DNA of 64,000 bases from Mangrovibacterium diazotrophicum (lineage in GTDB: Bacteria; Bacteroidota; Bacteroidia; Bacteroidales; Prolixibacteraceae): positions 496,001-560,000 of the forward strand of contig NZ_RAPN01000001.1 of the NCBI RefSeq assembly GCF_003610535.1. Reading direction: 5' to 3'. Each line of letters starts with the position of its first letter. Within the stretch, counting starts at the first letter, position 1. This document shows, piece by piece, positions 1 to 64,000 of this stretch. A program made the translations under genes and the position numbers. The notes below the pieces were generated by a model. That model worked only from the letters and a program-made list of their open reading frames with translations. It was not told the origin of the DNA and did not search any database.

Positions 1-373
1 AAGCGTAAGCGGGATCCGAAATCAACACTTCGTCGCCAGCTTCACAAAGCACCGACAAAGCCATCAATATTGCCGGCGAAGAGCCCGATGTGACAACGAT
101 TTGGTCAGGATCGACCACGACACCGTATTCATCCAAATATTGCCGCGCAATGGCTTTTCGCAACTCCGGATCGCCCAAACTATGCGTATAATGTGTTCGT
201 CCTTCTGTCAACGCTTGACAAATAGCCTCATTCACGCATTGCGGAATATCGAAATCAGGCTCGCCCACTTCCAAATGGATGATGTGCTTGCCTTCTTGTT
301 CCATGGCATGTGCTTTTTCAAGCACTTCCATCACGATAAACGGTTTAATTTCTTTAACTCTGGAGGCTGTCAT
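1..373 (-). CDS. Class I/II PLP aminotransferase, N-terminal part
   Basis: The minus strand encodes the first 124 residues of a pyridoxal-phosphate aminotransferase of fold type I; the rest lies beyond the left edge. The frame is open from an ATG at 371-373. It contains the typical N-terminal run ending in LEVGEPDFD, then a THYTHSLGDPELRKAIA segment and an IVVTSGSSPAI segment that forms the phosphate-binding cup in this family. The catalytic lysine is outside the window, so the substrate (aspartate, or another amino or keto acid) cannot be assigned. The neighbouring downstream-facing genes do not point to a pathway. Confidence 0.85.
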   Translation of the reverse strand, partial: MTASRVKEIKPFIVMEVLEKAHAMEQEGKHIIHLEVGEPDFDIPQCVNEAICQALTEGRTHYTHSLGDPELRKAIARQYLDEYGVVVDPDQIVVTSGSSPAILMALSVLCEAGDEVLISDPAYA

Positions 374-454
374 GCTGACTTTCGGTTTGCTGGCGAAAAT
401 ACGGAACTTTCGCTGCTCAAACAAGATGAGAAACCTCTAATTTGAAGCATTCCG

Positions 455-955
455 TCAATAGCCCTGGTTGATTTGAACACCGCCTCCTATCCGAAATTTA
501 TCCGATACTTTGTATTCCATGTAGAAGTTGATTCCACGGATGTTCATCTTTGAAGGATCAAAATTTAGCGGTACCGGATCGTAAATAGAATTGGCTGAAA
601 AACTGTTTCCTCCCATTTTCCATCGTTCGCTTAAGCGGTACTCTGCCGACGAATTCACGAAATAAGCCGAGACAAACGGATTAGGATACCAGGCCCCATT
701 AAATCTGCTTTGGTAAAAGTTGGAGAAATTGTATGTTGTTTGAGTTTCAAAAGGATTAGCCCAGTTTAGTTTAAAATTGAATGCCGGACGATCGGGAACC
801 ACTGGTCCAAAAGTTGATTCCGTACTGAAATTGAATAATTCCCGATAAAGAAACTCATATTCAACCGGATCGGGCTTCAGTAAGATTGAATCAGCCTGGG
901 CCTTCGCTGCCAGGCTGTAAAATGTGATCACGATCAATACAACCAATTTTTTCAT
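455..955 (-). CDS. Small secreted or outer-membrane protein, function unknown
   Basis: This 166-residue protein starts with MKKLVVLIVITFYSLAAKAQ, a clear signal peptide ending in the Ala-x-Ala-Gln type site common in Bacteroidota. The rest is rich in aromatic residues and short alternating segments (for example around WKMGGNSFSAN) and ends in a short glycine-rich strand closing with Tyr. This resembles outer-membrane beta proteins, but it is too short for a full barrel. I do not recognise the family. It lies 46 bp downstream of another envelope gene on the same strand and may be cotranscribed with it. Confidence 0.6.
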   Translation of the reverse strand: MKKLVVLIVITFYSLAAKAQADSILLKPDPVEYEFLYRELFNFSTESTFGPVVPDRPAFNFKLNWANPFETQTTYNFSNFYQSRFNGAWYPNPFVSAYFVNSSAEYRLSERWKMGGNSFSANSIYDPVPLNFDPSKMNIRGINFYMEYKVSDKFRIGGGVQINQGY

Positions 956-1001
956 CCTGTAAAATTAAAATGAAAAATGGTAAACTAAATCCTGCGAACA
1001 G

Positions 1002-1574
1002 TTAAAGAAACTTTATACCTAAAGTCACCATAAAAAGTTTTATTTTCTCGTCGCCACCGCCGGTGTGAACATCGCCCAAACTGTTTTCCATGCGAGCATC
1101 AAGCGTCAAAAACAAGAAATCAACTCCTGCACCGTACTGAATGCCGACATAGTTGTCTTTCACATTATTGTAATCGAATTCAGAGCCGCTGGTATCGCCG
1201 TCTTTCTTTGTAATAAACGAGAAAACCGGCCCTGCATTTAACCGAACATTGACCTTGGCCACATCAATCAACTTGTAACCGAGCAACAACGGCACATCTA
1301 CAGTGTTCAAATCAAACGATTCTGTCGTTACATCGTTCAGATTTCCTCCTTTCGAGGTGAAATAGCCTTCAGGTTGAAGATACCATTTCTTCAAATTGAC
1401 CCGCAAAAAGGCCCCAACCAAAAAGTTACTGACAGAACCATCGTTAAACTGATCCAAATCTGTTGTTAACATGGAAGACGAATAACCTGCCTTCAGTCCT
1501 AAATTAATCGGCGATCCGGCAAAGGAAGTATTGATAACTCCAAGAAGTACACCAAGTAAGAATAGCTTTTTCAT
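1002..1574 (-). CDS. Outer-membrane beta-barrel protein, PorT-like
   Basis: The protein has about 190 residues counted from MKKLFLLGVLLGVINTSFAG, a signal peptide. I chose the ATG at 1572-1574; the open frame extends 57 codons upstream, but those lack a signal peptide and overlap the gene at 1687. The mature part begins with a LGLKAGYSSSML strand and shows alternating hydrophobic/polar strands to a C-terminal VTLGIKFL strand ending in a hydrophobic pair. This is the pattern of the small outer-membrane barrels annotated as porin or PorT family in Bacteroidota. The role is unknown; an integral outer-membrane protein of eight or so strands is an inference. Confidence 0.65.
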   Translation of the reverse strand: MKKLFLLGVLLGVINTSFAGSPINLGLKAGYSSSMLTTDLDQFNDGSVSNFLVGAFLRVNLKKWYLQPEGYFTSKGGNLNDVTTESFDLNTVDVPLLLGYKLIDVAKVNVRLNAGPVFSFITKKDGDTSGSEFDYNNVKDNYVGIQYGAGVDFLFLTLDARMENSLGDVHTGGGDEKIKLFMVTLGIKFL

Positions 1575-1686
1575 TCGATTAGTTTTTTTCACAGTTTTAT
1601 GTTGACTCGAGTTGAAAAACCGGTTATTTAAAGTTTGTATAAGAAAGACTTTCAAACAACCAGTTCTCCAAATGTAAAAACAAGAA

Positions 1687-2277
1687 CTATTGATTCCAAA
1701 CCAGATCACAAGCATCTGCAGGCATCCAGTGCCTGTCTTTCCCATCCCACTTCACATTGCAGCCAATTGGGTTAGTTACCGGAACCGATATTTCTTTTCC
1801 ACTGGTCAATTCCTCTAAGGTACGTTCCAGGTCATTCACAGTCATCTTCGACGTATCTCTAGGGCTGTCTACAGCCCGCCCGGTGTAAACCAACTTCCGA
1901 TCCGAATCGAAAACATAAAAATGGGGTGTGCGTAAAGCTCCGTACGCCAACGCAATATCCTGACTCTCATCATACAAATAGGTCCAGGGGAAGTTAAACT
2001 CTTCCATCCGTTTTACCATGTGTGGAAAATCATCGTCGGCATAGGTATTCTTACTATTCGAGTTGATGGCGACAAAACGCACTCCTTTATCTTTGAATTT
2101 CAGAACTGTTTCTCGAGTTACCTCGTCGCTTCCAATTACATACGGACAATGGTTACAAGTGAAGAAAATAACTAAATAGGGACTATCCCGGAAATCTTCC
2201 AATTGGTAATTTTTTCCGTCTGTTGCAGGCAAATTAAAAGGGATGGCCTGTTTCCCGATTTCTAATGTAAAACTCAT
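1687..2277 (-). CDS. Thioredoxin-fold (AhpC/TSA-like) protein
   Basis: This is a 196-residue cytosolic redoxin with no signal peptide. It opens with a peroxiredoxin/TlpA-like [18 protein letters not shown] segment. The active-site region near residue 41 reads [10 protein letters not shown], giving a CNHC dithiol followed by the Pro-Tyr typical of a family of redoxin-domain proteins. A cis-proline region ([10 protein letters not shown]) follows near residue 117. Two further cysteines near the C-terminus could be structural. The family is annotated as thioredoxin family, and the physiological substrate is unknown. The gene is upstream of the outer-membrane protein gene on the same strand, separated by 112 bp. 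Confidence 0.8.
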
Positions 2278-2560
2278 AGCTTTCTTTTTTCGATTATAAC
2301 AACATTAAAACCGGAATAGTTTCGACAAAAAACGAAAGCCATATTTCTTGGAAAAAAGAATGAATTCGAATGATAATCATCCCAAAATGACATAAATATT
2401 AACTAAAAAGCTTAAATAAGTGTCAAATTTGTAGCTCATTTTTAAAAATATCCACGCAGGTATTGGAAAATAAAAAAAAATTCTAGTAGTTTGGAACTAA
2501 CGAAATTTAATTCTCTAATTGTTGTTTAAACTTTGTAATCCTAAGTTAATAGCTTAAAAA

Positions 2561-2773
2561 ATGAAATCGAACAAGAACTCAAAAAAGAACTTCAAAACTT
2601 CTGATAATGAGAGAAATGACATCGGCAGCCAACACAGTAAAGGTGCAAAAAAAGACAGGAGTGGCAAAAAGCGCTTATCGATCTATGACGAATTTGATGA
2701 AGAAGATCTGGATATGATGAATTATAAGCGCGACGACGATGATTTTGAAGACGAAGAAGATGACGAGGATTAG
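2561..2773 (+). CDS. Small highly charged hypothetical protein
   Basis: A 70-residue ORF on the plus strand. The first 40 residues are Lys/Asn/Ser rich and basic, and the last 30 are almost entirely Asp/Glu (YDEFDEEDLDMM then runs of Asp and Glu to the end). Protein-like organisation and a stop only 28 bp from the convergent dehydrogenase argue for a real gene, but low complexity makes chance possible. No family is recognised; the basic-then-acidic layout suggests a disordered protein. A near match to the -7 element (TAAACTTTG, one base too long) lies about 25 bp upstream. Confidence 0.45.
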   Translation: MKSNKNSKKNFKTSDNERNDIGSQHSKGAKKDRSGKKRLSIYDEFDEEDLDMMNYKRDDDDFEDEEDDED

Positions 2774-2801
2774 TTCCTGTCATTTTCTAATCACGGTCTA
2801 G

Positions 2802-3764
2802 CTAATTTGGACTATTAACTACATTTTGAGGATTATTCGCCTGATAAGCCTCAAAATTAGCTGCAAGAATTTCCATCAATCTCTTGCGGGCTTCAACTGT
2901 TGACCATGCTATATGCGGCGTTATATAGCAGTTCTTAGCTGTCAATAACGGATTACTTTTTAAAGGTGGTTCTGTCGAGAGAACATCCAGACCAGCTGCT
3001 GCCAACTTTTCGCTATTCAGTGCGTCTGCCAAATCCTGTTCGTTAATCAATGGTCCTCTGCCCGTATTGATTAGCACGGCACCCTTTTTCATTTGGTTAA
3101 ATTTGTCCCGATTCATAAATTCCCGGTTCTCTTCCATCAACGGGCAATTCAAACTAATAAAATCCGCAGTCCGAATCAACTCTTCCAATTCTACCTGGCG
3201 ATAAGCATCCGGCACGTCTTTTTTGAGCGAGCGATTCTGAAAAATCACCTTCATTCCAAAAGCACTGGCAATTTCAGCAACTTTCTTCCCAATCTTTCCA
3301 AATCCAACAATGCCGATGGTTTTTCCGGCTAATTCCATCTGCGGGCTCAACGTAAATGAGAAGTCAACACTTTTGGTCCACGCGCCCTCTCTTACACTAG
3401 CGGCATGCAAAGCCAATTGATTGGAAATATTCAGAATGAAAGAAAACACAAGTTGCGCAACTGAATCTGCGCTGTAGGCAGGAATATTGGTTACCGTGAT
3501 CGCTGCGCTATTCGCAGCTTCTAAATCCACAACGTTATACCCGGTCGCCATAACTCCAATGTATCTCAATTCGGGCAATTTGTTGATGACTTCCCTACTC
3601 AGAATAACTTTATTAGTAAATAAAGCCGTAGCTCCTTTCGCTCGTTCCAACAATTCCACGTTACTCGTTCTTTCGTAAACCTGCAAATCCCCAAGCTTTT
3701 CAATTGCATCCCAACTGAGATCTCCGGGATTGAGTGTGTAACCGTCTAAAACAACAATTTTCAT
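2802..3764 (-). CDS. D-2-hydroxyacid dehydrogenase (NAD-dependent, glycerate dehydrogenase-like)
   Basis: A 320-residue cytosolic oxidoreductase that should reduce a 2-keto acid (such as hydroxypyruvate or glyoxylate) with NAD(P)H. The Rossmann motif GIVGFGKIGKKVAEIA is near residue 153. The catalytic triad regions are present in order: Arg in INTGRGPLI (near 237), Glu in STEPP (near 268) and His in TPHIAWST (near 287). The length matches the family. The closest match I can suggest is glycerate dehydrogenase/hydroxypyruvate reductase, but substrate specificity cannot be read from the sequence. It is convergent with the small acidic gene and separated by 51 bp from the lipoprotein gene on the same strand. 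Confidence 0.85.
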   Translation of the reverse strand: MKIVVLDGYTLNPGDLSWDAIEKLGDLQVYERTSNVELLERAKGATALFTNKVILSREVINKLPELRYIGVMATGYNVVDLEAANSAAITVTNIPAYSADSVAQLVFSFILNISNQLALHAASVREGAWTKSVDFSFTLSPQMELAGKTIGIVGFGKIGKKVAEIASAFGMKVIFQNRSLKKDVPDAYRQVELEELIRTADFISLNCPLMEENREFMNRDKFNQMKKGAVLINTGRGPLINEQDLADALNSEKLAAAGLDVLSTEPPLKSNPLLTAKNCYITPHIAWSTVEARKRLMEILAANFEAYQANNPQNVVNSPN

Positions 3765-3815
3765 TCGTGCATTTATTTAGAAGTGGAGCGAATTTAAACA
3801 AAAATACACGAAAGG

Positions 3816-4139
3816 TTATTTCGTGTATTGAATATCTAAACTGTCAAGTTCGTGTATCGTTATGGCGGGATTTTGCCTTTTCACTATTTTCTTCAGAACC
3901 AACCTCCCCGCTTTCATGGCATCCTCTTCACTTTTGAAGGTTTGATGTCCGGATACAGCCGGGATATAAGGTTGATTGATGTAGACGGAAGTGTCTTTCA
4001 AAATCTGGTATCCCCATCCACCATCTGCCTGCTGTGTGCTCTGAACTCCAACCTTTATTTTCGGCTGGCATGAGCAAAAAAATACTCCTGAAAAAATCAG
4101 GAGTATTTTGAGGTATCTTTTAATTTCCGTTGTCGTCAT
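3816..4139 (-). CDS. DUF4907-type lipoprotein
   Basis: About 107 residues from the ATG at 4137-4139. The signal peptide ends in VFFCSC, so the protein is probably lipidated at one of the two cysteines. The mature part contains GWGYQIL, INQPYIPAV and a DAMKAGRLVLKKI helix, and ends with ITIHELDSLDIQY, which I recognise as the DUF4907 pattern. The start overlaps the end of the kelch gene by 20 bp, so the two are probably translationally coupled. An intrinsic terminator sits inside the signal-peptide codons (see 4076-4107). The open frame extends 13 codons upstream, but MTTTEIKRYLK gives the normal positive N-region. Confidence 0.7.
   Translation of the reverse strand: MTTTEIKRYLKILLIFSGVFFCSCQPKIKVGVQSTQQADGGWGYQILKDTSVYINQPYIPAVSGHQTFKSEEDAMKAGRLVLKKIVKRQNPAITIHELDSLDIQYTK
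4076..4107 (-). terminator. Intrinsic terminator inside the DUF4907 signal-peptide codons
   Basis: A perfect inverted repeat, AATACTCCTGA (4081-4091) and TCAGGAGTATT (4097-4107) with a five-base loop, is followed on the minus strand by a run of T (complement of 4076-4080, extending the T pair of the stem). It begins 12 bp after the kelch stop codon. The same bases encode the KILLIFSGVFF part of the downstream lipoprotein's signal peptide. Confidence 0.7.
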
Positions 4140-5214
4140 CGTCTTGTTCAGCGTTCGGATCAAATCGCCAGATATCATCGAAGTAGTAACTACTGTTTTG
4201 ACCTGTAGTCACATATCCCATATCGTTGATTGTGAATGCTACTGCATTGTAACGAGATGAACCTTCGAAACCTGTTTTCTCAACCCACAAGTCTGTTGAT
4301 GGGTTATATTCCCAAACGACAGCACCTGAAGAGTTTTTACCACCGGTTGCAACGTATCCTTTACCACCGCTTGTAAATGCTACACCGTTGTTTCTAACGA
4401 TATCATCATAATCGTCATCGAAATCATCATCAGTCGCATCAGTGATTGATCTTAATTTTGTCCAAGAATCATCAGTTGCGTTGTATTTCCAGAAGTCACT
4501 TACATAAGTACCGTTGTTAATACCGGTAGCTACATATGCTTCGTCACTGATCACAAAAGCAACAGCATCTGTACGTTTAGAACCACCAATCGCAGTCTTT
4601 TCAGCCCAAGCTTGAGTTGAAGGATCGTAAGCATAGAAATCTTTCAAAATGTTACCGTCACCATCAGTACCACAACCAACGTAACCAACATCGTTCAAAG
4701 TGAAAGCAACTGCTCCTTCACGCCCTACAACATCAGGACTGTTTACGTTGTCGCTCTGCAAGTCTGCAATCTGAGTCCAAGCATTTGAACTTGGATCATA
4801 TTCGTAGAAGTCTTTCAAACGAACTTTTACAGTTCCGTCGAAACCTGTACCAACGTATAATTTATCATCTGCAGCAAATGAAACGGCATTTGTTCTGGCA
4901 GCTCCAGGGAAGTCAGCAATTTGCGACCACTGATCTCTGTCGGCGTCATATGTCCAGAAGTCTGTTAAACGATCATCGTTTGAATCCAATCCAGTTCCCA
5001 TGTAGCCCAAGGTTCCAACAGCAACTCCGGTAGCACTGGTTCTAGGTACTCCGTTGAAGTCCGAAAGCTTAACCCAGTTTCCAACTAAATCGTCATCATC
5101 ATCACCACTACACGAAACTAATGGTAATATAATTGAGAGTACAAGCCCGATTTTTATAAACCGAACCGAACGTGTATGCACAAAGAAATTTTTTAGAATC
5201 ATTTGCTTAATCAT
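4120..5214 (-). CDS. Kelch-repeat lipoprotein, probably surface exposed
   Basis: A 364-residue protein with a lipoprotein signal (LPLVSC) followed at once by SGDDDDD. In Bacteroidota, acidic residues right after the lipidated Cys are known to direct surface export. The remainder is about six kelch repeats of roughly 50 residues, each with an AVAF...GYVGTG core and a D-W-YDP-W-hydrophobic strand, which should fold into one beta-propeller. Between repeats there is a very acidic insert near residue 264 (TDDDFDDDYDDI) that could bind calcium. No enzymatic motif is visible. The second Met (5202) is an equally good start given the promoter element at 5230-5237. It forms a unit with the DUF4907 gene. 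Confidence 0.85.
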   Translation of the reverse strand: MIKQMILKNFFVHTRSVRFIKIGLVLSIILPLVSCSGDDDDDLVGNWVKLSDFNGVPRTSATGVAVGTLGYMGTGLDSNDDRLTDFWTYDADRDQWSQIADFPGAARTNAVSFAADDKLYVGTGFDGTVKVRLKDFYEYDPSSNAWTQIADLQSDNVNSPDVVGREGAVAFTLNDVGYVGCGTDGDGNILKDFYAYDPSTQAWAEKTAIGGSKRTDAVAFVISDEAYVATGINNGTYVSDFWKYNATDDSWTKLRSITDATDDDFDDDYDDIVRNNGVAFTSGGKGYVATGGKNSSGAVVWEYNPSTDLWVEKTGFEGSSRYNAVAFTINDMGYVTTGQNSSYYFDDIWRFDPNAEQDDDDNGN

Positions 5215-5548
5215 TATTCAGTTTGGCCGCAAACATAAGTGGTTAACGATATCTAAAAAAAAATGATAGACGAACAGGCTATTTTTTTATAGAAAATTCA
5301 AATATGTCCATATAATTGCCCCGTTTATAGATAAAATTCAAGAATTAGTTAAAATAATTTTCAAATTTTAACAATACTTAAGCGATAAACACTATTAATT
5401 GGCCTTTCGTCGATACTTTTTGTCGTTTCATAGACATTAAAAAATATTTAGTCTATATTTCTTTTGGGAACACCAACAATAGGCTTGCTTTGCAGCCGAA
5501 GGGATCTTTTCTTTAACTCTTGTATACAAACAATCATTCTACTTTTAT
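5215..5548. other. Divergent intergenic region between kelch and DUF4270 genes
   Basis: This AT-rich 334-bp region separates two divergently transcribed envelope lipoprotein genes and must hold both promoters. Besides the exact -7 match for the minus strand at 5230-5237, the plus strand has only near matches (for example TATATTTC around 5454-5461). I see no coding potential and no terminator. Confidence 0.5.
5230..5237 (-). promoter_or_regulatory. Candidate -7 element for the kelch/DUF4907 genes
   Basis: On the minus strand the bases read TATGTTTG, an exact match to the Bacteroidota -7 consensus TAnnTTTG. No clear TTG -33 element is seen. Transcription from here would leave only about 10-20 nt of leader before the kelch start. 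Confidence 0.45.
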
Positions 5549-6886
5549 ATGATTAAAAATCGTCTTTTGGTATTCGTTTGGGCCGTTCTACTAGCTTCAT
5601 GCAGTACCGATGTTGGAAATTTTCAGATTGGTGAAGACCTTGTCGACAAGCAATCTACTATTTTAATGACCGACAGTTTCTCTGTAAAATTTTCCACAGT
5701 GGTCATGGACTCCATTGCAACCTCGGACCCTACGGTAGCTTTGGTCGGAAAATACGAAAACGATCAGATAGGAACAACAGAATTGAAGCACTATTTCAAT
5801 TTTGACAGATCTAGTGATATTTCCTCTATATTAGATAATACCGGTACTAAAATTGAGATTCTCGATTCTTTAACCTTAAAGTTGAAATACACAGGATTTA
5901 ATATCGGTGACACAACACAAACATTTACCATCGAATTGCACCGTCTTGCAAAAGAACTGGAACTTCAGGATGTGGGTTCTACAACCGACTACCTTTTCAA
6001 TATTAGTTCATTTCCTTACGACGAGACTCCTTTAGCAACCTACAGCTTCACTCCGTACCCGAACATTGATGACAGTGTCGAGTTTAGGATTGACGACACC
6101 TTCGCGGAAACGCTATTCGAGCAATTCGTCAATTCGGCAGACTCGGTATCGTCGAATGAATATTTTAACTCTTATTTAAGAGGTTTTGTTTTGGTTGCTC
6201 CCGAAGCCAATGCTGTGCTAGGTTTCGACACCGATGAAGGTATTCAAATGGTTATGTATACCCACATTGTAGCGGCAGACGTTACTGAAAACGAATATGA
6301 CTTTGATCTGACGACTGAAAATACAAACTTCAACCAGTCAATCGCCGACCGAACCGGGTCTTTATTTGAGAATCTGGTAGAACGAACCACCGCAGTGTCG
6401 TCGACTGACGCCGATGGTCTGGCATACACGCAAGGGAGTACCGGGGTTGCTTGCCGACTCGATTTCCCAACCATAAACGAAGTATTTACATTAGAAGATC
6501 ACATTTTAATAAAAGCGGAGTTGATACTTATCCCGGCTGCGGAGAATAATTACCGTGATCTACCTTCTTCGTTGATCTTCTACACATCCAACAAGACCAA
6601 CAAGCTTGGAGACAACCTGACTGTCACATCGTCGTCGGGTACAGAAACAGCGGTGACTGCGACTTTGGTTTCCAATTACCTTACCGGAACGTTCTACTAC
6701 GTAGCCGACCTGTCAACCTATTTCTTAACAGAATTATCAGATTATTATTACGATACAAATATCGGTTTGTTGGTGATGTTCCCGAGTACCGATTGGTACA
6801 ACAAATCACAACTGTTGCTTTTCAGTGACAGCAAAGTCAGCCAATTATCTCCGAAGTTGAACCTTTATTTTCTAAAAAATGAGTAA
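5549..6886 (+). CDS. DUF4270 lipoprotein
   Basis: A 445-residue lipoprotein whose signal ends in LLASC, followed by STDVGNFQIGEDLV, the characteristic start of DUF4270 proteins. The rest alternates beta-rich segments with conserved-looking features such as TVALVGKYENDQIGTTE (residues about 65-80) and a C-terminal LLVMFP/LLLFSDSK region. It is presumably anchored to the outer membrane. The function of the family is unknown. The stop overlaps the next gene by 8 bp (ATGAGTAA), so the two are cotranscribed and probably coupled. It is divergent from the kelch/DUF4907 pair, and I treat the four genes as one envelope module. Confidence 0.8.
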   Translation: MIKNRLLVFVWAVLLASCSTDVGNFQIGEDLVDKQSTILMTDSFSVKFSTVVMDSIATSDPTVALVGKYENDQIGTTELKHYFNFDRSSDISSILDNTGTKIEILDSLTLKLKYTGFNIGDTTQTFTIELHRLAKELELQDVGSTTDYLFNISSFPYDETPLATYSFTPYPNIDDSVEFRIDDTFAETLFEQFVNSADSVSSNEYFNSYLRGFVLVAPEANAVLGFDTDEGIQMVMYTHIVAADVTENEYDFDLTTENTNFNQSIADRTGSLFENLVERTTAVSSTDADGLAYTQGSTGVACRLDFPTINEVFTLEDHILIKAELILIPAAENNYRDLPSSLIFYTSNKTNKLGDNLTVTSSSGTETAVTATLVSNYLTGTFYYVADLSTYFLTELSDYYYDTNIGLLVMFPSTDWYNKSQLLLFSDSKVSQLSPKLNLYFLKNE

Positions 6887-8144
6887 GAGAACCATCCCTG
6901 TTAGCCTATTTGCCCTCACCTTGGGCTTTCTTTTCATGCAACCAATTGCAGGGAAGGCACAAAACAATACAAATTCACCGTACTCGATGTACGGTTTAGG
7001 AGAGTTAAAATCGCAGCTAAACCCGGTCAACTCGGCCATGGGAGGAGCTGGTTACGGGATGACTTCCTCTAATTTTGTCAATACACTGAACCCTGCTTCT
7101 TATGCGGGAATCGACAGCTTATCGTTCATTTTCGATACCGGAGTAGACGGTAAATATTCGACATTTAAATCGCAGGGCGAAACTGCAAGTTTGAAGGACG
7201 CGAATTTCAGCTACCTGGCTATTGGCTGGAGAGTAAGCAACAAGTTTGCTGCTGGATTCGGGTTGAATCCTTTCAGCTCGACTGGATACGAAATCAATAC
7301 AACATCTGAAATTGAAGGTGTGTATGAAAGTGACTATGCAATGAATATTATCGGTTCAGGAGACATCAGCCGTGCATATGCAGCTGTATCTTATTCCTTG
7401 CTCGATAATTTATCACTGGGCTTTAAAACATCCTTTTTGTTCGGATCACTCTCGCAAACGCAATATCACAATTTATCGACCATTGGAAGTAATTCGATTT
7501 ATTACGAAACGACGAATTATTTTCACAACTTCTACTTTGAATTTGGTGCTCAGTACGCTTTCAAAGTAAAGAACTACAATGTTAGCGTCGGTGCGATTTA
7601 CAACCCGGGACAACGCCTGGTAACAAAAGAAGACTACCAAATTTACAACTCAGCAGGTACTATCCTGGATGAAGATTCTCAAGACAACAACGACTTCTCC
7701 ATTCCATCTGAGTTTGGTATTGGTATTGCGGTCGACAATAACAAAAACTGGCTTTATGCTTTGGACGCCGGTATGCAAAAATGGTCTGATTACGACTATA
7801 AGCTAAGCGGCGTTAAATTGAAAAACAATCCTTACGTAAGAACAGGGTTGCAATATACACCCAGCACTAATTTCCTGGCCAGCTTCTTCAAACGGGTGAA
7901 TTACCGCGTTGGGTTCCAATTTGCGAAATCGTACCTGGATTTGAGAGGAGTTCAACTCGACGAATACAACGGTTCGTTTGGTTTGGGTTTACCAATCCGC
8001 AACGGCAAATCGCGTGTAGACGTGAGTGTTGAAGTTGGTACAAAAGGAACGACTGCCAGTCGGTTAATTCAAGAGAACTTTGTGCGGATGCGCCTTGGCT
8101 TCTCAATGCAAGACCTTTGGTTCCAGATGCGGAAGTTCAACTAA
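6879..8144 (+). CDS. FadL/PorV-like outer-membrane protein
   Basis: A 421-residue protein with signal peptide MSKRTIPVSLFALTLGFLF...GKAQ. The mature part begins NNTNSPYSMYGLGELKSQLNPVNSAMGG, with the NSAMGGAG motif seen in FadL-like and PorV-like 14-stranded barrels. It continues with many amphipathic strands and ends in LGFSMQDLWFQMRKFN. It should be an integral outer-membrane barrel, perhaps a hydrophobic-compound channel or a partner of the DUF4270 lipoprotein whose gene it overlaps. Assignment to a transport substrate is not possible. Confidence 0.75.
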   Translation: MSKRTIPVSLFALTLGFLFMQPIAGKAQNNTNSPYSMYGLGELKSQLNPVNSAMGGAGYGMTSSNFVNTLNPASYAGIDSLSFIFDTGVDGKYSTFKSQGETASLKDANFSYLAIGWRVSNKFAAGFGLNPFSSTGYEINTTSEIEGVYESDYAMNIIGSGDISRAYAAVSYSLLDNLSLGFKTSFLFGSLSQTQYHNLSTIGSNSIYYETTNYFHNFYFEFGAQYAFKVKNYNVSVGAIYNPGQRLVTKEDYQIYNSAGTILDEDSQDNNDFSIPSEFGIGIAVDNNKNWLYALDAGMQKWSDYDYKLSGVKLKNNPYVRTGLQYTPSTNFLASFFKRVNYRVGFQFAKSYLDLRGVQLDEYNGSFGLGLPIRNGKSRVDVSVEVGTKGTTASRLIQENFVRMRLGFSMQDLWFQMRKFN

Positions 8145-8154
8145 TAAGTTGAAC
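8135..8154. terminator. Possible bidirectional hairpin between convergent genes
   Basis: GTTCAACT-AATA-AGTTGAAC is a perfect 8-bp stem with a 4-base loop spanning the stop codon of the outer-membrane protein gene, 8 bp from the stop of the convergent response regulator. There is no T-run, so terminator function is uncertain. Confidence 0.35.
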
Positions 8155-8161
8155 CCGCAGT

Positions 8162-8890
8162 TTAAAGTGTAAAACGGTTGATAACCGAGCTTTGGAAATC
8201 GCTTTTGTAGTTATCGCCTACCGGGATCCAGCGATCGTGGATAATAATCCGGTTTTTCGTAACTGACTTAATCTTGTTGGTATTCACAATAAAAGATTTA
8301 TGAACTCTTAAAAAATGGCTTGACGGTAAACTGTCGGCCATTTTTTTCAGGGAATTAAGCGTAATAATCGGCTTGTCTTCATTCTGAATATAAATCTTCA
8401 CGTAGTCCTTCAATCCTTCAATATAAAGTACCTGATTGAGCTGAATTTTGACAGATTTGTAGTCCGATTTCACCATGATGAAATCCTGTTCAGCATCCGA
8501 ATTCTCGCTGATCTCTTCCCGCTTAACTTTCCGGTTGGACGCAAACAGCTGATAGGCCTTATTTGCAGACCTCAGAAAGCGTTTAAATGGTATTGGCTTA
8601 AGAAGATAATCAACCGCATTCAATTCGAACGCTTCCAGGGCGTATTCTGAATAAGCAGTTGTGAATATAAACATCGGCTTTGTGTCGAGGCTGCTGATAA
8701 ATTCGACTCCTGACACGTTGGGCAAATGAATATCCAAAAAAATCAGATCAATACTTGTTTTCTGAAGGATCTCTAACGCTTCGAAAACCGAGCTGCATTT
8801 TTTTTCCAGTTTCAAAAACGGGATATGCGAGATGTAATCTTCCAATATTTGTTGTGCCAACGGTTCGTCGTCGATTATGATACACTTCAT
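8162..8890 (-). CDS. LytTR-family response regulator
   Basis: A 242-residue two-component regulator. The receiver domain (1-120) has the acidic pocket IIDDEP at 5-10, the phospho-acceptor Asp53 in LIFLDIHLP, and Lys near 108 in LLKPIPFKRF. The C-terminal LytTR DNA-binding domain (about 142-240) begins DYKSVKIQL and contains HFLRVHKSFIVNTNKI and the IPVGDNYK segment typical of the family. Its ATG overlaps the kinase stop by four bases (ATGA), so the pair is one operon and they are cognate partners. It probably controls a few promoters; targets cannot be read from the window. Confidence 0.92.
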   Translation of the reverse strand: MKCIIIDDEPLAQQILEDYISHIPFLKLEKKCSSVFEALEILQKTSIDLIFLDIHLPNVSGVEFISSLDTKPMFIFTTAYSEYALEAFELNAVDYLLKPIPFKRFLRSANKAYQLFASNRKVKREEISENSDAEQDFIMVKSDYKSVKIQLNQVLYIEGLKDYVKIYIQNEDKPIITLNSLKKMADSLPSSHFLRVHKSFIVNTNKIKSVTKNRIIIHDRWIPVGDNYKSDFQSSVINRFTL

Positions 8891-9969
8891 GGTTTTTTAT
8901 CTTCAAGTATTAATCTTAGTTCAACTGTATATAACGATGAATCTTCAAAAATAGTCAATTCGTGACGATTTGGATATAGTAGTTCCAATCGCTTTTTGAT
9001 GTTATCCAAGCCTATTCCTGCTTCATCGTCCCCAAACTTACTCATTTTCTTTTTTGGTACGACAACTGGATTGGAAACAATAAAATGCAGAAGGTTGTCT
9101 TCTATGTCCAGGTGGATCTTAATTGTTGTTCGTTTCGAGTAGTCGATACCGTGTTTAAACGCATTCTCCACCAACACAGAGAATAGCAGAGGTTCAATCA
9201 TAATATCTTTGGGGCTACCGGTGATCCTGTAATCGATTTTGACCATTTCAGAAAGACGAATCTTCTGCAAATCAATAAAATTTGAGATGTGTGACAACTC
9301 TTTCTTCAGAAGAACTTTTGGTGCTTTTGCATCATAAATAATGTAGCGCATCAACACCGAAAGCATCATAATTACTTCCGGCGTTTTGTCCGATTTCTTC
9401 ATTGCCAAAGCATAAATTCCGTTCAAAGTATTGAAGAAAAAATGTGGATTTATTTGTGCTTTTAGATACGATAATTCTGCTGACAGCTTCTTATTTTCGA
9501 TTTCTTTTAGCTGATTTTCGTTTTTGAACCACTCTTTTGTCCCCCTCACACCAGTGCTGACAGCGATTGAGACAGTACTAAGCACCAAAATCCCCAAACT
9601 TATCGCAATTGATTTTGGAGGATGAATTCTCTTGATTGCAGGAAAGTCTGGCGGCCCGGGAATACGGCCCATCGCTGTATTTTCGAACGGCAACTCGGTG
9701 TAATAACTAATAGCAAAAATGAAAAGCATTACCGCGAGAATCGAAAAGCCGTAATACTTGAACTTCCGTTTGGATAGGAAATAGGGTATCAGAACAAAAT
9801 AGTTGAGATAGAAAACGCTGACAATAATAACCATCGTTTTCAACAATCGGAGATCATCTTCTATCCCCTCTTCCTCCACCGTCAAATAGTGAAGAACAAA
9901 CGCAATAAGTCCCCAAATCACAATATTCAGAAGAACGATAAATGAATTGTATTGCGTGCGTTTATTCAT
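8887..9969 (-). CDS. LytS-type sensor histidine kinase
   Basis: About 360 residues from the ATG at 9967-9969; a GTG seven codons upstream is the alternative start. Four membrane segments lie in the first 145 residues, with little periplasmic sequence, followed by a coiled linker (NQLKEIENKKLSAELSYLKAQ). The His_kinase domain has its phospho-acceptor His near residue 176 in QINPHFFFNTLNG. The ATP-binding N box is LVENAFKHG and the G box DDEAGIGLDNIKKRL. This is the usual architecture of Bacteroidota LytS-like kinases paired with LytTR regulators. The signal is unknown. It overlaps the regulator gene by four bases. Confidence 0.9.
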   Translation of the reverse strand: MNKRTQYNSFIVLLNIVIWGLIAFVLHYLTVEEEGIEDDLRLLKTMVIIVSVFYLNYFVLIPYFLSKRKFKYYGFSILAVMLFIFAISYYTELPFENTAMGRIPGPPDFPAIKRIHPPKSIAISLGILVLSTVSIAVSTGVRGTKEWFKNENQLKEIENKKLSAELSYLKAQINPHFFFNTLNGIYALAMKKSDKTPEVIMMLSVLMRYIIYDAKAPKVLLKKELSHISNFIDLQKIRLSEMVKIDYRITGSPKDIMIEPLLFSVLVENAFKHGIDYSKRTTIKIHLDIEDNLLHFIVSNPVVVPKKKMSKFGDDEAGIGLDNIKKRLELLYPNRHELTIFEDSSLYTVELRLILEDKKP

Positions 9970-10174
9970 TTGTAAAGCGTTTCTTTTCACCGGATAAATT
10001 ATGACTTGTTGTCCAGTTTTACAAAAGTGTCATAAAATAATCATAAAACAAATTGAAATAATACGCGATTCAAAGATTTCACGGCCTGTCTTCTTTGAAT
10101 TAATAAAGCGATAGCAAAAAAAAGCAGGATATGAAATCATAGCCTGCCTTGTATGGTATTATTACCTTCTAATA

Positions 10175-11425
10175 TCAGATTTGAAGCAAAAGCTCTTCCG
10201 GATCTTTACCATCAGTAAGCAATAACTGCGGGTTCTCCAGCAAGTTTTTCACTTTAACCAGAAATCCAACTGAATCCTTGCCATCGATAATGCGGTGATC
10301 GTAGGAAAGCGCGATGTACATCATCGGACGAATAACAACCTGACCGTTTACTGCCATCGGACGATCGACGATGTTATGCATGCCCAAAATGGCCGACTGA
10401 GGAGGATTAATGATCGGGGTTGAAAGCAAGGAACCAAATGTTCCGCCATTGGTGATGGTAAATGTACCGCCGGTCAACTCTTCAATGGAAATCTTCTTGG
10501 TACGGGCCTTTTCTGCCAGCTCCTTAATCTCCAGTTCGATCGCCGGAATACTTTTACTCTCTGCATTGCGAACGATCGGTACCATCAATCCTTTCGGTGT
10601 TGAAACTGCGATGCCGACATCAACAAAAGCAGGCGTCAAAATCTCTTCGCCATCGATCATTGAATTGACTGCCGGGTGAAACTGCATGGCTGTTGCAACC
10701 GCTTTGGTGAAGAACGACATGAAACCAAGTTTGAATCCATGTTTTTCAACGAATTTTGGTTGGTGTTTTTTACGAAGCTCCATAATCGGGCTCATATCCA
10801 CTTCGTTGAAAGTGGTCAACATTGCCGTTTCGTTTTTCACTGCCACCAAACGCTGGCTAAGTTTACGGCGAAGCATGCTCATCTTTTCACGACTTTCTTC
10901 GCGCGAGAATAGATTTTTCGGGGCACTTTCAACCACTGGCTGTGCTGCCGCCGGTTGACTTACAACTGCTTCAACCTCCTTCTTACCAATTCGTTGCAGT
11001 CCGTGAATGATATCATCCACCGATAAATGATGCTCTTCCATCATCTCCCGGGCAACCGCTGTTGTCTTAATTTTGGGCTGATCTTTCGAAGCACCAACTT
11101 CCTTTTTCGGCTCTTCTTTGGCCGCAGGAGCTGCTTCTTTTTTGGGTTCTTCTTTTGCAGGAGGTGCACTCGCTGTCGGTTCTCCCGCCGCATCTGTATC
11201 AATCGTGCAGGCTAATTCGCCAACAGCAACCGTATCGCCTTCCTGAACTTTAAAACTAATTTTGCCCGATTCTTCAGCGACGAGTGTCAGCGTTGCCTTA
11301 TCGGACTCAATTTCAGCAACTTCTTCATTTTTTGAAACGACACTACCATCTTCAACAAGCCATTTACCTAACTCCACCTCAGTTATCGACTCACCGGGCG
11401 TAGGTATTTTAATCTCAATAATCAT
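10175..11425 (-). CDS. sucB: 2-oxoglutarate dehydrogenase E2, dihydrolipoyl succinyltransferase
   Basis: A 416-residue E2 core of the 2-oxoglutarate dehydrogenase complex in the TCA cycle. The single lipoyl domain (1-75) has the lipoylated Lys43 in EIESDKATL. An Ala/Pro/Lys/Glu linker (about 85-115) follows, then the peripheral-subunit binding domain (about 118-155, [19 protein letters not shown]), and then the acyltransferase domain. The last ends with the catalytic [10 protein letters not shown] motif near residue 377. The gene starts 14 bp after sucA, in the usual E1-E2 order. E3 is not in the window. The sequence favours succinyl- rather than acetyltransferase because of this partnership. 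Confidence 0.95.
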
Positions 11426-11439
11426 GATTTTTTATTTTT

Positions 11440-14166
11440 TCAAGCGAAAATTGCTTCGCTAAATATTGTATTCATAATTTTTTCGAGGCGCAGATTATGT
11501 TGTTTCATTAATCCTCCGGCTGGAGTACCACTTTCCGGTCTCGCTGCTAATTCTAAATTCAGGTGTTTTAATTTGCGTTGTAAGAAAGGCCATGCCCCCA
11601 TATTCTCCGGTTCGTCCTGAGCCCAGATAACACGTTTTGCCTTTTTGTATTTTGCCAATACCGCTTCTATTTGGTCGGTTGGCAATGGGTACAACTGCTC
11701 AATTCTAACAATAGCTGTTGACTCATCTCCCCGATCCACACGGGCTTTTAAAAGATCGTAATAGAGACGGCCGCTACTGAAGACAATTTGTTTTACCTGG
11801 GTTGGTTTTGCGATATGATCGTCGATCACCTCTTTGAATCCACCATGCGACAACTCGTCGAGCGTACAGCTAACCAACGGGTGACGTAACAAGCTTTTCG
11901 GTGTAAACACAATCAGCGGCATACGTGTTCCCCACAACAGTTGACGACGCAACAAGTGGAAAAGGTTATCCGGAGTTGAAGGCACGATGACCTGCATATT
12001 GTTGTTGGCTGCCAAGGTCAGGAAACGCTCAATTCGTCCGCTTGAGTGCTCGGGCCCCTGCCCTTCGTATCCGTGTGGCAGGAACAACGCCAGGTTATTC
12101 ATCAAGCCCCACTTCTCTTCTGCTGACGTAATGTATTGGTCAATGATTACCTGAGCCACGTTTGAAAAGTCTCCAAACTGAGCTTCCCAAATTGTTAAAG
12201 CATTTGGCTGAGCCATCGCGTAACCGTATTCAAATCCCATGACACCATACTCTGACAGGTGAGAGTTGTAAACATGGAATGGACCCTGGCTAGGCGAAAT
12301 GTTTTTCAACGGAAAGTATTTCTCATCCATATCTTCCACCACAAAAGCAGCGTGACGGTGCGCGAAGGTCCCGCGCTCACAGTCCTGACCACTTAGACGA
12401 ACCGGGTAACCTTCATCCAACAAACTCGCGTAAGCCAGCAATTCTGCCATTGCCCAGTCCAGCTTGTTATCTGAAAGCATCATTTTTCGGTCCGAAATAA
12501 TACGGTTCACCTTGTTAAAGAAGACTTTATCCTGAGGCAATGTGGTCAGTTTCTCACCCAAATGCAGCAGCTTTTCTTTCGACACAGTCGTATCGATACG
12601 ATCCGTGAAGTCAGTTTTACCCGGTTTCACAAAGTTTTCGTACTCCTGAACCAAAAACTGTTTGATTTTCAGCTTGTCTATTTTCTCCGACTCATGGAAC
12701 ATCTCGTCCAGGTAATTGTCGAAATTCACAACTTCCTGGTTGATTTCCTCCGAACTCATAATATTCAGAGATGACAACTTTTCAGCATAAATATCTCGTG
12801 GGTTTTTGTGCTTCGCGATAGCTTTGTACAACAATGGTTGTGTGAAACGTGGTTCATCCCCCTCGTTGTGTCCGTATTTTCGGTAGCAAAGAATATCAAC
12901 GAAAACGTCCGAGTGGAATTTTTGACGATACTCCATTGCCAGTTTTATCGTATAAATCAATGCTTCAACATCGTCGCCGTTTACGTGGAAAACGGGGCAG
13001 CGAGTCACTTTTGCAACGTCGGTGCAATAGGTACTTGAACGAGCATCCAGATAGTTTGTGGTGAAACCAACCTGGTTATTGATAACCAGGTGAATTGTAC
13101 CACCAGTCTTGTAGCCTTTCAGCTGCGACATCTGGATGATCTCATAAACGATCCCTTGCGCTGCAATTGCAGCATCGCCGTGAATAACGATTGGCGCTAA
13201 TTTATTGTAATCGCGGTTGTAAAGCGAATCAATGCGTGAGCGCGCCATCCCCTGCACCAATCCGGCTACTGTTTCCAGGTGCGAAGGGTTTGGTACAAGA
13301 CTCAGTTTGACGTCCTTCCCTGCATCCGATTTAATCGTGTTTTCAAAGCCCAGGTGATATTTCACGTCACCCATCGAAATATCTTCCTCGTATTCAGTAC
13401 CATAGAATTCCTTAAAGATATTCTGATAAGGCTTCTTCATAATATTACTCAACACGTTCAATCGCCCGCGGTGAGCCATACCGATAATAAATTCGTTGAT
13501 GCCGAGCTCTGCTCCGTGCTCAATGACAGCGTCCAGTGCCGGGATCAAACTTTCAGCTCCTTCGAGCGAAAAGCGCTTCTGACCAACAAATTTCTTATGA
13601 ATGTAACTTTCGAAGCCGACAGCCACTTTGAGATGGTAGAAAATGTGTTTTCTTTTTTCGTCGGTAAATGATTGCGAGTTTTTCGAACTCTCCATTTTTG
13701 TCTGCATCCACTCCACAATCTCCGGGTGACGAATATATTGATATTCAACACCAATAGAGTCGCAATAGGTTGCTTCCAGATGCGCGATGATATCTTTTAA
13801 TTTGGCCGGGCCAATTCCAATGCTGTTACCTGCCTGGAATACTTTTTCCAGATCATTCTTTTCGAGTCCGAAGTTCTCAATATCCAGGGTTGGACGATAC
13901 TTGCGACGGGCGCGTACCGGGTTTGTTTTGGTAAACAGGTGTCCGCGTTGGCGGTAACCGTGGATGAGGTTCAGAATCGCGAATTCTTTATCGATATTAC
14001 TTCCTGAGAATTCCGATTTGCTTTGATAATTTGTACGTGCTAATTCAAAGCCTCTGAAGAAATTCTGCCAACTCTCGTCTACACTTGCAGGATCTCTCAG
14101 ATAATCCTGGTAAAGCTCATCAACTGCGGCAATTTCTTGATTTCCAACTTGAGAATATTTATCCAT
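11440..14166 (-). CDS. sucA: 2-oxoglutarate dehydrogenase E1
   Basis: A 908-residue thiamine-diphosphate decarboxylase subunit that decarboxylates 2-oxoglutarate and passes the succinyl group to lipoyl-E2. The N-terminal E1 segment VDELYQDYLRDPASVDESWQNFF is recognisable. GMAHRGRLNVL near 240 and HGDAAIAAQG near 340 followed by INNQVGFTTN form the ThDP/Mg site. The C-terminal half has the transketolase-like pyrimidine-binding part (GQDCERGTFAHRHA, LPHGYEGQGPEHSS). The length fits OdhA/SucA without the actinobacterial fusion. It is followed by sucB in the same transcript. The 222-bp upstream region is AT-rich with no convincing promoter match. Confidence 0.96.
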   Translation of the reverse strand: MDKYSQVGNQEIAAVDELYQDYLRDPASVDESWQNFFRGFELARTNYQSKSEFSGSNIDKEFAILNLIHGYRQRGHLFTKTNPVRARRKYRPTLDIENFGLEKNDLEKVFQAGNSIGIGPAKLKDIIAHLEATYCDSIGVEYQYIRHPEIVEWMQTKMESSKNSQSFTDEKRKHIFYHLKVAVGFESYIHKKFVGQKRFSLEGAESLIPALDAVIEHGAELGINEFIIGMAHRGRLNVLSNIMKKPYQNIFKEFYGTEYEEDISMGDVKYHLGFENTIKSDAGKDVKLSLVPNPSHLETVAGLVQGMARSRIDSLYNRDYNKLAPIVIHGDAAIAAQGIVYEIIQMSQLKGYKTGGTIHLVINNQVGFTTNYLDARSSTYCTDVAKVTRCPVFHVNGDDVEALIYTIKLAMEYRQKFHSDVFVDILCYRKYGHNEGDEPRFTQPLLYKAIAKHKNPRDIYAEKLSSLNIMSSEEINQEVVNFDNYLDEMFHESEKIDKLKIKQFLVQEYENFVKPGKTDFTDRIDTTVSKEKLLHLGEKLTTLPQDKVFFNKVNRIISDRKMMLSDNKLDWAMAELLAYASLLDEGYPVRLSGQDCERGTFAHRHAAFVVEDMDEKYFPLKNISPSQGPFHVYNSHLSEYGVMGFEYGYAMAQPNALTIWEAQFGDFSNVAQVIIDQYITSAEEKWGLMNNLALFLPHGYEGQGPEHSSGRIERFLTLAANNNMQVIVPSTPDNLFHLLRRQLLWGTRMPLIVFTPKSLLRHPLVSCTLDELSHGGFKEVIDDHIAKPTQVKQIVFSSGRLYYDLLKARVDRGDESTAIVRIEQLYPLPTDQIEAVLAKYKKAKRVIWAQDEPENMGAWPFLQRKLKHLNLELAARPESGTPAGGLMKQHNLRLEKIMNTIFSEAIFA

Positions 14167-14388
14167 TTTGTAGAGTTAGATAATTCCGACCTTATGTTTT
14201 AAAAAGTTTCAAACTTTAACAAATGGTTGATTTTAAAGTTTAACAAATGTCTTGAATTCTATTACGAATTTAAACTTTTAAAGACCACCCACCGTTTATT
14301 TAGAAAGCTTCAAAATAAATCTAAAATTTGAAGCGCAACACCCGGTATTTTTAAGCTTTTAAACATCAACCTAATTAATTTACCCCTT

Positions 14389-14817
14389 ATGAAACGTCGC
14401 GAATTTGTATCGAAAGTAGCTGTTGGTGGAAGCATTTTGTTTGTCTCCCCCTTCTACCTAAACTCCTGCAGTAAAGGAGGCGACTCCGCAACTGACTCAC
14501 CGGACACAGGTAATACAGATCCCATCAATATAGACTTGTCTAAATCGGAATTTTCTGATTTAAATACAGTTGGAGGATACGTCTATTACGATAAATATAT
14601 CATTATTCGCTCGGGCGAGTCTGCATATCACGTTCTGTCCAAGTTCTGTACACACCAGGGTGATTGGGTGGAATACCTGCATTCGAGTAACCAGATTAAA
14701 TGCAATCTGCATGGATCCATGTTTACGATCGCTGGCGTGGTACTCAACGGACCGGCAACTCGAAACCTGGCCGCCTATAATGTCTCGGTTTCAGGCAATA
14801 TATTGACGATTGGATAA
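14389..14817 (+). CDS. Rieske [2Fe-2S] protein, exported lipoprotein
   Basis: A 142-residue protein with a signal starting MKRREFVSKVAVGGS and an NSC lipobox near residue 27. The twin Arg suggests Tat export, as expected for a folded cofactor protein. The cluster ligands are seen as CTHQG (Cys and His near 85-87) and CNLHGSMF (Cys and His near 103-106), the CxH...CxxH pattern of Rieske proteins. An NGPATRNLAAYNV segment closes the domain. It is not next to cytochrome b genes, so it is a stand-alone Rieske ferredoxin-like lipoprotein. The redox partner is unknown. Confidence 0.85.
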   Translation: MKRREFVSKVAVGGSILFVSPFYLNSCSKGGDSATDSPDTGNTDPINIDLSKSEFSDLNTVGGYVYYDKYIIIRSGESAYHVLSKFCTHQGDWVEYLHSSNQIKCNLHGSMFTIAGVVLNGPATRNLAAYNVSVSGNILTIG

Positions 14818-14839
14818 AATTTATATTTTCAAAAAAAGA

Positions 14840-14869
14840 TTGCTTCAAAAAACGAATGTGCTAAATTCG
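14840..14869 (+). promoter_or_regulatory. Candidate promoter of the alpha/beta hydrolase gene
   Basis: TTG (14840-14842) is followed after 19 bases by TAAATTCG (14862-14869), one mismatch from TAnnTTTG. It sits about 17 bp before the start codon at 14887. Confidence 0.35.
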
Positions 14870-14886
14870 TTAGAAAAACTACACGT

Positions 14887-15888
14887 ATGAATCGTTTGCT
14901 CCGGATTCTTCTCGCACTCATACTCTTCCTGATCTTTTTATATGTCGTTGGCCCCAAGTTTCCTGCTCCGAAACTGAGTAGTGAATTACCAAAAATTGAG
15001 GTTCAATTAAACCGACTGGATCGTTTTCTGGCTGATAGGGAAAGTAAATTGCCTGTAAAGTCGGATAACCAAAGTATCGTGGTTTGGGCAAACGACAGCC
15101 TCAAACAACAAACAGATTGGTGTTTGCTCTACCTGCACGGTTTTTCGGCGTCGCGAATGGAAGGTTTTCCAACGCATGTGAATTTTGCCAGCCACTTTGG
15201 TATGAACGCTTATTTACCACGCTTGGCATCACACGGCTTGGACGTTCCGGATCCGCTGCTGGACATGACACCTGATCGACTTTACGAAACAGCAAAAGAA
15301 GCACTGCAAATCGCACACCTGATTGGCAAAAAAGTCGTCATTATGAGTACATCAACCGGCGGTACGCTTTCGCTGAAGCTAGCTGCAGAATTCCCGGAAC
15401 TTGTCGATGGACTGATTTTACTATCACCGAATGTCGCCATTAACAATTCGGCTGCTTTCCTGCTCTCAGGGCCCTGGGGCTTGCAAATTGCCCGCAAAGT
15501 TTACGACGGTAACTATCGCTATACCAACGAAAACCTGCATGATGAAGAATGTGCTTACTGGAACTGTTTCTATAGACTGGAGGCCATTGTTTATCTGCAA
15601 CAGTTGGTTGATGCCACGATGGATCCGCGTACATTTCATCGGGTAAACACGCCGGTATTTTTGGGTTATTATTACAAGGACGAGGAACATCAGGACGATG
15701 TGGTTCGGGTTGAAGCAGCCTTGAATATGTTTGATGAGTTGGGTACAGCTGACAGTTTGAAAGAGAAACAGGCTTTTGATGCGGGCGTTCATGTCATTGG
15801 AAGCGGCATGTTCTCGAAGGCACAAAAGGAAGTTGAAGAAGCCGCTATCGGGTTTGGCGAAGATCTACTAAAGATAAAACCGGAATAA
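14887..15888 (+). CDS. Alpha/beta hydrolase, membrane anchored
   Basis: A 333-residue protein. Residues 4-22 form one hydrophobic segment (signal anchor), and the rest is an alpha/beta-hydrolase domain resembling serine aminopeptidase/lysophospholipase (S33 type). The oxyanion region is LYLHGFSASR near 81-90. The nucleophile elbow is MSTSTGGT with Ser156, where the usual first Gly of GxSxG is replaced by Ser. A later His (GVHVIGSG, near 300) is the probable triad base. The substrate is unknown. The domain probably faces the periplasm. Neighbours on either side are separately transcribed. Confidence 0.8.
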   Translation: MNRLLRILLALILFLIFLYVVGPKFPAPKLSSELPKIEVQLNRLDRFLADRESKLPVKSDNQSIVVWANDSLKQQTDWCLLYLHGFSASRMEGFPTHVNFASHFGMNAYLPRLASHGLDVPDPLLDMTPDRLYETAKEALQIAHLIGKKVVIMSTSTGGTLSLKLAAEFPELVDGLILLSPNVAINNSAAFLLSGPWGLQIARKVYDGNYRYTNENLHDEECAYWNCFYRLEAIVYLQQLVDATMDPRTFHRVNTPVFLGYYYKDEEHQDDVVRVEAALNMFDELGTADSLKEKQAFDAGVHVIGSGMFSKAQKEVEEAAIGFGEDLLKIKPE

Positions 15889-16024
15889 GTTTCAGCTGGT
15901 TTTCGTTGGTCAAAGAGACTGATATTTTCAAACATTTGACTATCTTCCCTTTTTGTATCCCTTGCCTACCTTGGGTATTTCAAAACAAACAACTACTAAA
16001 ACTATTCACCTTAATTACGATCTG

Positions 16025-17542
16025 ATGAAATTCACGTCTCAGGATTTAGCTCAAATAAAAGCGATTGGAAAACAGCCTGAAGAAGTTCAGTCACAACTGG
16101 ACCGTTTCGTTAACGGGTTTCCCGATATTGAATTGTATAGCACTGTTTCAAAAGGAAATGGACTTACGATATTATCAAAAGAAGAATTGAAGCAATGCAT
16201 TACCCGGTACGAAAAAGGAAGCGCGGCCAAACAACTATGCAAATTTGTACCGGCATCAGGGGCCGCAAGTCGAATGTTTAAAGCACTTTATAACTTCCTC
16301 GATGGTCAGACTGACGAGCAAGACGAAGGCGTTCAGACCTTTTTCAATGATTTCGACAACTTTGCTTTTTCTGATGAATTGGCCGCTCTTTTGGGGAATG
16401 AAAAAGAGGAACTACTGAAAAATAAAAGCAAGAAAGTCGTCGAACTTTTGCTGTCAGAAACTGGACTTAATTACGGAAACCTGCCAAAAGCGTTGCTGAC
16501 ATTCCATAAATACAAAGACGACAGCGTTACAAAAGCGATCGATGAACATTTAGTTGAAGGAGCTTTGTACTGCGCTGGTTCCAACGACAAAGTTGCAATA
16601 CATTTCACGGTTTCAGAAGAGCACATGTCTCTGATCAAATCCCACCTGGAGAAGATACTACCGATATTCGAAAAGAAATTTGACAAACAGTATATCATTA
16701 CTTTTTCCGTTCAGGACAAAGCGACCGATACCGTAGCTGTTGATTTGGACAATCAACCGATTCGGAAAGAGAACGGAGAATTGTTGTTTCGTCCGGGAGG
16801 ACACGGAGCTTTACTGAAAAATTTGGACGCAATTGATGCCGATATTATTTTCATCAAGAATATCGACAATGTTGCCGCACAATGGCTGATTCAGGATACA
16901 ATCGACTACAAAAAAGCACTCGGAGGCGTGTTGCTCGAAACACAAAATAAGATATTCGATTACTGCCAAAAACTACAGAATTCGGACTCGATCGATGCAA
17001 AGTTAGAGGAAGAGATTTTGGAGTTTCTGGGTATGAAATTGGGGTACAAAGCTCCCAATTCATACAACGAACTAGCCGAGCCGCAAAAGGTAGCTTTCCT
17101 TTTCAACAAATTGAACCGGCCAATGCGCATTTGCGGCGTGGTGCAAAGCAGCAACACCGGCGGCGGTCCGTTTTGGGTGAAGCATCCGGATGGTGCATTG
17201 AGTTTGCAACTGGTAGAAACCGCCCAGGTAAACCTGCAAACCCCCGCACAAACAACGATTTTGAAATCGTCGGAATATGCCAACATTACCGACTTGGTAT
17301 GCGGAGTTCGGGATTTTGAAGGAAATAAATTTGATTTGATGAAATTCAGGGATCCGGATACCGGGTTCATTGCTGAAAAGTCGCAGGGCGGAAAAGTACT
17401 TAAAGCAATGGAACTACCTGGTCTGTGGAACGGTGCCATGAGTGATTGGAACACCGCTTTTGTTGAAGTTCCGATGACGACATTCAACCCGGTTAAAACA
17501 GTCCTTGATTTGCTCAACAAAGAACACCAAGGAGCGCTATAA
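16025..17542 (+). CDS. DUF4301 family protein
   Basis: A protein of 505 residues from the ATG at 16025 (MKFTSQDLAQIKAIG); the frame extends 24 codons upstream without a plausible N-terminus. DUF4301 features include the N-terminal EVQSQLDRFVNGFP, the KFVPASGAASRMFKAL segment near 80, FRPGGHGALL near 250, and SNTGGGPFWVKHPDG near 370. The PASGAASRM and GGHGAL pieces resemble nucleotide-sugar pyrophosphorylase motifs, so a nucleotidyltransferase-like activity is possible, but no function is established for the family. It is cytosolic, since no signal is seen. It converges on rimO with a shared terminator. Confidence 0.8.
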   Translation: MKFTSQDLAQIKAIGKQPEEVQSQLDRFVNGFPDIELYSTVSKGNGLTILSKEELKQCITRYEKGSAAKQLCKFVPASGAASRMFKALYNFLDGQTDEQDEGVQTFFNDFDNFAFSDELAALLGNEKEELLKNKSKKVVELLLSETGLNYGNLPKALLTFHKYKDDSVTKAIDEHLVEGALYCAGSNDKVAIHFTVSEEHMSLIKSHLEKILPIFEKKFDKQYIITFSVQDKATDTVAVDLDNQPIRKENGELLFRPGGHGALLKNLDAIDADIIFIKNIDNVAAQWLIQDTIDYKKALGGVLLETQNKIFDYCQKLQNSDSIDAKLEEEILEFLGMKLGYKAPNSYNELAEPQKVAFLFNKLNRPMRICGVVQSSNTGGGPFWVKHPDGALSLQLVETAQVNLQTPAQTTILKSSEYANITDLVCGVRDFEGNKFDLMKFRDPDTGFIAEKSQGGKVLKAMELPGLWNGAMSDWNTAFVEVPMTTFNPVKTVLDLLNKEHQGAL

Positions 17543-17551
17543 GATGAAAAA

Positions 17552-17588
17552 TTACTGAGGGCTTCACTCCAAGTGAAACCCTCAGTAA
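17552..17588. terminator. Bidirectional terminator between DUF4301 gene and rimO
   Basis: TTACTGAGGG and TTCACT (17552-17568) pair with AGTGAA and CCCTCAGTAA (17572-17588) across a three-base loop, with one internal mismatch. The hairpin lies 9 bp after the DUF4301 stop and 13 bp after the convergent rimO stop. Confidence 0.75.
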
Positions 17589-17601
17589 TAATCTTATTTA
17601 T

Positions 17602-18897
17602 CTAATTTACAGAAGCGAACAAATCGAATTCAGTTGCGTCGTTAATGGTAACTTCGACCATATCGCCAACTTTAATACCATCCGCTTTGTCAATCAGCAC
17701 TTCACAATCCACTTCGGGCGAATCGTATTCCGTGCGAGCCACAAAATACTCCTCTTCTTCCCGATCAACCAAAACACGCAGCTTTTTACCAATCTGCTGC
17801 TGGCTGAAACGAGCCGAAATATCCTGTTGCATTTGCATCAACTCGTCTGCGCGAGCTTCTTTCACTTCTTGCGGGATATCGTCCTTATACATTTTGTAAG
17901 CATAAGTATCATCTTCGCTCGAGTAGGCAAAAACTCCCATCCGTTCAAACGGATATTCCTGGATGAATGCTTTCAACTCTTCAAAATCTTCCTCAGTCTC
18001 ACCAGGGTGACCAACAAGGAAAGTCGTACGAAGAGCAATACCCGGAACTTCTTCACGAATCTTCTGAATCAATTGAATTGTTTCGTCTTTCGTGATTTTC
18101 CGGCGCATGGTACCCAACATACGATCAGTAATATGTTGAAGCGGAATGTCGAGGTAGTTTGCCACATTTTTACGTTCGCGCATCACTGTCAAAACATCCA
18201 TCGGGAATTTCGACGGGTAAGCGTAATGCAAGCGAATCCATTCCAAACCTTCGATATCAGCCAAACGATTGATCAATTCAGCCAATTTGCTTTCGCCGTA
18301 ACGGTCAATTCCGTAGTAAGACAAATCCTGGGCAATCACCAGCAACTCTTTCACACCGTCTTGGGCTAAACGGGTAGCTTCTTCAATCAAGCTCTCCATA
18401 TCGCGCGATTTGTGGTTGCCCGTAAATTGCGGGATTGCACAAAACGAACAATGGCGGTTACATCCTTCACTGATTTTCAGGTAGGCGAAATGGCCCAGCG
18501 TGGTTTTCACCCGGTGATACATTTTTTGCTCGTAGAACGTCGCGTTTAAGTCTTTCACGACCTCTTTGAAATCAAACTTCCCGTAGAATTTATCAACCTC
18601 CGGAATCTCTTTGGTCAGATCTTCCTTGTAGCGAGCCGACAAACAGCCCATCACCAACAGTTTATCCAACTTGCCGGACTTGCGGGCATCAGCAAAATTC
18701 AGGATCGTATTGACCGATTCTTCTTTGGCATCGGCAATAAAACCACAGGTATTTAGAATTACAATATTTGCATCGTCGTCTTCCGAATCATGCACCACTT
18801 TAAAGCCGTTCAGGTCCAACTGATTCAGCAACATTTCCGAATCGACCAGGTTCTTCGAACAGCCCAGCGTCATGATATTAACTTTACCTCTCTTCAT
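17602..18897 (-). CDS. rimO: Ribosomal protein S12 methylthiotransferase
   Basis: A 431-residue radical-SAM enzyme that methylthiolates an aspartate of ribosomal protein S12. The N-terminal MTTase domain has Cys ligands in LGCSKN (near 13), NTCGF (near 50) and GCLSAR (near 84). The radical-SAM cluster motif is CNRHCSFCAIP near 146-153. The C-terminal TRAM domain (about 370-431) includes LRVLVDREEEEY. RimO rather than MiaB is indicated by the GCSKNLVDSE start and CAIPQFTGNHKSR. It lies downstream of ftsY, the order seen in other Bacteroidota. Confidence 0.95.
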   Translation of the reverse strand: MKRGKVNIMTLGCSKNLVDSEMLLNQLDLNGFKVVHDSEDDDANIVILNTCGFIADAKEESVNTILNFADARKSGKLDKLLVMGCLSARYKEDLTKEIPEVDKFYGKFDFKEVVKDLNATFYEQKMYHRVKTTLGHFAYLKISEGCNRHCSFCAIPQFTGNHKSRDMESLIEEATRLAQDGVKELLVIAQDLSYYGIDRYGESKLAELINRLADIEGLEWIRLHYAYPSKFPMDVLTVMRERKNVANYLDIPLQHITDRMLGTMRRKITKDETIQLIQKIREEVPGIALRTTFLVGHPGETEEDFEELKAFIQEYPFERMGVFAYSSEDDTYAYKMYKDDIPQEVKEARADELMQMQQDISARFSQQQIGKKLRVLVDREEEEYFVARTEYDSPEVDCEVLIDKADGIKVGDMVEVTINDATEFDLFASVN

Positions 18898-19042
18898 ATT
18901 TTAATGTCAATTTTCGTCCTCTACAACAATCAAATACAGCTACGGTTTGTAAGCTGAAAAACATTTCAGTATTTCGCACAGACGCTCAGCCTGTACAACG
19001 TTTAGTTTACGAGGTGATTTTCGGTTGGTTGATTTGGGTATT

Positions 19043-19993
19043 TTAGGAGAAAAGCGAGTCTACAAATTCGCCGCGACGGAAAATCTGTAAATCTTCCATC
19101 TTTTCGCCAATACCGATGTATTTCACCGGAATTTTAAATTGATCGCTGATACCGATCACAACACCGCCTTTCGCGGTTCCGTCGAGTTTGGTCAGCGCCA
19201 GGGCAGTCACTTCGGTTGCTTTGGTGAATTGTTTGGCTTGCTCAAAAGCATTTTGGCCGGTCGATCCGTCCAGTACCAGCAACACTTCGTTTGGTGCACC
19301 CGGAACAATCTTCTCCATCACTTTCTTGATCTTCGAAAGCTCGTTCATCAGGTTAATCTTGTTGTGCAAACGGCCAGCCGTGTCGATAATTACAACATCA
19401 GCGCCGGAAGCTTTGGCCGATTTCAAGGTATCGAAAGCAACAGAAGCCGGATCCGAGCCCATATCCTGGCGAACGATCGGCACGTCCACTCGTTTTGCCC
19501 AAACTTCAAGCTGGTCGATTGCCGCGGCACGGAAGGTATCGGCTGCACCCAAAACAACTTTCTTACCAGCTTGCTTAAAATTATAAGCCAGCTTGCCGAT
19601 TGTTGTGGTTTTACCAACGCCGTTCACGCCTACAACCATAATAACATAGGGGTCTTCGCCGGCAGGAAGCTCAAAATCGTCCACGTCGCCCGAGTTGTTT
19701 TCTTCGAGCAGAGCAGCGATTTCTTCTTTCAGAATTCGGTTCAGTTCTTCAACGCCGAGGTACTTGTCTCGTTCGACACGTTCCTCAATCCGTCGGATTA
19801 TTTTCAGGGTTGTATCGACACCTACATCCGAAGTAATCAGCACTTCTTCAAGGTTATCGAGTACCTCGTCATCGACCTTCGATTTACCGGCAACGGCGCG
19901 GCTTAGCTTCTGGAAAACATTTTCTTTGGTTTTCGCCAAACCTTGATCAAGACTCTCTTTTTTAGCTTTGGAAAATAATCCGAAAAGACCCAT
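19043..19993 (-). CDS. ftsY: Signal recognition particle receptor FtsY
   Basis: A 316-residue SRP GTPase that docks the SRP-ribosome complex at the membrane for co-translational insertion. The N domain (about 15-100) precedes the G domain, with G1 GVNGVGKTTTIGKLA near 123, G3 DTAGRLHNK near 203 and G4 LTKLDGTAKGG near 267. The C-terminal KYIGIGEKMEDLQIF is diagnostic. The acidic A domain of the E. coli protein is absent, which is usual in this phylum. The protein starts MGLFGLFSKAKKE. It is separated from rimO by 145 bp and from the S24 regulator gene by 95 bp. Confidence 0.96.
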   Translation of the reverse strand: MGLFGLFSKAKKESLDQGLAKTKENVFQKLSRAVAGKSKVDDEVLDNLEEVLITSDVGVDTTLKIIRRIEERVERDKYLGVEELNRILKEEIAALLEENNSGDVDDFELPAGEDPYVIMVVGVNGVGKTTTIGKLAYNFKQAGKKVVLGAADTFRAAAIDQLEVWAKRVDVPIVRQDMGSDPASVAFDTLKSAKASGADVVIIDTAGRLHNKINLMNELSKIKKVMEKIVPGAPNEVLLVLDGSTGQNAFEQAKQFTKATEVTALALTKLDGTAKGGVVIGISDQFKIPVKYIGIGEKMEDLQIFRRGEFVDSLFS

Positions 19994-20088
19994 ATAACTT
20001 GAAATTTTGAGTGCGCCAATTTACAAAATTATGCCGAATAACAGCTATTGTTTTAGCAGATTAGCTAAGTTTTCGAAACTAAAATCGT

Positions 20089-20856
20089 TCAACGGTTGCG
20101 TAACTGCCGAATTTCCTCTTTCATCTCCGACAGAATATCCGACAGGCGGCTCACTTCTAAATGATTGGGCTGTGGTAAGTTGAAACTTAAAACACCCTCA
20201 GCTTTCCAGATTTCAAGCACATCCTCTGCGTCAACAGCATAAGGCTCATATTCAGGATTATCTGATTTCAGTAAAAAACGGCTATCACCCTGACGATAAA
20301 CCCGCTTGTAAACCAAACCTGCATCTTTCGTAATCAACACATAGGTTTGGCCGTCTCTCAAATCATCCAACGATTCAACAAACTGGCAAAACATATAAGC
20401 TCCAGGCTGCACCGGCAACATACTGTCGCCTTTTAGCTGGAAGACACGATACGTTTTTCCCGGCGATAATTCGGGAACCGGCATATTGAATGCGGGCAAC
20501 TGCCCGATGTATTCCGGATCAGCAAAACCATTCAAATAACCGGCGGAAGCCTTGACCGGAACAATCGGAATCAACTCTTCATTTTCTGCATTAACGACAA
20601 TCGGCAGAATCTTCAAACCTCCGATTGACGGCACATTCGCATATTTTTCCTTACTTAAATCATTCCGAATAAGTTGATCTAAACTCAAATCAAAATTCAA
20701 TGCAATTTGAACAAGCGTGGCGATTTTTGGCGTTGCCCTTCCCTCTTCATACGCACCAATATGTGAGCGTTTCAACCCTAATTTATCGGCTAAATCCTGC
20801 TGCGTCAATCGTGATTGCTGACGCAAATATTTCAAGTTATCGGACAAAAAATTCAT
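20089..20856 (-). CDS. HTH-S24 (LexA-like) transcriptional regulator
   Basis: A 255-residue regulator. An XRE-type helix-turn-helix lies at about 7-60 (SRLTQQDLADKLGLKRSHIGAYEEG). An S24 peptidase domain shows a possible self-cleavage site Ala105-Gly106 (KASAGYLNG), catalytic Ser145 in LKGDSMLP and Lys184 in LVYKRVY; the Ser-Lys spacing of 39 is close to LexA. A heptad-like tail (RLSDILSEMKEEIRQL) could aid dimerisation. It is divergent from the radical-SAM gene over 114 bp containing three similar palindromes (20859-20923), one just upstream of its own start, so it probably represses itself and the repair pair. RecA-stimulated cleavage is an inference. Confidence 0.85.
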   Translation of the reverse strand: MNFLSDNLKYLRQQSRLTQQDLADKLGLKRSHIGAYEEGRATPKIATLVQIALNFDLSLDQLIRNDLSKEKYANVPSIGGLKILPIVVNAENEELIPIVPVKASAGYLNGFADPEYIGQLPAFNMPVPELSPGKTYRVFQLKGDSMLPVQPGAYMFCQFVESLDDLRDGQTYVLITKDAGLVYKRVYRQGDSRFLLKSDNPEYEPYAVDAEDVLEIWKAEGVLSFNLPQPNHLEVSRLSDILSEMKEEIRQLRNR

Positions 20857-20858
20857 TC

Positions 20859-20923
20859 GCTAATATTTTTAGTCATCACTTTAAAATTAACTAATACTTT
20901 TAGCTAAAACTAATTTTATTAGT
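20859..20923. promoter_or_regulatory. Three-site operator array between S24 regulator and radical-SAM gene
   Basis: Three 15-bp sites fit ACTAAT-N3-ATTAGT: GCTAATATTTTTAGT at 20859-20873, ACTAATACTTTTAGC at 20890-20904, and the perfect palindrome ACTAATTTTATTAGT at 20909-20923. Start-to-start distances are 31 and 19 bp, about three and two helical turns. The first is 2 bp from the regulator start codon; the last touches the -7 element of the radical-SAM gene. Confidence 0.7.
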
Positions 20924-20930
20924 ATTTTTG
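20923..20930 (+). promoter_or_regulatory. -7 element of the radical-SAM operon
   Basis: TATTTTTG is an exact match to TAnnTTTG and overlaps the last base of the third operator, so a bound repressor would cover the promoter core. The predicted leader is about 35 nt. No clear -33 TTG is present. Confidence 0.55.
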
Positions 20931-20970
20931 AACAGTCGACTATGCAACAAGACGCTAAATATAGGCTATC

Positions 20971-22275
20971 ATGAAAGAAAATGTACTCGAAAAACTAAAA
21001 ATATTAGCAGATGCCGCCAAATATGACGTTTCGTGTGCATCGAGCGGCAATAACAGGAGTAACAAAGGTGGTATTGGAAACGCGGTGGCTTGTGGGATTT
21101 GCCATAGTTTTACTGATGACGGAAGGTGCGTCAGCCTTCTGAAAATGTTGATGACAAACCACTGCATTTACGATTGCGCTTATTGCATTAACCGACGAAC
21201 GAACGACCGCCCGCGAGCAACGATGTCCGTTCAGGAGGTGGTTGACCTGACGATCAACTTTTACCGCAGAAATTACATCGAAGGACTTTTTCTGAGTTCT
21301 GGGATCATTAAAAACGCAGATTTCACCATGGAACGCCTGATGCTCGTAGCGCGAAAGCTGAGACAAGAAGAGCGCTATCATGGCTACATTCATTTGAAAG
21401 CCATTCCGGGATCAAGCCCAGAATTAATCAGACAGGCCGGGCTATTCGCCGATCGTCTGAGTGTAAATATTGAAATCCCGACAGAACAGCAGCTTCAACG
21501 TTTGGCACCAGAGAAAACATTTTCATCGGTAATTCAACCGATGGAACAGATTAAAACCGGGATACAGCTCTACAAGGAAGACCGGCGAAAGTATCGCTTC
21601 GTGGATCCTTTCACACCTGCCGGCCAAAGCACACAGCTGATCGTTGGTGCCACACCGGAAAGCGATCGTCAAATTCTGGCTTTAGCCTCGGGCCTGTACC
21701 AGCACCAAAGTCTAAAGCGTGTTTATTACTCGGGATATTTACCCGTGAACGACTATGACAAGCGTCTGCCTGCGCTGCAATCACCACCATTGGTTCGCGA
21801 AAATCGCCTTTACCAAAGCGACTGGCTGATGCGTTTTTACCATTTTCAAGCCGATGAAATATTGAGTTCTGATCAACCATTCCTGGATCTTGAGATTGAC
21901 CCCAAGCTGGCTTACGCCATCCGAAATCTTCATCTATTCCCTGTGGATATCAATCGCGCCGACTATGAGATGATTCTTCGGGTTCCGGGCATTGGCGTGC
22001 AATCAGCCAAAATGATCGTGGATGCCCGTCGGTTCCGGAGGCTGAACAGTTATCACCTCAAACAAATCGGCGTAGTGATGAAACGAGCCCAATACTTCAT
22101 TACCTGTAATGAACTCCCGGCCCGTCGGGGCGACTGGGATCCAGATGTTTTGCGAAGTCACATCATTCATGAAAGCACTACAAAACGATGCAAAGCAGGC
22201 GATACGCAGCTAAGTTTATTTCATTTTCAACCACCTAAAAAGCAACCGGAATTGACTGTTCACTTCAAACAATAA
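20971..22275 (+). CDS. Putative DNA modification/repair radical SAM protein
   Basis: A 434-residue protein of a radical-SAM family that always occurs with the partner encoded next door (the TIGR03914-03916 group, some members fused to a uracil-DNA-glycosylase-like domain). The cluster motif is CIYDCAYC (Cys65, 69, 72). Further conserved-looking Cys occur at 22, 41, 44 and 53 (SCASSG, CGICHSF, GRC) and could hold a second cluster or metal. A helix-hairpin-helix near 330-350 (ILRVPGIGVQSAKMIVDARR) indicates non-specific DNA binding. Chemistry and substrate are unknown. It is expressed from an operator-controlled promoter with the next gene three bases downstream. Confidence 0.88.
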   Translation: MKENVLEKLKILADAAKYDVSCASSGNNRSNKGGIGNAVACGICHSFTDDGRCVSLLKMLMTNHCIYDCAYCINRRTNDRPRATMSVQEVVDLTINFYRRNYIEGLFLSSGIIKNADFTMERLMLVARKLRQEERYHGYIHLKAIPGSSPELIRQAGLFADRLSVNIEIPTEQQLQRLAPEKTFSSVIQPMEQIKTGIQLYKEDRRKYRFVDPFTPAGQSTQLIVGATPESDRQILALASGLYQHQSLKRVYYSGYLPVNDYDKRLPALQSPPLVRENRLYQSDWLMRFYHFQADEILSSDQPFLDLEIDPKLAYAIRNLHLFPVDINRADYEMILRVPGIGVQSAKMIVDARRFRRLNSYHLKQIGVVMKRAQYFITCNELPARRGDWDPDVLRSHIIHESTTKRCKAGDTQLSLFHFQPPKKQPELTVHFKQ

Positions 22276-22278
22276 AGC

Positions 22279-23049
22279 ATGGCAATTATCAGATACGACG
22301 GCACATTCGCAGGTTTTCTTACAGTAGTTTTCGAGTGTTACGCACGAAAGCTAAACCCTGCCGATATTTGTAAAGAAACGGCCTTTCAGGAAAGCTTGTT
22401 TGGCGAAAGCATCCGTATCGAAACCGATGAAAAAAAAGCGCATCGTGTGTGGAAAGGCTTTCAGCAAAAGCTTCACCCTCGCAACAGGGAACTGCCTTTT
22501 CGAACTTTTTTATCAGAAGAGAAAGGGATAGAAATGCGCCTGTATCGTTTTATGCGTCGGACCTTTGACTCCAATAAGCGCATCGATACCGATTTTGCAG
22601 ATTCAGATGTGCTGGCGTTAAAAAAAATTGAGCGACAGGTGATGCGCGAATCTATGCGAATACTGGAGTTTCTGCGCTTTCAGCAAACAATCGACAACAT
22701 TTACTTCGCTGCCGTCGAGCCCCAGTACGACGTTCTTCCCTTCACCATCGATCATTTTCGAAAGCGTTTTGCTGATCAACAATGGATCATCTATGATTTG
22801 AAACGAGACTATGGATTCTTCTACGACCTTCAAGAAGTGCAGGAAATCAACCTGAACGAAAAATCATTCTCGACACACGATGGGAAACTTGCTGAAAACA
22901 TTGTGATGGAAGACGAATTGCTTTACCAAACTTTGTGGAAAAATTACTTCAATCACGTCAATATAGAAGAGCGGAAGAATGCGAAACTTCAACGGCAACA
23001 CATGCCTCGGAGATACTGGAAATTTCTTCCAGAGAAAAATCAGGCATAA
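22279..23049 (+). CDS. Radical-SAM-linked DNA metabolism partner protein
   Basis: A 256-residue protein of the family that accompanies the preceding radical-SAM enzyme (TIGR03915-like). The opening IIRYDGTFAGFLTVVFE is diagnostic. The central PQYDVLPFTIDHFRKRFADQ and WIIYDLKRDYGFFYDL follow, and the C-terminal MPRRYWKFLPE is typical. There are no obvious catalytic motifs or membrane segments. In some genomes this domain is fused to a uracil-DNA-glycosylase-like domain; that part is absent here. The start lies 3 bp after the stop of the radical-SAM gene, so the two are cotranscribed. A terminator follows at once. Confidence 0.85.
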   Translation: MAIIRYDGTFAGFLTVVFECYARKLNPADICKETAFQESLFGESIRIETDEKKAHRVWKGFQQKLHPRNRELPFRTFLSEEKGIEMRLYRFMRRTFDSNKRIDTDFADSDVLALKKIERQVMRESMRILEFLRFQQTIDNIYFAAVEPQYDVLPFTIDHFRKRFADQQWIIYDLKRDYGFFYDLQEVQEINLNEKSFSTHDGKLAENIVMEDELLYQTLWKNYFNHVNIEERKNAKLQRQHMPRRYWKFLPEKNQA

Positions 23050-23051
23050 AA

Positions 23052-23082
23052 AAAGCTCCCACAAATGTGAGAGCTTTCTTTT
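23052..23082. terminator. Bidirectional terminator between the repair pair and DUF4295
   Basis: AAAGCTC-C-CACA (23052-23063) pairs with TGTG-A-GAGCTTT (23066-23077), with one mismatch, followed by CTTTT on the plus strand and T-rich sequence on the minus strand. It serves both convergent units. Confidence 0.75.
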
Positions 23083-23096
23083 ACACAAAGTATATC

Positions 23097-23249
23097 TTAC
23101 TTTTTGAAATAATCTTTAACCATTTCGTTAGGAACTACACCTTCTTGAAATGTATATGAACCGGTTTTATCTGATTTCACCATTTTGATTACTTTCGCAT
23201 AACCTTTACCGGCACCTTTTTGCAATGATGCTACTGCTTTCTTTGCCAT
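23097..23249 (-). CDS. DUF4295 small basic protein
   Basis: A 50-residue lysine-rich protein, MAKKAVASLQKGAGKGYAKV at its start and MVKDYFKK at its end. This matches DUF4295, a Bacteroidota family found directly after rpmB and rpmG. The position, 8 bp after rpmG, suggests a ribosome-linked role, but no function is established. It reads from the ATG at 23247-23249 to the TAA at 23097-23099. Confidence 0.9.
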   Translation of the reverse strand: MAKKAVASLQKGAGKGYAKVIKMVKSDKTGSYTFQEGVVPNEMVKDYFKK

Positions 23250-23257
23250 ATCTCAAA

Positions 23258-23440
23258 TTATTTAATTTCGCGGTGTACAGTTACTTTTTTCAAGTTCGGG
23301 TTGTATTTTTTCAACTCCAAACGTTCTGATGTGTTCTTGCGGTTTTTTGTAGTAATGTACCGTGAAGTTCCGGGAACGTTCGTTTCCTTTTGTTCGGTAC
23401 ATTCCATAATAACCTGAACTCTATTTCCTTTTTTAGCCAT
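23258..23440 (-). CDS. rpmG: 50S ribosomal protein L33
   Basis: A 60-residue ribosomal protein with the L33 pattern ([41 protein letters not shown]). Only one Cys is present, so this is the zinc-free type rather than the four-Cys zinc-binding version. It lies between rpmB and the DUF4295 gene with gaps of about 10 bp, as in one operon. Confidence 0.97.
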
Positions 23441-23451
23441 TTCTTTCGGTT

Positions 23452-23694
23452 TTAAACAGTTTTAATCAAACCTTGTTCTTTGGCACCTTTTAATGCCGCA
23501 CTTAATCCATTTTTGTTAATGGTACGCAATCCGGCAGCCGATACAGTCAATGTAATCCAACGATCTTCTTCTGGAAGATAGAATTTTTTATTGAACAGGT
23601 TCGGACTAAACCGACGTTTAGTCTTTTTATTCGAGTGAGAAACATTATTTCCCACCATTGCTTTTTTTCCGGTTATTTGACAAATTCTTGACAT
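23452..23694 (-). CDS. rpmB: 50S ribosomal protein L28
   Basis: An 80-residue ribosomal protein beginning [22 protein letters not shown], with the conserved [12 protein letters not shown] and [16 protein letters not shown] segments. It is the first gene of the rpmB-rpmG-DUF4295 unit. One Cys in the CQITGKK start suggests the version without a full zinc knuckle. Confidence 0.97.
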
Positions 23695-24011
23695 TGTCTT
23701 TATTTTTTACAGTATCACACACGTTTTTCAAACAGTTCGCAAAATAAGTGCTTTTTCCTGAAATAATCAAATCGTAAAGAAAGTTTTTTCGACTTTTTTC
23801 AACAACTAAATGTTTAAAAATCAAAAAGTTTTTCAATTCTTTCAATTTCAACCCCAAATAAACGTATAAAATCAAGACAAATCAAATCAAATAAGGAACA
23901 TATGTTCTATTTTCATATTTCCTAAAAACACTTGAATTTATTCAAAAAGAATCAGTTATTTGTATAACCGAAGGTAAATTCCTCGTATAAACCGATAAAA
24001 TCATTACAACT
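23695..24011. other. AT-rich divergent region between rpmB and peroxiredoxin gene
   Basis: This 317-bp region holds the promoters of the rpmB unit (minus) and the peroxiredoxin gene (plus). I see no exact TAnnTTTG match on either strand, no stable hairpin and no coding potential. Confidence 0.5.
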
Positions 24012-24656
24012 ATGGAAGAACAAGTAAATCAAATGCCGCGCATAGGCGACATGGCTCCCGATTTTCAGGCAGATACCACCTACGGTCCTTTGAAATTTTC
24101 AGAATACAACAACGGTAGCTGGGTTATTTTGTTTTCACACCCGGCAGATTTTACACCTGTTTGCACTACCGAGATGAGTGGTTTCGCCCTGCGAAGCGAC
24201 GAATTTAAAGCTTTAAACACGAAGCTGATTGGTCTCAGCATCGATAGTATTCATGCTCACGTAGCTTGGGTAAACAATGTGAAAAAGAATTCCGGCGTAC
24301 TTTTTAATTTCCCGATCATTGCCGATATCGACATGAAGGTTTCCAAATTGTACGGAATGCTTCAGCCCAACGAAAGCCAAACTGCCGCGGTACGGGCGGT
24401 GTTCATTATTGATCCGACAGGCAAAGTGCGCCTGATGATGTATTATCCATTGAACGTTGGTCGTAATATGGACGAAATTGTTCGGGCACTTAAAGCGTTG
24501 CAAACATCAGACAAGCATGGAGTAGCACTACCACTGAACTGGGTTCCGGGCGAAAAAGTGATCGTTCCACCTCCCAAAACAGTTGACGCCATGATTGAGC
24601 GCGAAAAATCTGATTACGAAATGATGGATTTCTATCTGGCTAAAAAAGATTTGTAA
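24012..24656 (+). CDS. 1-Cys peroxiredoxin (Prx6 type)
   Basis: A 214-residue cytosolic peroxidase. The peroxidatic Cys51 lies in HPADFTPVCTTE and is the only cysteine, so this is a 1-Cys enzyme that needs an external reductant. The C-terminal dimerisation extension (LPLNWVPGEKVIVPP and a final KSDYEMMDFYL) is that of the Prx6 subfamily. Arg in MYYPLNVGRN near 146 completes the active site. It reduces hydrogen peroxide and organic peroxides in known relatives. A terminator lies 22 bp downstream. Confidence 0.93.
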   Translation: MEEQVNQMPRIGDMAPDFQADTTYGPLKFSEYNNGSWVILFSHPADFTPVCTTEMSGFALRSDEFKALNTKLIGLSIDSIHAHVAWVNNVKKNSGVLFNFPIIADIDMKVSKLYGMLQPNESQTAAVRAVFIIDPTGKVRLMMYYPLNVGRNMDEIVRALKALQTSDKHGVALPLNWVPGEKVIVPPPKTVDAMIEREKSDYEMMDFYLAKKDL

Positions 24657-24677
24657 CATATAATTCTTAATGATTCT

Positions 24678-24709
24678 AAAAGGAGACAGTTTTCACTCGT
24701 CTCCTTTTT
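24678..24709 (+). terminator. Intrinsic terminator of the peroxiredoxin gene
   Basis: AAAAGGAGAC (24678-24687) pairs with GTCTCCTTTT (24699-24708) around an 11-base loop, ending in a T-run. It is 48 bp before the next start codon. Confidence 0.8.
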
Positions 24710-24756
24710 CATATTTATCAGAAACGAATTATCTTCGGAGTAGTAATACACAACGC

Positions 24757-25575
24757 ATGAATACAGAGCAACAGCGCTTCTACCCCACCTTTCTCGGTGC
24801 GGCACATTTGGTGATTCTCTACATTTTTATCCAAACCATTGTGGATTTTCCGCTGGCCATTTGGGATTATTACCACGGAACAGAATATTTGTACAACCCG
24901 GCAAAGAAAATTATACTTGGCGTAGGCTCAATCGTATTCATCCTTTATTTCGGGTACCGAAAGGCGAAAACGTCAATCGACAAGCTTTTCCCAGTGAAAT
25001 TATTCAACCCGCTTATTCTGCTCCCCGTCACACTCTTTTTAATGAGCGCCCAAATATTTTTAACGGAAGTTAATCTGTGGGTGGACAGCTGGCTGCCTGC
25101 TCCACCTTGGTTTTGGGAACTTTTCGACAAAATATTCGATAATGATCTGGGCATTTGGGGAGCTTTCCTGAAAGTCGTGATCATTGCGCCGATAATTGAA
25201 GAATTGATTTTCAGGGGAATTATCATGCACGGGTTCATGCGTAACTACCCGCAACTGATTGCAATCTTCTTCTCGGGCTTATTGTTTGCTCTCTTCCACC
25301 TGAATCCCTGGCAGTTTCCCGCTACTTTTATGCTGGGATGCCTGCTGGGATGGATCATGATCATTACCCGGAATATTTTCGCCTGCATCCTGGGACACGC
25401 CATTAACAACCTGCTCGTACTGCTCAGCATCGAGTATAATCGTGAAATATCTGAATTCTCTTTCTTTCTACTAAAACGAAACGAGCAACTGCACATCAGT
25501 TACCTCGTTGCTGCACTCAGCTTGGTGCTAATCGGACTTTTTGCCGCATTTAAACGCAAGAAAGTCGTAGCATGA
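24757..25575 (+). CDS. CPBP-family intramembrane metalloprotease
   Basis: A 272-residue membrane protein from the ATG at 24757 (MNTEQQRFYPTFLG); a longer frame begins inside the preceding terminator and was rejected. About seven hydrophobic segments are seen. The ABI/CPBP motifs are APIIEELIFRGII (EExxxR, near 145) and LLFALFHLNPWQ (FxxxH, near 175), with a GHAINN motif near 212. These are the glutamate and histidine metal ligands of the Rce1-like proteases. The substrate is unknown. The stop overlaps the next start (ATGA). Confidence 0.88.
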   Translation: MNTEQQRFYPTFLGAAHLVILYIFIQTIVDFPLAIWDYYHGTEYLYNPAKKIILGVGSIVFILYFGYRKAKTSIDKLFPVKLFNPLILLPVTLFLMSAQIFLTEVNLWVDSWLPAPPWFWELFDKIFDNDLGIWGAFLKVVIIAPIIEELIFRGIIMHGFMRNYPQLIAIFFSGLLFALFHLNPWQFPATFMLGCLLGWIMIITRNIFACILGHAINNLLVLLSIEYNREISEFSFFLLKRNEQLHISYLVAALSLVLIGLFAAFKRKKVVA

Positions 25576-26054
25576 TGGATTACCTCCTCATTATTCTCGG
25601 AGCCTGTTGCATTTTGATCGGGATCGCGGGTTCAGTATTGCCTGTTTTGCCAGGCCCTCCAATTAGCTACCTGGGGTTACTTTTGATGCACTTTACCGAT
25701 AAATACCAGTTCAGCACAAAATTTCTGATTATCTGGGCTGCCATTTCTGTAGCTACAGTTCTGCTTGATCAGCTAATTCCGGTATGGGGTACAAAGAAAT
25801 TCGGAGGCAGCAAACAGGGAGTTTGGGGCAGCGTGATCGGATTGCTGATCGGAATGATCTTTCTGGGACCTCCGGGGATTATTATCGGTCCGTTTTTGGG
25901 TGCTGTCGCTGGTGAATTGATTGCAGGAAAGCGCTCTTCTCAAGCATTAAGAGCGGGAACTGGTGCATTGCTGGGTTTTCTCGCTGGCACCATTCTCAAA
26001 CTTGTGGTCTCAGGAATGATGTGTTGGTACTTTATGGCAAAACTGATTTATTGA
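25572..26054 (+). CDS. DUF456 membrane protein
   Basis: A 160-residue hydrophobic protein with about four membrane segments. DUF456 features include IAGSVLPVLPGPPISYLGLL near 20-40 and the glycine-rich GPPGIIIGPFLGAVAGEL near 98-115. Two adjacent ATGs at 25572 and 25575 could start it; the first overlaps the CPBP stop. The function is not established. Coupling to the protease gene suggests coexpression. Confidence 0.85.
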   Translation: MMDYLLIILGACCILIGIAGSVLPVLPGPPISYLGLLLMHFTDKYQFSTKFLIIWAAISVATVLLDQLIPVWGTKKFGGSKQGVWGSVIGLLIGMIFLGPPGIIIGPFLGAVAGELIAGKRSSQALRAGTGALLGFLAGTILKLVVSGMMCWYFMAKLIY

Positions 26055-26181
26055 GTTTGGCACGACGAATAAACAATTGGTCGAAATTTCCGGGGAATTT
26101 GGCGATTTTTTGATCTCTTTCCCTAATAAATTGTTTACACTTGACAAGCATTTAAACAAGACGTAGAAAACAAAACCAAGA

Positions 26182-26979
26182 ATGAAAACATCGCATCGAA
26201 TTTTATCCGGGCTTTTAATTATTGTATTTTCCACATTATTCACATTATCGGCATCAGCCTGGGGCAGTACCGGACACCGGGCAATCGCTCAAATTGCCTG
26301 GCAACAGCTAAGCGACAAGAACAAATCAAAAATTGAAGCCATATTGGGCGACAGCTATTTGCCCCTGTTTGCAACCTGGGCCGATGACATTCGTTCGGAG
26401 AAAGATTATCCGCTCGGCACCATCCCTCACTATGTGAATATGCCACTTGGCCAGAACTATGAAGATTCGCAAAAAAACGAAAAAGGTGATTTAGTCACCA
26501 TCCTGAACGGGATGTTGGATCAGTTTCATAATCCAAAGTCGACAACTGAAGAAAAGGCTGTTGCTTTAAAAATTATTATTCACCTCATTGGAGATCTGCA
26601 CCAACCGATGCACATTGGGCTGGCAGAAGATCTAGGTGGCAATACAATAAGTGTTAAATGGTTTAACGAAGATTCTAACCTGCACAAAGTTTGGGACGAA
26701 GATATTATCGATAACAGTCGGTTGAGTTATACAGAACTGGCTCGATTTGCCGGCCAACCGTCAGAAAAAGAACTTCAACAACTTGAAAAGGGCGGTTTGA
26801 TCGCCTGGGTTGATGAAACCCACCAGATCACTCAAACAATCTACGACAACCTTGGTAACAAACATTTCAGTTACGAATATTACTACATGTTTAGCCCAGT
26901 CGTTTTGAAACAAATCCAAAAAGCGGGGTACAGATTGGGCTATGTGCTAAACAAGATTCTGGACGGAAAACAGATCTAG
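26182..26979 (+). CDS. S1/P1-type zinc nuclease
   Basis: A 265-residue secreted nuclease. The signal peptide ends LSASA, leaving Trp as the mature N-terminal residue, which is a zinc ligand in P1 nuclease. The other expected ligands are visible in order: His in GSTGHRAIA, Asp in TWADDI, His in IPHYVNM, His and Asp in HLIGDLHQP, and His and Asp in LHKVWDEDI. It should cleave single-stranded DNA or RNA and act as a 3'-nucleotidase in the periplasm or medium, perhaps to scavenge phosphate or nucleosides. Confidence 0.92.
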   Translation: MKTSHRILSGLLIIVFSTLFTLSASAWGSTGHRAIAQIAWQQLSDKNKSKIEAILGDSYLPLFATWADDIRSEKDYPLGTIPHYVNMPLGQNYEDSQKNEKGDLVTILNGMLDQFHNPKSTTEEKAVALKIIIHLIGDLHQPMHIGLAEDLGGNTISVKWFNEDSNLHKVWDEDIIDNSRLSYTELARFAGQPSEKELQQLEKGGLIAWVDETHQITQTIYDNLGNKHFSYEYYYMFSPVVLKQIQKAGYRLGYVLNKILDGKQI

Positions 26980-26982
26980 CGC

Positions 26983-27100
26983 GATTGGATTAAGCTATAA
27001 TAATTATTACTTTTAGCCGTTTGTGCTCCGAAAGCTATTCGGAACAGACCGAATTAGTCTGGAATGATAATTAAACCGGCAAAAAGAGTTTGATCCAATC
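26983..27100 (+). other. Candidate structured RNA element between nuclease and SPOR genes
   Basis: The ends pair, GATTGGAT (26983-26990) with ATCCAATC (27093-27100). Inside lie the palindrome TAATAATTATTA (26998-27009), the hairpin TCCGAA-AGCTA-TTCGGA (27027-27043) and the hairpin CAGAC-CGAATTA-GTCTG (27045-27061). TTCGG (27038-27042) can pair instead with CCGAA (27049-27053), so the two hairpins have a mutually exclusive alternative. No known riboswitch class is recognised. Confidence 0.3.
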
Positions 27101-27129
27101 AGAATCAATTGCCTCTTAATCCAAAATTC

Positions 27130-27528
27130 ATGAAGAAACTGGCATTTACTGCTGTTATTGCGCTATTATTTTTCGCTTCGTGCAAAGATAAACCTAAAAA
27201 ATTACAGGTTGAAAAGGTTGTACCCAAAGTCGAGGAAGTAAAAAAAGATACGATTCAAAAGCAAGTGTTGGCACCACAACCAATCGAAAAGCCAGCGGAC
27301 AAATACTTTCTGATCTCCGGAAGTTTTTTGAAAGAAGAACAAGCTGAAACTTATAAGTCAGAGCTTGAAACCCAAGGGTACCCGGCACAAGTTGTACAAC
27401 GCTCGTGGGGGCCGAACAGCGAATACTTTCGGGTGGCTATGTACGGATACCACGAGAAAGGAGACGCTTACGCAGATCTAAGCAAGGCACAACAAGAAGG
27501 TAAAGTCGTTTGGTTGCTCGTCAAATAA
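27130..27528 (+). CDS. SPOR-domain lipoprotein
   Basis: About 132 residues from MKKLAFTAVIALLFFASC, a lipoprotein signal with Cys at 18. A Lys/Val/Glu linker follows, then a SPOR domain (about 60-132) starting KYFLISGSFLKEEQAETYKSEL and ending KVVWLLVK. SPOR domains bind denuded glycan strands of peptidoglycan, often at division sites. The longer frame starting at 27109 adds seven residues with no signal character. A strong terminator follows. Confidence 0.87.
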   Translation: MKKLAFTAVIALLFFASCKDKPKKLQVEKVVPKVEEVKKDTIQKQVLAPQPIEKPADKYFLISGSFLKEEQAETYKSELETQGYPAQVVQRSWGPNSEYFRVAMYGYHEKGDAYADLSKAQQEGKVVWLLVK

Positions 27529-27551
27529 GCAAAACAATCCATCAAATACAC

Positions 27552-27579
27552 AAAGAGGCCCCGTTTGGCCTCTTTTTTT
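27552..27579 (+). terminator. Intrinsic terminator after the SPOR gene
   Basis: AAAGAGGCC (27552-27560) pairs with GGCCTCTTT (27567-27575) around a six-base loop, with the T-run continuing to 27579. Confidence 0.9.
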
Positions 27580-27711
27580 GTTCTAAATCGTCACTTTTAG
27601 TCACTGTCAAGCAAATTTCCTTGTTTTATGGCATAATAACTGCTGTTTTAGAATATCCCCGATTAATCTTTTTCGGCTCGAAAATGTTATAACTTAAAAA
27701 AGTTAAAAGAT

Positions 27712-28182
27712 ATGGAACTAAATACAGAAAGACTGATGCGCGGAATATTCGAGGAATTTAATAAGATGGATGCCTTTCGTACCCGTTTCAAAAACGACTT
27801 TTTTGAAACATTCCGGTTGGCCGTCGCAAAATTATATCCTGTTTCCGAAACCGACGATTTGGTTGAATACCTTGATATAATGGCAGAGGAAGCTCTGAGA
27901 GTTGCCAGTGATGTGATTGAGAAGGACCGCACTTATCCGGAGTATCGTCAGGTAATGGAGTTGAAGACATTCAATTCACTTTTGGAAAAACAAAACATTT
28001 CTGAATATCAAACGAAGGAAATCGAGTTTGTCAAGCATGAATTGAATAACCTTCTGTTGAAACACTACCCGGCGATTTTTGAATTTTCATCCTTCGGATA
28101 TCGGTTGCTGGATCGTAATGTACAGTTCTTCGCACGCCAGTTTACAAAAGCGCTGCGCGAAGCCGCGGAGAAAGCAGTATAG
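27712..28182 (+). CDS. Helical cytosolic protein, function unknown
   Basis: A 156-residue protein with no signal or membrane segment and a composition suggesting all-alpha structure (for example FEEFNKMDAFRTRFKNDFFETFRLAVAKL and LVEYLDIMAEEALRVASDVIEKD). No cysteine or catalytic motif stands out. I do not recognise the family. A small palindrome, TAACTT-A4-AAGTTA (27690-27705), lies just before the start codon and could affect initiation. Codon use looks like that of its neighbours, and the stop is followed by a 72-bp gap to the convergent globin gene. Confidence 0.6.
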   Translation: MELNTERLMRGIFEEFNKMDAFRTRFKNDFFETFRLAVAKLYPVSETDDLVEYLDIMAEEALRVASDVIEKDRTYPEYRQVMELKTFNSLLEKQNISEYQTKEIEFVKHELNNLLLKHYPAIFEFSSFGYRLLDRNVQFFARQFTKALREAAEKAV

Positions 28183-28254
28183 CTACTAAGGCAATAGGAT
28201 ACGAACGGATGAAAGGGAAGATCAATCATCTTCCCTGCGTGACTGCGATGTGTT

Positions 28255-28629
28255 TTATTGTCCGATAATCATCTCTTTGAGGGACCATAGTATAAACAAA
28301 ACATCCTTTTGCGTCACTTCATCAATTTTGTGATTGACCAAGGTGATCATCACATCGTCTACAACATGGGTGTATTCATCGCGACTGATGTTCATCCCTT
28401 TGTGGGCATTAACCATATCCTTGCCCGAATACTTGGCCGGTCCACCACTTCCCTCACTGAAAAACTCGACGGAATGCTGTTTCACCAATGCCAGCTTTTC
28501 GGGGGTATCCAAATACGGTACAAAACGCGCACTAACATGGGGATTCTTCATGTGGGCATCTACGGCATCATCAACAATTGCAATAATTCCTTCAGTGCCA
28601 CCTAATCGTTCAAACAAACTCTGACTCAT
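28255..28629 (-). CDS. Group I truncated haemoglobin
   Basis: A 124-residue globin with the 2-on-2 helical pattern. The N-terminus is SLFERLGGTEGIIAIVDDAVDAH, an FVPYLDTPEKLALVKQHSVEFFSEGSGG segment follows, and the proximal haem His76 lies in MVNAHKGMNIS. Distal residues include Phe/Tyr positions near 37-40. The protein binds haem and probably O2 or NO; detoxification of NO is a common role but cannot be read here. It is transcribed alone, with a candidate promoter at 28733-28740. Confidence 0.9.
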   Translation of the reverse strand: MSQSLFERLGGTEGIIAIVDDAVDAHMKNPHVSARFVPYLDTPEKLALVKQHSVEFFSEGSGGPAKYSGKDMVNAHKGMNISRDEYTHVVDDVMITLVNHKIDEVTQKDVLFILWSLKEMIIGQ

Positions 28630-28732
28630 CTGACTTTCTATTTAGGGTTAATACTAATATTCACCTAATTCCGGCAGATCGTCGATTAATGATTTTTATT
28701 TTTTACAGACTACTAATTCAAGCAAAGTTACA

Positions 28733-28740
28733 GCGTTAGA
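28733..28740 (-). promoter_or_regulatory. Candidate -7 element of the truncated haemoglobin gene
   Basis: The minus strand reads TAACTTTG, an exact TAnnTTTG match. A TTG lies 15 bases further upstream (28756-28758), a little closer than usual. The predicted leader is about 100 nt. Confidence 0.4.
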
Positions 28741-28797
28741 TCCTGCAACAACTAGCAATTTTAAACCAAATACTAATACGTTTCGGTCGTTTACAAA

Positions 28798-29907
28798 CTA
28801 GACCAAAGCCTGTTGCAAATACTCCGATGGTAAAATACCGTACTTCCGCAAAAAGCATTTCGAGAAATAAGAAGGGCTGTTAAATCCTGTTTCGTAAGCT
28901 ATTTCCGCAATGTTTCCACTTTGGCGCCTGATGCGTTTTGCAGCTTTCCGCAAGCGATAGTTTTTGATGAAATTATTGGGTGTCTCGCCAACCAGCGAAA
29001 CCATTTTACGATAAAACTGAGATTTACTATATCCAAGGTTCTTTCCCAAATCTTCTACTTTCAAATAAGGATTTTGCCAGGTCTCAGCAATATAATCCAT
29101 CAGTGGATAAAGAAATTTCTGGTCCGTTGGGCTGAGCGACACAAAGAGCTCGTGTTCCAAATAAGCATCCGGATTTTCTTCTTCATACAGGCTTTTCACA
29201 TCTGCGGAAACCACGATATTGTTTTCGGAGATATCGTGGAGCATTCGTGCTTCTTTTTCAGCCTCTTCAAACAATTCCCGGTTACCGGAAACCGGCACTC
29301 CCGCGCTGATGCCTGTCTTCAATCTGATCGGAGCACAATTGGCCTTTTTCCCCCATTCCACAATTCCGGAATACAGCTCTAAGGCACACAAAATAGTCTG
29401 GGTAACCGACTGGAATGAAACCAGGTAAGAGGTTCGGAAAGTCTTTACGACCCGCCCGCCGAACTTCTGAAAAATCGGTATCAGTAAATTCATACAGGCC
29501 GGAATATTGACATCTTCTCCTGTTTTCTCCGCATGTAGAGAAGCCCAATCATCAAACCCCACCATCATCAGAGTTCGAAGTGCCGACTCGCTAATGACAT
29601 TCAGTGGCCCTTCGCCTATTTGTTTGGGGTCGCTTATACGTCCCAAAAACGACTCAACCACAAGCGGGTCTACTTCAATAATCTCATTCGGAACTTCGCC
29701 ATGTGCAGAACCATGCATCTGCTCAATAGCCTCCTTATTCGGGGCCTCAATCAGGCAAAAAGCTGTTTTCCGGCGATCGTCGAACCAATAAGTCAATCCC
29801 CGGCATTGAAAGTTATGCTGAATCTTCAGATCCTGTTGGTGAAGCTGGGCAACAATCTCAGCGGTTACCTTTTCCGAAACATCGTGTCGATCCATGTAGA
29901 TAGGCAT
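28798..29907 (-). CDS. DUF4242 - cyclase-like - AraC regulator fusion
   Basis: A 369-residue protein with three parts. Residues 1-80 (MPIYMDRHDVSEKVTAEIVA, CRGLTYWFDD, TAFCLIEAPNKEAI) match DUF4242, a ferredoxin-like domain annotated in some relatives as nickel binding. Residues about 100-230 resemble a degenerate adenylate/guanylate cyclase fold (IPIFQKFGGRVVKTFRTSYLVSF, RLKTGISAGVPV) lacking the catalytic aspartates in their usual form. Residues about 268-369 are an AraC helix-turn-helix pair (VEDLGKNLGYSKSQFYRKM, IAEIAYETGFNSPSYFSKCF). It is probably a cytosolic transcriptional activator whose N-terminal halves sense a ligand. Targets are unknown. Confidence 0.8.
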   Translation of the reverse strand: MPIYMDRHDVSEKVTAEIVAQLHQQDLKIQHNFQCRGLTYWFDDRRKTAFCLIEAPNKEAIEQMHGSAHGEVPNEIIEVDPLVVESFLGRISDPKQIGEGPLNVISESALRTLMMVGFDDWASLHAEKTGEDVNIPACMNLLIPIFQKFGGRVVKTFRTSYLVSFQSVTQTILCALELYSGIVEWGKKANCAPIRLKTGISAGVPVSGNRELFEEAEKEARMLHDISENNIVVSADVKSLYEEENPDAYLEHELFVSLSPTDQKFLYPLMDYIAETWQNPYLKVEDLGKNLGYSKSQFYRKMVSLVGETPNNFIKNYRLRKAAKRIRRQSGNIAEIAYETGFNSPSYFSKCFLRKYGILPSEYLQQALV

Positions 29908-30134
29908 AGTCTTCGTTTTTAGTCGTTAGTTAAGCCATCTGCCGCGAAACAATCAGACAGACGGTATAACCATATACCGCTTTCAATTAAAATTGGTTAT
30001 CATTCGGATGGAAATCTCCGTTGACAAGAAATTTCGGAAACAGGCGAATAGGATATTTTTTTGTCTACGGGCGGAGATAGATGAATTGAAAAATAAATCC
30101 GTAAATTCAGTAGAAGACTTTATTAGAGCTCAAT

Positions 30135-31127
30135 CTAGAGAGATCCTCTCAAAATCAGCTTTGGAGGAAGCGTTTCGAAAAGTTTTTCCTTTGATTCGAC
30201 AAAGTGTGCCGCTTTTTTACCCATTTCCGCAAAATCCACTGAAATAACTGTGATACCGTCGCCAACAAGTTCCTTCAGCGGACTATCGTTGTATGCAATC
30301 ATTCCAATATCTTTCCCGAGTATCAGCTGTTGTTTCTTGGCACTTTTAACAATGTAAACCAAATCTTCTTCCTTAATTACAAAATAAGCTTCGCCTGATT
30401 GAACCGACTGTTCCGTTAACTTCTCTATTACATTGCAAACAATATCATTATCATTACAAAATGAAATAAATGAATTTACAAATTCAGACGGATGCGGCGT
30501 TGTTTTGGGAAATACCAGGTTGAATTTACGATAGCAAGTCAAACGATCTTTAACCTGCTCCAAACAGTTGACAGCGCCATTTGCGAAGTCCTGATTCAAA
30601 TAGGCAATATCCGGGTTGTCGGGTGTTCCCATATCCAGAATCAGCAGTTTGTTGGGATCAATTTTGCGAACCACCTTCTCCATCCGATGATGTTTGATAT
30701 TCATCACCACATACATACTGTAGCGCCCCAAGCTGTTTTGAATCAGCTGTTCAAACACATCCGGATTGTAATGATGGAAAAGTAAATCGACCACATAGTT
30801 ATCCGGTAAATTAGCCCTGAAACTACCGTAAAGCTGTTCTTTAAACGCGCTGAAGTCGTCCAGCAACATCATCACTTTAAACGAGGCAGAATTTACAAAA
30901 TAGCCCTTCGTCGGCGTTGATGAGATGATGCTGCGCTGCTTTAAAATCCGGTAGGCTTTGAAGATGGTGTCGCGGGATAAGCCGCTGGATTTGCTCAATT
31001 GATTGACCGAGGGCAGAAAATCACCTTCTCTAAGCACACCGTTGCTAATAGCCTCGTTTACGGCATGCAGCAGCTGCTGTATTTTAGTTTGTGCAGATCC
31101 CTCGTCTATGGAAAACTGAAAGCCCAT
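30135..31127 (-). CDS. GntR-type regulator with sugar-binding domain, probable fucose regulator
   Basis: A 330-residue regulator. The N-terminal winged HTH of the GntR family (about 10-75, VLREGDFLPSVNQLSKSSGLSRDTIFKAYRILK) is followed by a periplasmic-binding-protein-like domain of the LacI type (about 85-325, including GKDIGMIAYNDSPLKELVGDG). This architecture and the position next to the fucose permease and isomerase genes match the FucR repressor of Bacteroides, so L-fucose (or a derivative) is the likely ligand. A terminator-like hairpin sits directly before the start codon (31147-31177). Confidence 0.8.
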   Translation of the reverse strand: MGFQFSIDEGSAQTKIQQLLHAVNEAISNGVLREGDFLPSVNQLSKSSGLSRDTIFKAYRILKQRSIISSTPTKGYFVNSASFKVMMLLDDFSAFKEQLYGSFRANLPDNYVVDLLFHHYNPDVFEQLIQNSLGRYSMYVVMNIKHHRMEKVVRKIDPNKLLILDMGTPDNPDIAYLNQDFANGAVNCLEQVKDRLTCYRKFNLVFPKTTPHPSEFVNSFISFCNDNDIVCNVIEKLTEQSVQSGEAYFVIKEEDLVYIVKSAKKQQLILGKDIGMIAYNDSPLKELVGDGITVISVDFAEMGKKAAHFVESKEKLFETLPPKLILRGSL

Positions 31128-31146
31128 AAGCTTAATTTAGTGAACG

Positions 31147-31177
31147 AAAAAGCCTGAACTGCCACTGCAATTCAGGC
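31147..31177 (-). terminator. Terminator-like hairpin in the leader of the fucose regulator gene
   Basis: GCCTGAA (31152-31158) pairs with TTCAGGC (31171-31177), with an inner TGC/GCA stem, and on the minus strand the hairpin is followed by TTTTT (complement of 31147-31151). It ends the permease transcript, but it lies only about 20 bp from the regulator start codon, so any transcript entering the regulator must pass it. Confidence 0.65.
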
Positions 31178-31286
31178 CTATAAACCCAACAACTTATCTG
31201 AATATAGTAGAAAAACGTTACTATCCAAGAGCGGATACTAACAGAAGTTTTCATAAAGCCACATTGCGTGGCCTTTATATTCAACT

Positions 31287-31319
31287 CAAAAATAGTATTT
31301 CTGCCCGAATAACCAGCAA
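31287..31319 (-). promoter_or_regulatory. Candidate promoter of the fucose regulator gene
   Basis: Minus strand: TTG (31317-31319) then 22 bases then TATTTTTG (31287-31294), an exact -7 match. It would give a leader of about 150 nt containing a hairpin at 31255-31276 (AAAGCCAC/GTGGCcTTT) and the terminator-like hairpin at 31147-31177. Confidence 0.45.
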
Positions 31320-31384
31320 TATAAAACAAAGCTTTTGTCAAAAAACACCCTCCTTTCATTTGGTTATCCTTACAGAATTATTCT

Positions 31385-32695
31385 TTAGTCAGCATAATAG
31401 TGAATCGTAAATGTGCGATACCCATAGATCCCGATAATAACGAAACAAAACAATGGGATTGCAAACGACACATTTACCGCGGGCAGACTGAAAAGGCTTC
31501 CCTGATCGATAACCCAGGCCTGAATTTTGGGTAGGAAAGTACCACCAACAATCGACATGATCAGTCCGGCAGCACCGAACTTGGCATCCTCACCCATTCC
31601 GCGAAGCGCAATGCCGTAGATTGTTGGGAACATGAGCGACATACAGGCAGAAATTCCAACAAGACAGTATAGCCCCCAAATGTCCTGGAATAAGATCGTA
31701 CCGGCCGACAAAAAGATTGCTCCAACCGAAAGGATCATCAGCAATCGTCCGGGGCGGATATATTTTAGCAGGAAGGTGCAAATGAACCGCGAAACCAGAA
31801 AGCTTCCCATGGCGAAAATATTGTACAACTGTGCTTTCTGAGCCGCATCCCCCGCCGTTAGACCGAACTGTTCCATGAAAATACGTTGCCCATATTGGAC
31901 GATAAACGTCCAGCACATAATTTGCGCCCCAACGTAGAACAACTGCGCCACCACGCCTTCGTAGTAACGGGGAACTTTCATGAGGTTTTTCAGTGCACCG
32001 AAAAAATTCAAATCGTGCGAAGACTCTTCGTTCTTTGGCATCTTCGCAAAAAGAATAATCAGAAATACAGCGATAATCACCCCGCCAATGGCAATATAGG
32101 GCGAACTCAAAATATCCAGATCATGGACTTTTAGCTGGTTGAACTCTTCCGGCGACAACAGTGCTCTCTCATCAGCTCCACGCGGATCAAGACGAGCCTG
32201 AATAAATGTTTTAGCAATGAACATCCCTGTCAACGAACCCATCGGGTTAAAAGCCTGCGCCAGGTTCAACCGACGGGTTGCGGTACTGTCGGGCCCCATA
32301 AACAAGATGTAAGGGTTGGCACTCGTTTCCAAAAACGAAAGCCCGCAAGTCATTACGAAATAGGCGATCAGAAACGGGTAATACATCCCGATAGAGTTAG
32401 CCGGGATAAACAACAATGCTCCGGTAGCGTAGAGGCCTAAGCCCATTAAAATCCCGGATTTATATGAATATTTTCGAATGTAGAAGGCAGCAGGAAAGGC
32501 CATTGCGCCGTATCCTCCATAGAAAACGACCTGCACCCAGGTACCGCCACCGACCCCCATGTTAAAAATACGGGAAAAAGCTTCGACCATCGGGTTGGTA
32601 ATATCATTGGCGAAGCCCCACAATGCAAAACAACTGGTAATTAGTATAAACGGAACTATGTATTCCGTTGGAACTACTTTTTCTTTGGTTTTCAC
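31385..32695 (-). CDS. fucP: L-fucose:H+ symporter (MFS)
   Basis: A 436-residue major-facilitator permease with about 12 membrane segments. FucP-family features include the opening VPFILITSCFALWGFANDITNPMVEAF, with the Asp in ANDITNP that corresponds to the proton/sugar site of E. coli FucP. SFLETSANPYILFMGP near 130 and SLMFPTIYGIALRGMGEDAKFGAAG near 350-374 are also typical. It imports L-fucose with protons across the inner membrane. It is preceded by the DUF6786-like gene (34 bp gap) and followed by the regulator. Confidence 0.9.
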   Translation of the reverse strand: MKTKEKVVPTEYIVPFILITSCFALWGFANDITNPMVEAFSRIFNMGVGGGTWVQVVFYGGYGAMAFPAAFYIRKYSYKSGILMGLGLYATGALLFIPANSIGMYYPFLIAYFVMTCGLSFLETSANPYILFMGPDSTATRRLNLAQAFNPMGSLTGMFIAKTFIQARLDPRGADERALLSPEEFNQLKVHDLDILSSPYIAIGGVIIAVFLIILFAKMPKNEESSHDLNFFGALKNLMKVPRYYEGVVAQLFYVGAQIMCWTFIVQYGQRIFMEQFGLTAGDAAQKAQLYNIFAMGSFLVSRFICTFLLKYIRPGRLLMILSVGAIFLSAGTILFQDIWGLYCLVGISACMSLMFPTIYGIALRGMGEDAKFGAAGLIMSIVGGTFLPKIQAWVIDQGSLFSLPAVNVSFAIPLFCFVIIGIYGYRTFTIHYYAD

Positions 32696-32729
32696 GCTTG
32701 GTTTGTTTAGTTATTGTTTGAGTAATTTT

Positions 32730-33872
32730 TTAGTTGAATGAATCTTCTAATTTCAGCAAGGTCACGCCGAGAACATTTTCCGCAATGGCATTCAAGTCTT
32801 GCAAACTACCTTCAAAATGATAAGTCCGCTGGATATGAATATGACTTTGACCGGATTCAAGCTGAAGCGCTTCCGATGATGACTCCAACTCGTAAAATGG
32901 TCCAAGTTGTGCACCATTCGCAAGCGGTCCGTCATTGTAAACATTAATCAAATCTCCTTTAAACGGTTCTTTCTGGACTTCATCCCAGGCAGAATTGACA
33001 TAGTCCGTCGCATACGGATTGATAGTTGTCTCCAGAATTGTCAACCGCTGATTTGCCAAATCATAGCTTCCTAAAAAACGCTTAGCTCGAACGGGAGGGA
33101 TTCCCAACTTACTTCGGTACTGACCATCCGCTTTCAACAAAACATGGTCCGCTTTAATTTTGATCCGATCTTCCGGGATCTCTCCAAAGTAATCCGCTTT
33201 CAGAATTGGTCCTTCCTCTTCAGCATTAAACGGGACAATAATGATGACGTCCGGCGACGGATTATACATGGAAAGCATCCAAATGGAAGGCAAACCTCCC
33301 GCCTTGATCCATGTGTTCGCTCCAATGTTTTTTAGCTGATTTAACGACTCGTAAGCCACTGATTTGACAGACGGGCCGGGTTGACAATTCAAACTGAAAA
33401 CAATCTCATCGGACAGGATGATCCCCACCCGACGGGTGACCTCCATCTCGAACTCGGTTCCGGAATAGTTTTTCAATTTAAATACTTGATTAACCGTGAC
33501 CATTTCCGGCATCACTTCCTTCACCTCCCAGGGCATTACATCAATAACTGAAGGAACCTTCCAATTATTGATTTCCATGGTCTTTCCCTTTTCGAAATAA
33601 AAGGAGAACTGACCACCCTCGGGACCAAACCAGAAGCGCTCTTCGCCGCCATAAGCATTGAATTGTTCGGAACGTTTTTCCGCTTCAAACAGTTCGTGGT
33701 TTACCCATCCGAATGAATAGCCCTGCTTGCCCGACGTTGTGCTCGTCATGACCCGTCCCTGCAAATCGGGCGCCACTAAAACACGGGACTCTCCGCCAAC
33801 CAGCTCCACGGCTGTTTGGTATTTTTGAAGACATTCCAGGTCGTATCCGTATTGTCCTTTCTTAAATGACAT
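32730..33872 (-). CDS. Mutarotase-like sugar-binding protein (DUF6786-like)
   Basis: A 380-residue cytosolic beta-rich protein. Segments such as VAPDLQGRVMTSTTSG, FNAYGGEERFWFGPEGGQFS and EVTRRVGIIL have the look of aldose-1-epimerase-like (galactose mutarotase fold) proteins, and I associate it with the DUF6786 group. The catalytic His pair of true mutarotases is not obvious. Its place between fucI and fucP suggests a role in fucose metabolism, perhaps anomer conversion, but this is inference. Confidence 0.65.
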   Translation of the reverse strand: MSFKKGQYGYDLECLQKYQTAVELVGGESRVLVAPDLQGRVMTSTTSGKQGYSFGWVNHELFEAEKRSEQFNAYGGEERFWFGPEGGQFSFYFEKGKTMEINNWKVPSVIDVMPWEVKEVMPEMVTVNQVFKLKNYSGTEFEMEVTRRVGIILSDEIVFSLNCQPGPSVKSVAYESLNQLKNIGANTWIKAGGLPSIWMLSMYNPSPDVIIIVPFNAEEEGPILKADYFGEIPEDRIKIKADHVLLKADGQYRSKLGIPPVRAKRFLGSYDLANQRLTILETTINPYATDYVNSAWDEVQKEPFKGDLINVYNDGPLANGAQLGPFYELESSSEALQLESGQSHIHIQRTYHFEGSLQDLNAIAENVLGVTLLKLEDSFN

Positions 33873-33971
33873 GTATTTGATTTACTTTCAGCGTTAAAAA
33901 GGTGGTGGTTTCAACCGAGAAGCGGCTGAAACCACCGAAATTTCTGCTAAAGATAAAATTCCTATCTAAAA

Positions 33972-35753
33972 TCAGGCAAACATCGGCCCGTAAGTTTCGC
34001 AAGCTTTATAGTCCGCAGCCTCTTTATCCATGCCGAAAGATGCCCAGGCACTCGGTCTGAAAATAGATCCTTCCCCGACGTTGTGCATACAAACCGGAAT
34101 TCGAAGAATGGAAGCTAAAGTGATTAAATCGGCTCCAATATGTCCGAATGAAATGGCTCCATGGTTCGCTCCCCAATTGGCCATTACGCTGTAAACATCT
34201 TTAAAAGCTCCGTTCCCGGTTAAACGAGGCACGAACCAGGTTGTTGGCCATGTTGGGTTGGTACGTTCGTCCAAAATGCTGTGAACGTCATCCGGTAGCT
34301 CAACGGTCCAGCCCTCCGCTATTTGAATCACAGGCCCCAAGCCCTTTACCCAATTCACACGCGACATGGTAACCGGCATCTGCCCGGCTGTTTTAAATTG
34401 TGATGAATAGCCACCGCCCCTAAAATACCCCAGGTCAGCCGGACTCCAGACTGTATTCTCAAGACAGGCTGAAACATCTGCCTCCGTAATTTCCCAATAA
34501 GGTTTCATCACCGAATTTCCATCAGCATCTTTCTGTTGTGCTGTTGCATCCAGCGTTGTTGAGCCGGAATTGATTAGGTGGATAATGCCGTCTTTTGCCA
34601 AGCCGGTTAGCTCTTTACCTGTAACACGTTTCACGGATTCAGGGCTCCAGAACGTGCGAACATCCGAGAAAATCTGAGCTGTATTGGTTAACAAGTGGCC
34701 AAACAGCATTGGTACGGCATTTAAGCTGTCATTTTCTGTGGCAAACACAAACGCCTCACGGATGCCATTCCAATCGAATGAGGAGTTTAAAATCGCTTCT
34801 GTGAAGTCCGCGTTTGGATAGTAATCGGTCCATTGGCGTTGCCCCTGGAAACCTCCGGTAATCGCGTTATGACCTTTTGACTCCTCGCCAAATCCAAGTT
34901 CAGCCAATTTCGGATTACCAATCATCAGGTCGCGGCAGATCAACGTCATTTTTACGACAATCTCCCACTCCCAATCTTTTCGTTCACGATCCGTTTGTTT
35001 TGCAGCATCGTTGCGGTCTTCGCCTTCTTGGCAATTCGCTTTTACCCAGGCCAGCGCCTTCTCAAATTCTTCTTTATCGTAAATTTCCTGATCAATCCGT
35101 CGTTTGACTTCAACCGAATCAACAAATTCGGTGCGCATGCCCAAATAATCCTGGAAAAAATCGGGGTTAACCATTGAGCCGGCAATCCCCATCGATGTGT
35201 AGCCAATCGACAAATACGATTTCCCTTTCATTTGAGCGGCAGCCAGCGCTGCCTTCGCAAATCGCAGTATTTTTTCTTTTACATCATTGGGGATCGTTGT
35301 GTCTCCGGCATCCTGCACATCGCGGCCATAAATCCCGAATGCAGGCAGACCTTTCTGTGTGTAGCCAGCCAAGGCAGCTGCCAGGTAAACTGCCCCCGGA
35401 CGTTCCGTTCCGTTAAATCCCCAAACAGCTTTTGAAATCAGCGGATCGGCATCCATCACCTCGGTTCCGTAACACCAGCAAGGAGTTACCGTCAACGAAA
35501 CTTCAACCCCTTCGCGCTTGAATTTATCGGCGCAGTTTGCTGCATCTGCCACACCGCCAATCGTGGTGTCGGCAATAACACATTCTACCTTTTCTCCTGA
35601 CGGAAAACGCAGGTTCTCTTCGATCAAAGCAGCAGCAGCTTTGGCCATATTCATGGTTTGTACTTCAAGGGATTCGCGGACGCCGCGTTCACGTCCATCA
35701 ATGACAGGACGAATACCAACTTTAGGCAAACGTCCGATTAATCGGTTTGACAT
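33972..35753 (-). CDS. fucI: L-fucose isomerase
   Basis: A 593-residue aldose-ketose isomerase converting L-fucose to L-fuculose, with Mn2+. The start is the ATG at 35751-35753 ([20 protein letters not shown]); the frame extends 31 codons upstream with no homology-like sequence. Typical segments are [29 protein letters not shown]-like [32 protein letters not shown] (metal-binding Glu and Asp) and [18 protein letters not shown] (His). The length equals that of the E. coli enzyme. It is the first gene of a minus-strand unit with the mutarotase-like gene and fucP. Activity on D-arabinose is known for relatives. Confidence 0.95.
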
Positions 35754-35835
35754 AGCAATATTGTGTTTTATTAGGTTATTGTATTGTGCTGTACTGTGCT
35801 GCAATTTATAATATTTTCTTTTAGCCTCATTTATG

Positions 35836-35864
35836 TTGATAAACATTTTTTATTAGTAGATTTG
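35836..35864 (+). promoter_or_regulatory. Promoter of the symporter gene
   Basis: TTG (35836-35838), 18 bases, then TAGATTTG (35857-35864): an exact match to TTG-N17-23-TAnnTTTG. The predicted leader is about 90 nt before the start codon at 35962. Confidence 0.65.
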
Positions 35865-35961
35865 TAACTATCAGTCAGTTATACCAGCTGATTGTAACCT
35901 GAACTAACGACTCTAATGACCTGCCTTAACGCTCAATATTTCAACCTCTTAAAACTCTGAT

Positions 35962-37182
35962 ATGTTTCTATTAAAAATGAAGCTTCACTGGCAAATTCTG
36001 ATCGCGTTGGTCATCGCCGTTCTATTTGGTTACTTCTTTGCTAACCAGGTTCAATACATCTCCTGGATGGGCGACATTTTCCTACGCTTACTGAAAATGA
36101 TTATTATTCCGCTTATTTTCAGTTCTATTATCAGCGGTGTTACCAGCATGGGAAGCGGCAAAAATCTTGGTCGGTTGGGATTGAAGACACTCTCCTACTA
36201 CTTGTTCACCTCGCTTTTTGCCATCCTGACTGGTTTGGTCATGGTGAATCTGATCCGCCCCGGAGTTGGTGTCGACTTAGGATTACATTCCAATGCTCCT
36301 CAATTTGAAGCGCACGAATCGAAAATTTCGGATATCTTCTTCCGGATGATTCCGGAGAACATCTTTCAATCGCTTTACAACGGCGACATTTTATCAATCA
36401 TCTTCTTTGCCATCCTGTTTGGCTTCTTTATAAATGCATCGAAAACGAAATACCAGCAAACGCTGACCAACTTTTTCGATGCGGTATTCGATGTGATGAT
36501 GCAGCTCACCATGTTCATTATTCGGTTTACACCGCTTGGTATTTTGGGCATTGTTGCCAAGGAAGTCGCCCGCAACGCCGAGCAACTTTCATCCATCGCA
36601 GGTAGCATGGCCATCTATATGCTCACCGTTATTCTGGCGCTATCGATTCACGCATTTATAACGCTGCCTGTGATTGTAAAACTGGTTGGCAAGGCACATC
36701 CCTACCGCCACTTAAAAAACATGCTATCCCCGCTCTTAACGGCATTTTCTACCTCGTCATCAAGTGCAACTCTACCACTGACAATTGAAGCCGTTGAGAA
36801 AGAAAGTGGCGTATCAAATAAAATCACAAGTTTTACTCTTCCTCTGGGTGCAACCATCAATATGGACGGCACCGCGCTTTACGAGTGCGTGGCAGCTATG
36901 TTTATCGCGCAGGTTTACGGAATTGAATTGGGCTTCGGCCAACAGATGCTGGTGGTTGTGACAGCTCTTTTAGCCTCAATCGGAGCTGCAGGAATTCCGA
37001 TGGCCGGACTTGTGATGATTACGATAATTCTATCGGCCGTAAACTTGCCGCTGGAAGGTGTTGGGTTGATTTTGGCAGTCGATCGTATCCTGGATATGTA
37101 CCGTACATCTGTAAATGTATGGAGCGACAGCTGTGGTGCGGTGATCATCGCCAAAAGTGAAGGCGAGAAAACGCTCGTGTAA
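35962..37182 (+). CDS. Dicarboxylate/amino acid:cation symporter (DAACS)
   Basis: A 406-residue sodium- or proton-coupled transporter of the GltP/DctA family in the inner membrane. The second Met (MKLHWQIL, residue 6) is an alternative start. The re-entrant hairpin serine motif is FSTSSSSATLPLTIE near 259-272; the NMDGTALYE cation-binding motif is near 296; the last helices contain RTSVNVWSDSCGAVI with the substrate-binding Asp and Asn positions. It probably imports glutamate, aspartate or C4-dicarboxylates. It is divergent from fucI and has its own promoter. Confidence 0.92.
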   Translation: MFLLKMKLHWQILIALVIAVLFGYFFANQVQYISWMGDIFLRLLKMIIIPLIFSSIISGVTSMGSGKNLGRLGLKTLSYYLFTSLFAILTGLVMVNLIRPGVGVDLGLHSNAPQFEAHESKISDIFFRMIPENIFQSLYNGDILSIIFFAILFGFFINASKTKYQQTLTNFFDAVFDVMMQLTMFIIRFTPLGILGIVAKEVARNAEQLSSIAGSMAIYMLTVILALSIHAFITLPVIVKLVGKAHPYRHLKNMLSPLLTAFSTSSSSATLPLTIEAVEKESGVSNKITSFTLPLGATINMDGTALYECVAAMFIAQVYGIELGFGQQMLVVVTALLASIGAAGIPMAGLVMITIILSAVNLPLEGVGLILAVDRILDMYRTSVNVWSDSCGAVIIAKSEGEKTLV

Positions 37183-37342
37183 GCATGATTAAATTGATTC
37201 GGCATGCGGCTGCCGACGTGAAAATAACCGAAGGTTGCCGGAAGTGTTGGAGGCGGTTGAAAACAATTGTGCCTTCAACTTCTCCTTCCTGCGTTCAGGC
37301 GCTTCCGATGTCATCCCGTGAGTAGATTTGTCCTAAGATTTT

Positions 37343-37393
37343 CAAAAAAAATTCCCAACTCCAATAGCGAAAGCTACTCAAAGTTGGGAATTT
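37343..37393 (-). terminator. Terminator of the slyD-aroC-DUF134 unit
   Basis: AAATTCCCAACT (37349-37360) pairs with AGTTGGGAATTT (37382-37393). An inner TAGC-GAAA-GCTA stem-loop (37365-37376) sits between. On the minus strand the stem runs into a long T tract. Confidence 0.85.
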
Positions 37394-37413
37394 CATAGGG
37401 GCGTTTCAAAAAT

Positions 37414-37830
37414 CTAATCTTCTTCTGAATAATATTCATTCAGTGTAATAATCTCCAACGAGTTACATACCGGGCAGGTTTTATCGGTTTCGACTAACCG
37501 GTTAAATTTAGCCTGGCAGTTGTTGCAGTAAAACCAGTTGTCGTCGAACTGGAAGTTACCACCACGAATAATCAGGTCCTTTCCTTCCACCATTGATTGA
37601 GCGACTTTGTTTCGAGCCGATTCGTAGATTCGTGTCAGGGTAGGACGCGATACATCCATGCAAACAGCTGCTTCTTCCTGCGTCATGTTCTCGTAGTCCA
37701 ATAGCTTGATGGCTTCATACTCCTCGAAATAAAGAACAACCTGCTCCGACCTGTTCTTGGGGCCGTACACAGACAATCCTTTAATTGCGGGAGGAGCCAA
37801 CAGTCGGCGGTCTCTTTTTTTCCGTGGCAT
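37414..37830 (-). CDS. DUF134 DNA-binding protein with C-terminal zinc ribbon
   Basis: A 138-residue protein. The N-terminal part begins [25 protein letters not shown] sigma-70-region-4-like helix-turn-helix (EAIKLLDYENMTQEEAAVCMDVSRPTLTRIY, about 53-83) is the DUF134 core. The last third has a zinc-ribbon pattern, CNNC near 101 and CPVC near 120. It is probably a small transcription regulator; targets are unknown. Its start shares a base with the aroC stop (TAATG), so translation is coupled. Confidence 0.85.
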   Translation of the reverse strand: MPRKKRDRRLLAPPAIKGLSVYGPKNRSEQVVLYFEEYEAIKLLDYENMTQEEAAVCMDVSRPTLTRIYESARNKVAQSMVEGKDLIIRGGNFQFDDNWFYCNNCQAKFNRLVETDKTCPVCNSLEIITLNEYYSEED

Positions 37831-38903
37831 TAAATCTGATTTATTTTATTCAACAAATAATGATCGGCTATAACAAGAGCAGCCATTGCTTCCACAATCG
37901 GAACGGCTCTTGGGAGAACACACGGATCATGTCGTCCTTTCGGATTGATGACCGTTTCGTTTTCTTCTTTATCGACGGTGTGCTGTTCTTTCAACAGCGT
38001 TGCGATGGGTTTAAAAGCAACATTGAAATAAATGTCTTCTCCGTTGCTGATACCTCCCTGAATACCTCCGGAATTGTTGGTTTTGGTACGAATACCGCTC
38101 TCTGTCTTGATAAAAATATCGTTGTGCTCCGATCCCGATAATTTGGTCCCTTCAAAGCCGGAACCATACTCGAAACCTTTCACGGCGTTAATTCCCAGCA
38201 TGGCGTGACCTAAGTCGGCATGCAGTTTGTTAAAAACCGGCTCGCCGAAACCTGTCGGCACCCCTTGAATAACCGCTTGAATTACTCCGCCCACTGTGTC
38301 GCGATCTCTTCCTGCCTCTTCAATTCGGGCAATCATTTTCTCGGCAACTTCAGCGTCGGGACAACGAACGATGTTTGAATCAATCTGGCTCAGGTCTATA
38401 TCCTTGTAACTTTTCTGAAGTTCGATTTCGCCAACACGCTTCACGAAAGCATCAATACGAATACCCTGCTTTTGCAGCAGAAGTTTGGCAATGGCACCAG
38501 CCACAACACGGGCAATTGTTTCGCGAGCCGATGAACGGCCGCCTCCACGATGATCGCGGCTACCATACTTCTGAATATACGTGTAATCGGCATGCGACGG
38601 ACGGTAAACGTCTTTCAGGTTGTTATAATCGTTGGAATGCTGATCCTGATTCCAAACCATAAAACCGATTGGCGTACCTTGCGTTTTACCTTCAAAAATA
38701 CCGGATAAAAATTCGACCCTGTCAGCTTCGTTCCTTTGAGTTGTAATTTTTGATTGGCCTGGTTTTCTTCGATTTAATTCATTCTGAATGAATTCCATAT
38801 CAATTTCCAACCCGGCTGGGCAACCGTCGATAACACCGCCAATTCCGCGGCCATGTGATTCTCCAAAGGAAGTAAGTCTGAAGATTTGTCCGAAGCTATT
38901 CAT
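37830..38903 (-). CDS. aroC: Chorismate synthase
   Basis: A 357-residue FMN-dependent lyase making chorismate from EPSP, the last step of the shikimate pathway. The start ATG at 38901-38903 gives [23 protein letters not shown], containing the GESHG signature. [14 protein letters not shown] and [14 protein letters not shown] near 105-135 are the other family signatures, and [19 protein letters not shown] is near the end. The upstream extension from a TTG start was rejected because it crosses a hairpin (38919-38943). It lies between slyD and the DUF134 gene. Confidence 0.97.
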
Positions 38904-38918
38904 TGTAAAATTTTGTAG

Positions 38919-38943
38919 CCTTGCCACCCAGTGAGTGGCAAGG
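38919..38943 (-). repeat. Hairpin in the aroC leader
   Basis: CCTTGCCAC (38919-38927) and GTGGCAAGG (38935-38943) form a perfect 9-bp stem with a 7-base loop, 15 bp upstream of the aroC start. No T-run follows on the minus strand, so it may affect translation or RNA stability rather than terminate. Confidence 0.5.
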
Positions 38944-38975
38944 TATGAGAGAATAAAAAAGTCTGTCAAGAAAGA

Positions 38976-39578
38976 TTAGCAACCGCAACCGCAGCCACCA
39001 CTTGCGCTTTCAGTAGAGCAAGATTCGTCATCGCAACCACAGCCACCGCTTCCGCAACTTGAGTCACTTCCGCAACCACAGCCGCTTCCGCAACCACCGT
39101 GAATTGTTGCTGCGATTTCTTCGTCGGTAGCTTCGCGTACTTCCAGAATATCGCCTGTAAAATGCAGGTCCTCACCAGCCAATGGGTGGTTAAAGTCCAT
39201 TTTTACAGCTTCCTCTGTAATTTCCAAAACCAAACCATTCATGCGTTGGCCGCTTGTGCTCATCATTGGAACAGTGTTGCCAATTTTGATGATGTCATCA
39301 TCGAACTTACCGTCCATGATGAAAATAGATTTAGGAAGATCAACAATTGCATTCTCATCAATCTCTCCGTAAGCATCTGCACAATTCAAATCTATTTCGA
39401 ATGTTTTGCCTTGTTCCATACCTTCCAGTAAAGCTTCGAATTTAGGGAGCATAGTTCCGGCTCCGTATACAAAGCTCAATGGTCTCTCAGCTGTTGCCTG
39501 TTCGATCAATTCACCCTCTGCACCACCGATTCTCAGATCGTAGGTCAGAGAAACCATTTTGTTTTTTGAAATCGCCAT
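38976..39578 (-). CDS. slyD: SlyD-like FKBP peptidyl-prolyl isomerase with cysteine-rich tail
   Basis: A 200-residue protein. The FKBP domain (about 1-65 and 120-150) surrounds the insert-in-flap chaperone domain (about 66-120), as in SlyD: VYGAGTMLPKFEALLEGMEQGKTFEI, NGLVLEITEEAVKMDFNHPLAGEDL. After residue 155 comes a Gly/Cys/Ser tail with ten cysteines and one His (HGGCGSGCGCG at its start), replacing the His-rich tail of E. coli SlyD. It is likely a metal-binding folding catalyst in the cytoplasm. It is followed by aroC. Confidence 0.88.
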   Translation of the reverse strand: MAISKNKMVSLTYDLRIGGAEGELIEQATAERPLSFVYGAGTMLPKFEALLEGMEQGKTFEIDLNCADAYGEIDENAIVDLPKSIFIMDGKFDDDIIKIGNTVPMMSTSGQRMNGLVLEITEEAVKMDFNHPLAGEDLHFTGDILEVREATDEEIAATIHGGCGSGCGCGSDSSCGSGGCGCDDESCSTESASGGCGCGC

Positions 39579-39906
39579 ATCAAATTATTTAGATTGATTT
39601 TTAATAATTAAACTGCAAAGAAATAAAAATCATGCCATTAAAAAAAGACACTCTATTCCTATTTATTTTATTTAAAGATAACATCATAAACCAACATTAG
39701 TTTATTTGCCGGATCGATGTCTCTCAGTGTTAACAAAGATTTATCTAAGGCTATAATAACGATTGAAGCGCAAAAGAGTTTGTGAATACGAAAAATATCT
39801 GTTCAACTCCTTCATCCGTTACTCTTGGTGCCCCGCTCTTCGCTACGCCTTCGAATTCGGCAAGTCCGATTGATCAAATATCGCACCAAGTTTCAATGGC
39901 TCCGGA
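39579..39906. other. Intergenic region between slyD and lptD
   Basis: This 328-bp gap lies upstream of slyD and downstream of lptD, both on the minus strand. It is AT-rich near slyD and more GC-rich near lptD. I see no exact -7 match, no clear terminator for lptD and no ORF with protein-like composition. Confidence 0.5.
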
Positions 39907-42648
39907 TTAATTATCGTACCAGCTCTTGTTTTTGTCGATCTTAAGGTCTTTCAACATCGAAGAAGAAGCATTCAGAGAGAAGCTGTAACTTTTACGATCA
40001 CCAAACGGTACGAAGTTGAAACTCATACTCCAGCAGTGTAACGAACGCGAAATATTAAACGTTGTAAACGAAAATTCTTTGGCTTGAATATCAAAGTTTG
40101 TCGTCATTGTCATATTCCACTTATCGGTCAAACTCAGTCGCCCATTGAAATTAACACTCTGATTTATAGTAGCTGATTCGAATGGATTCGATTTTGAATA
40201 ACTCATGGTGTAGTCCATTCGGAACTCCCAGGGAATACTAAAGTCGTAATATTGAGGTCCGGTCATCATCAGTACCGGCAGCGGCTGTCCGAATTCATCA
40301 AAACCGGTATCGGGCTGTCCACTACTTTGTGGCCCTTGCCCGGGTTGTCCCCCGCCAGTTCCGCCTTTGTTGCCTCCTTTTTTGTCCTTCGACTTAAACG
40401 ACAAGCCAAAGGAGAGGTTCGCATTGGTAAGCCGCCCTAACTTTGCCAATCCCGACCGGTGATTCCAGGCATACTGGTTAATCGTGACATCACCGGTTGT
40501 ATCTGTCAAATACGGGTTTAAAGTACCTCCAAAGTTAATACTGATCCCCTTGATGGTTGTACGGCCGCGTATGGCGATATTACTCAGGTTCAACGAGTCG
40601 GCCACCAGGTTGTATGAGCCACTGAAACTCAGGTTTTCCAAGATCTTGACTTTCGTGTACTTGTCATCGCTTTTTTCTCCCCCCTCCGTATTGGTGCTGC
40701 TAATTGTATCTGTCCTCGCTGCCATTTTGGCTTCGATGTTGTTTGACAAACCAAAGGAGATGGCCCCACTCTCACCTCGGGACGTTGAACCGAACACTCC
40801 GTTCTGGAAACGGTTAAAATATTTGATTTTACCCTTGGCATCAACATAACTGTCCCAGAATCCGTATTTCGGATCGCCGAAGTCGGGGCGGTAACTGAAA
40901 CTCATGGTGGGCGTCATTTTATGACGAATCGCTTTAATGCGCGAGTTCGGGTTTTTAATCAAATACATCCCGTAAATATTCGTCGATGCACTCAATGAAT
41001 ATGAATATTCGTAGTTCCGTTTGAAGCCGTAAATGGTGTCTTTCAGAATCATCTCTTCACCGGTCACATGGTTGAAGATATATTTCGACTGCACCTCGTT
41101 GGTGTACCATCGTTCTTTGTAAGTAAATGACGGGCTCATATTGATGTACTTCAGCAAGTTGAAGCTTGGCAAAGTAATCGGAATACTGTGCTGCCAACCG
41201 TTCTGCCAATCCTTAACCAACGACATCTGTAGAATAGAATCCTCGCGCGCGGTGATTGAGTTTTTGATATTACCGGTGTAACCAATGCTGATTTTCTCCC
41301 AAAATCTCGTTTTTCCGACGTGGTTCTTACTTTTAAACGGATAGATCTTAGACATACTGAAGGTCATCTCCGGGAAGCTAATCGTCATTGTTGAATCCGA
41401 AGAATTCTGCGAGTGCCGGAAGTTAACCGACATATTGAACGGCGAATTTTCCCATTTTTTAGAGTAGCTGATACTCGAAGACTTCTGGGAGTTCAAATAG
41501 CTGTATACGTTATACGAGTTTTGTTTGTCGTAACTGGAGGTTGACATGTTTACACTGGCCGAAAACGTTTGATACGGATTCGCTTTGCTGTCCTGCGAAT
41601 GTGTCCACTGAATGCTAAAACCGGGACTCCTGCTATAATCGGGCAACCCTTCTTCACTGTACTTATTCACATTATACTTGATGTTCACACTCCCGTTGAA
41701 CTTGTATCGCTTTCGGTAATTTGAACTAAAGTAAGTACCCCAAGATCCTTTGGAATAAATATCCCCTTTCAAGGTCACATCAAAATACTCGCTTGCAGCC
41801 CAATAGTATCCTCCTTCACGCAGGAAGAAACCACGACTGTTTTCCTCTCCGTACGACGGGATAATGATCCCCGACGAATAACTGGGTGAATTCGGGAAAA
41901 AGCCAAATGGCAAAATGGGAAAATAGATCGGAAAATCTTCCAAAACCATATAGGCCGGCCCGGTAATAATCTTTTTGTTAGAAATGACTTTGGCCTTTGT
42001 CATTTTCAGGTAAAAGTGCGGGTGATCAGCATCACAGGTTGTGTATTTACCATTCTTCAGAATGAATGCATCCTTGCTGACTTTTTTGGTCCGTTCGCTA
42101 TGAACGTAGCCCTCTCCCTGTTCGGTTTTCACATCCTGAATGATCCCTTTCTGCGACTTGAAATTATAGCGAAGTGTCTTACATTCAAACTCATCGGTTC
42201 CATCCTTAAAAATCGGGTTGCCCTGCATCACACCGGTCGAATCCGGCAATCCTTCAGCGTAAACCTCTTTTGTATTTAAATCGAGAATGATGTAATCAGC
42301 TGTCAGCTCAATATTTTCGTAGGTAACAACGCCACCTTTATACATGTACACTTTTTTGCCGTCGAGCGCAACAATTATGGAGTCTTGTGCATTATAGTTG
42401 ATGGTTGCATCCAGCACCGGCTTCTTTTCCTTGGCTTCTGTCTGAAGTGTATCCGTTAGAAGTGAATCGGCAGGCAGTGCCAAACTGTCGGGTATTGCAG
42501 GCATAGCCAACGAATCGGGCGCAATACTTATTAATGAATCAGGAAAGTCCAGCTCTTCAATCACGAGCTTAGGTGTCTCTTGTGCATTAGCACACAGACC
42601 AATCAGGAGAAAAAGGTATATTACTAGTTTTCGTTTCAAAATGCCCAT
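39907..42648 (-). CDS. lptD: LPS-assembly protein LptD
   Basis: A 913-residue outer-membrane protein from the ATG at 42646-42648 (MGILKRKLVIYLFLLIGLCANAQ signal). A Pro/Asp/Ser/Leu-rich low-complexity stretch (about 30-75) precedes the OstA-like jellyroll (about 85-290, with YMYKGGVVTYENIELTADYI and a KNGKYTTCDADHPHF segment), then a large beta-barrel. In the barrel, a Gly/Gln/Pro-rich linker (near residues 755-785) interrupts two strands and is probably an extracellular or periplasmic loop. Such LptD proteins insert lipopolysaccharide into the outer leaflet with LptE. A candidate -7 element lies at 42679-42686. Confidence 0.9.
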   Translation of the reverse strand: MGILKRKLVIYLFLLIGLCANAQETPKLVIEELDFPDSLISIAPDSLAMPAIPDSLALPADSLLTDTLQTEAKEKKPVLDATINYNAQDSIIVALDGKKVYMYKGGVVTYENIELTADYIILDLNTKEVYAEGLPDSTGVMQGNPIFKDGTDEFECKTLRYNFKSQKGIIQDVKTEQGEGYVHSERTKKVSKDAFILKNGKYTTCDADHPHFYLKMTKAKVISNKKIITGPAYMVLEDFPIYFPILPFGFFPNSPSYSSGIIIPSYGEENSRGFFLREGGYYWAASEYFDVTLKGDIYSKGSWGTYFSSNYRKRYKFNGSVNIKYNVNKYSEEGLPDYSRSPGFSIQWTHSQDSKANPYQTFSASVNMSTSSYDKQNSYNVYSYLNSQKSSSISYSKKWENSPFNMSVNFRHSQNSSDSTMTISFPEMTFSMSKIYPFKSKNHVGKTRFWEKISIGYTGNIKNSITAREDSILQMSLVKDWQNGWQHSIPITLPSFNLLKYINMSPSFTYKERWYTNEVQSKYIFNHVTGEEMILKDTIYGFKRNYEYSYSLSASTNIYGMYLIKNPNSRIKAIRHKMTPTMSFSYRPDFGDPKYGFWDSYVDAKGKIKYFNRFQNGVFGSTSRGESGAISFGLSNNIEAKMAARTDTISSTNTEGGEKSDDKYTKVKILENLSFSGSYNLVADSLNLSNIAIRGRTTIKGISINFGGTLNPYLTDTTGDVTINQYAWNHRSGLAKLGRLTNANLSFGLSFKSKDKKGGNKGGTGGGQPGQGPQSSGQPDTGFDEFGQPLPVLMMTGPQYYDFSIPWEFRMDYTMSYSKSNPFESATINQSVNFNGRLSLTDKWNMTMTTNFDIQAKEFSFTTFNISRSLHCWSMSFNFVPFGDRKSYSFSLNASSSMLKDLKIDKNKSWYDN

Positions 42649-42678
42649 AAAAATTGCCTTCGTTGGCTGGTTGGTGTG

Positions 42679-42686
42679 CAAAAATA
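42679..42686 (-). promoter_or_regulatory. Candidate -7 element of lptD
   Basis: The minus strand reads TATTTTTG, an exact TAnnTTTG match, about 31 bp before the lptD start. No clear -33 element is visible. Confidence 0.45.
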
Positions 42687-42769
42687 TAAATTCATCGGCG
42701 ACTAAGTGGTTAACAGCTGAAAAATAATATTAATATTTCTATTTTTACCCGAGCAAAGTTTGATTGTAC

Positions 42770-43966
42770 ATGGTGGTTATCCGGTATTTACTTCTCATTT
42801 CTCTAGTTGTACTCTACAGTGCGAACTCGCACGTCTACGCAAAAAAGATAAGCAATAAAAGCTTCACAATTGTCATCGACCCCGGGCACGGCGGTCATGA
42901 TCCGGGAGCTATTTATCAGAAAATTAGAGAAAAAGATGTTGTCCTGAATCTGGCAATCCGCTTGGGAAGATACATCAACCAGGAAATGCCCGATGTAAAA
43001 ATTGTCTTCACCCGGAAAACCGATGTTTTCATTCCGCTTCACGAACGTGCCGAAAAAGCCATTGCCAGCAAGGCCGACCTGTTTCTGTCGCTTCACGCCA
43101 ACTCGTGCCCTACTCCTTCGGTTAGCGGTACCGAAACTTTCGTTTTGGGGATGCACAAAACAGAAGAAAACCTCGACGTTGCCAAAAAGGAAAACTCGGT
43201 AATTTTAATCGAAGACGATTACTCGACCCGTTACGAAGGTTTCGACCCGAATTCGTCAGAATCATACATCATGTTCGACCTCGTACAGGAAGAATATTTT
43301 GATCAAAGCGTGACCATGGCTGCTTTGGTGCAAAACAATTTCAAGAACCACGCAAAACGAAATGACCGGGGCGTCAAGCAAGCCGGCTTCCTTGTACTTC
43401 GTCAAACCAGCATGCCCAGCATTTTGGTTGAAGCAGGTTATTTAAGCAATGAGGCCGAAGCGCAATACTTAAACTCGGAAAAGGGACAGACCGAACTGGC
43501 AAAATCGATTTGCGATGCCGTGAAATCCTACAAGACGAGTTACGAAACAAAAAACGACTTCGAGCTGAAAAGTATCGTCAATGAAGAAACGAAAGAAGAC
43601 CGGTCGAACGAAGGACAGCACGCTCCGCCTGCCGAAACTTCCAAGCCTGAGATAAAAACGGAACTTCAGAAAACCGCACCGATTGTAGAGAAAGCCCGGC
43701 CGAAGGAAGTTTATTACAGCATTCAACTGGCAGTAACACATACTAAACTGGAGCTAAAACCCTACAATTTCCGTGGTTTGGATTCTGTTTACATGATCGA
43801 AAACAACGGTGTTTATAAATATTACTACGCCAGAGAGCAAAGCTTCGAAGCTATTCTGAAACGAAAAGAAGAAGCAAAACAACATTATAATGACGCTTTT
43901 ATTGCCGCTTTCTGCGAAGGGAAACAGATTTCGGTTGACGAAGCCCGCGCCCTGCAACAACGGTAG
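42770..43966 (+). CDS. N-acetylmuramoyl-L-alanine amidase
   Basis: A protein of about 398 residues from the ATG at 42770; a TTG two codons upstream is less likely. The signal peptide is followed by an Amidase_3 domain (about 32-245) with zinc ligands His in IDPGHGGHDPG, Glu in REKDVVLN, and His in FLSLHANSC, plus catalytic Glu in SILVEAGYLSN. A Lys/Glu/Pro linker (about 265-310) leads to a C-terminal domain (about 315-395, YYSIQLAVT...YKYYYAREQSFEAIL) that resembles a SPOR-like peptidoglycan-binding module. It cleaves cell-wall stem peptides during division. It is divergent from lptD and cotranscribed with the MCE gene. Confidence 0.92.
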   Translation: MVVIRYLLLISLVVLYSANSHVYAKKISNKSFTIVIDPGHGGHDPGAIYQKIREKDVVLNLAIRLGRYINQEMPDVKIVFTRKTDVFIPLHERAEKAIASKADLFLSLHANSCPTPSVSGTETFVLGMHKTEENLDVAKKENSVILIEDDYSTRYEGFDPNSSESYIMFDLVQEEYFDQSVTMAALVQNNFKNHAKRNDRGVKQAGFLVLRQTSMPSILVEAGYLSNEAEAQYLNSEKGQTELAKSICDAVKSYKTSYETKNDFELKSIVNEETKEDRSNEGQHAPPAETSKPEIKTELQKTAPIVEKARPKEVYYSIQLAVTHTKLELKPYNFRGLDSVYMIENNGVYKYYYAREQSFEAILKRKEEAKQHYNDAFIAAFCEGKQISVDEARALQQR

Positions 43967-44098
43967 TTATTCACATAAGCTTGTTTTCTACTCCAATGCT
44001 TAGTATTATTGCATAATCAAGTTGTTGTAGAAAACCAATCCGAACTAATTCTTACAAATTTTAGGTCACAACATCGGAAAACCCTTAAAAAAATCAAC

Positions 44099-45361
44099 AT
44101 GAAAATCTCGAAATACACCAAGTTAGGTTTATTGATTATCTCTAGTGTTGCCATACTGATCTGGGGTCTTAATTATCTGAAAGGAATCGACTATTTCAAT
44201 ACCAATACAACATACTACGCCGTTTACGACCGTGTTGACGGTTTGATGAAATCAAGTGCTGTTGATATTAACGGATACCAGGTTGGTCAAGTAAAGGACA
44301 TCAGCTTTTCGGACAAAAACGACGGAAGCCTGATTGTAACATTCTCCATCGAAGGTAAATTTAAGTTGCCGATTGGAACTGAAGCGCGGATTATCTCCAG
44401 CGACATTATGGGAACCCGTTCCATCAAATTGTTGATAAATCCGAATAACCAGTTCTACGCTGCTTACGACACAATACCGGCAAGTATCGAGGGCGACCTG
44501 AAAGAACAGGTCAGCATGCAGGTTTTACCGCTAAAGAACAAAGCGGAGCAGCTATTGGCATCTCTTGACTCGGCTATTACTGTTATTACTTATGTGTTTA
44601 ACCCGGAGGCCCGAAAAAACCTGTCGGAAAGTTTTGCACATATCAACCAAACAATCATTAACCTTGAAAGTGCTTCGGCTGAATTGGATTTACTGTTGCG
44701 CAACGAAAGAGGCAACATCCAGGGAGTCATGGAAAACATGAATCAACTGACCTCTACGCTGGCGTCAAGCTCCGAGGATTTCTCGGCTATTGCCGACAAT
44801 CTTGCGAATATTACCGACAGTATATCGGCAGTCAACCTTAAAGAAATGATGGAAAGCCTGTCGGAAAGCACCGTCGGTATCAACGACATTATAGCGAAGG
44901 TTAATTCAAAAGAGGGATCAGCCGGTTTGTTGATCAACGATCCGGAATTGTACCAGAACCTGACACAACTTAGCTTGAGTATGGATTACCTGCTCAAAGA
45001 CTTCCGCAACAATCCGAAGCGGTATGTGCATTTCTCGGCCCTGGATCTGGGAAAGAGTATTTATATAAATCCTGAGCAAAACTCGTCGGCTTCCAATTCG
45101 GACTACACTTTTAAAGTGCACTTGCTGTCGAGCCCCGAAAGGCTGAATTTGAACAACCCGATCTTCGAAGGATTTACCAAAGTTGAAGAAACCGAAATTG
45201 CGGGTATCTATAATTACTCGATTGGAAATTCTTCTGACATTCAGGAAATGTATCCGCTTTTAGAGAAAGCGAAGAAGGTTTTTCCGGATGCTTCGATCAT
45301 TGCCTTCAAAAATGGCCGTCAAGTCAAGCTGGATAAAGCTTTGCGGAAAATTGGACAATAA
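44099..45361 (+). CDS. MCE/MlaD-family lipid transport protein
   Basis: About 420 residues from the ATG at 44099 (MKISKYTKLGLLIISSVAIL), with one N-terminal membrane anchor. The MCE domain (about 38-118) includes YYAVYDRVDGLMKSSAVDING, VGQVKDI and GTEARIISSDIMGTRSIKL. A long helical/coiled region follows (about 140-300) with repeated LNESFAHINQTI-like and NLANITDSI segments. The C-terminal 100 residues are a separate domain with INPEQNSSASNSDYTFKV. In other bacteria MCE proteins move phospholipids between membranes. It is a single-MCE protein without adjacent ATPase or permease genes here. The upstream 30 codons of the frame were excluded. Confidence 0.85.
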   Translation: MKISKYTKLGLLIISSVAILIWGLNYLKGIDYFNTNTTYYAVYDRVDGLMKSSAVDINGYQVGQVKDISFSDKNDGSLIVTFSIEGKFKLPIGTEARIISSDIMGTRSIKLLINPNNQFYAAYDTIPASIEGDLKEQVSMQVLPLKNKAEQLLASLDSAITVITYVFNPEARKNLSESFAHINQTIINLESASAELDLLLRNERGNIQGVMENMNQLTSTLASSSEDFSAIADNLANITDSISAVNLKEMMESLSESTVGINDIIAKVNSKEGSAGLLINDPELYQNLTQLSLSMDYLLKDFRNNPKRYVHFSALDLGKSIYINPEQNSSASNSDYTFKVHLLSSPERLNLNNPIFEGFTKVEETEIAGIYNYSIGNSSDIQEMYPLLEKAKKVFPDASIIAFKNGRQVKLDKALRKIGQ

Positions 45362-45637
45362 AATTTTTCATAATGTTTATTTAGGACGTCATCCGTAATG
45401 CCCTTTATTCTCAACAGTTACAGAAAACACCTATGTCAAAAACCTGATTATCAGATTGTTATACAGCATAAAATTTTTTCAAATTTTTAAGTAATTGAGT
45501 TATAAAGCCTTTATAATTATTCATAAAAAGTCAAGGGCAATTTCATTTTTTTTATACTTTTTTTTTGAACACTTTTGTTCTCGGGAAAAAAATAAAGGGA
45601 AAATTTTTGTCGAACTCAATTAATCCTGCTGTTCAAA

Positions 45638-47065
45638 ATGACTAATACTCATCTTGGTGTATGGGAGCGTTGTCTAGGTGTGATACGTGATAATGTTCCG
45701 ACAATTAGCTTTAAAACTTGGTTTGAACCGATTGTACCGCTTCGAATAGACAATCAGGTTCTGACGATTCAGGTACCTAGTCCGTTCTTTTACGAGTACC
45801 TGGAAGAACAATACATTGACTTGTTGCGCAAAACGTTGAGAAAAGAAGTTGGACAAGACGCAAAACTGGAGTACGTGGTTGTAATGGGGAATCAAGCAAA
45901 CTCACAACCATATACAGTAAAGTATCCGACCAACAACAATCCGAAGATTCAAAACAAGCCACTAAACGTTCCTCTGAAAACTGAGGGGAAACCGTCTATT
46001 AAAAACCCGTTTATCATACCGGGAATCCAAAAATTGCACGTTGATCCACAACTGAAACCGGACAATACGTTTGATAATTTTGTGGAAGGCGAATGCAACA
46101 GCCTGGCGCGTGCTGCCGGCTATGCTGTAGCACAAAATCCGGGGGGTACTGCTTTCAACCCGTTGATGATATTCGGAAATTCCGGATTGGGAAAAACACA
46201 CCTTGCCCATGCGATCGGAATTCAGGTAAAAGAACAATTTCCGGACAAAGTGGTGTTGTATGTGAATGCCAATAAATTTCAAACGCAATTTACCGAGGCT
46301 ACCCGCAACAACAACCGGAACGACTTCTTGCACTTCTATCAAATGATTGATGTGCTGATTTTGGATGATGTACAGGAATTTGCAGGAAAAGAAAAGACGC
46401 AGGAAACATTCTTCCATATTTTCAACCACTTACACCAAAGTGGCAAACAATTAATTTTGACTTCAGACAAGCCTCCAATCGAATTGAAAGGAATGGAACA
46501 ACGCTTGCTATCCCGTTTCAAATGGGGATTGACAGCCGAGTTGTTGGTTCCGGATTTCGAAACCCGCATGGAGATTTTGAAGCGCAAAACGTACAAAGAC
46601 GGAATTGAAATCAGCGACGAAGTGTTGGAATACATCGCTTCTCACATTACCAACAATGTGCGTGAGCTGGAAGGTGCTTTGGTTTCGCTGTTGGCTCAGT
46701 CAACGCTGAATAAGAAAGAAGTGACGATTGAGCTTGCGAGCGACATGGTTAATAAACTGGTAAAAAGTTCGAAACGCGAATTATCGATCGATTACATTTC
46801 GAAAGTTGTTTGCGACTACTTCAACTTGCCGGTTGATAACCTGCAGACCAAAACCCGCAAACGCGAAATTGTACAGGCTCGCCAGCTGGCTATGTATTTC
46901 TCGAAAAGTATGACCAAATCGTCTCTGGCATCCATCGGTTCGCAAATTGGGAATAAGGACCACGCAACGGTGCTTCATGCCTGCAAAACGGTGAATAACC
47001 TGATAGAGACCGACAAGAATTTCAGGAATTTTGTCGACGAAATAGAAAAGAAATTGAAAATGTAA
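45638..47065 (+). CDS. dnaA: Chromosomal replication initiator DnaA
   Basis: A 475-residue initiator. Domain I (1-90) starts with VWERCLGVIRDNVPTISFKTWF. The short linker (90-135) is followed by the AAA+ domain with Walker A GNSGLGKTHLA near 189 and Walker B VLILDDVQEF near 250. The C-terminal DnaA-box-binding domain carries the signature SQIGNKDHATVLHACKTV near 440. The 276-bp upstream region is very AT-rich. No cluster of DnaA boxes is visible, so I do not call an origin. A strong terminator follows. Confidence 0.97.
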   Translation: MTNTHLGVWERCLGVIRDNVPTISFKTWFEPIVPLRIDNQVLTIQVPSPFFYEYLEEQYIDLLRKTLRKEVGQDAKLEYVVVMGNQANSQPYTVKYPTNNNPKIQNKPLNVPLKTEGKPSIKNPFIIPGIQKLHVDPQLKPDNTFDNFVEGECNSLARAAGYAVAQNPGGTAFNPLMIFGNSGLGKTHLAHAIGIQVKEQFPDKVVLYVNANKFQTQFTEATRNNNRNDFLHFYQMIDVLILDDVQEFAGKEKTQETFFHIFNHLHQSGKQLILTSDKPPIELKGMEQRLLSRFKWGLTAELLVPDFETRMEILKRKTYKDGIEISDEVLEYIASHITNNVRELEGALVSLLAQSTLNKKEVTIELASDMVNKLVKSSKRELSIDYISKVVCDYFNLPVDNLQTKTRKREIVQARQLAMYFSKSMTKSSLASIGSQIGNKDHATVLHACKTVNNLIETDKNFRNFVDEIEKKLKM

Positions 47066-47073
47066 ATATGCCC

Positions 47074-47102
47074 GGCAGATCATTGTGATCTGCCTTTTTT
47101 TT
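47074..47102 (+). terminator. Intrinsic terminator of dnaA
   Basis: GGCAGATCA (47074-47082) pairs with TGATCTGCC (47086-47094) around TTG, followed by eight T. The T-run ends only 8 bp before the start codon of the next gene. Confidence 0.92.
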
Positions 47103-47110
47103 ATCCGCCA

Positions 47111-47710
47111 ATGAGTGATTCTTATTTGACAATAGCCCAAGCCTGCGAAGGCCTTTTCAAAGACAAAGGCAGTAAGTTTTTGGCTTATGCCTACCCTGTT
47201 GAAACGGAGGACGAGATAAAAGAGCACATTCAGAACCTCAAGAAAGAACATTACTCGGCCCGCCACCATTGTTATGCCTGGCGCCTGGGAGCCGACAAAA
47301 CCCAATTTCGCGCCAATGACGATGGTGAACCTTCGTCTACTGCCGGGAAACCAATACTTGGACAAATTCAGCGTCTTGATTTAACGAATATACTCGTAGT
47401 TGTAGTTCGGTACTTCGGAGGTACTTTGCTTGGCGTAAGCGGCCTGATCAACGCATACAGAGCTGCCGCAGCAGATGCCCTAGAGCAAGCTGAAATTGTA
47501 GAACAGCTGGTCGAAATAGCATTTTGGGTCGAGTTCGACTATTTAAATATGAATAGTGTGATGAAGGTATTCAAAGACGAAAACCTGCCGCAAAAGAAAA
47601 CCGATTTCGACCTGCGCTGCAGAATCCGTTCATCTATCCGTGAAAGCGAGTCGGAACGCCTGTTTGCCTTGCTTTTAAACATCGAGGGAGTACGAATAAA
47701 CCAACTGTAA
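47111..47710 (+). CDS. YigZ/IMPACT family protein
   Basis: A 199-residue protein of the IMPACT/YigZ family. The N-terminal domain has KDKGSKFLAYAYPV, YSARHHCYAWRLG, NDDGEPSSTAGKPILGQI and VVVVRYFGGTLLG, the family's signatures. The C-terminal third is the small DUF1949-like ferredoxin-fold domain. The function in bacteria is not settled; eukaryotic IMPACT interferes with GCN2 signalling. The terminator of dnaA lies directly before it, so its expression may depend on read-through or on a promoter inside dnaA. Confidence 0.92.
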   Translation: MSDSYLTIAQACEGLFKDKGSKFLAYAYPVETEDEIKEHIQNLKKEHYSARHHCYAWRLGADKTQFRANDDGEPSSTAGKPILGQIQRLDLTNILVVVVRYFGGTLLGVSGLINAYRAAAADALEQAEIVEQLVEIAFWVEFDYLNMNSVMKVFKDENLPQKKTDFDLRCRIRSSIRESESERLFALLLNIEGVRINQL

Positions 47711-47797
47711 ACAATGACAATATTGTTAGTAAGTCATTAATAAATACTGCTCAAAATCATGCTATAATAAACGATAGCTCTATAACTTTACATTTTA

Positions 47798-48016
47798 ATG
47801 AAAGGCTTGCATAATCGATATCATTTTCAGCTGGATGGCAGCGACCATTCCTTTATTCTTTTCCCAAATTTCTTTTATGATTTGATTCGATTAGGCGGTC
47901 ATTTTAAGCAATTTCATATTTCAGAAATTTCAAAGACTTTAAAAGAGCCAGCAGTTGTGAAAAACACTGTTGGTTTTTTTATGTCTGCGTTTCAAACTAA
48001 AAAACAAACACCATAA
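47798..48016 (+). CDS. Leader ORF of pyrB (attenuation candidate)
   Basis: A 72-codon ORF begins at 47798 and ends TAA directly before the pyrB ATG (TAAATG). The peptide, MKGLHNRYHFQLDGSDHSFI at its start, is not protein-like. Its codons 17-27 are encoded by a U-rich tract (around 47847-47880), and codons around 51-61 overlap an intrinsic terminator (47948-47980). This is the arrangement of the enterobacterial pyrBI leader, where UTP shortage slows RNA polymerase so that the ribosome can block the terminator. That mechanism is inferred here. Confidence 0.45.
   Translation: MKGLHNRYHFQLDGSDHSFILFPNFFYDLIRLGGHFKQFHISEISKTLKEPAVVKNTVGFFMSAFQTKKQTP
47948..47980 (+). terminator. Attenuator-like terminator upstream of pyrB
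   Basis: CCAGCAGT (47948-47955) pairs with ACTGTTGG (47966-47973), with one G-U pair, and is followed by seven T. It lies inside the leader ORF, 36 bp before the pyrB start codon. Confidence 0.7.
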
Positions 48017-48925
48017 ATGAAGAAAGATTTAATTTCCATCATGGATTATTCGAAGGAAGAATACCTTCGGATTATGGAATTGGCTGCGGATTTTGAACGA
48101 AATCCCAACCAACGACTGCTGGAAGGCAAGGTAGTCGCTTCGCTCTTCTTTGAACCGTCAACCCGAACCCGCTTGAGTTTTGAAACTGCAATCAACCGTT
48201 TGGGTGGACGAATCATCGGTTTTTCCGATTCTAACTCGTCGAGTGTTACCAAAGGCGAAACGCTACACGACACCATTCGCATGGTTTCCAACTATGCCGA
48301 TCTTATTGTGATGCGTCACCCGTTGGAAGGCAGCGCCCGGTATGCGGCCGAAGTTTCTTCGGTGCCAATTATCAATGCAGGCGACGGAGCTAACCAACAC
48401 CCAACACAAACCCTGCTCGACATGTATTCGATCATTAAAACACAGGGGCGCCTCGATAACATTAATATCTTCATGGTTGGTGACTTGAAATACGGACGCA
48501 CCGTACACTCGTTGCTGATGGCCCTGTCGCAGTTTGAAAACCCGATCTTCAACTTTATAGCGCCCGAAGAACTGCAGATGCCGGAAGAATACAAACTCTA
48601 CCTGCGCGAAAAAGGAATCCGCTATTTTGAGCACCGGGAATTTACCGACATCATCTCGGAAGCCGACATTGTTTACATGACCCGCGTACAAAAGGAACGT
48701 TTCTCGGATCCGATTGAATACGAACAGGTGAAAAACGTTTACATCCTCCGGAACAGCATGCTCAAAAATACCAAGCCGAACATGCGTATTTTGCACCCGC
48801 TACCACGTGTCAACGAAATTCATACCGACGTTGATAAAAACGAAAAAGCATATTACTTCGACCAGGCATTGAATGGTGTTTTTGCCCGCGAAGCAATTAT
48901 TGCTCACACGTTAAATCTTAAATAA
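48017..48925 (+). CDS. pyrB: Aspartate carbamoyltransferase, catalytic chain
   Basis: A 302-residue enzyme joining carbamoyl phosphate and aspartate, the first committed step of pyrimidine synthesis. The carbamoyl-phosphate motif [13 protein letters not shown] is near 46-58. [14 protein letters not shown] near 75 is the loop from the neighbouring subunit. [12 protein letters not shown] near 130 and [13 protein letters not shown] near 257 complete the site. The start codon follows the leader ORF by one base. pyrI is 6 bp downstream, giving a class B (catalytic plus regulatory) enzyme. Confidence 0.97.
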
Positions 48926-48931
48926 GCAGCC

Positions 48932-49402
48932 ATGAGCGACAAAATAAAAAAGAAACTAAAACTGAAAGTGAGTGCCATCAGCGAGGGCACTGTGATCGAT
49001 CACATTCCTTCTGAGGTGTTGTTCGAGGTGATCTCCATCCTGGAACTCGACAAAACGACCAACATGATTACTTTCGGGGCGAATCTCGACAGTGAGAAAC
49101 AAGGTCGCAAAGCGATCATCAAGGTTTCGAACCAGTTTTTTGCCAACGACGACATTAACCGGATTGCCTTGATTGCGCCGAACGCCAAGCTGAACATTAT
49201 CCGCGATTACGAGGTTGTGGAGAAAAAGGTAGTCGAAGTGCCGGACCAGGTTATTGGCATCGTTAAATGCTTCAACCCCAAATGCATCACCAACAACGAG
49301 GAAGTGCTGACCTCGTTCAAAGTGGTACAGAAGAGTCCGCTGGCTTTAAAATGTAAATACTGCGAGAAGATTACCCACGAACATCAAATGGTTATTAAAT
49401 AG
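48932..49402 (+). CDS. pyrI: Aspartate carbamoyltransferase regulatory chain
   Basis: A 156-residue regulatory subunit. The N-terminal allosteric domain starts LKVSAISEGTVIDHIPSEV and binds CTP or ATP in known relatives. The C-terminal zinc domain has four Cys in CFNPKC and CKYC (near 113-118 and 141-144). It lies 6 bp after pyrB and 5 bp before the GAF gene, so the three form one transcript. Confidence 0.96.
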   Translation: MSDKIKKKLKLKVSAISEGTVIDHIPSEVLFEVISILELDKTTNMITFGANLDSEKQGRKAIIKVSNQFFANDDINRIALIAPNAKLNIIRDYEVVEKKVVEVPDQVIGIVKCFNPKCITNNEEVLTSFKVVQKSPLALKCKYCEKITHEHQMVIK

Positions 49403-49407
49403 AACGA

Positions 49408-49854
49408 ATGAAGACAGAATTCAAAGCTTGTTTGGACACAATCAAGAAGTTAGTTGATGAAAATCCCAACGACCTGTTGTTCCAAATTTGCCAAACATTA
49501 AAAGAGCAAGTGTACCATTACGATTGGGTTGGCTTTTATGTGCTCGAAAACGGAGGATTGGTATTGGGCCCTTACGTTGGAAAGCCAACTGAACATACAC
49601 ATATTGCCATTGGAAAAGGCATTTGCGGACAGGTAGCCGAACGCGAAGAGACCATGATTGTACAGGATGTCACCCAGGTTGAAAACTACATCTCCTGTGG
49701 GCTCGATGTCCAATCGGAGATTGTTGTACCGGTAATGAGAAACGGGCGTTTTGTTGCCGAACTCGATATCGACAGCCACTCACCTGCCCCGTTTACAAAA
49801 GACGACCAGACTTTCCTGGAAGAAATTTGCCAATTGATCAACGACAAATTTTAA
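49408..49854 (+). CDS. GAF-domain protein, probable free methionine-R-sulfoxide reductase
   Basis: A 148-residue GAF protein. The segment HTHIAIGKGICGQVAERE and the later ENYISCGLDVQSEIVVPV place two cysteines where the catalytic and resolving Cys of the fRMsr family (YebR of E. coli) lie. WVGFYVLENGGLVLGPY is the family start. It should reduce free methionine-(R)-sulfoxide, repairing oxidised methionine. It is cotranscribed with pyrBI, with no obvious link. A bidirectional terminator follows. Confidence 0.8.
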   Translation: MKTEFKACLDTIKKLVDENPNDLLFQICQTLKEQVYHYDWVGFYVLENGGLVLGPYVGKPTEHTHIAIGKGICGQVAEREETMIVQDVTQVENYISCGLDVQSEIVVPVMRNGRFVAELDIDSHSPAPFTKDDQTFLEEICQLINDKF

Positions 49855-49856
49855 GC

Positions 49857-49886
49857 AAAAAAAATCGCCGGGATCATCCCGGCGAT
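49857..49886. terminator. Bidirectional terminator between GAF and RRM genes
   Basis: TCGCCGGG (49865-49872) pairs with CCCGGCGA (49878-49885), flanked by an A-run of eight (49857-49864), so the minus strand has a strong T tract for the RRM gene; the plus side is weaker. Confidence 0.85.
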
Positions 49887-49911
49887 TATATCTTCACAGC
49901 CTAATGGCTTC

Positions 49912-50334
49912 TTAGTAGCGTTCACGTCTTTGAGGACGGCCACCATCGCTATTTCTGTTAAAGCGATCACCGCCACCGTGTCCTCTGTCTCTGTCATAAC
50001 CACCGCCGCCTCTGTTGAAGCCGCCACCGCCTTGACGTTGGAAACCACCTTCACGACGAGGTCTGCTGTTGAAACCACCACCACCGGTGTTTTCTCTCGG
50101 CTTAGCCTCATTTACTTTGATGTTACGACCTTGAACATCTGCACCGTCTAATTTAGCGATTGCAGCTGCACCTTCTTCATCATCGGCCATTTCAACGAAA
50201 CCGAATCCTTTAGCACGACCGGTTTCACGATCTTTTACAAGTTTTACAGAAACAACTTCTCCGTATGCTGCAAACAATTCTGCAACATCTTCTTCTTTAA
50301 GTGTGTAGTTTAAATTACCTACGTAAATGTTCAT
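49912..50334 (-). CDS. RRM-domain RNA-binding protein
   Basis: A 140-residue protein from the ATG at 50332-50334. A single RNA-recognition motif (1-80) has RNP2 IYVGNL and RNP1 KGFGFVEM. The tail (about 85-140) is Gly/Arg/Asn rich with RGG-like repeats (GGGGFNRGGGGYDRD). This is the small RRM family of Bacteroidota and cyanobacteria; roles in cold response and mRNA regulation have been reported for relatives. It appears to have a 5' leader of over 200 nt (see 50335-50658). Confidence 0.9.
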   Translation of the reverse strand: MNIYVGNLNYTLKEEDVAELFAAYGEVVSVKLVKDRETGRAKGFGFVEMADDEEGAAAIAKLDGADVQGRNIKVNEAKPRENTGGGGFNSRPRREGGFQRQGGGGFNRGGGGYDRDRGHGGGDRFNRNSDGGRPQRRERY

Positions 50335-50658
50335 AATTTGGAAAAAATAAAAATTAAAAAATAAAAACACATGAGGTAAAATCAAGGAATTTGAGAAACG
50401 GAGAGAAATTATTTCAATTTTATAAAATCACCTGAACCAAAAAGCATTGACCCTACCTTAATAAAAATACAATTGTTCAAAGAATCTGGTCATGAAGGTA
50501 ATTTTTGTACCGGAAGGCAGGTTACTTTCCTGTTCATTTATTACAAGTCATTACACCATAGCTGAATACAAATTTAAAGATAGTTTTGAATCCGCAAGCG
50601 CAAGTCCGATATTTTTTATGAATTATTGACAGGAATTAAATTTTATTGCCTCCAATGT
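50335..50658 (-). promoter_or_regulatory. Long leader and promoter of the RRM gene
   Basis: Minus strand: TTG (50595-50597), 18 bases, TAAATTTG (50569-50576), an exact match to the phylum consensus. The start codon is 50334, so the leader would be about 225 nt, with U-rich stretches near the end. It holds no ORF of note and no strong hairpin visible by eye. Confidence 0.6.
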
Positions 50659-51849
50659 TTAATCGACATAAAGAACAAGCCCCTTTAAGTACTCACCCTC
50701 AGGATGATAGATATTTACGGGATGATCGGCCGGCTGAGTTAATTGATGTAATATTCTTACTTTTCGGCCCGAAATAGCGGCTCCGGAGAAGACTGCTTCC
50801 CGAAATTTATCCTTTGTAACCACCTGTGAACAGCTAAAAGTGAACACAATTCCGCCCGGACGAATCTGTTCGAACGCTCTCGCATTTAAACGCTTGTAAG
50901 CCTGAAGGGCCTGGTGCAAGGCATTGCGATGTTTGGCAAATGCCGGCGGATCAAGAATAATCAGGTCGTATTTATCTTTGATATCGCGCATGAATTCGAA
51001 GGCGTCGGCCACGTATGCTTCGTGACGGGCATCATCCGGGAAGTTCAGACCAACGTTCTGGCGGGTAAGGTCAATTGCTTTGGCCGAAGCGTCAACAGAA
51101 TGCACCAATCTTGCATTCCCCTGCATGGCATAAAACGAAAAGCCTCCGCTGTAACAGAACATGTTCAGCACATCGCGGTTTTCCGAGAATTCGCGCACCA
51201 AGCGACGGTTCTCCCGCTGGTCGACAAAGAAACCGGTCTTCTGCCCTTCAACCCAGTCAACGCGGAACTGGTTGTCGTATTCTTTTACGATCGTCGGCTC
51301 CGAAGTACCCAGCAGGTAACCATTTTCAGGTTGAATGTCGGCTTTGAACGGCAAAGTTTTATCACTTTTATCGTACACAGCAATGAGCTTGTCGCCCAAC
51401 AATTCCTTCAGAATATCCGCTAACTCGACGCGAATGTGGTACATGCCCACCGAGTGTGCCTGGTAAACGGCTGTTCCGTTATAAAAATCGATGATTAGGC
51501 CGGGCAAACCATCGCCTTCGCCATGAACCAGGCGAAAAACGTTTGTTGATTGATTGTCGAGCAGCCCCAGCGAAGCCCGCAGATTTACAGCCTCGCCCAG
51601 TAGTTGCTTCCAAAAACTGCGATCGATTTCAACGTCTTTGAAGCTCAAAATACGCACGGCAATGGAGCCGATCTGGTAATGGCCAATTCCCAGGAATTCG
51701 TTGGAATTGGACACAACACGAACCAAGTCCCCTTCCTGAACTTCTGAACTGATTTTTTTGATCGCCCCTGAAAAAACCCAGGGGTGAAAACGCTTCAGTG
51801 ATTGTTCTTTTCCTTTGCTAAGAACAACGGTAGCGCGAATATTTGTCAT
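50659..51849 (-). CDS. Class I SAM-dependent rRNA methyltransferase (RlmI-like)
   Basis: A 396-residue methyltransferase from the ATG at 51847-51849. The N-terminal PUA-like domain (1-75) includes RFHPWVFSGAIKKI, then the EEHUD-like centre and a Rossmann domain: the SAM site VLNMFCYSGGFSFYAM near 218, and the catalytic-type LIILDPPAFAKH near 285. The late CSQVV (Cys near 348) is the nucleophile position of cytosine-C5 methyltransferases. It should modify 23S rRNA. The start overlaps the exonuclease stop by four bases. Confidence 0.9.
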   Translation of the reverse strand: MTNIRATVVLSKGKEQSLKRFHPWVFSGAIKKISSEVQEGDLVRVVSNSNEFLGIGHYQIGSIAVRILSFKDVEIDRSFWKQLLGEAVNLRASLGLLDNQSTNVFRLVHGEGDGLPGLIIDFYNGTAVYQAHSVGMYHIRVELADILKELLGDKLIAVYDKSDKTLPFKADIQPENGYLLGTSEPTIVKEYDNQFRVDWVEGQKTGFFVDQRENRRLVREFSENRDVLNMFCYSGGFSFYAMQGNARLVHSVDASAKAIDLTRQNVGLNFPDDARHEAYVADAFEFMRDIKDKYDLIILDPPAFAKHRNALHQALQAYKRLNARAFEQIRPGGIVFTFSCSQVVTKDKFREAVFSGAAISGRKVRILHQLTQPADHPVNIYHPEGEYLKGLVLYVD

Positions 51850-52424
51850 GATTGAGCTTCTGTTAATGAATAAAAAATTTCGTGCGCAACCCAAGCGTCA
51901 GTTGCGGCGTAAGTTTGCTGGCCTTCAGATAAATTATCGGCCTCCCAATTGGTTAAACGTTGCGATTTGGAAATACGAACTCCAAGGACAATTCCGGCTA
52001 TTTTCTTCAGGCTGAAATCCTGAATACCGAAACCTTTTACTTTTTCCTGCAGTTCAACAAAACCAGCCGCCTTGAAATGGCTGAGCCGTTGCAGCGCCTT
52101 TACGTCATCGCGTATTGCCACGCCGACTTTTAAAATATTTGAATCAGAGAGCAGCGTCTTCAAATCGTCCGGAAGACCCACTTTGTGCAGTTGAAATAGA
52201 AATGCCCGCTCAGAGTTCGATAACTGCAGCAAAGCTACTTTATTCACCTGTCCCCGCTTAAATGATGGTTTGGTTTCCGTATCGAATCCCAAAACTTCCG
52301 ATTGCGACAAATAAGACACAGCTTCCTTCAGCTGCGCGAAATTATCCACAACAGTTATCTCTCCATCAAACGCTTTTTGAGGAAGGTCGTCCAATTCTTC
52401 TTTCGTAATACTCTCCTGAAACAT
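51846..52424 (-). CDS. DEDDy 3'-5' exonuclease
   Basis: A 192-residue exonuclease of the RNase D/WRN type. The acidic residues are seen as LGFDTETKPSF near 43 (motif I), KVGVAIRDDVKAL near 98 (motif II) and the tyrosine motif QQTYAATDAWVAHEIF near 170 (motif III). No HRDC or helicase domain is present. It probably trims RNA or DNA ends; substrate unknown. It overlaps the methyltransferase gene, so both may act on RNA. Confidence 0.85.
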   Translation of the reverse strand: MFQESITKEELDDLPQKAFDGEITVVDNFAQLKEAVSYLSQSEVLGFDTETKPSFKRGQVNKVALLQLSNSERAFLFQLHKVGLPDDLKTLLSDSNILKVGVAIRDDVKALQRLSHFKAAGFVELQEKVKGFGIQDFSLKKIAGIVLGVRISKSQRLTNWEADNLSEGQQTYAATDAWVAHEIFYSLTEAQS

Positions 52425-52487
52425 CTATTGTCACTCGTCTTTTAGATTCATAAATACGGCGCCTGGTCGTGTAGTCGTTTGTTCGTG

Positions 52488-53105
52488 CTAATCCATCGGA
52501 TCGTTAAACAAATTTTTCAACCATGCCGGTTTGCTGGTTTCTTCTTCATCGTCCGAAGGAATTTTAATATCCTCTTCGAAATCGACATCGCTGTAAACCA
52601 AAGTATGCACAGCGCGAAGGCTATTCACCAGCTTTTGCCCCCAGTAATTTTTAAAATTATCCACGCATTCCCACAAGGCTTCCTGCATCACCAACTCATC
52701 GCCGGTTCGGTACGAAAGCACAAAATCCTTCAAATCCTGGTACACGTCCGTGAGATTTTCAGAAATACTTGCAGTTAACGGTGTCTCACTAAATTGCATA
52801 TCCTGATCAAACACTTCGTAGTAATCGTCGTGCGCGCCCAACAGATTCATAATTCGTTGTTGCAGGTAATTGTAGTCCACCTCCGATACAAACTTCTCCA
52901 GGGCCAACTCTTCCGAACTTTCGAAATCGGGCAAAAGCGTCGCCTTCAAATAAACTAAGGGGAGAATTTTCTGGATTTTCGAAAGCATGTCTTTGGCGCC
53001 CATCGCACCGGCCGACTCTACAAACTTACAATACTCGTTGGCAACAGTCACAAATTCGATGACTTGTTTGGAATAAACCAACTGATTAAACTGATCTTCT
53101 GACAT
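52488..53105 (-). CDS. DUF5063 protein
   Basis: About 205 residues from the ATG at 53103-53105 (MSEDQFNQLVYSKQVIEFVTVANEYC). A helical protein with segments typical of DUF5063 (KIQKILPLVYLKATLLPDFE, LGAHDDYYEVFDQDM) and an acidic C-terminus (DDEEETSKPAWLKNLFNDPMD). Function unknown. The frame extends 32 codons upstream with hydrophobic sequence but no good start. It is on the same strand as the exonuclease, 63 bp away. Confidence 0.8.
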   Translation of the reverse strand: MSEDQFNQLVYSKQVIEFVTVANEYCKFVESAGAMGAKDMLSKIQKILPLVYLKATLLPDFESSEELALEKFVSEVDYNYLQQRIMNLLGAHDDYYEVFDQDMQFSETPLTASISENLTDVYQDLKDFVLSYRTGDELVMQEALWECVDNFKNYWGQKLVNSLRAVHTLVYSDVDFEEDIKIPSDDEEETSKPAWLKNLFNDPMD

Positions 53106-53290
53106 AGAATGAAATGCAATATATCCCGCAAAAATAATAAGATTTAAATTAAGAGAGCGAATTAAATTCGAAGCTGTTGCAATATCATTTCGAAAGAACA
53201 ACGAATTTAAAACTGAGCTAAGATAAGTTTCCTCGTTCTGACCGAAACTTCATGATCAAGTTGCTTGAAAAAAATTTCAATGCGGCACAT

Positions 53291-53325
53291 AAAAAAGCAG
53301 GACCACATCATTTTGGAGCCCTGCT
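53291..53325 (-). terminator. Terminator downstream of the haem-binding genes
   Basis: AGCAGG (53296-53301) pairs with CCTGCT (53320-53325), with an inner CCA/TGG stem, and is followed on the minus strand by a T-run (complement of 53291-53296). Confidence 0.75.
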
Positions 53326-53346
53326 CATTATCTCAATTTATATTGA

Positions 53347-53817
53347 CTATTCCGTCGCTTCCAGCACCAAGTCTTCCTGGTACGATTCAATCCATTGAAT
53401 CAATGATTGCTTTTCAACCTCCGAGAGGCGCGCATCCGCATGAATCAGCGTGTATGACTTCAGCGGCATTTTGCCTTCCTGTACTTCTTTTTTCATGTCT
53501 TCCAGTTTCCCGATTTTGTCCATCGTTGAAATTGGTCGCCATTCCGACAGATTCAACTCATGTTTTCCTTCCTGGATGTGGTTTGAAATGAACCACGAAA
53601 CCGGGGCAAATTTGTGATACCACTGGTAGTGTGTCTGGTTTGAATGACAATCCAAACACGCCTTTTTCAGCGTCAACTGCACCGATTCCGGCACCTTGGT
53701 TTGCAAAAACATGTGATCTGTTGTCATCTTTCCCAAATTCTTTTCAGGTTGGAAAAACTGAATCACGATAATGCCAACAACCAGTACCAAAAATAAAATC
53801 CGAATAATCTTTTTCAT
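53347..53817 (-). CDS. Haem-binding domain protein, membrane anchored
   Basis: A 156-residue protein with an N-terminal membrane segment (IRILFLVLVVGIIVIQFF) and a single c-type haem site, Cys54-Cys57-His58 in KKACLDCHSN. The haem-binding domain (about 40-145) continues with SNQTHYQWYHKFAPVSWFIS and ends EKQSLIQWIESY. A second axial ligand, probably Met in MPLKSYT or a His, is not certain. It is periplasmic. It lies 43 bp after a similar smaller gene. Confidence 0.88.
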   Translation of the reverse strand: MKKIIRILFLVLVVGIIVIQFFQPEKNLGKMTTDHMFLQTKVPESVQLTLKKACLDCHSNQTHYQWYHKFAPVSWFISNHIQEGKHELNLSEWRPISTMDKIGKLEDMKKEVQEGKMPLKSYTLIHADARLSEVEKQSLIQWIESYQEDLVLEATE

Positions 53818-53860
53818 TTCATCAAAATTTCACGCGTGAAGGAATGCGCTGCAAAGAAAG

Positions 53861-54247
53861 CTATTTTTTCTTCAATAAAGCCTTCGATTCTTTTTGCACC
53901 CAATCAACCAAAAGTTTGGTCTCATCCGGAGTCAATGCAGCTTCCGGGTGTTTCTCCAGGAATTTTTGAGGTGGCATTTCACCCTCGCTCACTTCTTTTT
54001 TAACTTCGCTCAGGGTCGCTATTTTCTCGATGTTTGTAAAACCGTCCAACGTACTGAAGTTTAAGCCCTTTTTTGCCTTGTCGCTACGGCCGGCATCATT
54101 GTGGCATTCAAAACATTTACTTTCCATTACCGCTTTTACCTTTTGAGGCATCGGGTATGTGATTTTACTTTCTTCATCATTGTTACCGCCAGCCTGACTG
54201 GCAATAGCAACGGCTACAAACGCAAAAAGCAGGCTTAATTTCTTCAT
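53861..54247 (-). CDS. Small secreted haem-binding protein
   Basis: A 128-residue protein with signal peptide MKKLSLLFAFVAVAIASQAG. The haem motif is Cys45-Cys48-His49 in ESKCFECHND. It shares SEVKKEVSEGEMP and WVQKESKA with the downstream protein (there DMKKEVQEGKMP), so the two are paralogues or partners. It is probably a periplasmic monohaem cytochrome. Redox partners are unknown. Confidence 0.85.
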   Translation of the reverse strand: MKKLSLLFAFVAVAIASQAGGNNDEESKITYPMPQKVKAVMESKCFECHNDAGRSDKAKKGLNFSTLDGFTNIEKIATLSEVKKEVSEGEMPPQKFLEKHPEAALTPDETKLLVDWVQKESKALLKKK

Positions 54248-54374
54248 AATAAATTGTTATTGAAGTGATTTAATTGAATGTATGACATTAGAAACTTCCA
54301 AAGGTTTAAAAAGGTTTAGAACATCTCGTTAATAGATGCTAACAAAGCATGAAACAAAACAACTTGGCCATTTC

Positions 54375-54410
54375 AAAACAAAACAGGCCATCGGTGATTC
54401 CGACAGCCTG
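54375..54410 (-). terminator. Terminator of the GH28 gene
   Basis: CAGGC (54384-54388) with TCGG (54391-54394) pairs with CCGA (54400-54403) and GCCTG (54406-54410). The minus strand continues into TTTTGTTTTG. Confidence 0.75.
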
Positions 54411-54433
54411 CGTTTATCTTTTATATGGATTTC

Positions 54434-56053
54434 CTATTTCACATCCAAAACCTTTGGATCAGCTCCGTCGGCGAATTCAATGTTTTCAGCCGTCAATCCG
54501 GATGATTTGATTTTGAGCGCTGATGTTTCTGCCCCTTTCACTTGCACCAGTTTTTCGGTTGAAGCATGCATGTTTTCAAATGAAAAATTGCTAACATCTT
54601 CGAGCAGAAAAGCTGGGCCTCTTTCAGGCTCCACGGTCACATTTTTCAAGCTGATTCCTTCACTTCGGATGGCTTCAAAACCTTCACGTGTTTGCAGCAA
54701 CATATTTTCAAAGGTCACATTCTTCACATTCAAATCGGCATTTACGCCGCCAAGCACAGCAGCCTTCTCTGCCCCGTAGCAATAAATATTTTTGAAATGC
54801 AAACCGTCAAAATCTGGAGCCAAAAACTTCGAAGCATCAATATTCACGGGTATTGCAGCATTGTCTTTATAATCCAGGTTGAACGAAATCGCCTCACCGA
54901 TCAGGTTGGTCATGTACACATCCTCAATGTAAACATTGGTAACTTTTCCGCCGCGCGTCACGTCCGATTTAAAACGCAGGCCAATGTCAGTCATGCTGCA
55001 GCTCAGGTTTTTGACGTAGATGTTGTTCATGCCTCCATCCGTGTTACTTCCGATCACAAAACCACCATGACCGTGAAAAACCTTGCAGTCTTTGATAACG
55101 ATATTCTCGAGTCGGAATTCGCCTTCTTTTTTACCGCTGGATTTCATACAAATGCCGTCGTCACCCGTATTTACCGTGCAATTATACAACAGCACATTTT
55201 GGCAACGTGAAATATCTAAACCATCTGCATTCTGGTACCACCATTCGTTCAACACCTTCACATCGTGCATTACCAAACCATCAATACTGCGCAGCATGTT
55301 GGTAATGTGTGGCGAATTCATCAGCGTGATACCTTCAACAAGCATATTTTTCGTTTCCTCCACATTCAGCGTGTACGAACGCAGGGTTAAACGGACTTTC
55401 TCCCAATCTTCCCTGGTCATTTTCGACTCTTTCATGCCCTTTTTCAGGTCAATGGCTGCTTGCGTTCCTTTCTGCGGAAACCATATTTTTTCGTCATCAC
55501 TCAACTCACCACCACTTTTCACCAGCTCTTTCCATTGCTTTTCTGTCCGCTTTTCCTTTTTTACAGGTCGCCATTTATCTCCATTTCCGTTAATTACGCC
55601 GTCTCCGGTAATGGCTACATCGACCAAATCAGAGCCACTGATTAAAGAAGGCATACTGGCTTTTCCACTAGAAGAAAAATCCAGGGGATAGTCTTCCGAA
55701 TCGCCACTGAACAAGATCACCGCCCCGGCTTCCAAATGCAAATTCACATGGCTGGCCATCGTAATAGGGCCGGTCACAAAAATCCCGGCAGGAACAACAA
55801 CAGTTCCCCCACCGGCTTTTGAGCATTCCTGAATCGCACTGTTTATGATCTGCGTATTCTTGAAAACACCATAGCCAACCGCTCCCTGTTCCACAATATT
55901 GAATGTCCGGTCGGGAAAAGTCGGGAGTTTTATTTTGAAGGACTCAAAAGGCAATTCTTTTAACTGATCGTCAACTTCTTTTTGGGTAATTTTTTGCGCC
56001 GAAACCGCGAGAGTGAAAAATATAAGCGCAACGAGAATGTTTAATCGTTTCAT
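54434..56053 (-). CDS. GH28 family glycoside hydrolase (polygalacturonase-like)
   Basis: A 539-residue secreted enzyme from the ATG at 56051-56053 (MKRLNILVALIFFTLAVSAQ signal). The parallel beta-helix fold carries the GH28 catalytic motifs in order: NADGLDIS near 276, TGDDGICMKS near 297, HGHGGFVIGS near 327 and LRFKS near 357. The last motif replaces the usual RIK with RFK. A pectin-like galacturonan is the probable substrate. It stands alone, with no SusC/SusD pair or other carbohydrate genes nearby. Confidence 0.88.
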   Translation of the reverse strand: MKRLNILVALIFFTLAVSAQKITQKEVDDQLKELPFESFKIKLPTFPDRTFNIVEQGAVGYGVFKNTQIINSAIQECSKAGGGTVVVPAGIFVTGPITMASHVNLHLEAGAVILFSGDSEDYPLDFSSSGKASMPSLISGSDLVDVAITGDGVINGNGDKWRPVKKEKRTEKQWKELVKSGGELSDDEKIWFPQKGTQAAIDLKKGMKESKMTREDWEKVRLTLRSYTLNVEETKNMLVEGITLMNSPHITNMLRSIDGLVMHDVKVLNEWWYQNADGLDISRCQNVLLYNCTVNTGDDGICMKSSGKKEGEFRLENIVIKDCKVFHGHGGFVIGSNTDGGMNNIYVKNLSCSMTDIGLRFKSDVTRGGKVTNVYIEDVYMTNLIGEAISFNLDYKDNAAIPVNIDASKFLAPDFDGLHFKNIYCYGAEKAAVLGGVNADLNVKNVTFENMLLQTREGFEAIRSEGISLKNVTVEPERGPAFLLEDVSNFSFENMHASTEKLVQVKGAETSALKIKSSGLTAENIEFADGADPKVLDVK

Positions 56054-56155
56054 ATGCATTAAAATAGTCTGATTTTCGATTGAATTATGATGAATTGTAA
56101 GGCTGTGGAATGCAATATTAACGATTTTGCTCCCTGATACAAACGAAAAAAGCGA

Positions 56156-58063
56156 CTATTCCGTTTTCACCCACTCCAGCTTGTTGTCAATCCGGTGCAC
56201 AATTTTGCCGTTATCAATCATCCAACGAATCACGCTAATCAGCTCGTCTTCGTTTTTATCTATTTTGAAAATCAGCTCTTCAAACAAGCAGGGTTCCTCC
56301 AGCAGTTCTTTCAGTTGGTCGCCAATCCGGTCGAGTTCAAGCTGGCTCAATCCCAATTGATTTTGTTCCATGCACACATCGCATTTTCCGCAGCGCACCG
56401 AGCTTTCCTCGCCAAAATATTCCAGCAAAATCTGGCTGCGGCATTTCAACCGACCAAACGAATAGTTCAACATGGCATCAATTCGTCGCTGGTAGTCGTC
56501 TTTCCGGTCGGTGTAGTTTTCCTTCGATATTTTAAGCCGCTCGGGCTCAATCCGCTCTTTGTTAAAAATGACATACGGCGTTTTCTTGCGGGGTATGTAA
56601 TGAATAACCCGGTGCGAACTCAGCATCGTGAGGAAACGCCCGACAGCTTCAGTTGTGATGTTGGCCCGTTTGGCCAGCATATCTTCGTCAATGTTCACAT
56701 AATTGGTGAAAAGCGCCGAGTACGACCGCAGCAGCAATTTCAGAAATCCATCGAAATTCGCATTTGCCACCTGGAACCTGTACAGCTCGTCACGTCCTAC
56801 TGTAAAATGTACTCGCGACGGATTATCCAGCTCTTCCGTCAGCTCCAGGTAGCCCTCGCGCTGTAAAATCTTCAGACATGCCAGCACCGTCTGAATTTGC
56901 ATATTGTAACGGCTGGCAAAATCCCCGATTTTGAAAGCCAGTATCTGATCCTTACCGTAACCAATTGCCAGTTGAAAGTAGTTACACAACGCCTGGTAAA
57001 CCCGACGAATGACATCAACCGGCGGAAACGACTTCTCAACCTGCCCTTTCAAGCTACGCTCATCCGACTTGGCAGCAATTAGCACAGCGAAAGCCCGCTT
57101 CTCGTCCCGCCCGGCACGACCTGCCTCTTGAAAATAGGCTTCGGGCGAGTCCGGCGGCCCCATATGAATCACAAAGCGCACATCCGATTTGTCAATTCCC
57201 ATCCCAAACGCGTTGGTTGCCACAATCACCCGCGTTTTGCCACTCTTCCAGTCCTCCTGTTTCTGCGCCCGGCTAACGCCCGATAAGCCGGCATGGTAAT
57301 AATCAGCCGACACTTTGTTCTGCCGGAGGTAGTCCGAGATTTCCCGCGTCAGCTTTCGGCTTCGGACATACACGATGCCGGTTCCTTTGGCTCGCTGAAC
57401 CGATTGCAGCAAATACTGCATCTTGTCTTCCCGCTCGCGAACCAGATAAGTCAGGTTGTCACGGAAAAAGCTCTTTTGCAGCACATTCTCCTTTTTAAAC
57501 TGCAATTGCTGCTGAATGTCCTTTACGACGACTGGCGTCGCAGTCGCTGTAAGCGCCAAAATCGGCACTTTGGGCAGCAAGTCCCGCAGCTCTTTTATGC
57601 GTCGGTACGAAGGCCGAAAATCATAGCCCCACTGCGAAATACAGTGCGCTTCGTCAACTGCAATCAGGTTCACTTCCATTTGTTGCAGCCGCTCTTTGAA
57701 ACGTTCGGTACCGACTCGTTCGGGCGATAGATAAAGAAACTTGTAATCACCCCAGGCAGCGCTGTCAAAAGCCAGCTTTACTTCCTGCTGACTCATTCCG
57801 GAGTGAATTGCCAGTGCCCGGATTCCCTTCTTTTGGAGATTCTCCACCTGGTCTTTCATCAGCGAAATCAACGGCGTAACCACCAAACAAATACCGGGTT
57901 TCGACAAACTATAAACCTGGAAAGTCACCGATTTTCCGCCGCCGGTTGGCATCAAGCCAAGCGTGTCCTTCCCGGCAGCAACCGATTCGATAATCTCCTC
58001 CTGCAAAGGTCTGAAATTGGGATATCCCCAGTGTTTTTGGAGTATGCTTCTGTAAATAGACAC
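56156..58063 (-). CDS. recQ: RecQ-family ATP-dependent DNA helicase
   Basis: A 635-residue 3'-5' helicase. Motif I is LMPTGGGKSVTFQ near 40, motif II VDEAHCISQWGYDFRP near 135, motif III LALTATATP near 170, and motif VI QEAGRAGRDEKRA near 314. The RQC zinc site is CRSQILLEYFGEE...CGKCDVC near 555-585, with four Cys. No C-terminal HRDC domain is clearly seen, so it is the shorter Bacteroidota type. It is convergent with nothing and divergent from guaB. It acts in recombination repair. Confidence 0.92.
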   Translation of the reverse strand: MSIYRSILQKHWGYPNFRPLQEEIIESVAAGKDTLGLMPTGGGKSVTFQVYSLSKPGICLVVTPLISLMKDQVENLQKKGIRALAIHSGMSQQEVKLAFDSAAWGDYKFLYLSPERVGTERFKERLQQMEVNLIAVDEAHCISQWGYDFRPSYRRIKELRDLLPKVPILALTATATPVVVKDIQQQLQFKKENVLQKSFFRDNLTYLVREREDKMQYLLQSVQRAKGTGIVYVRSRKLTREISDYLRQNKVSADYYHAGLSGVSRAQKQEDWKSGKTRVIVATNAFGMGIDKSDVRFVIHMGPPDSPEAYFQEAGRAGRDEKRAFAVLIAAKSDERSLKGQVEKSFPPVDVIRRVYQALCNYFQLAIGYGKDQILAFKIGDFASRYNMQIQTVLACLKILQREGYLELTEELDNPSRVHFTVGRDELYRFQVANANFDGFLKLLLRSYSALFTNYVNIDEDMLAKRANITTEAVGRFLTMLSSHRVIHYIPRKKTPYVIFNKERIEPERLKISKENYTDRKDDYQRRIDAMLNYSFGRLKCRSQILLEYFGEESSVRCGKCDVCMEQNQLGLSQLELDRIGDQLKELLEEPCLFEELIFKIDKNEDELISVIRWMIDNGKIVHRIDNKLEWVKTE

Positions 58064-58068
58064 GTTAA

Positions 58069-59679
<1,611 letters not shown>

Positions 59680-59685
59680 AATGAT

Positions 59686-61662
59686 ATGAATTTTAAGCGC
59701 TCTGAGTTGAAAACAAGAAAATACCTGGTTGGAGCACTCCTGCTGTTACTTCTGGCTCCACTTACTTTATTTGCACAGCAATCCGACGAGATTCTGCTGA
59801 CGATTGATGACACACCGATTACAAAGGATGAATTTGTTCGGCTGTACCAGAAAAACAACAAAAATCTTCAGGACGACAGTTTAAAGAAGAGCCCTGAAGT
59901 GTACCTCGAGTTGTTCATAAACTACAAGCTGAAAGTAATGGAAGCCAAAGAATTGAAAATGGACACCGTGGCTTCTTTCCAAAAAGAATTCAAACAATAC
60001 AGGAATCAGGTAGCCAAACCCTATTTGAGCTATTCCAATATCAATGATGAATCGCTGCATCAGGCCTACGACCGTATGACAACCGAAGTGAAAGCCAGTC
60101 ACATCCTGATTGCCGTTTCACTCGATGCTCTGCCAGCCGATGTGGACGCCGCTTACCAAAAATGTCTGAAGATACGTCAACAGATTCTGGATGGTGCTGA
60201 TTTCGGGGAAATGGCACGCCAGTTTTCGAACGATCCATCGGCCGCCCAAAACAATGGTCTGCTGGGATATTTCACCGGATTCCAAATGGTACCCGAATTT
60301 GAAGACGCCGCGTTCAGCTTAAAAACAGGCGAACTTTCGATGCCAGTGCGAACCAAATTTGGCTTTCACCTGATCCGACTCGAAGACAAACGGCCGGCTG
60401 CAGGTAAGCTCCAGGTTGCCCACATTATGAAACGCCTCTCACCTGCTGCCCCTGACGATTTGGTTGCCCGTGCAATGGCTGAAATGGACAGTCTCAAAAC
60501 TTTGCTGGACAATGGAGCTTCATTCACGGAATTGGCCCGACGGTATTCTGACGACAAACAAACCGCTATGAACGGGGGCGTACTGCCTTGGTTTACTGCG
60601 ACTGAAATGGTGCCCGAATTTGCCGAAGCGGCATTAAAGCTCAAGAATAATGGTGATATTTCGCCGGTGGTTCGTACCCCCTACGGCCTGCACTTGATAA
60701 AACTGCTCGACCGGCAACCCATTCCAACATTTGAAGAATCAAAATCCCTCTTAACCGAGAAAGTTCGTAACAATCCCGTCATCACCGAACACAACCAGGA
60801 GTTATTTATCCAGCACCTGAAAGATGAATACCAGTTTGAAGAGAATATTCCTGCGAAGGTTGCGATAATAGAGATATTCCCGCAAGAATTTGATAAAAAC
60901 AAAGGGTCTGTTTCGCTCGGAACAGACGAGCTTCTGTTTCAATTTGACAGCGTTCAAATCTCACAACAAAATTTTATCGATTACCTAAACACAAAAAATT
61001 TCAATTCGACTCAAGACATCCGGCAGCAAGCCAACCACTACTACATTCAATTTGTAAATGAAACGCTGCTGCAGTTCGAAAACGACCAACTTGAGTCGAA
61101 ATATCCCGACTTTCGTTACCTCGTTCAGGAATATTACGATGGCATTTTGCTGTTCAACCTTTCGGAGGAAAAAGTCTGGGAGAAAGCGGCCACGGATACT
61201 TTGGGCCTGCAACAGTTCTACGCGCAACACAATGATCTGGTAAAATGGGATGAGCGCTTTGAAGGATGGGCCATTCGCTGCGAGAACCAGGAAATCAGAG
61301 ATTACATTGATGATATATTTGAAGAGGATGATAAGCTTTCGAAAGAAGAACTAACGGATCTGCTGAATATCCGGTTTCAGAATCAAGCTTTCGTACAAAA
61401 AGGTATATTTGCACGCGGAACAAATGATTTGGTCGACTATCTCGTTTGGGACGGGACCAAGCCGCAGAACTTTAAAGACGGCCTTTATTTCGTGCGCGGC
61501 GACCTTGTACCACCATCACCTAAAACACTTGAAGAAGCTCGGGGACAATACCTTTCGGCCTACCAGGATGAACTGGAGCAAGAATGGGTTGCAGACTTGC
61601 GAAGAGCTCACAAAATCCGGGTAAACAAGAAAGTTTTAAAATCGATTGAAAACATAAAATGA
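59686..61662 (+). CDS. Parvulin-type peptidyl-prolyl isomerase, two PPIase domains
   Basis: A 658-residue periplasmic chaperone with a signal peptide ending LFAQQ. The N-terminal helical region (35-120) is SurA-like. Two tandem rotamase domains follow: about 125-230 (KASHILIA, GADFGEMARQFSNDPSAAQNNG, FGFHLIRLED) and about 235-345 (QVAHIMKRL, GASFTELARRYSDD, YGLHLIKLLD). A long C-terminal region (about 350-658) without known motifs completes it. It should help outer-membrane proteins fold. It overlaps the next gene by four bases. Confidence 0.9.
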   Translation: MNFKRSELKTRKYLVGALLLLLLAPLTLFAQQSDEILLTIDDTPITKDEFVRLYQKNNKNLQDDSLKKSPEVYLELFINYKLKVMEAKELKMDTVASFQKEFKQYRNQVAKPYLSYSNINDESLHQAYDRMTTEVKASHILIAVSLDALPADVDAAYQKCLKIRQQILDGADFGEMARQFSNDPSAAQNNGLLGYFTGFQMVPEFEDAAFSLKTGELSMPVRTKFGFHLIRLEDKRPAAGKLQVAHIMKRLSPAAPDDLVARAMAEMDSLKTLLDNGASFTELARRYSDDKQTAMNGGVLPWFTATEMVPEFAEAALKLKNNGDISPVVRTPYGLHLIKLLDRQPIPTFEESKSLLTEKVRNNPVITEHNQELFIQHLKDEYQFEENIPAKVAIIEIFPQEFDKNKGSVSLGTDELLFQFDSVQISQQNFIDYLNTKNFNSTQDIRQQANHYYIQFVNETLLQFENDQLESKYPDFRYLVQEYYDGILLFNLSEEKVWEKAATDTLGLQQFYAQHNDLVKWDERFEGWAIRCENQEIRDYIDDIFEEDDKLSKEELTDLLNIRFQNQAFVQKGIFARGTNDLVDYLVWDGTKPQNFKDGLYFVRGDLVPPSPKTLEEARGQYLSAYQDELEQEWVADLRRAHKIRVNKKVLKSIENIK

Positions 61663-62513
61663 GGAACAGAATTTACTTTTTTTTGATTTGCTGCGTCGTT
61701 ATGACAGCATGCCAGCCTAAAGAGATTGAAAAAACAACGGTTGCACAGGTTGGAGAATCGTACCTGTATTGGGAAGATTTAGCCAAAGTGGTTCCGAAAA
61801 ACCTGAAAGGCGGCGACAGTACGCTCTGGGTCGACGACTTTGTGCGCAAATGGGTACAAAACGAACTCGTCATTATGAACGCTGAGCAAAACCTGACGGA
61901 CGAACAGAAAAATGTTGACCAGGAGCTCAAAGAATACCGCAACTCGCTTCTCACCTACCGGTACAAAAAAGAATTGATGGCTCAGAAAATGGACACCATC
62001 ATTAGTGATTCGGATGTGAACGCCTACTACAGCCTTCACCTCGACCGCTACAAACTAACTAACGATATTGTTAAAGCTGTTTATTTGAAAATTCCGCTGG
62101 AAGTTGCCAATGCCGAACTTCTGAAAACACTCTGCAAAGAAGCTGATACTGACAACTTAACACCAATAAGCGAATACGGCATACAGTACGCCAAAGTGTT
62201 CGATCGTTTCGACGACAAGTGGGTAAGCTGGGACAAAATAGCCGTGCAAGTTCCCGAAGAAATTAACATAGATCAACAAATTTTAAGAAGAAACAAGTTT
62301 ATTGAAAGTAGCGATACAGATTATTATTACTTTATTTGTATCCTGGATTTTCGGCAGAAAGGCGAAAACGCACCCGTTGAGTTTGTCAGCCAGGAAATCC
62401 GGAATATTCTTTTGAACGAACGTAAAATTGAATTTCTGAAGAATATTGACGATGACATCTACAAAGAAGGCTTAGCATCGAATAAATTTAAAATTTATAA
62501 TATAAAAAAATAG
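61659..62513 (+). CDS. SurA-like lipoprotein chaperone without a clear PPIase domain
   Basis: A 284-residue protein with a lipoprotein signal (MTACQ, Cys near 18). The remainder is helical and resembles the chaperone part of SurA/PpiC proteins (WVQNELVIMNAEQNLTDEQ, ELKEYRNSLLTYRYKKELM). The region where a parvulin domain would sit (about 118-250) has lost the usual HILI and FG-x-HI motifs. It is probably an outer- or inner-membrane-tethered chaperone working with its neighbours. It lies between two PPIase genes with gaps or overlaps of a few bases. Confidence 0.8.
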   Translation: MRNRIYFFLICCVVMTACQPKEIEKTTVAQVGESYLYWEDLAKVVPKNLKGGDSTLWVDDFVRKWVQNELVIMNAEQNLTDEQKNVDQELKEYRNSLLTYRYKKELMAQKMDTIISDSDVNAYYSLHLDRYKLTNDIVKAVYLKIPLEVANAELLKTLCKEADTDNLTPISEYGIQYAKVFDRFDDKWVSWDKIAVQVPEEINIDQQILRRNKFIESSDTDYYYFICILDFRQKGENAPVEFVSQEIRNILLNERKIEFLKNIDDDIYKEGLASNKFKIYNIKK

Positions 62514-62519
62514 ATCGAT

Positions 62520-63869
62520 ATGTTCCGAAAAGTATTGACTGCTTTTACCATGATTTCCTGCCTGACAAGCAGTTATACCGTATTTGCTCAAGACAAGATT
62601 GTTGATCAGATTGTTGCCGTAGTAGGTAGCAACATCATCATGAAATCTGACATTGAAGAGATGTATATGAACAACCAGGCACAGGGTGTGACCACCGACG
62701 GTGACATGAAATGTGAGATTCTGGAAGATTTTCTGGTGGAAAAATTGCTGTTAGCCGAAGCTGAACTGGACACCAACATCACGGTGACCGACAGCCAGAT
62801 CAACCAACAGCTGGACCAGCGGATGCAATACTTTATCAAGAACCTGGGTTCTGAAAAAGCAGTTGAAGCTTATTTCAAGAAACCAATTATCGAAATCAAA
62901 GCGAGTTTGCAGGAAGTTATCAAAAACCAACTGCTGACAAGCCAAATGCAAAATAAAATCACCGGTGAAGTAACGATTACTCCGGCTGAAGTACGTTATA
63001 AAGTGCGGAACTCGAACCCGAATGACTTGCCGATGGTTGAACCACAGGTTGAATACGCGCAAATCAGCCTGTTCCCTCCAATCTCCATCGAAGAAGAAAA
63101 CCGGATCAAAGCTCGTTTACGTGAATTCAAGAAGCGTATCGAAGACGGCGAAAACTTTGCAACCTTGGCTGTACTATACTCTGAAGGCCCTTCGGCGCCA
63201 AACGGCGGTGAATTAGGCTACATGGGACGCGCTCAACTCGATCCGGCTTACGCAGCAGCAGCTTTCAACCTTCGTGGAGACCGTGTGTCGAACGTTGTGA
63301 AAAGTGATTTCGGATACCACATCATCCAATTGGTTGATCGTCGTGGTGAGCAAATCAACACTCGTCACATCATCTTGAAACCGAAACCTTCAACTCAGGC
63401 GTTGGAAGATGCTTCAGCTCGTCTTGACAGTCTTGCGTCATTGATTCGTCGCGATAAGATTACATTTGAAGATGCTGCCATGCGCTTCTCGGCTGATAAA
63501 AACTCAAGAAACGGAGGTGGTATTGCCATCAACCCATATACCATGTCTTCAAAATGGAAAAAGCAGGAACTTGATCCTGATGTGAGTAAAGTACTCGACA
63601 ACCTGAAGGAAAACGAGATTTCTGATCCATTCCAAACGATTGACGACAAACAACGAACTGTTTTCAAAATCGTGAAGTTGATCAACCGTTCGAAAGAACA
63701 CCGCGCTAATCTTCAAGACGATTACCAGTTATTGTCGGACATGTATTTAAAAGAAAAGCAAGACGAGGCTTTGAATAAGTGGATTGCTGAAAGACAATCA
63801 AAAACTTATATCCGCATTGACGATTCCTATGTAAATTGTAACTACAAGTTCAAGAACTGGATTAAATAA
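62520..63869 (+). CDS. SurA-type peptidyl-prolyl isomerase
   Basis: A 449-residue periplasmic chaperone with a signal ending VFAQD. The SurA N-domain (about 25-150, KIVDQIVAVVGSNIIMKSDIEEM) is followed by two parvulin domains, about 175-280 (EYAQISLFP, GENFATLAVLYSEGPSAPNGG, SDFGYHIIQLVD) and about 282-390 (NTRHIILKP, KITFEDAAMRFSADKNSRNGG). Both seem active-type. It ends before a moxR-like gene 7 bp away, so the operon continues. Confidence 0.92.
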   Translation: MFRKVLTAFTMISCLTSSYTVFAQDKIVDQIVAVVGSNIIMKSDIEEMYMNNQAQGVTTDGDMKCEILEDFLVEKLLLAEAELDTNITVTDSQINQQLDQRMQYFIKNLGSEKAVEAYFKKPIIEIKASLQEVIKNQLLTSQMQNKITGEVTITPAEVRYKVRNSNPNDLPMVEPQVEYAQISLFPPISIEEENRIKARLREFKKRIEDGENFATLAVLYSEGPSAPNGGELGYMGRAQLDPAYAAAAFNLRGDRVSNVVKSDFGYHIIQLVDRRGEQINTRHIILKPKPSTQALEDASARLDSLASLIRRDKITFEDAAMRFSADKNSRNGGGIAINPYTMSSKWKKQELDPDVSKVLDNLKENEISDPFQTIDDKQRTVFKIVKLINRSKEHRANLQDDYQLLSDMYLKEKQDEALNKWIAERQSKTYIRIDDSYVNCNYKFKNWIK

Positions 63870-63876
63870 CCATTTT

Positions 63877-64000
63877 ATGGTAGAATTCAAAAACGAGGTA
63901 GAAGCAGTTGACACCCTGAGCGCCAAGATGAAAAGTCTGCGCGAAGAGGTCAAGAAACGCATCTATGGACAGGACGAAATTGTTGATCAGGTTCTGATCT
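63877..64000 (+). CDS. MoxR-like AAA ATPase, N-terminal part
   Basis: The first 41 codons of a gene cut by the right edge. MVEFKNEVEAVDTLSAKMKS and the later KRIYGQDEIVDQVLI match the start of MoxR-family AAA ATPases, which have a GQDEIVDQVL segment just before Walker A. MoxR proteins usually work with von Willebrand factor-A proteins. Only the N-terminus is visible. Confidence 0.8.
   Translation, partial: MVEFKNEVEAVDTLSAKMKSLREEVKKRIYGQDEIVDQVLI

Follow-up and report, generated by a model that had tools for sequence, protein, structure and literature searches.

A non-canonical LexA-type regulator and its predicted operators beside a radical-SAM/DUF4130 gene pair in Mangrovibacterium diazotrophicum

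Results

The window analysed here is the whole 64,000-nucleotide stretch of M. diazotrophicum DNA, in which a regulator gene stands divergent from a radical-SAM/DUF4130 gene pair. The features are as follows.

20089..20856, minus strand: XRE/S24 regulator, non-canonical LexA of the CTAA-N5-TTAG type; 255 aa, HTH_3 and Peptidase_S24
20860..20872, no strand: predicted operator 1, CTAATATTTTTAG; CTAA-N5-TTAG, just 5' of the regulator start codon
20891..20903, no strand: predicted operator 2, CTAATACTTTTAG; CTAA-N5-TTAG palindrome
20910..20922, no strand: predicted operator 3, CTAATTTTATTAG; directly abuts the -7-like element before the radical-SAM gene
20923..20930, plus strand: -7-like element TATTTTTG; fits the Bacteroidota TAnnTTTG
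20971..22275, plus strand: radical-SAM protein TIGR03916; 434 aa, CX3CX2C at Cys65/69/72
20995..21007, no strand: putative operator 4, in the radical-SAM gene; codons 9-13, CTA AAA ATA TTA G
22279..23049, plus strand: partner protein TIGR03915/DUF4130; 256 aa

The genes, the putative protease residues and the candidate palindromes can be read directly from the DNA, and all three open reading frames proposed in an earlier sequence-only reading were borne out in coordinates and orientation. The regulator matches HTH_3 (PF01381, 51.3 bits against a Pfam cut-off of 23) and Peptidase_S24 (PF00717, 41.3 bits against 23.3), and it has the Ala105-Gly106, Ser145 and Lys184 to which that reading had pointed, a putative cleavage site and a putative dyad. 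Across a 67-row regulator alignment Gly106, Ser145 and Lys184 are invariant and residue 105 is Ala in 65 rows; in the same alignment the window regulator has KRSHIGAYEEGRATPK as its recognition segment, similar to the KRSLVGAYEEGRAEPK of the Pontibacter diazotrophicus protein. The corresponding tree groups the window regulator with those of Pontibacter, Hymenobacter, Pedobacter and Mucilaginibacter at moderate support (91/88) and separates the GGA-N5-TCC group from them at 100/100. TIGR00498, the canonical LexA model, is absent among the regulator's NCBIfam matches, the host genome has no canonical LexA match at E 0.001, and canonical LexA exceeds its cut-off in 2 of 140 genomes of the host's bacterial family; RecA is encoded in the host genome. 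The regulator belongs to a known kind, consistent with the Bacteroidetes "non-canonical LexA" family of PMC8565304, a paper that was available to us in part, as were the other papers cited here by accession.

CTAA-N5-TTAG occurs three times between the regulator and the radical-SAM gene and once inside the latter; these palindromes had gone unmentioned in the sequence-only reading. For the narrower CTAAT-N4-TTAG the window has 5 strand-matches, all at this locus, compared with 0.40 expected and at most 3 in 100 shuffles. Genome-wide it shows no enrichment (24 strand-hits versus 73 for the reversed pattern), and at L009, the one inspected among the host genome's other matches, no SOS gene was seen. 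The -7-like element was assigned on the Bacteroidota consensus, which we take to be TAnnTTTG; a sigma-70 scan returned no site. Among the 19 loci with an upstream operator, the window included, TAnnTTTG is abutted by the nearest upstream operator exactly in 12, with one mismatch in 6 and with more in 1. The composite CTAA-N5-TTAG-TATTTTYG has 15 matches in 14 of the 140 family genomes, the sole one off radical-SAM loci (G079:C108) lying within an open reading frame and being taken as chance.

Whether palindrome and regulator belong together can be judged from relatives. CTAA-N5-TTAG is present in 18 of 19 relatives' loci with an orthologous adjacent regulator (24 copies upstream and 17 intragenic), as it is in the window; at the remaining locus, L029, the orthologous regulator is present and the exact operator was not found. 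Where a different regulator clade holds the slot beside the radical-SAM gene, a different palindrome, TGATA-N7-TATCA, is found in 24/24 loci, and a third clade (GGA-N5-TCC) occupies the slot in Flavobacteriaceae. The imuA-linked regulator clade has TTGTTA-N7-TAACAA in 5/5. At the level of sequence, palindrome and regulator co-vary and distinct clades, with CTAA-N5-TTAG or TGATA-N7-TATCA, stand at one slot; the radical-SAM cassette seems to have exchanged repressors. In three genomes of genus g19, CTAA-N5-TTAG lies at umuD and at an unlinked radical-SAM gene, the regulator being elsewhere, in or beside the SRAP operon, in G122 and G123 and not found in G118 (81% complete). TGGC-N7-GCCA, a candidate operator in 11 loci without an adjacent regulator, was rejected as a coding by-product because it always falls at one codon position.

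The sequence-only reading would have been refuted had nearly all relatives kept the regulator away from the pair. In the host's bacterial family this is not so: 44 of the 79 radical-SAM loci have such a regulator next to them in divergent orientation. Phylum-wide, adjacency is a minority condition, found in 6 of 80 named loci, of which 7 had less than 1 kb upstream and for which the query may miss GGA-type regulators. In genus g2 none of 19 radical-SAM loci has an adjacent regulator in the flank that was retrieved (just 561 bp long in one case), and six genomes of Bacteroides, Parabacteroides, Phocaeicola, Prevotella and other Bacteroidales give no regulator match at E 1e-10, which indicates that the pair is usable without the regulator. 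Away from the radical-SAM neighbour slot, 22 other distinct regulator genes of the family were examined: 17 adjoin imuA, dinB-like or umuC/SRAP genes, and beside the other 5, as beside 7 of 10 regulators in named genera, our queries recognised no SOS gene. With so many sister regulators placed beside SOS genes, the SOS response appears to be divided among private circuits.

The radical-SAM protein scores 644.4 bits against TIGR03916 (NCBIfam cut-off 343.5), its only NCBIfam match at E 0.001, the SplB family model being unmatched. The CX3CX2C at Cys65/69/72 is confirmed; of the additional cysteines that the sequence-only reading had listed, Cys22, Cys44 and Cys53 are invariant in 65 sequences, whereas Cys41 is not conserved (17 of 31). 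A helix-hairpin-helix is plausible: HHH_3 reaches 24.8 bits, short of the Pfam cut-off of 27, and the ComEA-related 2duy is matched at E 0.0043; at E 0.01 only two solved structures match, both over short stretches. The structural model of the protein falls below pLDDT 50 at residues 44-47 and 63-76, too low to judge a putative second metal site. Literature searches turned up no study of what the TIGR03916/TIGR03915 pair catalyses, and a phage or defence origin of the pair was set aside, there being no PHROG or PADLOC match.

Its partner is a clear member of both TIGR03915 (269.9 bits, cut-off 112.25) and DUF4130 (175.2 bits, Pfam cut-off 27). A Pfam scan of 59 DUF4130 sequences finds DUF4130 in every row and otherwise scattered matches in one to three rows, the strongest of them a single-row match to a helical-repeat model (E 1.1e-5). 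The AlphaFold2 model (pLDDT 93.8) weakly suggests a DHH-superfamily-like fold. Its top Foldseek match in the PDB is the PAP phosphatase 8a8k (E 6.7e-4, probability 1.00, TM 0.40), which we take to be a DHH superfamily member, followed by PggH, the PF0399 DHH domain and RecJ2; in a viral structure library several named DHH proteins are among the top matches, none at E 0.001. Profile comparison of DUF4130 with DHH families gave no support, the NrnA-RecJ control itself reaching only 18% with an NrnA set that held a 13-residue fragment and mechanically picked, in part doubtful, open reading frames. Catalytic histidines are conserved in the DHH motif, and none of the 37 invariant or nearly invariant columns of the 59 sequences is a histidine. 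Cdc45 is a degenerate DHH-type nucleic-acid-binding partner.

Discussion

The best reading of the regulator is the one that the sequence-only reading had offered, a dedicated repressor of the pair that is LexA-like and apparently cleaves itself; the operator, the protease dyad, a genome in which no canonical LexA was matched and the 17 of 22 sister regulators beside SOS genes point to it. The locus is probably a self-contained SOS circuit, in which a damage-released LexA-type repressor controls itself and the radical-SAM/DUF4130 operon. By analogy with published relatives we infer that the regulator binds the CTAA-N5-TTAG operators between the divergent genes, probably also the site in the first codons of the radical-SAM gene, that it shuts off its own gene and the operon when bound, and that mitomycin C would induce them here. 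RecA filaments formed upon DNA damage would then trigger self-cleavage at Ala105-Gly106 via Ser145/Lys184, the promoters would open and the pair would be made. For the products we can only infer the chemistry: the radical-SAM enzyme would bind a [4Fe-4S] cluster through Cys65/69/72, would probably have Cys22/44/53 as ligands of a second metal site, and would act on a damaged or modified DNA base with DUF4130 as its nucleic-acid-handling partner.

COG4277 is, we assume, the radical-SAM family of TIGR03916. Both the regulator family and its tie to COG4277 are in the literature: in the available part of PMC8565304, a Pontibacter actiniarum relative binds CTAA-N5-TTAG in gel shifts with mutants, COG4277 belongs to the predicted regulon of CTAA-N5-TTAG regulators, and mitomycin C induces those P. 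actiniarum genes that were tested. As far as we have read the literature, the placement at this slot, the apparent exchange of clades, the inner site, the apparent split into private circuits and the weak DHH-like fold of the DUF4130 model are new.

The regulator could instead be the genome's general SOS repressor, acting on many unlinked genes with the pair merely a neighbour, and CTAA-motif regulons are indeed large in Hymenobacteraceae, Sphingobacteriaceae and Chitinophagaceae (PMC8565304, in part), as the common motif at umuD and the unlinked radical-SAM gene of genus g19 would also suggest. In the host, however, exact CTAA-N5-TTAG is missing from the stretches retrieved for recA, dinB and imuA-imuB-dnaE2, imuA comes with a paralogous regulator of its own and a different palindrome, and CTAA-N5-TTAG-TATTTTYG occurs once in the genome, which makes a general role distinctly unlikely. 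We consider it very unlikely that the regulator is an S24 repressor answering a non-RecA signal as a phage-type or stress switch. Such S24/XRE proteins exist (HdiR and heat shock, in the accessible part of PMC8565304) and among PHROG families it is a phage repressor family that matches the regulator best, yet the cleavage residues are kept in the 67 rows, except Ala105 in two, translesion or SOS genes lie beside most of the sister regulators examined, and mitomycin C induces genes of relatives' regulons (same source). The pair itself might make a DNA modification, for example of thymine, instead of repairing lesions; the NCBI family name is "DNA modification/repair", and a figure legend in PMC3765255 describes DUF4130 as a predicted mutagenesis-related enzyme, with an SplB-like radical SAM and a UDG, "which might modify thymines". 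This too is unlikely, as a constant modification agrees less well than repair or tolerance with regulation of a damage type and with translesion polymerases as linked genes, and PADLOC and PHROG matches to the pair are lacking.

The inner site is conserved as a candidate operator at synonymous codons. Where the CTAA system is used, Leu9 is CTA in 24/25 and Leu12 is TTA in 24/25, compared with 10% and 14% at other conserved Leu positions, and among 124 degenerate positions none is more fixed in its codon than these two; the exact palindrome is found in 0/24 TGATA-type loci, though the peptide is largely kept. These codon choices make it unlikely that the palindrome is a by-product of the peptide LKILA, reflects a codon or RNA constraint near the start, or is bound without regulatory effect, but several observations favour such an account. 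LKILA is also conserved in lineages without the regulator, the inner palindrome stands without an exact upstream site in the g2 genes L117 and L124, in Parabacteroides goldsteinii (L194) and in Hymenobacter (L230), it accompanies the upstream CTAA site in only 2 of 15 named loci, and inner and upstream sites give 3 independent pairs in the phylogeny, not enough for a sign test. In Streptomyces, where inner LexA sites as such are already known, many intragenic sites, more than 100 bp into genes, are bound, and the genes, dnaE2 excepted, are unresponsive to damage (PMC9380542, in part). Helical phasing between the promoter operator and the inner site was considered and dropped as not significant (12 distinct spacings, p about 0.11). 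A coding-sequence operator acting in repression, if true, implies looping or a transcription roadblock.

Beyond the single locus we put forward, tentatively and as somewhat less probable than its opposite, a wider picture that combines an SOS response in parallel private circuits, exchange of LexA clades with operators, an operator in coding sequence and DUF4130 as a degenerate DHH-type partner. Its cassettes would be radical-SAM/DUF4130, imuA-imuB-dnaE2, dinB-dnaE and umuDC-SRAP, each with its own non-canonical LexA and operator, and a cassette would swap one LexA clade for another together with the operator. A private damage-type switch from at least two clades (three with Flavobacteriaceae) suggests that the pair is needed after damage and that its unscheduled expression is costly; it directs the search for a substrate towards lesions associated with damage and provides an inducible handle. 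The variety of repressors and operators at one gene lineage, along with the site at synonymous codons, offers a clean test case for the splitting and rewiring of SOS networks.

Comparison with known systems

The association of UdgX/TIGR03914 with TIGR03916 and TIGR03915, a link that we presume from the family names, involves the same radical-SAM and partner families as the window. The uracil-DNA-glycosylase connection raised in the sequence-only reading did not hold up here: no UdgX-type UDG accompanies the pair, TIGR03914 is over cut-off in 0/140 family genomes (weaker matches in 10, none in the host), and the host's two PF03167 UDGs are unlinked to it.

Spore photoproduct lyase, SplB, and the window protein are both radical-SAM proteins with CX3CX2C, each with an apparent SOS link. 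That of SplB is described for several species (PMC8565304, in part). The window protein differs in belonging to a separate family, TIGR03916, with invariant Cys22/44/53.

In Elizabethkingia anophelis, a regulator of the same family faces a single SOS gene and has a diverged operator of its own, TTAC-AAATT-GTAA, and both the regulator and that gene, an error-prone polymerase, are induced by mitomycin C (PMC8565304, in part). Its target is a polymerase, whereas that of the window regulator would be the radical-SAM pair, and the radical-SAM gene lineage has regulators of different clades beside it.

Closest is the CTAA-N5-TTAG group of Bacteroidetes non-canonical LexA proteins, as described in the accessible part of Sanchez-Osuna et al. 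2021 (PMC8565304; Pontibacter actiniarum WP_025606010.1). The window regulator and this group have in common a CI-type HTH with S24, the Ala-Gly/Ser/Lys residues, sites in the regulator's own promoter and a genome without a canonical LexA match. In contrast to the group, the window regulator is divergent beside radical-SAM/DUF4130 and looks like a private switch, with a further candidate site in the gene and a partner gene encoding DUF4130 and not a UDG.

The regulator, the radical-SAM gene and its partner

Re-reading the open reading frames in the window confirmed the three-gene unit described in the sequence-only reading, and a search for palindromes placed four CTAA-N5-TTAG copies at the locus:

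20089-20856 (-), non-canonical LexA (XRE/S24) regulator gene; putative cleavage at Ala105-Gly106, dyad Ser145/Lys184
20860-20872, palindrome in the intergenic gap
20891 (start), palindrome in the intergenic gap
20910-20922, palindrome in the intergenic gap
20971-22275 (+), radical-SAM gene
20995-21007, fourth palindrome, within the radical-SAM gene
22279-23049 (+), partner gene

A domain search found a CI-type HTH (PF01381) and an S24 peptidase domain in the regulator, and the radical-SAM protein (TIGR03916) and its partner (TIGR03915/DUF4130) both score far above the NCBI cut-offs. The gap between regulator and radical-SAM gene is 114 bp. The CTAAT-N4-TTAG form has five strand-matches in the window against 0.40 expected, all five at this locus. 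The candidate operator at 20910-20922 directly abuts an element that we take to follow the TAnnTTTG consensus, and that at 20860-20872 lies just ahead of the regulator's start codon. Because of these positions, the regulator would repress both its own promoter and that of the radical-SAM gene, and its residues and relatives suggest that it would undergo RecA-triggered self-cleavage. We consider it likely that regulator and pair form a private SOS switch. None of the stretches fetched for recA, dinB and imuA in the window's genome contains an exact CTAA-N5-TTAG. This favours a private circuit, although weaker sites may still be present there.

At E 0.001 this genome has only one other relative of the regulator, with 40% identity. 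It faces an imuA-imuB-dnaE2-like operon divergently across a TTGTTA-N7-TAACAA palindrome, and this operon and its LexA-like regulator occupy 1911-8362 of locus L176 (C4:78000-97000 of the same genome). The names imuA, imuB and dnaE2 come from gene neighbourhood and visual inspection of the sequences, with a PF00817 match as well for imuB. Among 22 distinct regulator genes outside the radical-SAM slot, a chosen part of all matches in the Prolixibacteraceae, 17 adjoin imuA, dinB-like or umuC/SRAP genes, and five (L077, L081, L082, L138, L139) have no such SOS neighbour by the queries used; in named genera, 3 of 10 regulators adjoin such genes. The L077 stretch (G115:C100) carries an orthologous regulator and two CTAA-N5-TTAG sites with no radical-SAM gene, and its divergent neighbour resembles, by eye, an RsmI-type methyltransferase.

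Placement beside the radical-SAM gene

TIGR03916 is above cut-off in 79 of 140 family genomes, and all 79 loci were inspected (the window and 78 fetched). An orthologous regulator is adjacent in 20 loci, window included, and a second type in 24, in every case on the strand opposite to the radical-SAM gene. The fetched flank holds no regulator in 34 loci, and one further locus lacks the start of the radical-SAM gene. Of these 34, 19 belong to one genus (g2), and two flanks, one of them g2, are too short. Four of the 34 are of genus g19; here the regulator lies at the distal end of a umuC or SRAP operon, stands apart in one, or was not detected. Another, of genus g7, has its regulator about 2.3 kb off, past an insertion. 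In L187 (G072:C34:74500-83500), inserted genes, perhaps of defence type, separate regulator from radical-SAM gene; among them is a match to the AbiLi model at E 2.1e-48. In L127 (G097:C222) and L130 (G047:C6) the radical-SAM gene is broken or internally deleted, and regulator and palindrome still adjoin it. DUF4130 was found in 66 of 77 family loci, some with short flanks.

The arrangement is rarer outside the family, where a regulator lies within the flank in 6 of 80 named loci (the best-scoring 80 of at least 591, seven with <1 kb of upstream sequence). Five of the six are divergent and of the GGA-N5-TCC type (Flavobacteriaceae and one Bacteroidia genome), and one is on the same strand. An upstream CTAA site stands without adjacent regulator in 15 of these best-scoring 80, and DUF4130 is present in 75.

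Probable repressor exchange and the inner site

Regulator type and palindrome go together. CTAA-N5-TTAG occurs in 18 of 19 relatives' loci with an orthologous adjacent regulator, and TGATA-N7-TATCA in all 24 with the second type, 23 of these from one genus; the recognition segments differ in step with the palindromes. In a 67-regulator tree, which took in 13 of the 24 second-type loci, the second type sits in a well-supported set with dinB-linked regulators (100/98). A single clade for both types together with umuC-SRAP regulators was rejected (AU p 4e-8), the groups being defined by neighbourhood and motif but after the free tree was seen. In a quick tree of the radical-SAM genes, those of both types share one region (support 93), apart from g2. 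The simplest reading of these sequences is that, within the family, the cassette swapped its repressor along with the operator, and that the Flavobacteriaceae cassette separately gained a GGA-type repressor.

The palindrome at 20995-21007 covers codons 9-13 of the radical-SAM gene. In CTAA-system genes, codon 9 is CTA in 24/25 and codon 12 is TTA in 24/25; at other conserved Leu positions CTA makes up 10% and TTA 14%. Of 124 conserved degenerate positions, these two are the most strongly fixed in codon choice, and none of the 24 TGATA-type loci has the exact inner palindrome. The tree comprises 72 genes: 20 with upstream and inner sites, one with upstream only, four with inner only and 47 with neither, an association limited by relatedness to just three independent pairs. 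Outside the family, the inner site occurs in 2 of the 15 loci with upstream CTAA, and alone in two others. In G116 and G121 it is the sole exact CTAA site in the fetched stretch. It lies upstream of a divergent umuD-umuC operon, by 156 bp in G116 and 343 bp in G121, and this operon closes with the regulator; SRAP precedes the regulator in G116. The radical-SAM gene is divergent from umuD-umuC in both loci (L168, G116:C383:1-6500; L169, G121:C460:25500-29185). One observation speaks against a regulatory role for the inner site: according to PMC9380542, most intragenic LexA sites of Streptomyces had no effect on the damage response.

The enzymes

All 65 sequences compared have Cys22, 44, 53, 65, 69 and 72, which makes a second metal site in the radical-SAM protein plausible. 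The predicted model is poor around this candidate site, and its nearest folds are general radical-SAM proteins. The DUF4130 model is confident (pLDDT 93.8), with PAP phosphatase (E 6.7e-4), PggH, a DHH domain and RecJ2 as top PDB matches and Cdc45 lower; we take PAP phosphatase and PggH to be DHH members. Named DHH proteins are frequent among its top viral structure matches, none reaching E 0.001. TM-scores of the DHH-type matches are ≤0.43, and no sequence support for the relation was found. The model suggests a weak DHH-superfamily-like fold, possibly a degenerate DHH protein; if so, the phosphoesterase site has probably been lost, since DUF4130 has no conserved His. TIGR03914 is above cut-off in 0 of 140 family genomes. 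From the damage-type regulation of the pair, we infer that it repairs rather than modifies DNA.

Relation to known repressors

Canonical LexA has no match in the window's genome. Matches of some kind occur in 33 of 140 family genomes, mostly partial and over the peptidase part, two of them above cut-off. One of the latter lies in a damage-response island (L184, G051:C15:16500-33000) that holds, within about 10 kb, umuD-umuC, SRAP, dnaE-like, dinB-like and non-canonical LexA genes; a canonical LexA is unexpected for Bacteroidota.

According to Sanchez-Osuna et al. 2021 (PMC8565304), the Bacteroidetes genomes searched lack LexA homologs and instead carry CI-like S24 repressors of two groups, one with the operator CTAA-N5-TTAG and the other with GGA-N5-TCC. 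Operator binding was demonstrated there by gel shift with mutants, mitomycin C induced the tested genes except recA of one species, and COG4277 and the UDG COG1573 were already within the predicted regulons. The window regulator resembles the CTAA group in domain make-up, cleavage residues and motif, and also in its place in the tree: it groups with regulators of Pontibacter, Hymenobacter, Pedobacter and Mucilaginibacter (91/88, moderate), split from the GGA group with support 100/100. Because it passes these sequence tests in a genome without canonical LexA, it is a new member of an already-known repressor family, and the core of our finding is largely known; the original proposal of a dedicated LexA-like repressor with a damage-type cassette is supported. 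The words 'intragenic' and 'coding region' are absent from the main text of PMC8565304, relative to which the private placement beside the pair, the apparent repressor exchange and the inner site are new, and all three are testable.
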